The notes below the pieces were generated by a model that was not told where the DNA came from, searched no databases, and saw only the letters and a program-made list of their open reading frames with translations. DNA of 30,186 nt from Neelides folsomi (lineage: Eukaryota; Arthropoda; Collembola; Neelipleona; Neelidae): contig JAQGBZ010000574.1 in assembly GCA_034687125.1 (NCBI GenBank), forward strand, positions 1-30,186, read 5' to 3'. The position numbers and the translations under genes are program-made. Shown here piece after piece: positions 1 to 30,186 of the stretch (positions are counted from its first letter, which is position 1; each line of letters begins with the position of its first letter).

Positions 1-175
1 TATATGACATATATCAACCTCGGTTAGTGTCAACCTCGGTTAAGATCACCAAAATTGGTGTATCCCGTGAAGTTGATTTTATCCGAGGCACAGTGTATTT
101 ATAAATCATATTTACTATTATATCTTACATTTTTGACTATTCGTTTATTTATGTTCAATAAGATTACCAAAATAC

Positions 176-512
176 CTATTAAATTCGAAATTGATTAAAT
201 GAGCATTCTGAGCGTTTTGATTATATGACTCGTATATGCATTCGTCATCTGATGGGAATGTATTGTGGTTTGGTCCAGATTTAATAAAATACCATTTTCC
301 CAAGAACTGCATATAAGGTAACACACATAATTAAATTTATAATTCAGATTCTTTATTATTTTAAAGCTTTGAATGTAAAAATAACACATTATTAATATTA
401 CTTGAGAAATTTCAAGATTTTTACGAAATGGAAGTTCATTTGGGCATTTCTCCCCTAAAGCTTGCGAGCATAAAATAAAAATTGAAATAAAAATTAAAAA
501 ATTTCCTGACAT
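176..512 (-). CDS. Lipocalin (apolipoprotein D / bilin-binding protein type), 5' part, two exons visible
   Basis: Lipocalins are secreted beta-barrel carriers of small hydrophobic ligands. Exon 1 is 512..402 and codes for a hydrophobic signal peptide (about residues 1-20, ending ALG), then EKCPN, an early cysteine usual for insect lipocalins. It ends CAA|GTAATA in phase 0. Exon 2 is 306..176, after an acceptor reading ATATGCAG, and begins FLGKWYFIKSGPN. This is the G-x-W motif of structurally conserved region 1 of the lipocalin fold, at the expected distance from the N-terminus. A second cysteine follows in DDECIYE. Exon 2 ends AATAG|GTATTT; reading on without splicing reaches a stop within about 40 bases, so splicing to exons beyond the left edge is inferred. 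About 80 of an expected 170-200 residues are present. The family call rests on one motif plus the N-terminal layout. Confidence 0.72.
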
Positions 513-540
513 GATGGAATGAAAGGTTTTTATAAATCAG

Positions 541-1290
541 TTTAAGAAGAAAAAGCACAAGATTAATGTGTGTTTAAATGAAGATAAAATATTATGACTA
601 TTTGTGTTACGGTTTGCGGTCAAGAAGTTTTAATAGTCAAGGTAAAGACTGTTATTTCAAATTCAAGGTCAAAGAGATTTAAAAAATAGATAATCCCCGC
701 CAAACTTAAATATTAGATTATGAAATATTTAAAGCTAGATCAAAAATATTGTGAAATTAGAAGCGCTGAATTGAATGCAGATTATCACTTTTGTTTCATG
801 TTGCTTATTAAAGTTAAACGTACCTACATATTTTATTTCATATCAATCTCTATATTATAAATAACTGAATAATCCAAAAGTAATAAATAAAGCATAAAGC
901 TAATGATTATATTCTAGGTGGTAAAACGAATACTGTTTTATTTTTTATTTAGTATATACTTTATAGCTGTAAATTGAAAACTTTATTCTTTTTAAATAGT
1001 CCTTCTTTCAACTTGAGGAATAGTATATAATATCTACCATATAGACATCAGATAGATATCATAGAAAGATAATCGAATTGTTATAAAAATAACTCGGTGA
1101 ATAGTTGGTAATAATAAACTTTGCCCAATGCAAAGAGAAAACCATAATAGAATAAATTAATAATTATCATTGTGTAAAAATGGGCGAAAATTGAAAATCA
1201 AATCAAATCTTCTATCTGAAATAAATAATGATTATTTCTAATGAGGAATTAAATTGAAAAAGGTTAGAACAGATGAAAAAAATTGTCAAA
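541..1290. other. Non-coding stretch, no feature recognised
   Basis: AT-rich DNA between the lipocalin and the zinc-finger relic. I see no open frame with family resemblance, no RNA gene and no clear repeat. It should contain the lipocalin promoter near its left end. Confidence 0.4.
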
Positions 1291-1294
1291 GGAA

Positions 1295-1850
1295 AAGATA
1301 GTGCATTTCCAAATGCAAGAAGTTTGAAGAAACAAACAAACGATCGCATTCGTCATGGTGAAAAACAACATAAATGTCTGTTTAGTAGCAAATTGTTTTA
1401 CCCTAAGACAACATTTAAATAAACACATAAAAGTTCACACAAGTGAAAAGCCAATTAGTACATTTAAATGGCCAAAATCAAATGTGCTTTAATAAAAAAT
1501 ATACAACAGATCTTGCAAGAAATTCAACATTTAATTTCTCATCTTCGGTTCATTTAAAAGGTAACAAGCGTCAATTTGTTTCCAATATAAATAAATTTTC
1601 TCTAGTAATTCGAACAATCAATTCTGAGAATTTCATTAAAAATGAATCTGTAGAACATTTTAAAACACAACTGACATATAAAGTCACATTGTAAGTAAAA
1701 GTAACGTATTACATGTATAAATAATTATAAATATAAATGGTATCAATTCATTTTTTCTTAATTATTTTCATTTTCAGAAATTCCAAAGTTTATGATAAAT
1801 GCCAAGATTTATTAATTGGTCCTTCAACTTGATGAGCTTAAGAGAGTAAA
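1295..1850 (+). pseudogene. Relic of a C2H2 zinc-finger gene
   Basis: Several short stretches keep the spacing of C2H2 fingers but in shifting frames. Around 1312-1355 a frame reads C-I-S-K-C-K-K-F with a basic stretch behind it. At 1357-1395 a linker-like HGEKQHKC is followed by a finger start where the second cysteine has become serine (C-L-F-S-S-K-L-F). In another frame at 1390-1450, F-x5-L-x2-H-x3-H runs into VHTSEKP, a good match to the HTGEKP linker. Downstream, 1443..1694 is open but lacks cysteines. A GTAAGT donor at 1692 and an acceptor (TTTTCATTTTCAG, ending at 1778) suggest an intron survives, so this looks like a decayed genomic gene or duplicate rather than a processed copy. Boundaries are approximate. 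Confidence 0.5.
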
Positions 1851-2030
1851 TTCAAGACCGAATGTAATTGTTTTGTAATTATGTTTTATTCAATAATTTA
1901 ATCTCATTAAATGTATCGTTGCATTTAAGTATGTAATTTTTTTTATATTATATCCGTTTATAATGAGTTTACAAAAATAAAAATAGCTCAATGGGGATCA
2001 GTTTAGCTAGCATTGTTTTGTAGTCCAACT

Positions 2031-2786
2031 TTATTTTGCATATTGGAATGATGGAGCAGAATGAGATCTGGTCAAAACTTGGTTACTGTAAGATTGAAGT
2101 GGAGCAATTTGAACTGATGGACGAGCGATTTGGAAAGTTGGAGTCGAGTGGACGTAAGAAGTTGCATAAGTTTGTGGAGCTGAATAAACTTGAACTTGCG
2201 GAGCTTGGTGAACAATTTGAGCTTGGTGGACAATTTGAGGTTGATGGACAATTTGTGCTTGGTGGACAATTTGAGGTTGATGGTGGACAATCGGAGCAGA
2301 ATGGACAATTGGTGCCTGGTGGACAATTTGTGCTTGGTGGTGGACGATTGGAGCTGATCTCACAATTGGCGTTGAGTAAACATGTCGTGGAGCGTAAACT
2401 TGAGGAGCTGAATGGACAATTTGAGCCGTTTGATAAACCGGTGCTGAATGGACAACGGGGGCAGAGTGAACAACTTGGGTTGAGTGGTGAAGGACTGGAG
2501 CTGAATGATGGACCACTGGAGCGGATTGGAAAACTGGAACCGAGTGATGGACAATTGGAGCAGAATGGACAATAGGTGTAGAGTGGTGGACGACCGGAGC
2601 CGAGTGGTGAACAACAGGGGTGGAATAAACATGACGAGGAGCGTAGACTTGAGGAGATGACAAGAAACTTGATCCTTGAGAATAAGTAGTTGGGTAAGAG
2701 CTGTAGGAACCGAAATTTCCTTGGCTCAACAAACTTCCTCCGAAGACGCCATTCACGGCAAGACAGAGAACAATGAAGATCTTCAT
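2031..2786 (-). CDS. Low-complexity cuticular protein (His/Val/Ala/Pro repeats), 251 aa
   Basis: A structural protein of the exoskeleton, secreted by epidermal cells. The start MKIFIVLCLAVNGVFGG is a typical cuticle-protein signal peptide, cut around residue 16. The mature part is built from short repeats of the types VVHHSAP, IVHSAP and IVHQAQ, with YAPRHVYSTP appearing twice. This resembles the proline- and alanine-rich low-complexity cuticle proteins (cuticle protein 16.5 and larval/pupal rigid cuticle protein type). There is no Rebers-Riddiford chitin-binding consensus. The frame is a single exon. The last sense codon and the stop lie in AAAATAAAG, so the stop is inside an AATAAA; another AATAAA (minus) lies near 1883-1888. 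Several long frames overlap the gene on both strands, caused by the repeat composition. The class is clear; the subfamily name is uncertain. Confidence 0.82.
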   Translation of the reverse strand: MKIFIVLCLAVNGVFGGSLLSQGNFGSYSSYPTTYSQGSSFLSSPQVYAPRHVYSTPVVHHSAPVVHHSTPIVHSAPIVHHSVPVFQSAPVVHHSAPVLHHSTQVVHSAPVVHSAPVYQTAQIVHSAPQVYAPRHVYSTPIVRSAPIVHHQAQIVHQAPIVHSAPIVHHQPQIVHQAQIVHQPQIVHQAQIVHQAPQVQVYSAPQTYATSYVHSTPTFQIARPSVQIAPLQSYSNQVLTRSHSAPSFQYAK

Positions 2787-3004
2787 GGTTCTTGAAAATT
2801 AAAAAAATTATGAAAGAGGTTAATTATAATTACTTTTCTAATGAAATATGTAAATTATAGTATGAAAAATTATAATTATTTTAATAATAAGTAATTTTTT
2901 TGGAAATTAGTGTGAAATTATTTACAGTTTGTCGTGTTTTGAAAGGATGATGAAATGAGAGAAGAGGAATTGGTTGAATTGATATCCTTTAGGGAATTGG
3001 GACG

Positions 3005-3022
3005 TTTATTTATATGGATTTC
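3005..3022 (-). promoter_or_regulatory. Candidate TATA box of the cuticular protein gene
   Basis: On the minus strand CATATAAATAAACG lies about 225 bases upstream of the ATG. An initiator-like TCAATTC follows about 30 bases downstream. A 5'UTR intron is possible: a donor-like CTGTAAATAA near 2930 and an acceptor-like TTTTCAAG just before AACCATG. Confidence 0.35.
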
Positions 3023-4560
3023 TATCTTGTTCACCTTAAGTTTAACATTTGGATTTAAGTTACCTAATTTCAATGTCTCTTTTATTAAGAGCTCTGGTTA
3101 ATCGTAAAAATTGTTAGAGGACATTTAATATAACAATTAGTTGAATCTGAAGATTGAAGCGGTGAATTGTTTTATTTGTATTACTTTGAAGTTTTAATTC
3201 ACTCCATCCTGCTTACGCATTACGATTAGTTGGATCAATGAAATGACATCCAAAAATGTACAGATTCATTGGCAGCCTCCCAATGCCTAAGATAAGAATT
3301 CTTTTACCAAGATTTGGTATTTCCATAAGACAGATGCAAATGCAACTACTTTTTTAATTTGTCATTCTCACTTGTCGTTGCCATTGCCATTGCCATTTCA
3401 TTGGATTTTGTTCTTTTTTTATTAATTCATTGTAATTGAATAAAAATATAGAAGTAAAAACTTGATCAAATTCTTCATTTTTATTTTTATAATCAAAAAT
3501 GGTTTATTTTAATTTAATTTACTCATTTATTTAAACAAAATTGACTTTTCCTTATAGTACAAAATTAACAAATGTTAGTGATGGTAACATTAAAAAATAT
3601 TTTCTAAAAAGTCTAAAATCCATACTAATATTATGTCGATGATATGTATGACTGTATGGGTAAAAGCATAGTAGGTATACATATTTTATTGTCGGTAGAT
3701 CAAAGTGGTGAGAATTCAACAATGAAAAATTTTATTGCAAGGTTGTGCATAGTGAGAAGTGGAGTAATTGATGCAAACTTGTTTCAATTTACAAATCAAT
3801 TTACTACTTTGTTAATGCAAACAATCAACAAAATTTACTATTTTTAATTAATATCCAATGCCTAAATGTAATTCACCTTCTTAAACTTGGTCTGTTTATC
3901 TTCAATGAAATCTCCCTTCTTAACTAATACATTTAAACAGTTGTATAAGAAATCATCTTAGCAATTAGATAATAGACAAATAGACACATGGTATATTCGT
4001 ATAGTAAAAGGGTTAGTTATGATACAAAAATGCAAAAAATTATACGTATTTATGTACACAAATATTCGTAAAATTGTGTACAAGTATCATATTACATTAC
4101 ATAAATACCTTGTTATATAAATATTATATTATGTATTATCATAAATACTTTTTTAAAATTACATAAATTTATATTAATCATCATTTATTTGTAATAAAGT
4201 TTAGTAAAATAGTTTTAAATAGATAAATGTTTATTTTTTTATTTAAAATTTTTCTCAATTAAAATCTATCAGAAAGCTTAGAAAATATTAAATAGGTTGA
4301 TAAACCTTTGAAACATTCCGTGTAAATTTCTTGAAATTTGCTTTTATGCAAATACAAAAACACCAATTTAGTTAAATACCTTAAGTATTTCGTATAATAC
4401 AAATTTTTAAATTACTTTCATAATCACAGTTAACTATCATTGCCACAAGAAAAATTCAATAAAGCTACAAATAAACATATTTTATAATAGGAAGATAAAC
4501 CATAATTACATATTTATTTTGATTAATCCATTTGGGATATTAAAATATTTAATTATTTTA
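3023..4560. other. Intergenic stretch without a recognised gene
   Basis: AT-rich. It holds a short run of three TTGCCA units near 3378-3400. A plus-strand frame at 3644..3847 codes for nothing recognisable and is not called. Confidence 0.4.
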
Positions 4561-4565
4561 GCAAA

Positions 4566-4661
4566 ATGAAACTTTCCATCTTCTTCATTTGTTGCATTTT
4601 TACAATTTGTTTGGCTGAAGAGCAGGCAGAAGATGAACAGGACAAGGATCACGAGGTCTAA
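4566..4661 (+). CDS. Possible small secreted acidic peptide, 31 aa
   Basis: The frame starts MKLSIFFICCIFTICLAEEQ. This is a strong signal peptide (lysine, then a hydrophobic core through residue 16, cut after LA), followed by about 14 residues rich in Glu, Asp and Gln, ending DKDHEV and TAA. An AATAAA lies at 4720-4725, 59 bases past the stop. An acceptor-like TTATTTTAG sits just before the ATG (a 5'UTR intron may exist), and a TATA-like TTTTATAATAG lies about 85 bases upstream. It could be a real small secreted peptide or the first exon of a gene whose remainder was lost; the GACC repeat block starts about 190 bases downstream. I recognise no family. Confidence 0.35.
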   Translation: MKLSIFFICCIFTICLAEEQAEDEQDKDHEV

Positions 4662-4850
4662 AAACATATTGCATTAGTATTTGATGTTTATTAAAAATAT
4701 TATTAGCTACAATTATTTAAATAAACAAGTTACTAATTTAAAATGTTTATTTAGTTATCGGACAGCATTAATTTAATAAGGGACTTGAATTAAGAACTCA
4801 ACGGGAATTTGCTGTTCAACAATGCTATTCAGGAGGGCCAAATGGGGAAA

Positions 4851-5176
4851 ATACAAGTTAGGAGACTCCCGACCTACAAGCTAGCAGACCATCACACTAC
4901 CCGACCTAAAAGAGACCCGACTACCCGACCATTTAAGCTACCCAACCTACAAGAGACCCGACTAACCGACCATTTAAATTACCCGACCATTTAAATTACC
5001 CAACCTACAGGAGACCCGGTCATTTCTTAAATAGCTATAAATCCACTTTTAATGCTAATATAAAGATTTAGTTTATTTTAACTTATTTCTTTATATATAC
5101 AAAATATAATAACATTATTAACATCTGTCTAACGATATTTAAATAAACATTAGTATTACGTTTTAAATCTTTCACT
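4851..5176. repeat. GACC-rich repeat element, copy 1
   Basis: The left half (4851-5025) is made of degenerate short units such as CCCGACCTACAAG, ACCCGACC and CCATTTAAATTACC. The right half is AT-rich and ends AAATCTTTCACT. The same sequence occurs reverse-complemented at 10390-10720: both ends match (ATACAAGTTAGGAGACTCCC at one, ATAATAACATTATTAACATC towards the other), with indels in between. It is therefore a dispersed element, not a local satellite. Open frames in it only reflect the repeat. Confidence 0.75.
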
Positions 5177-6660
5177 GTCTAAATTCGGGATTTTTCTAAT
5201 TCATGCGCATATACAGAGTGAACCATAAGTAACGCAATTTCAATATACATTTCTTCCTAAATAAAATTTTTAAAAACAAAAAGTTCAATTTCAAAAAAAT
5301 TCTTCAGACCTAAAATTCCACATAAAAATTGATCCCTGAAAATATAAAAAAAACTTCAAATCAACTAAATTCCTACGAAATTAGGAGTTGAAATTCAAAA
5401 AATTTCTTGGGACCCGAATTTTCCGATAACTATTAAAGAATACAGATTATATTAATTTGGAATAGCGATTATATTCTGAGTATTCAATTGTTAAATAAAA
5501 ATCTTGTCACATTTTTTAAGAAATAAAATATTTGTATTATTGGTAGTTGCTGTTGTACAGTATAGTAAATTGTAATTATAAACTATATAGTTTTAATGTG
5601 AGTTAATATATAATATAATATTATTAATATTTAGTACTTTATTATAGTCAATTTCACTTTGTTTCTCAACTATTCTCCAGTCTCCTACCTATCAAAAAAT
5701 GGAGATTTCTCTTATAACATTATTAGGCTTGAATAAAATAGTATTTATATCTACTTTATTTAAGGTTTGTTTCAAAATAACCAGATTTATAGATAACTTA
5801 ATTATTTGACATACATAATTACATATACTATGCCATATCCATTATGTTATTTTTAACCATTGTGAATCATGGAAAGTGATTATATTCCATAGTTTTAAAA
5901 TTCAAAGTAAAATAAAAATGTAAATATTATTATCAATTTATTTAATCTTCAATACATGATCCTACACATATATACCATGCATAATATATATTTCATTCAT
6001 TGCTTAAATCATAATATCAACCTAATGAGATATTAGTTTTTTAAATATCATCAAAGTTGCATTGCATTTCATTGTACCAAGTAACCAGAGAGAATGAAGT
6101 ATACCTACATATGTAAATCCAGTTTAATTGACATTTATTCTCAATTTCAAAATTACAAATAGGTATATCTACTTTGCAATTATTCCCCGATTTGCCATAT
6201 GTTAAATGAATACCTGAGCCGAAGAAATGTAATATCTAACACCACGATATTATATAAATATAGATTGCTTATTAGATAAACAAACTTATCCTTAGTTAGA
6301 TAACATCATTTTAATTTAAATGTTTCTAAAAATTAGTTATATTAAAGTTACATTACTCATTAAAAAAGAAACAATTTAGATATCACTCTGTACATCTGTG
6401 ATCAATACATATGCATGCAAGTGAAAACGGATTTCATAATTTAGCATTAGATATTATTTAATCATTAATTAATAACTATGCTTTACGTGTTGTTTCTTGG
6501 TTTCTATAGTGATTTGATTCAAAATATTTATTTTGTTTATTGTTTAAGCTTATAATTAAAATAATTTTAAGAACAAGTTGATGTATTCTACAGCTTTTTA
6601 AATTTGAAAATTGAATTATTTAAGAGAACGTTGCATTTTGAATTGTTTAAATAAAATCTT
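5177..6660. other. Intergenic stretch with transposon debris
   Basis: AT-rich and non-coding. At 5214-5235 the sequence ACAGAGTGAACCATAAGTAA resembles the terminal repeat of the small hairpin element in the esterase intron near 21256, so it may be an old relative. Nothing else is recognised. Confidence 0.4.
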
Positions 6661-6665
6661 TTAAA

Positions 6666-9024
6666 ATGGGATTAAATATACAAAACATTTTTAAAAAAAT
6701 TGATAAATTTTGTTGTATTCAAGCGATATTGTATTCTTGCCTAATTAATTTTTGTTCAACATTAGAAATTAAGGACTATAATAATTATAATTTTGGAAAC
6801 GAAAAAACTTTTGAAAAAACTTCAAATTATTTGGCATCGATGAGTATTTGTGAAATTCATTTAGCAAAACTCATCAAAGAAATGAATTTAATAAATAAAA
6901 CTAATTTATTTGATCAATATGTGAATTTCTATTCAAATTATCTTCAATCAGCAGTAACAATTAATTCCAATGAAATTGTTGAAAACAGTATAAATTATTA
7001 TGTTAAAATTATTGAAACATTTACTTTACCTAAAAAGCATTTGCCTTGTAAAGTAATTATTTTTATATATAATGAAAATCTAAAAACTGCTTATCAATTT
7101 TACTCAATTATGTATATTTTGAATGCTCTATCAGTGTATATCCAAATATCAAAAATGCATTTTACTGTTATTGCATTTACGGGAAATTTAAAGGATTTAA
7201 AGTTAACATTTGAGGAAAACGAAAAATTGGAATTAAAGAGTGTAATTTTGAATAATTTTAAATATCCAGCAGATAGCCATTTAATATACGCAATTTCTTT
7301 AAATAATGAAATTCCATCGCAGATCGTAACTTTAAATAAATTCATGAATCAAATGTCTGATTTAAATTTAGAAAATTATGAATTTGTCACTAGGAATTTT
7401 ATTTTAAATTTAAAGTCACTTGCTGAATATGAATTAACATTTTCTTTTAATAAAATCGTAAATTTAATATATTTATCTACTTTTTTAAATAACAACAATG
7501 ATTTTGAAGGTGCAGTAATAAATTTTAATTTATTTTTTAAAATAAATATCAAAAAACAAGTCTATAGATGCCATATGATAGGTCTATATCCTCTTTCGTT
7601 GGATAAATACTATTGCTTATTATTCAATTCTGAATTGAAGCTCAACTTTACGATAGAACAACCTGGTTGGAAAGCTTATAGGGTGATCAATGAAGTAGTA
7701 GTTAAATTAGTTACCGCCGGCGCATTAAAAAGTTACTTTCATCATATTTTTAGAAATGATCGAATGACGTATGATAATACGATAATTAGTTATTTTTACG
7801 ATGAAGAACAATATACATTTACAAAATTCATAAATAAAAATTATATAGATAACTATTTAATTATTTTGCTTCCGTTTGAAATGCCTGTTTGGATTTTAAT
7901 GATTTTATTAATATGTTTGATCATATGTATAACAGGATTGATCAATGCTTTTAAGTTTTACAAAATTAATTTCCAAATGACACTAAATCATTTATTTATT
8001 CTTTTCACAATATTTATAGAACAAGGACATTCATTAACATCAAAAATCTCAACAAATTTAAGTTATTATTTTAACCACAATCTTTATCTTAATGGGATTT
8101 GTTTTAAGCACCGCTTACAAAGGAAAATTATTTTTATTAATTATTTCCGATCCATTGCCTAAAATATTTCAAACGTTTGAAGAATTAGCAAATTATGAAA
8201 GGAGTACCAAAATTTTAACATGGTCGCAAATGCCTAATAATAAGTATATTTCTGAGAGAAAGAGTAATATCAATATTTCTTTACAATATTTACAGAAAAA
8301 TTATTTTAAATATTATAAGTCATCTTTTTTACATATTTTTTCAGATAAAAATATATTAGATAAAAAAATTATCTCAAGTGCTGTTGATTTAAAAAGATTG
8401 GTTTATTTTGTTGTAAGTGATTTAATCCAAATTACCAAAGGGGGCAGATGGCCATTAATTACAAATAAGGGGAAAATTGAACTCAAAGATAAATTTTATA
8501 TAATTGAAGATTCTACTGTATTACACATTTTTGAAAAAATTATTGAATATAATAATCCTGATAAATTTTATATTGTGAAACAGCTTGTATTTGAAAGTCG
8601 GTATTCAGTTAGAAATTATATTAAACTTCATAATAATTATCACTTTAAAGTTAAATTTGAAAATGTTATTTTAAGGTTTGTCGAGTCGGGATTTTATAAA
8701 ATTTGGGAAGAAGGTTTTAAAATAAATTATCATCCTTATGAACAAAGTGCTAAGACTTTTAATATTGTAGAGTATTTAAAATTGAGAAAGTTGAACCGAG
8801 AGGAATCTAATAAAATTAATACATTTAAAAGTTTGAATAAACCCAAATTCATATATAACCCAAAAAGCCTAAACTTTAAAAAAATATTCCCATTTTTATC
8901 TATTACATTTTATTTGTTATTAATTTCATTTTTTATTTTATTAATTGAATTACTTTGGAATGGTAATTACTTTCAAAATAACTATTTTTGGAACAAAAAT
9001 AAAGTGACAAAATTTTTGAATTAA
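6666..9024 (+). pseudogene. Ionotropic receptor (IR), single exon, one frameshift
   Basis: IRs are ligand-gated channels of the variant glutamate receptor family, used in insect chemosensation. The first frame (6666 to about 8060, roughly 465 codons) carries an N-terminal and ligand-binding lobe, then M1 at codons about 398-427 (LPFEMPVWILMILLICL) and a pore-like segment with FTIFIEQGHS. The frame then slips. From 8062 a second frame gives M2 with STAYKGKLFLLI (the position of the SYTANL motif in glutamate receptors), a second ligand-binding lobe ending ENVILRFVESGFYKIW, and M3 at about 8875-8960 (FPFLSITFYLLLISFFILL). Joined length would be about 785 residues. There is no room for an intron at the slip, and both frames are otherwise open, so this is either a very young pseudogene or a single indel error in the assembly. 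An AATAAA lies at 9043-9048. The absence of introns fits the divergent IR class. Confidence 0.8.
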
Positions 9025-9530
9025 TTGTTTAAATTCATTAAAAATAAAATAATAGTTAATTCAATTCAACTTAAATCATTCAATATAAGAAATTGACAAA
9101 TGGAAAGTTATTTATAATGGCGTTTTACTGAAATTTTCGAAATTTCAAAGTATTTCAATTTTCAATCTATTTCGAAATATACTAACCCAACCTCTAGCCT
9201 AACCTTGCTTTCATAACATAGTTAATTAAATTTCAATACTCTTGTAATTAAAACTCACCTAAATAAAACATTATTGATATTATTATAAAATTAAATACAA
9301 ATTGCAATAAAAAAAAGTGTAAAATTGATTTTTATACTATGTAATACATTCATGTCTTTTATCTTCTTATTGTCTTTTATCTTCTTATCCACCATATGTA
9401 GTTATGGTGCTTATATTTTTTACTTTGAATATTAATAAAACTAATTGATATTTTGCTTTAATTCAAATGATGGATACAAAGGCTTCATTTTTTAACAACT
9501 AAAATATCAAATTCGTATTGTTTCTAATCG
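9025..9530. other. Non-coding stretch
   Basis: AT-rich. It contains a perfect direct duplication of an 18-base unit (see separate entry) and no recognisable gene. Confidence 0.4.
9353..9388. repeat. Perfect 18-base tandem duplication
   Basis: TGTCTTTTATCTTCTTAT occurs twice back to back. It is probably a replication-slippage product. Confidence 0.85.
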
Positions 9531-10013
9531 TGCCACAATGTCATTGCGTACAAGTTAGTTTGAATAAAATCTGTTTCAAGACATCCACTCACAATCTCGA
9601 AATATCCATTTTGTAACAATTTCCAGATTTATCGACCGTTAAACGATACAAGTGTTGGGTAGTATTATGAATTATTGGATAAACATATTTAATTGGAGTC
9701 ATTTCGTTTTTATTGAAATAATTTTCATTGTTAGTTCGAATATTAAAATTTGTTGGTTCAATTCAAATAGCGAAATGTTCCACATTCCATTCGTTTTGAT
9801 CGCATTGGAATTCCGTTGAACAATCAATAAAATAAATACCAATTTCAGGTTCAGAAGTTTCAAATTTTAACTGTAAATTGAAAAATAAAAGATTGGTCCG
9901 TTGATTTTGTGTAAGATGAAAATTCAGCATACATTTCTTGATATGCCGATGAAACATAAATGAAATTATTGAATCACTTTTGCAGATATTTAAGTTCCGA
10001 TTGGTGGGATTCT
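9470..10013 (-). pseudogene. Decayed coding stretch of unknown family
   Basis: On the minus strand an acceptor-like AAATTGCAG at about 10014 opens a frame that runs with coding-like composition. It reads NPTNRNLNICKSD at the start and IGIYFIDCSTEFQCDQNEW later, to a TGA at 9763-9765. The same frame continues past that stop (for example NTTQHLYRLTVDKSGNCYK) to another TGA at 9589-9591. A neighbouring frame then continues plausibly (GYFEIVSGCLETDFIQTNLY). The spaced cysteines suggest an extracellular protein. I recognise no family. Two in-frame stops and one probable frameshift argue for a relic. Confidence 0.35.
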
Positions 10014-10389
10014 GCAATTTCACAATCCAAATAAAATACGATGACATAATGTAATTATTTAAAATGAATTAATGTTAATTTGTAATAAGTAAAGTGTCCC
10101 AATGAAGGAAGTTAATTTTTTATTAAATTCATTCGATTTTCCTTTTATAATACACAGATTATATAATGTGATATATTAATATCAATTAGAGTAAATATCA
10201 TGGTTGATAAACAAATGGTTATATTATATTAGAATTAGAGAAATTAATGAATTGAAATAATTTTAATAAATATGAAATTTTGCTTATGAGCTTGTTGAAT
10301 TCTTGTTCCATATTAACAATCAAATTGATAATAATATGTGTAAATAAAATAATGAAACGAAAGTTTCATTTGTATAGTTTTTCCTTAGT

Positions 10390-10720
10390 AGTGAAAGATT
10401 TAAAATGTAATTAATATAAATATTTATTTAATATCGTTCGACAGATGTTAATAATGTTATTATATTTTTTATATATATAGAAAGTCTTCTGTAGGTCGGG
10501 TAATTTAAATGTTCGGGTAGTTGGGTTTCTTGTAGGTCGGGTAATGTGATGGTCTGCTAGCTTGTAGGTCGAGAGTCTGCTAGGCGGCTTACTTGTATGT
10601 CGAATGGGCGGGTCACTTGTATGTGAGATAGGGCATATAATGTTAAAGGGAAAAAAGTCTGCTAACTTGTAGGTCAGGTAGGCGGCTTACTTGCAGGTCG
10701 GGAGTCTCCTAACTTGTATT
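10390..10720. repeat. GACC-rich repeat element, copy 2 (inverted relative to copy 1)
   Basis: Reverse complement of the element at 4851-5176. In this orientation the units read CTTGTAGGTCGGGTA and TGTAGGTCGGGAGTC, ending CTCCTAACTTGTAT. It fills most of the loop of the fold-back structure. The AT-rich part is about 80 bases shorter than in copy 1 and the subrepeat part is longer. Confidence 0.75.
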
Positions 10721-10944
10721 TGCCATTATTTTATTTACACATATTATTATTAATTTGATTGTTTCAGAACAAATTTGAAGATTTGATTGTTAATATGAAA
10801 CAAGAATTTAACAAGCTCATAAGCAAAATTTCATATCTATTAAAATTTTTTCAATTCATTAATTTCTCTAATTCAAATATAATATAACAATTTGTTTATC
10901 AACCATGATATTTACTCTAATTGATATTAATATATCACATTATA

Positions 10945-12561
10945 AGGATAAACCTATATTTATATCACCACACCTCCAAACTGCTAAATTGGACGAACTA
11001 GTTTACTAAAAACCGAACCTACTCAGTAGGAAGTAAAAAAAAGTCAAATATTAAGACCCACAAAGTTTGAAAGACATAAATATATTGTAAAATTTTTAAA
11101 TTCACAAAATTTCAGAATTACAATTTCCCTTTATTATATCACCACAAAACTTTTTCCTCTCATCTTCCGCTTTTGCTTACTAAATTAAGGTTGGTAATTA
11201 AAATTTTAATTGTTTTAAGCTATAAATTTATTGTAAATATTATTTAAAATGAAAAGTCATTTCATCACTTTAATTAAACATTTAGTGACAATGGCCAGAA
11301 GACGACTTTTAACTCAATTTGAAATGGGACAAATTGTTGCATTGCATGAAAATGGGCATTCTTATCGCTTTATTGCAAGGGCTTTAGGAAGAAATCATTT
11401 CAACGATCGTCAAGTTTATCCAACGAAGACAAAATGCCTTGCCTGGGCCCAGAAGAGAAAGACGTGGAAGACCAAAGAAAGTAGCTCAACTGAACAAACA
11501 CATTAGGAGACTTGCGAGCGATTCTAAAATATCCATTGCCCAAATTAAATCGCAATTAAATTTGGATTTAGGAAGAGAAACAATTAGGAGGGTGTTGAAG
11601 ACGCCTCCGTACATTAAATTTAAGAAAATGGCAATCCGCCCTCCATTGAAACCGTGCCATATAGCACGAAGATTGTCATGGGCCGAAGGGAAAATTTGGT
11701 GGATGAACCAGTGACGAAAACGAGTATGGTGAGATGAAAAAAAGTGGAATCTTGATGGCCCCGATGAATTTCGAGGCTACTGGCACGATATAAGAAAAGA
11801 GAATTCTCAAAAAGACATTAAGGTTGAGGATCCTTTATGGTTGGGGTGTCATTTTCTATTCGGGGAAGTCAATTCTCGCGTTTACTGCTCCCAAACTTGA
11901 TGCGGAGGAGTACCAATATCAACTAGGGGAACATTTATTGCCATTTTGGCATGAACTCGACCATTCTCCAAGCGACCGACCAACGAGATGGAGATTTGTT
12001 CAAGACGGAGCCCGTCCCCACAGTGCAGCGTCCATTTTAGAGTGGCTTGCTGAGAACAATATTCCCCTAATGGAGCATCCGGCTGTCTCGCCTGATTTAA
12101 ACCCCATAGAAAATTTATGGGCCATAATGGTAAGGCAAGTTTACGCAAATGGTAAACAATATGAAGACTTACCAAGCCTTTGGGCCGCCGTTTTAGACGT
12201 CTGGAATGGAATCTCAATTGAGACGCTTCAAACGCTTGTCAATTCTATGCATCGCCGTGTATTTCAATTATTTCTGAATAAGGGAGGCCATTTTAATATT
12301 TAAAACCACTTTTGTTATCAAAATTTCTTAAATGACTTATTAATTGACCAAATTAAAAAGGGATGATATAATTTATGGTAACCTTTCATCCCTTTCACCT
12401 TGATTTTTGACCCACGTTTAATTAAAAAGTTCACATTTAAATAAAATCTTTTGGATATCTCATTTTTTTGCTCAATTAAACATAAAACTTTAATGGTTAT
12501 GAAATTGACTTACTAGTTTTTGCAATTTGAGCAAGTGGTGATATAAATATAGGCGTATCTA
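10945..12561 (+). mobile_element. Tc1/mariner-superfamily transposon (DD34E), degenerate, 1617 bases
   Basis: The terminal inverted repeats are 10945-10971 and 12535-12561, which share CCTATATTTATATCACCAC exactly and differ at a few outer bases; weaker similarity extends inward. TA duplications flank the element at 10943-10944 and 12562-12563. The left arm of the surrounding fold-back keeps the same sequence without the element (around 10157-10175), which confirms both the boundaries and a TA target. The element carries one defective transposase gene. Confidence 0.9.
11291..12303 (+). pseudogene. Tc1/Tc3-like transposase, disrupted
   Basis: The start MARRRLLTQFEMGQIVALHE begins the first helix-turn-helix. 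A frameshift between about 11395 and 11440 moves to the next frame, which carries a GRP-type basic motif (RRERRGRPKK) and the second DNA-binding domain (ISIAQIKSQL, RETIRRVLKT). A stop at 11712-11714 and another just before DEKKWNLDGPDEF (the first catalytic Asp) break the catalytic core. A further one-base slip near 11840 leads to the last frame (11824..12303). There QDGARPHSA holds the second Asp and NPIENLW the Glu, with 34 residues between them (DD34E, Tc1 type). At least four lesions make it inactive. The family is secure. Confidence 0.9.
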
Positions 12562-12631
12562 TATAATCTATGTGTATTATAAAAGAAAAATCAAATGAAT
12601 TCAATAAAAAATAAACTTCCTTCATTGGGAA

Positions 12632-13125
12632 ATCAACCACCTGTGATAATTAGAATAATTTAAAAAAACAATGTAGCTATATTATATGAAGATGTAAATA
12701 TGCGTGTTGTTCAATTGTTTTTTACATTAAACATTTTACAGACCTATTTGCATAAACGGGTTAATAAATAATTGTAAAAATTCAGAACCAGTTTGTTAAT
12801 TTATCGTCACAAAAACTTGATCTTGAATCTTGTTCACGATCTATCTTAAACAGTGAGAAAAAAGAATATGTTGAATCTTTATAGCCATATTAAACCAAAA
12901 CAGTAACATTGTATTTATTTGATGATCTATGATAAAGAATAAGGATCGGATCCTCTGTTTAATTTAAATTCTTAATTTAATATGGTATGTATACAAATTA
13001 ACTTCGTTTTGATAATAAATACACATTAAATTATATTTCTCTCAGAGATCAAGAGGAACACAATATTTGTATGAATTGTGTAAGAATCATTTGGAATTCT
13101 CATTTTTACGACTGAGGTATTATTA
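12632..13125. other. Upstream region of the Methuselah-like receptor
   Basis: AT-rich with no gene. It presumably holds the promoter of the receptor gene, but I cannot point to a convincing core element. Confidence 0.35.
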
Positions 13126-13131
13126 ATAAAA

Positions 13132-15782
13132 ATGAATTCAAAATTTAGGATAGATTTTATTATTTTAGTAATTAATATTATATTTATCGGAGTTAAGTCG
13201 AGTGAATACGACATAAGCTTAATAGAAATTCCAATTTGTAAAAACTCTAATTTAGAAAAAAATAATCCAATTAATAGTCGAAATATGTCTGAATTACATA
13301 ACCAATTTTCTTATGTTAATACCAAAGTTCCGGAAACATCCATGTAAGTTTACAAACAACAATAACGATATTTATCTAAATAATGAATAATTCATGGTTT
13401 ATCAATTTTCACCTTTTACAGATATGTTTATAAATCAGTTGAGCTAAATTGTCCAGTGGCTCACCCATTAATATCTTTTAATCAATTGGATTTGATACAA
13501 AAAATGAAAAATTATTCCGAAAATTCAAATAAGGCAAAATATCAATATTGTTTTAACAGGTAAGATAAGAATAACTATTAATATGGTCTATAATTAATAT
13601 AAATAATACCATAAAGATAAACGTTTTACAAGAGATTTTAATTTAATTAGGTTAAATCTCGAAATCGAATTGCTCGTATGCGAAGATTTATACTTTGAAG
13701 ATTTGGAATTAATTCCAAAATGCTGTAATTGGGGTGAATCTGTTTATTGGAATCATCCTGACAAATGTTCAAGTTCTAATTTGACCTTTTATACAAAATC
13801 CATTGATTCAAAATATTATTTTTATAAACGGTCGCCCTCCTGTGTGAAAAATGGTTTCATGATTTCTAATATGAAAATGAATATGTTTTCAAATCAAGGG
13901 TAAGTATAAAAAATTAAAACTCAGATAAAAATCTTCAATGGTTTTTAATTTCTTTTACTACTTATTTAGAAAAACACTCATGAATACAATGGATAAAATC
14001 CATTATTGTATTGATGGACTTGAAAATGATGAAAATGTTCACACGATATATTATTGCAATGATAGATTTCCAGTTGAAGAATTCGGTGCATCTGTAATTT
14101 CTTAATTTTAAATTTTAAAATATTACTTTTTACTGTATTTGGTATTATATGGTACTATTATTAGGTATATTATATTGCTATTATATTATATTACTTATTA
14201 ATAATAGTATTAATTATTCAATTAAACATTTAAATTTTAGGTTTTTGAAAAGTGGCTTTATTCATCACTTGGCATCATTTCTTTCCTACTTTTTACATTA
14301 TCCGGTGTAATTTACCTTCTTTTGTGGAAATACCAAACTGTTCACTCATGGGCCCAATTGTGCTACATTATTTCACAATTATTGTTTACAATCACCTTCG
14401 TCGTGGCACTTTTATTTCCAGAAGATCCAAATAATCTTTGCACTGTTTACCATTATGCACGTAATCTATTTTCAATTAAAAATATTAATTAACTTTTTAA
14501 AAATTATTTAAAAATTTTATACCTTTAACTTAATATACTTAAGTTCATTTTTAACTAAGGATCTTGGGTTCTAACTTGGGTTCAAAGTTTCCCAAAATGT
14601 TTATGCGTATTTCCTTTGAAATTTTTTTCCGAGAACTTTGAACTTACAATTAACACATAAGTTAAAAATGGACTTTAATTAATTAATCAATTCCTTATAA
14701 GACATAAATTTTTACTGTGATTATAATCTTCTTTTCATTTTAAGTGTTATTTATTTATCGACTGACCGCAAATGCTTTTATTTGTTGGCTCACAATTCTG
14801 AGTTTCGATCTTACTTTATCTTTTTGGTAAGTTTATGAAACCATTATCAAAAATTCTAGTGTGAATGTAGAAATTTAAAAATGCCATTTATTTAATATTT
14901 TTAAAGGAAATTGGAACCTCAAGTATCCACTTCAAAGGGAAAGAAGAAATTAATAATGTATTGCCTGTTAGCCTGGGGAATTCCAACAATTGCTCTTACA
15001 TTGAATTTTCTTTATGGATATCTTTATATGTAAGTTTGTTGAGAGAAATGTCTTAAGTCATTTTAATCATTTAATAGCAAAGTTATTATCAAAATTCATT
15101 AATTGTAGGAAACCCGAAGGAAGTAATTGTTTCAATATCCCTTACTTATTTGGTGAAATCATCCGTGGGACTTTAATTCTTTTTAACGTTGGCTGCTTTT
15201 TTACAACTTTTGCTTTAATTATCAAACACAAAATGGGGACGAAAATTGTGAGAGAAAATCAGCAAAAAGAATGCTGTGGGAAATTGTAAGTTATATATAA
15301 TACATTGACATTAATATTATATCTAAAATTTAAAAATATATTTAGTATATTTGAGAATTTTTAATATTTTCAGGATACGTTTATTTATGCGTCTGAGTTT
15401 TATAACCGGCGGTGCTTATGTTCCTATTATGCTTGAAATCGTATCTGGGAGCATAAGGAATAGCCATCCGCCTTGGTACATTTATGTAACAAGATGTTCA
15501 GTCATTCTCCAAGGATTCTTCTTCTTCATTGTTTATTGCTGTAATAAGAAGACGGCGAAGAGATTGGAGCAGAAATATCCCTGGACTAAAAACATCTTAC
15601 CCGTCTTTTCAATCAGCGGCAATTCGGGTCAAAATCGTCGAGAGTCGACCCAGATGGCTTCAAATTCTATGTCAACTTGCAGTATTCCAAATATCCTAGT
15701 TCCCTTTAGAAAGCAAAGTACTCCATCAATTAATATTAACGAAACGACTGCAACGAAATTAACACCTATTGAAAAGGTTTAG
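13132..15782 (+). CDS. Methuselah-like G protein-coupled receptor (class B), 9 exons, 577 aa
   Basis: Exons: 13132-13343, 13422-13559, 13651-13899, 13970-14093, 14241-14460, 14745-14826, 14907-15029, 15109-15285 and 15374-15782. All junctions are GT/AG and the joined frame is open. A signal peptide (residues 1 to about 23) leads into a cysteine-bearing ectodomain of about 240 residues, as in Methuselah receptors (ELLVCEDLYF, IPKCCNWGESVYW). Seven membrane segments follow: exon 5 carries TM1 (LGIISFLLFTLSGVIYLLLW) and TM2, exon 6 TM3 (CWLTILSFDL), exon 7 TM4 (YCLLAWGIPTIALTL), exon 8 TM5 (IIRGTLILFNVGCFFTTFAL), exon 9 TM6 and TM7, then a Ser/Thr-rich cytoplasmic tail. Methuselah relatives are linked to stress response, lifespan and development in flies; the ligand here is unknown. 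No lesion is seen. Confidence 0.9.
14536..14690. repeat. Probable MITE in intron 5 of the Methuselah-like gene
   Basis: AAGTTCATTTTTAACT near 14551 is inverted at AGTTAAAAATGGACTT near 14663-14678. Inner parts also pair imperfectly (GTTCAAAGTTTCCC versus the complement of GAGAACTTTGAAC). The structure is about 150 bases with imperfect inverted ends of about 55-60 bases, which is MITE-like. Confidence 0.5.
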
Positions 15783-16979
15783 TATTAAGACATTAAGACA
15801 ATTAAAAGTATATTCTACTTATAAATAGTAACCACTTTAAACTTTTGTTATAAATTTACAATTAATTTAAGAAGAAATTGATAAATAATATTTTATTTTT
15901 TATAAAATATATTATTTCAGTTTCTTACAATGCTTCATTTATCTACATGGGAATTATTAACTCCATTGTTTTGCGTAATTGGTTATTGATACTCTGTTTG
16001 TAACATTGTGCATTTTGAATTTTATGGAATGTCGTCCTTACTTGCACTACAAATAAATATTTAATTCCTACGTCATATATGACATGACGCATTTAAGCAT
16101 ACCAAACCTACAAAGAATTAAATTAGGTAGGTATTGAATCAATAGCCGAAACTGCATACCAACATTAGACAATTTGGTGGCAGGTTTTTATGTTTCAAGT
16201 TGATCAAGAGTGAGCGACTAGACTACCAATACCGACTTCTCAAACTCAGAATTATGGATATAATATATATAATTATAGATATAATAGATGTAATATAGAT
16301 ATAATAGTATGTGTATACCTAGGTACAATCATACATCAACATCATGCGATCACATATATTATTTACATACAATACATAAGAGCTACCATATAAGAAGAAT
16401 AAGAACTAACATCAGCACCAGCTCAAGTTACATACAGTTGTAGTTGCTTTCAATAACATATACAATATTCAATATTTAACTTATTTTCTGGACTACGTGA
16501 GAATAAACATGTAATTGATATTATGCCAAGCCAGATTACATGACTATGTGAGTTGGATGGAACAAACATTCTTGGATATCGGCTATTGAAGTAATATGGT
16601 ATATATTTATGTTATATGACATAGGATCTCATCGTCCAATGCCATCAGTATGGCTCCCAATGGTAGTATAGATTAAAGAGTGGACCATTGCGCTTATCTT
16701 TACTAGAAGATTGTCACAAAAATGACAAAGTAAATATTGAAGCATTTTATATTTAAATTTAACACTAATAGCTGATAGTTACAGTTTGATAAATATATTA
16801 AACAAGACTAAACTTTTATAACATTAGGTATTGTATAGAATACTGTATAGAATATTGATAGAAAATAAATTTGTACAAAAAACAACACACGTAAAATTTG
16901 GTTTTATTTTAATTCTTCAAGTCCGATAGGAATTTAATTATTTCTAATAACTTTTATATTACTTTTTGTTATATAATAA
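15783..16979. other. Intergenic stretch, no gene recognised
   Basis: AT-rich with short repetitive runs (TATAGATATAATAGATGTAA around 16270) and a 12-base palindrome GTCATATATGAC near 16073. No coding signal. The right end should contain the kinase promoter. Confidence 0.4.
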
Positions 16980-18718
16980 ATGATGTCGGAAAGCCACGCA
17001 ATCACAGAATTCAGTGATATTCTATTAGAAAATGGAATTGAAGATAAAATCACTAAAGTTGAAATTGTGAAACCAAATTTGATCGGAGATCATTTTGCTA
17101 GTGAAGTTTTTAACATTACAATTAATTTTGAAAACAAAATCCCCCCTCTTAATCTTTTCAAAAAAACTCACACATCAAATCCAGAACATTCCAAATTAAT
17201 GAAAAAGCTGAATGTGTTTGAAAAAGAGGCTCATTTTTACAACGACATTTTACCAAGCTTTGATAAATTTGAATTTGAAAGAAATGGGTAATTTCCACAA
17301 ATATAATTTAAATATTATTTTCATGTTTATTTAATGAAATTTCTAGTAAAATTCTAATTGTGTTTTAAATTGCTTCAGAACACATACAACATTAGACTTG
17401 TTCCCAAAAGCGTACAAAGCTTCGGGAGAACAATTGTTAATGGAAAATTTGTCTTTAAATGGATTTGGAACTATTAACAAATTAGACAAAATGACATTTG
17501 ATCAATCGAGGTATATTTTAATAAAGTTAATTGAAATTATATTCTATTAATATTCATATTGATTAAACTGATTTTTATGTTTTTAAATTAAAAGACTCAT
17601 ATTGATAAATGCTGCCAAATTCCATGCAGTTTCTTACACTATCATGCAAGAAATTGGATTGGAAGATTTCAAGAATTTATATCCATTAACAAAAGAATTC
17701 CTTTTTACGCGAAATAATAATGACGTGTCGGAATTCTTTCAAGGAACAATTGATAAAGCTCATCTCATTTTAAATGTTCGTAGTCAAATTTTTATTTTTA
17801 TTAACATTTTAAAATTTATTGCTGTTTATTTTGTTAAAAAAATAAAGCATATCTAAGTATGTATGTATGTATGTAAGGTACAAATAAGTTATATGCATTT
17901 TATTTAGAAAAATGATGAAAGACATGCTAAGGCAATTGAAACAATTACAAGGTTTCAAGGAAAAGGAATGATTCATGAATTTTTATTCAAAATTCTAATT
18001 GAAGAAGAAAACTTGTTTAATGTTCTTAACCATGGAGATTTTTGGATTGCAAATATTATGCAGAGATTGGACAAAGATGGAAACCCTATTGAAGCAAGAT
18101 TTGTTGACATGCAGGTATTTAAAACCATGATGTAATTTATTAATTTTAATTTATCAATTCATTGAATAATTATAAATACTGTATAAGTTTTAGTTAATTA
18201 TAAATTTATTATAGGCAATTCGTGTTTGCTCTCCAAACACAGACGTTGGAAATTTTATTTTTACGAGTGTGAAACGAGAAATACGGAGGGAAAAATTAAG
18301 AGAATTGCTCAGGGTATATTTTGACAATTTAAAAGAAAACGTGGAGAATCTTGGAGGAGTATTTGCATTTACATTCGACGTAATTAAAATAAAAAATATT
18401 CTTTTGATATATAGTATTTAAAATTTGTAGGTATCATTAAAAAGTATATCAAAAATTAAGAGGTCATTAAAAACACTTTTATAGGAATTTGTTCGTGATT
18501 TTCAAAAGAAATTCTACTTGGGATATTTCTGCGGGTTAATTACCGTCTTCGCGACTTTGGGAAAATTCAATCCATCAGAAGGAGGAGAATTCATTGGAGG
18601 TTTCACAGACGCCATACAAAATGCAATTATCAAAAATCCAAAAATAGCCGAAACAATTGTTGAAGAAGTTGTTTCACTTTGTGAAGAATTGGAGAATATC
18701 GTTCAAGGAAAAATATAA
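16980..18718 (+). CDS. Ecdysteroid kinase-like (EcKL / CHK kinase-like, DUF227) protein, 6 exons, 408 aa
   Basis: EcKLs are predicted small-molecule kinases with the aminoglycoside/choline-kinase fold; family members phosphorylate ecdysteroids or are implicated in detoxification by phosphorylation. Exons: 16980-17287, 17379-17510, 17595-17775, 17908-18114, 18215-18379 and 18485-18718, all GT/AG with the frame kept (the exon 3 donor is a weaker GTTCGT). Exon 4 holds the Brenner-type catalytic loop LNHGDFWIANIMQ and then RFVDMQ at the metal-binding Asp (usually DFQ, so Phe is replaced by Met). Exon 2 starts THTTLDLFPKAYKASGEQLL, the N-lobe segment. Length is normal for the family (about 400-420). 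ATG codons at 16980 and 16983 are tandem; the first is taken. Substrate unknown. A (GTAT)n microsatellite lies in intron 3 near 17858. Confidence 0.9.
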
Positions 18719-19430
18719 AAAATATTTTTATAAATTGCTCCACTTTAAAACAATAATTTATTTTAATTTGTTTTAATCATGTTCTATTTAAATTCATTAA
18801 ATTATGGTTCAATCCAATGCTTATTTTATTTAATCATGTTGAATCCAAAGGTTAAAGTTCTCTTATGCATCTGTCACGCCATTATCATTAAATGTATGTA
18901 TATCAAATATATCTTTCCACGCAAGGTTAGTGTGGAAAGGAAATCGAAATAATTATAGCAGTTAAATTAATGCTCTTTAAAAGAATGTCATGTGGATATG
19001 ATTTATATGTTCTTTATACCTACTATAGCCATAAACTATCAAGTTTATGGATATATTGGTTCAGTCAAGAGCATTATCTCCTCTAAATACAAAAAGAGTT
19101 AATGTAATTTTTACATACACTATTCACTTCTCTCTTATAAACTATTAAAGTCAATCGTAGTTAAATAGAGCAGCAGGGAATTTCTATAGATTTATTTCCC
19201 GGTTGAAGTTTGAGTTCTTTTTAATGATAAATGATAAAATAGATTAAAAGTAAAACATAATTTTTGACTTGATAACTCAAAGAGTACTTTTATAATTAAT
19301 GCTTGTGAGAGTTATACGAGTGATTTGTGTGTGATTATGATTAGGTGTAGCAAATGATATGAAAAGGACTTTTGAAACTTTTCACATCGAGTGGATTTAA
19401 TAACTTTAAATACTTTATAGAGCTAAAGTG
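18719..19430. other. Intergenic stretch between kinase and esterase
   Basis: AT-rich. No gene, RNA or repeat recognised. Confidence 0.4.
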
Positions 19431-19434
19431 TAAA

Positions 19435-22640
<3,206 letters not shown>

Positions 22641-22789
22641 TTTGATATTTACGCAAAATTCGATGTTTCAAGCAATATAAAAGTTAATGTCAATAATATT
22701 TTTGCCAATAAATTGAAATTTTTATAATGATGTTTGAACAATCAATCAACAATTTATGGTAGATTGATTAACGTTATACGATATATAAA

Positions 22790-24228
22790 TTACTTGGTAT
22801 TTAACATAGCATGGTTATATGCCGCAAGTGCATCTATAGCTCCATAACCAACATGAAAACTTGGATAAACGTTATCCGTTTTCCCACAGTTTCTCCCTTT
22901 GCCAACGTTGCCATAGCCGTATCTTGTAAAATAAATCGTACTTGTTCATTATTCAAATTCTTCTTAATTTTAGTTTTTAGCAACAAAACCGTCCCAGCAA
23001 CGTGCAGCCATGGAAGTTCCAGATCTGAAAGTATATCGATTCGAACCAACATTCTCAGCTGACCTTATTGACTCTCCCGGAGCGGCAATATCAGGTTTTT
23101 GACCTCCATTATGTGGCGGCCCTCTTGAACTGCTATCTGACACAATTAATTGACCCAAATCTGTAAAATTCAAATTTGCCACTATGATAGGCAAAGGCAA
23201 ATCTCTCGGTGTCGAGATTTTCCCACAACCATCTGCCTCTTTATTCCCAGCAGTAAAGACAATAATTATTTTTGCTATGTCTATGGCTCGGAAAATATCA
23301 TTGAAACTTGTGTCGCTACTGTCTGATAATAAACCCCAGCTGTTGTTAACCACATCGAGTCTTTTGGATGGATCACAATTTTTGAAATTTCCGCCGCGAG
23401 TGTAAGGACAGTAAACCTATTCTAAACATGTCTTGGATTCGGATTCAAACGCTTCGTTTTTAAATGGGATGTTCCGACAAGGAATCCATTTTGAATCTGG
23501 CGCCACTCCGATCCCATTCTTTCCAACGATAGTTTCTGTGACATGAGTGCCATGGCCATTTTGATCAATTGGCCACGCACTATTTATTAAAAATGGATCC
23601 AACCAACTGTAAAGACCCCCACGGTAATTTTCTCTTAAGTCTTAATGTTTCCCACTCACACCTGTGTCTATACTTGCAAAAACCATCCCTGCACCTTTTG
23701 TTTTAGGCCAAACCTGGTCAGCTTTAATGGCTTTAATTCCCCATTCAGTTTGTCCTTCAAACTGCCTTTCTCCGATTGTTTTAAATCCTCACGGTTGTTG
23801 TTCAATTGGTCTGTCCAAATAAATAACTTTTTCTTGTCGAATTGATGAAACTTCCTTGAATTGGCTTATTGACTGAATTAGTATAGAATTTGTATTTTTA
23901 ATATAAATTTCGCTGGTTGTTGGAAAAGATCTGTAAGGATATTTGGTTGATGGAGCGTAAGAATTCAGGAATTCAGAAGTTTTGTAACGCCTTCTTGGGA
24001 TTGGAATGAATTAGAACATAATACAGAATTCAAAGCTGAAATTATTTCTTCGTCGTTTTTTGAATTCTTTACTTTCAATGTAGTCGTAAACTGATGAGGA
24101 ACCGCCATCAAAGATATTTTTCCTTGTATTCGAGATTTCTTAACGAAGATTTCACATTTTTCTTCATTTGGGAACGCTATTGATAATGTTAATTTTCACC
24201 AAAAGAATAAAATTTGTAAAATCATCAT
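22790..24228 (-). pseudogene. Subtilisin-like serine protease (peptidase S8, bacillopeptidase F / fungal-type), intronless and dead
   Basis: Read on the minus strand from ATG at 24228, a signal peptide (MMILQILFFW, stop, KLTLSIAFP) leads to a propeptide-like region. The S8 body follows: FASIDTGV with the catalytic Asp (codon near 23666), NGHGTHV with the His (23552-23554), RLDVVNNSWG, FTAGNKEADGCG with the oxyanion Asn, and SGTSMAA with the Ser (23012-23014). The C-terminal HVAGTVLLL continues in another frame, then HVGYGAIDALAAYNHAM and TAA at 22790-22792. Lesions: TGA at 24196-24198, frameshift near 23970, TGA 23789-23791, TAA 23642-23644, TAG 23417-23419 (apparently TGG to TAG), a probable 5-base deletion right after GTSMAA (near 23003), and a frameshift near 22885. 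No intron is needed. Length about 480 codons. It faces the esterase tail to tail, 150 bases away. It is unlike the furin/PC or TPP2 types normal in animals. Confidence 0.87.
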
Positions 24229-24480
24229 TTAGGATTTTAAGGGTTTATCGCAATTTGAAAACTCACACTCATGAGATATATTTTAGTTTTTATAGTATGC
24301 AAATATGAATTTAATGAATATTTTTAGTAAATGTTCTAACTCTAATAACATATAAATGTTGCATAGATAAAATAAATAAAGAGATAAATGGAAAATATTG
24401 AAAAGCTATGATTAGGTTTCCTAATGGTAATAATATCTCATTTTTTGTTAGGAGGAGAATTCTAAATTTTTTAAATAAAA

Positions 24481-24570
24481 GAAATGAGTTTTCTTTTGAA
24501 ATAAAAAATATTTATCGTGATAATTATTTTTAAACAATAAACATAAATATTATTGTTGTCAATTTGAAGG
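24481..24570. repeat. Duplicated block, part 1, copy A
   Basis: Matches 27983-28073 in direct orientation (shared GAAATGAGTTTTC and later TTGTCAATTTGAAGG), with scattered substitutions. It is part of the duplicated region upstream of the second IR. Confidence 0.75.
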
Positions 24571-24784
24571 ATGGAATTATGGAGTAGGTAAGAATTACAA
24601 CAAAATATATAAAAGACATATTGATATAGGTAATAATAATAAGTTGTATTAAAGAAATGTAGCATTGATATTGATATTGATATTACATAAATACTTACTA
24701 CAAGACTGTAATTGGTACAGGTATACGACTTTGCGTCTGTGTTAACAAAATATGCATATGTATGGTTGCTAAATTCCATACATA

Positions 24785-24975
24785 TCCATATGGGGGTTCT
24801 CCTATATTATTATATTTTTTTATATATATTCTCCTATATGAGAACGTTCCTATGAATTCCCATATATGCGTTCCCAATTCCCACCAGCGTTCGCGGGACC
24901 ATATTATATCTGGCATAGGAACGTTGCCGGGTATTGGGAACGTTTCCGGGAACGATCCTGGGAGCAATCCCAAAG
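24785..24975. repeat. GC-richer inserted segment with CGTTCC inverted repeats
   Basis: A stretch visibly richer in G and C than its surroundings, with repeated GAACGTTCC, GCGTTCCCAATTCCC and, inverted, GGGTATTGGGAACG and GGGAACG. The two halves form an imperfect hairpin (about 24869-24894 with 24917-24943). The duplicated block downstream lacks it, so it is probably a small mobile insertion. Open frames here are short and unrecognised. Confidence 0.5.
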
Positions 24976-24989
24976 CGAGGCATTCTTAT

Positions 24990-25600
24990 GCATAGGTAAT
25001 TACAAGTAGAGTTGTAGAGGGACGATTTTCTGAAAGTGGGGGTTAAATAAACATATTAAACTGCGAAGTAATGTTACGTAAAATGTTTACATTAATTTAA
25101 TGTTTAGAACTTTTTAGAACACGAAATAATTCAAAAAATTAATTTATTTTAGAATCGATATCCTAACTAAGTATAATAAATAAATAATTATTATCGATGT
25201 ATAATCCCATAAATATAATCCTACTATATTATACAATAGTTTGGCAGGTTTTCTGCTCAATAAGTTTACATTGTCTGCAGATAGGTCTTTTAATGTAAAT
25301 ATCGGGAGTCGGGTCTGGTGTATGTCGGGTCGTCGGGAATTTTAAATGGCTTTTTTAAATCATCAATTTAAAATTTATTTTAGCATTATGAATAGGTAGT
25401 AATTTTTATTAAATTTAAAGGAAATAAAAGATACAGCCCTCGGATTTAATAAGTTATCTTTAAATGCTGATTTATTTTGATTTAAATAGAACTATTTACT
25501 ATAGAATTTAATTAAGCAAAATGTTTAAAATAATATGTTTTATTATTATAATCATAGACCTTTCAAAATCAATCAAAATAAGTCCGATTGGTCAATTTGA
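24990..25600. repeat. Duplicated block, part 2, copy A (IR upstream region and first codons)
   Basis: Matches 28300-28866 in direct orientation, for example TTTTTAGAACACGAAATAAT, GGTTTTCTGCTCAATAAGTTT and the first codons of the IR. A trace of the GACC-type repeat (GGGAGTCGGGTCTGG, near 25304) is present in this copy only. Confidence 0.8.
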
Positions 25601-27499
25601 TTTACCTGACACAAGCAATTGCCATATTGAATTATTCAAATGGTTCCCTTTTGACATTTACGAAGATATGCCAAGACTTCTTAATTTAAACTATAACATC
25701 ATTACTTTTCGTCAATTGTATTATTTGGGAAAAAATGGAAATACAACTCAATTATTCTATACTTCAGGATACGCTAAATTTGTATATAGTGATAGAATCA
25801 ATTTTTACCATACAAAATTTAATACTTGTTTTAGAATTCATTCAATAAATCCGTGCTGGACGGACTTTTACAATTGGTTAGAAATTTCAAGGAGATTAAA
25901 ATTCAAGCCAAGTTATTATTTTATATTTGTCGATAAAATAAATTATTATATTAATTGCGATAAGTTACAACCAATATATCAAGGTTATGGTTTTGGATAT
26001 TTAAACCCTTTTGATAAAATAGATGTAAAAATATTTTTCCTTCTGAATACTTACAAACTAATAAGTATTTACTGTGACGAATGGAATAATAATAAATTTA
26101 TACCAATGGAATTACTAAACGATATGAATAAGTTAAATGATTTTTATAACTTATTTTTAAAAACTGTAAAGATATATCCAAGACTAGCGAGTCAATCCTC
26201 GTATTATCAGAATCTACTTTATAACCCTTATTGTTCCAAACCAAGATTTTATTCGTATTTGAAGTGTACGTCAGCAATTTTTTTATTCGTTTACTCTCTG
26301 AAATAACAAATTTAACAATACGTATCCCAAATTATAATTTTGATAATTTTAATGTTTATCCAGATCTGAATGACGTGTGGACTGAATTTGGTCAAAGTAT
26401 ACAACATTTATCAATTAAATACCATCTCATCTATTGTCATAAAAACAAAGAACTTGAATCCTATAATTGGCATATATTATCCGATGCATACGATTTACTA
26501 ACTTGGATTATTTTAATTTTATTGTTTGTTTCCATGATTATTGTTAATACAATAAAAACTAAGTTTGATAATGTAATTGAAGTAGTTAGCACAAATTGCT
26601 ATGATTTGATAAGGCTAATTCTTCGTACTGGAGGAATAAAAGATGAAAATTTTTCCAAATTAGTGTGTGTTTGGGCTTTCGGTTTGTTAATTTTTAGCTT
26701 TTTTTATGAAGCAATAATAACTTTAAATTTAACTGTTCCATTAATGCCCACAGAGGTGAACAACATAAGCGAGTTATTCGAGAGAGGTTATCGTCTATTG
26801 GATGTTCATCCATATGGAACTGCTACTATTGTTGAATCCCGAACAAATTATGGAAAATTTGTTTCTAAATCATGTAAATTGGTTAATTTTACAGATTGTT
26901 TTACCCCCTTTATAAAAATTTACAACATAAACGAAAATCAAGTGATCAATTCCTACATGGGATACTTAATATATAAAGCAAACCCTCCGCCAATGCTATT
27001 TGTAAAACCATTTGTAAGAATATATATACTATTCTCTAATAAGGTCTTCATTGTGCGAAAAATAAGAAAAAAATGTATTTTTTCAAATAAAATTACTTAT
27101 GACGCACCTTCTAGTTGGAAATTTTTTGGGCCTTATTCCAATCGGTTTTATTATATTTTTAATTCGCTATTTAATTCAGGAATTATTAAATTTATTTACA
27201 ATAATGAAAATGACGAAAATAGACTTAGAGTAGGTATGCGAAATGATTTACGAAGATCTAAAAGTAAATCTATTTTCAGTTCTAACGAAAAACAAATAAA
27301 AATGACAAACAATTTGGAATCGATAAGAGTTAAAATTTACGGAGAAATCAATAAAAGGGACGAAGAAAGACCTGTGAAATTGCAATCCCATGTCACATTT
27401 GCTTTTGAATTAATGATCTTTTTACAATTCTTTGGATTTATCTTTTTGATTTGTGAAATTTTGAAATTACATTTTAAACAGACCAAAGTTAAAAAATAA
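25521..27499 (+). pseudogene. Ionotropic receptor (divergent IR-like), single exon, one frameshift
   Basis: The first frame (25521 to at most 26306) starts with a short signal peptide (MFKIICFIIIIIDLSKSI) and gives the N-terminal part with scattered cysteines. The second frame, open from 26225 to 27499, gives the rest of lobe S1, M1 at about 26486-26560 (LLTWIILILLFVSMIIVNTI), the pore-region linker, M2 at 26661-26735 (LLIFSFFYEAIITLNLTVPL), lobe S2 (SELFERGYRLLDVHPYGTAT) and M3 at about 27393-27465 (FELMIFLQFFGFIFLICEIL). The T7 run near 26278-26284 is the likeliest slip site. Joined length would be about 655-660 residues. It may be a young pseudogene or a sequencing indel. The TAA stop at 27497-27499 sits inside AATAAA (27495-27500). 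The receptor type is clear from the layout; sequence motifs are weak, as in divergent IRs. Confidence 0.72.
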
Positions 27500-27505
27500 A
27501 ATAAA

Positions 27506-27982
27506 ATCATTTTAAATTTCATTAATAAAACAATCTAAAAACTTAATATATTGGAAGAAGTGACGTAAGGACGCTAACCATTTGCCTCGGAAATGGCATC
27601 AATAAAATAACTGATATTAAAATACAGACCGTTTTTTTAACTAAGGATATATGGAAATTGTGGAGTTACTATAAGAAGTTCTATTTAAACAGTTCCTTTA
27701 AATTGTTGTTTTCTTTAACAAATGTACGTATTTATTAGCTTCATTGTTTTGCTTTTCCATTTAAAAGTTATGTAAAGAATAGTTTTGAATTTTCCAATTT
27801 AGAATTCCTATCAAATATCCAGTTGTTATTTTGTATCTATTTATCTATTAACGATAAATTCAAATACCGGCTAACATTAGGTATTTCAACACACCATGGA
27901 TTCCCATTAATTTTCCTATCCCAAGACGAATTTTTCAATAATAAGTAATAATATCAATTTTTGTTAATTACATATTTTTCAA
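27506..27982. other. Non-coding stretch downstream of the second IR
   Basis: AT-rich, no gene seen. The duplicated block resumes at 27983. Confidence 0.35.
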
Positions 27983-28802
27983 GAAATGAGTTTTCCTTTG
28001 AAATTTAAAAAAAATTGTTGCGATAAATATTTTCAAACAATAAATATAAATATTATCATTGTCAATTTGAAGGTTCTAGTTCAATTACATAAATGTATCC
28101 GTTTATGTACAGATAGTAGTAATCAGACATCTGTAACACATCTTTTTTGAAATTGTTATAAATAACTGCTCATGGTCTAATGGTCTATAATTAAGTTTGT
28201 AGGTCAAGCCTATACTTGGAGTGCTTTTAATTCAACAGTAAATTATAGGTATTATACAAATTGTATTTGTGTTATGTAAACAAACATACATACTACTTAT
28301 GCATTATTACAAGTATGTATAGTGATGATTTTCTGAAAGGGGTGGAGTTAAATAAATACATTAAACTCAGATGTAATGTCATGTAAAATATTAACATTAA
28401 TTTAATTTCAAGTACTTTTTAGAACACGAAATAATTCAAATAATTAATTAATTTTAAAATCGATAGTACATATAATAAATAATTATCAATGTATAATCCT
28501 ACATATTATTGATAGCATATTACCATAATTGTATATGCAGTTGTGTAGGTTTTCTGCTCAATAAGTTTATATTTGCAAAATATAATTACTTACTATCTTA
28601 ATCTTCTAAGTTTTAATTTTAAATGGCTATTTTCTTAATCAAGAACATTTTAAAATTTATTTTGTCAATATGAGTAGTAATTTTTATTGAATTTAAAAAA
28701 TAAAAGATATAAATTTCGAATTTAATCCATAATCTTTAAATGTAAAAGCTGATTTATTTTTATTTAATTAAAGCTATTTAGTGGAGAATTTAATCAAGTA
28801 AA
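27983..28802. repeat. Duplicated block, copy B (IR upstream region)
   Basis: Direct copy of 24481-25520 at about 3.3-3.5 kb spacing. Parts 27983-28073 and 28300-28802 align with clear similarity. Between them copy A has different sequence, including the GC-richer insert. Confidence 0.75.
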
Positions 28803-28866
28803 ATGTTTAAAATAATATGCTTTATAATTATAATAGACCTCAAAATCAATCAAAATAAGTCCGATT
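28803..28866 (+). pseudogene. Truncated ionotropic receptor copy (first about 20 codons)
   Basis: ATGTTTAAAATAATATG and the following bases repeat the start of the IR at 25521, up to AAAATAAGTCCGATT. This copy lacks three bases in the hydrophobic run and two more in the CTTTCAAAA part, which shifts the frame. At 28867 similarity to the receptor stops abruptly and unrelated repeat sequence begins, so the gene copy is broken. Confidence 0.75.
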
Positions 28867-28934
28867 ATGTATGTGAAGTTAGCGCACCGCACTTTTTTCC
28901 CTATCCTAATATATGGGTTTTTCCATCTACCGGA

Positions 28935-29225
28935 AGTAGGGCTTCCTCACCGATTTCGTACATCCCACTTGGCAGTCATCTTAAGAAGAGTGTTCTGAAC
29001 AACATATTCAAATCCCAGCTCATAATACTCCGAGGAACGATCTTTGTTTTTGAAAACCCCGAACACTCCTATACCTAAAGAATTAGTATTTAGAAATTCG
29101 GGGTTTTCGGTCTTCTTCACCGCTTTGGAACATGGCGCTTGGCAGGCATCTTGGGTAAGCCATTCTAAACAACATATCCAAATACCATCTCAGAATTCTC
29201 TGAGGAAACATGTCATTGTTCTTGT
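28935..29225. repeat. Two diverged copies of a roughly 110-130-base unit
   Basis: Unit 1 (about 28940-29052) and unit 2 (about 29116-29225) share, in order, TTCACCGMTTTSKWACAT-like sequence, CTTGGCAGKCATCTT, TTCTRAACAACATAT and CTCMGAGGAAC/ACAT. Base composition is higher in GC than the flanks. They lie exactly at the breakpoint of the truncated IR copy. No protein family recognised in either strand. Confidence 0.6.
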
Positions 29226-29322
29226 GCTTTTGTATTATAAAATAAGTATGAGCTGCTTATTGGAAGAGGGAGGATTAGAGAATTAATTAATTTGTTTATT
29301 TTTAAAAATTTGCATGTAAAAT

Positions 29323-29558
29323 TGTATCGTCGTTTTCCCAAGTGAAAATGGGAAAATTTCAAAGTGAAAATGATGAGGTCAAAGGTCAAGTGAAAACGAG
29401 GGTTTTAAGAGAAAATAAGATTAGGTCTTTTTATCGAAGATCTTTTTTCGGAATGTTCAAATTTCACAAATTAGTTCAAAGAAAACTTTAAAACTTATTT
29501 CTATGGACAAAGTTATTTCAAATATTTTAATAATTAACAATCATAATTCGTCGTAACA
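29323..29558 (-). mobile_element. Candidate 3' LTR of the BEL/Pao element
   Basis: Just downstream of the pol stop (minus strand) a purine-rich CCGGAGAA precedes TGTTACGACG, which reads as polypurine tract and LTR start at 29558. A plausible LTR end is CGACGATACA, ending at 29323, giving about 236 bases with TG...CA ends. The partner LTR is outside the window, so the inner boundary is firmer than the outer one. Confidence 0.5.
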
Positions 29559-29590
29559 TTCTCCGGGGGGGCACAAAAGATGTAAAAAGG

Positions 29591-30186
29591 TCAGGGTAAT
29601 CTTGGTCGGTGGACGTCCAGAACACAAATCCTTGCCACTGGTCGGAGGTAGGTCCCGCTCTTGGTTTTCACTCTCACGGTTCTCACTTTGCCGTCCTGTC
29701 CGGGGTAAGTCTCCTCGATGATGCCTTTGGGCCATGAGTTGCGGGGCAGGTCCGGTCCCATGAGTAAGACGATGTCTCCCACTTCGACATCCTTCACCTC
29801 CCCGTGCCACTTTTGCCTTTTATTGAGTGCTGGAAGAAACTCCTTGGTCCAGCGCTGCCAAAAGAGGTCCGCCAAACGCTGACAATGCCGCCATCTCTTC
29901 TTATGACACATGTCACCATGGTCAAACGTTCCTGGCTGCTTCTCGCCATTTGAGGATCCCATCAGGAAGTGGTTTGGTGTGAGGGCTTCCAAGTCGTCAG
30001 GATCACTTGATACAAACGTGAGGGGATGTCCGTTTACTGTTCGCTCAGCCTCCACCAACAGCGTCCGAAGAATCTCTTCACTAGGAGCTTGTTCCCGCAG
30101 CGTCGCTGACAGGGCCACCTTCACCGACCTCACCATCCGCTCCCAGACGCCTCCCATGTGTGGAGCTGAAGGGGGATTAAATGTCC
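29591..30186 (-). CDS. BEL/Pao retrotransposon pol, C-terminal part (integrase end), truncated by the window edge
   Basis: The frame enters from the right edge with TFNPPSAPHMGGVWERMVRS, the conserved end of the integrase catalytic core in BEL/Pao elements. It continues through LTPNHFLMG and RWRHCQRLADLFWQRWTKEF to the C-terminal domain (DUF5641-like, VGDIVLLMGPDLPRNSWPKG) and ends RPRLP at 29591. The reading frame is undamaged over 198 codons. Base composition is far richer in GC than the surrounding DNA, in keeping with a recent element. Confidence 0.93.
   Translation of the reverse strand, partial: TFNPPSAPHMGGVWERMVRSVKVALSATLREQAPSEEILRTLLVEAERTVNGHPLTFVSSDPDDLEALTPNHFLMGSSNGEKQPGTFDHGDMCHKKRWRHCQRLADLFWQRWTKEFLPALNKRQKWHGEVKDVEVGDIVLLMGPDLPRNSWPKGIIEETYPGQDGKVRTVRVKTKSGTYLRPVARICVLDVHRPRLP

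What the first reader, a model, noticed from the sequence alone, without database searches (positions are those of the whole stretch)
22790..24228. Dead, intronless subtilisin-family protease in an insect gene cluster: possible horizontal acquisition
Seen: all S8 catalytic motifs (DTGV, GHGTHV, GTSMAA), no introns while neighbouring genes have 6-13 exons, a signal peptide, and about seven lesions. Known: animal S8 proteases are usually furin/PC, S1P or TPP2, which have different motif contexts; this one reads like secreted bacillopeptidase F or fungal extracellular subtilases. Inference: transfer from a microbe (or an old lineage-specific family), followed by decay. A functional relative may persist elsewhere in the genome.
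Basis: partly seen in the sequence, partly recalled or inferred. Interest (0 to 1): 0.75.

Follow-up and report, generated by a model that had tools for sequence, protein, structure and literature searches.

The report
Dead copy of springtail subtilase family
The window holds a decayed copy of a secreted protein-cutting enzyme gene whose intact sister genes lie elsewhere in the same springtail genome, in a family shared with oomycetes and bacteria that probably passed between distant organisms long ago.

Summary
Minus strand 22790-24228 carries a subtilisin-type (S8) protease gene broken by three in-frame stops and at least four frame changes. Three corrections. (1) The host is a springtail (Collembola), not an insect: of the 36 named COI hits above the first beetle, 34 bear springtail names and two wider labels. 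(2) The copy is not alone: I count 20 loci of this family in the assembly: 12 full-length single ORFs, one open to a contig end, one with introns, and six broken or interrupted, this one included. Intact pairs show dN well below dS. Two intact ORFs lack catalytic residues. (3) Relatives in other springtails are already named "Bacillopeptidase F". Transfer is supported within the rows sampled: springtail and oomycete members form one group (100/99), and trees separating them are rejected (AU p 0.0016-0.0075), the groups having been named after the first trees were seen. Donor and direction are unresolved. Other eukaryotes were visible only through lists of the 120 best hits. A new member of a known kind (springtail genes of foreign origin); moderate interest.

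The parts
22790..24228 (-). Pseudogene of a secreted S8 (subtilisin-type) proprotease; start codon 24226-24228, terminal stop 22790-22792
23003..23695 (-). Remains of the catalytic domain: Asp motif (DTGV), His motif (GHGTHV), NNSWG, Ser motif (GTSMAA) in one frame
   Evidence: PF00082 match; translation; tblastn
22973..23416 (-). Longest open piece (148 aa), second half of the catalytic domain including the Ser motif
   Evidence: 55.6 bits to PF00082
23792..24195 (-). Remains of the N-terminal prodomain, spread over two frames
   Evidence: prodomain fold inferred from the model of a springtail relative
23417..23419 (-). in-frame stop codon
   Evidence: 3 of 3 paralogue alignments
23642..23644 (-). 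in-frame stop codon
   Evidence: 3 of 3
23789..23791 (-). in-frame stop codon
   Evidence: 3 of 3; in two of them placed in an insert

Best explanation
The feature is a pseudogene in a large springtail family of secreted S8 proproteases ('bacillopeptidase F-like'). Shown: the broken frame; 19 further loci in the same assembly, 12 of them full-length single ORFs; dN below dS in intact pairs; relatives in other springtails; a grouping of springtail and oomycete members apart from the bacteria sampled. Inferred: an ancestor of springtails and an oomycete lineage share the gene through horizontal transfer (oomycete to springtail, or both from a bacterium-derived source). In springtails it duplicated and diverged, with occasional deaths, including this copy. 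Intact members should work as secreted zymogens: the signal peptide is removed, the prodomain helps folding and then blocks the Asp-His-Ser protease, self-cleavage releases it, and it digests proteins outside the cell, perhaps in the gut of a detritus and microbe feeder. The window copy itself makes no working enzyme.
For: Family and fold: (best solved matches of the modelled springtail relative P0133 are pro-subtilisins such as ProN-Tk-SP). Paralogues. Selection: (dN/dS 0.32 for C660b/C760, 0.24 for C725a/C725b, 0.23 for C76/C725b, 0.20 for C76/C725a; the C247 pair, touched by gene conversion, 0.60). Host. Relatives. Phylogeny: springtail side, 28 rows with 7 metagenome rows, 99/86; with oomycetes 100/99; AU p 0.0075, 0.0016, 0.0016 against separating them. 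Seat in animal DNA: EcKL, carboxylesterase and a DDE_3 transposase in the window; tubulin beside C76 and a dystroglycan-type glycosyltransferase beside C687; an intron in C92.
Against: Animals and protists below the 120 best hits were not seen (120 of 4959 and 120 of 1433 hits listed), so a wider patchy distribution is not excluded. In the 33-row tree oomycetes fall among springtails, weakly (50/83 and 53/76). In the 81-row tree the branch that parts springtails from oomycetes plus bacteria has 91/92, not starred, and that tree carries long-branch warnings. Own copies are not one clade. The AU groups were named after trees had been seen. One Daphnia magna record sits inside the oomycetes. Beside C43 the neighbouring frame had no Pfam match, and beside C315 only a ligand-gated channel match under the cut-off. 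The gut role rests on fold and secretion only; no expression data.
Confidence: 0.78

Rival explanations
1. Vertical inheritance: an ancient eukaryotic S8 subfamily kept in springtails and oomycetes and lost in most other lineages.
For: Springtail members are old and diverse, and only the 120 best of 4959 and of 1433 hits could be seen.
Against: Of the listed hits that bear an organism name (32 of 120, 33 of 120) all are oomycetes (26, 20), springtails (5, 12), one bacterium or one Daphnia record. Springtail and oomycete members join apart from the 28 rows labelled bacterial, which under vertical descent needs loss in many other eukaryotes.
Confidence: 0.12
2. Contamination: the window or the family comes from oomycete or bacterial DNA in the sample.
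For: Coding GC of intact copies (0.39-0.55) exceeds that of their flanks (0.24-0.33).
Against: The copy sits among arthropod-type genes in one contig, two others lie beside tubulin and a dystroglycan-type glycosyltransferase, one has an intron, and springtail genome records hold relatives on contigs up to megabases long.
Confidence: 0.03
3. The broken copy is still used, for example as a regulatory RNA or through a short peptide.
For: A 148-aa open piece remains, and two other members are intact ORFs without a full catalytic set.
Against: Three stops and at least four frame changes; stops separate the Asp and His parts from the Ser part. A conserved short frame or RNA was not sought.
Confidence: 0.04

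Closest known systems
'Bacillopeptidase F' and related proteins of springtails (Orchesella cincta, O. dallaii, Folsomia candida, Allacma fusca)
   Same: Prodomain plus S8 layout; 39-48% identity to the own copy C247b for the 12 springtail hits; same side of the tree
   Different: No orthologue of the window copy was identified; lengths vary (417-713 aa); their gene structure was not seen
Oomycete secreted subtilisins (Globisporangium, Pythium, Aphanomyces)
   Same: 38-40% identity over 94% of the own copy C76 for the six best named ones; same layout and, by eye, the Cys-rich segment after the His motif
   Different: Many are longer (up to 784 aa); separate from the springtail side in the tree
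Bacterial S8 proteins of Actinobacteria, Chloroflexi and others
   Same: S8 domain with a related N-terminal part; the Anaerolineales protein P0036 is 36-39% identical to the three springtail proteins aligned with it
   Different: 19 of the 26 examined lie in stop-to-stop frames of 918-1139 aa; outside the springtail-oomycete group
Bacillus-type bacillopeptidases and subtilisins
   Same: Catalytic motifs and fold
   Different: Far from the springtail genes in the tree, where they were set as outgroup; the shared name is an annotation label
Furin/PC-type proprotein convertases of animals
   Same: S8 superfamily
   Different: Found apart in this genome in separate pieces: C108 and C214 pieces match furin best among solved structures; C45 looks like a convertase by eye; C82 was not identified

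Membership tests
Peptidase_S8 (PF00082, subtilases) | Match over the curated cut-off | tested here: met
   90.9 bits (cut-off 21.8) for the window copy; 8 of 9 intact own proteins scanned pass, the ninth (C43) has no Pfam match
Peptidase_S8 (PF00082, subtilases) | Asp, His, Ser catalytic residues and the oxyanion Asn | tested here: met
   Window: the three motifs are readable. Intact copies: 10 of 12 have D/H/N/S; C196 has F for His, C43 has A/Q/V/A
Peptidase_S8 (PF00082, subtilases) | Open reading frame giving a working protein | tested here: not met
   Three stops, at least four frame changes: the copy is a pseudogene
Springtail 'bacillopeptidase F-like' family | Groups with the own intact copies and other springtails | tested here: met
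   Piece 22973-23416 groups with C660b, C760 and C660a, 99/81, on a long end branch of 2.87; those copies lie on the springtail side
Bacillopeptidase F of Bacillus | Groups with Bacillus sequences | tested here: not met
   Bacillus, Heyndrickxia and Cytobacillus rows, set as outgroup, are parted from the springtail rows by branches of 100/98 and 100/100
Proprotein convertases (furin/PC) | Best match to furin/kexin | tested here: not met
   The 60 solved-structure matches shown for C76 are subtilisins and related microbial proteases; furin-type pieces lie elsewhere in the genome
Horizontally acquired gene | Tree conflicts with organism phylogeny and separating trees are rejected | tested here: met
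   within the rows sampled; groups named after trees were seen
Horizontally acquired gene | Identified donor and direction | tested here: inconclusive
   Springtails plus Pythium-type rows as a clade p 0.55; plus Aphanomyces p 0.31
Digestive protease | Expression in gut, activity | not testable with these tools
   No expression data

The most novel reading that the evidence does not exclude
The transfer ran from springtails to oomycetes: an animal-evolved branch of these proteases was taken up by soil oomycetes. For it: in the 33-row tree oomycetes fall inside the springtail sequences (weak, 50/83 and 53/76). Against it: in the 74-row tree the springtail side holds together with 99/86 while the oomycete base is unresolved (oomycetes one side in 60% of bootstrap trees).
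Probability: 0.12. Interest if true: 0.75.

Novelty: new member of a known kind. Interest (0 to 1): 0.42.

Why it matters
Springtails are known for many genes of foreign origin: the abstract and passages of the Folsomia genome paper (PMC5490193) that I saw report 809, many for lignocellulose breakdown. This case adds a large, diversifying protease family shared with oomycetes, with duplication, death, gene conversion and loss of catalytic residues visible in one genome. It makes the donor question testable with more springtail and oomycete genomes.

Tried and rejected
My first guess of a strepsipteran host (small AT-rich genome) was rejected by COI. A length test on 18S rRNA did not complete. 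NCBIfam listed only matches below each family's cut-off for the five proteins tried. A retrocopy origin of the window copy is not needed, since most relatives here are single ORFs. Raised GC as a sign of foreign DNA was set aside: all 12 intact copies are richer in GC than their flanks. The Daphnia magna relative P0208 was set aside as possible oomycete contamination because it nests between Globisporangium rows; not proved.

Rows and tests left out: the 74-row tree left out, from the 81 rows, the window piece, C43, C429, partial C173, Allacma, Daphnia, some Folsomia, Orchesella and oomycete rows, P0066, P0088 and 13 metagenome rows. C92 was in no tree. 26 of the 80 bacterial loci were used, plus P0036 and P0018. 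The label 'bac' for P0018, P0066 and P0088 is my guess (no organism shown), and the organisms behind P0042 and P0055 (EukProt) were not shown. Not finished: on 74 rows, oomycetes plus the four nearby rows and the own ten as one clade; on 33 rows, springtails alone. The C82 piece of the S8 search was not identified.

Papers: listings only for searches; passages of PMC5490193, PMC12693562, PMC13389597, PMC6275457 and one passage of PMC5736985, its title line (63). One search found none of six protease terms in PMC5490193. 'Bacillopeptidase' with 'Collembola' gave 0 papers; 'subtilase' with 'Collembola' gave 1, on mites; 'subtilisin-like' with 'Folsomia candida' gave 1, which by title and start of abstract concerns prohormone convertases. 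The Orchesella cincta genome paper was not held.

Full report
What is there. The minus strand of the window between 22790 and 24228 carries a subtilisin-type (S8) protease gene that no longer reads through. Three frames were translated: one holds the Asp motif, the His motif, the NNSWG segment and the Ser motif, interrupted by stops. The Pfam S8 model finds it in the whole assembly at 90.9 bits, cut-off 21.8, with two stops inside. A frame-aware alignment to three paralogues (C760, C660b, C660a) gives identities of 229/442, 222/449 and 210/435, and each time the same three in-frame stops and four frame changes, plus further lesions at the N-terminus where the three alignments disagree. Three stops in about 470 codons, with 4.35% of single changes giving a stop (measured on the 148-codon piece), would mean about 0.05 changes per site since decay began: a rough estimate of mine, that of an old paralogue that died fairly recently. 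Synonymous divergence from the six paralogues compared is 1.78 to saturation, so no recent parent copy was seen.

The host. The window is one whole contig (C574) of a 75.1 Mb assembly in 840 contigs. The assembly's COI gene (read with code 5) was searched: the best hit is an unnamed metagenome protein (93%); the next 36, all named and 79-82% identical, precede the first beetle record, and 34 of them bear springtail names (genus names placed by my own knowledge) and two the wider labels Metazoa, with a Folsomia representative, and Hexapoda. The animal is a springtail, not an insect in the strict sense.

A family with intact members. Searches of the same assembly with the Pfam model, a piece of C76 and the whole of C247b and reading of the fetched stretches give 20 loci. 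Twelve are full-length single ORFs of 456-565 aa (C76, C725 twice, C660 twice, C760, C332, C247 twice, C196, C429, C43). C173 is open to the contig end. C92 has an intron with GT-AG ends that splits the codon of the catalytic Asp and, by eye, a second one; I did not read it to its end. Six are broken or interrupted: the window copy, the second C760 copy, C315, C413, C564 and C687; only the window copy was examined lesion by lesion, and some of the others could have introns instead. The tool calls such counts lower bounds. Pairs of intact copies show dN well under dS (0.204/0.631, 0.258/1.090, 0.285/1.223, 0.300/1.497); the C247 pair gives 0.332/0.550 but shares a converted block; most other pairs are saturated. 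Ten of twelve keep all four catalytic residues; C196 has Phe for the catalytic His, and C43 has lost all four in a 464-aa frame, which makes it a candidate pseudoenzyme.

Relatives elsewhere. The search with C76 listed 120 of 4959 hits: 32 carry an organism name by my count, 26 oomycetes (best 40% over 94%), 5 springtails (Folsomia, Allacma) and one Anaerolineales bacterium. The search with C247b listed 120 of 1433: 33 named, 12 springtails (Orchesella dallaii, O. cincta, Folsomia; best 48%), 20 oomycetes and one Daphnia magna record. In both searches only the roughly 8000 candidates sharing most words were scored.

Origin. In a 74-row tree rooted on Bacillus-type sequences the springtail sequences, ten own ones and seven metagenome rows included, form one side with 99/86; they join the oomycetes with 100/99; the joined group lies among bacteria, next to an Anaerolineales protein, an unnamed one (P0018) and two EukProt sequences. 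Own copies are not one clade there. Holding springtails together with those four and apart from oomycetes is rejected (p-AU 0.0075). On a 33-row set both ways of parting springtails from oomycetes are rejected (0.0016 and 0.0016). These groups were named after trees had been seen, which weakens the p values. Springtails joined to Pythium-type or to Aphanomyces-type oomycetes are not rejected (0.55, 0.31), and in that smaller tree oomycetes fall inside springtails with weak support (50/83, 53/76). An 81-row tree, drawn on its midpoint and with long-branch warnings, parts springtails from oomycetes plus bacteria with 91/92, not starred; the Daphnia record sits there beside Globisporangium rows and may be contamination. 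So springtails and oomycetes appear to share this gene by some transfer, but donor and direction stay open. The usual animal S8 genes are a separate matter: pieces of C108 and C214 match furin best among solved structures, and C45 looks like a convertase spread over many short open pieces (by eye).

How it works. A model of the springtail relative P0133 on an alignment of 39 sequences reaches mean pLDDT 89.5 and pTM 0.90, below 50 only in residues 1-18. Its best solved matches over the whole length are pro-subtilisins with their propeptide, first ProN-Tk-SP 3afg. From this and from established knowledge of subtilisins I infer secretion, prodomain-assisted folding, self-cleavage and protein digestion outside the cell. 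A gut role is a guess that fits feeding on detritus and microbes. The window copy cannot do this.

Standing. Springtails with many acquired genes are known: the abstract and passages of PMC5490193 that I saw report 809 in Folsomia, and the terms subtilisin, bacillopeptidase, peptidase, subtilase, protease and oomycete do not occur in its main text. Leptotrombidium mites are reported to have subtilases absent from other mite genomes and 40-50% identical to fungal and bacterial ones (passage of PMC6275457), a possible parallel. I found no paper on this springtail family in the searches; the Orchesella cincta genome paper was not held.

Noticed in passing
L025 (G000:C43) 1746-3137 minus: Intact 464-aa member of the family with all four catalytic positions changed (A, Q, V, A); no Pfam match. 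Candidate pseudoenzyme.
   Followed up: partly
L014 (G000:C196) 1398-2777 plus: Intact member with Phe in place of the catalytic His only.
   Followed up: partly
L029 3177-4574 minus and L011 1128-2495 plus (G000:C247): Two paralogues about 19 kb apart on opposite strands share a 265-base identical block of 56% GC within a 536-base stretch 94% identical, while the rest is far more divergent: probable gene conversion.
   Followed up: partly
window 11237-12303 plus: Remains of a Tc1/mariner-type transposase, spread over more than one frame; only the last piece was scanned and matches DDE_3.
   Followed up: no
window 25512-27499 and 28794-29078 plus: Ionotropic-receptor-like gene (by eye; no Pfam match) and, downstream, a near-copy of its first residues.
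   Followed up: no
window 24840-24990: Short stretch of GGAACG/CGTTCC-like motifs in both orientations, by eye richer in GC than its surroundings.
   Followed up: no
protein P0208 (Daphnia magna): Named a site-1 protease-like Daphnia protein but nests between Globisporangium rows: possibly oomycete contamination in a Daphnia record.
   Followed up: partly
L028 (G000:C429) 2824-4518 minus: Family member with a long Thr-rich linker between prodomain and protease domain; a similar linker, by eye, in the interrupted copy on L016 (C413).
   Followed up: no
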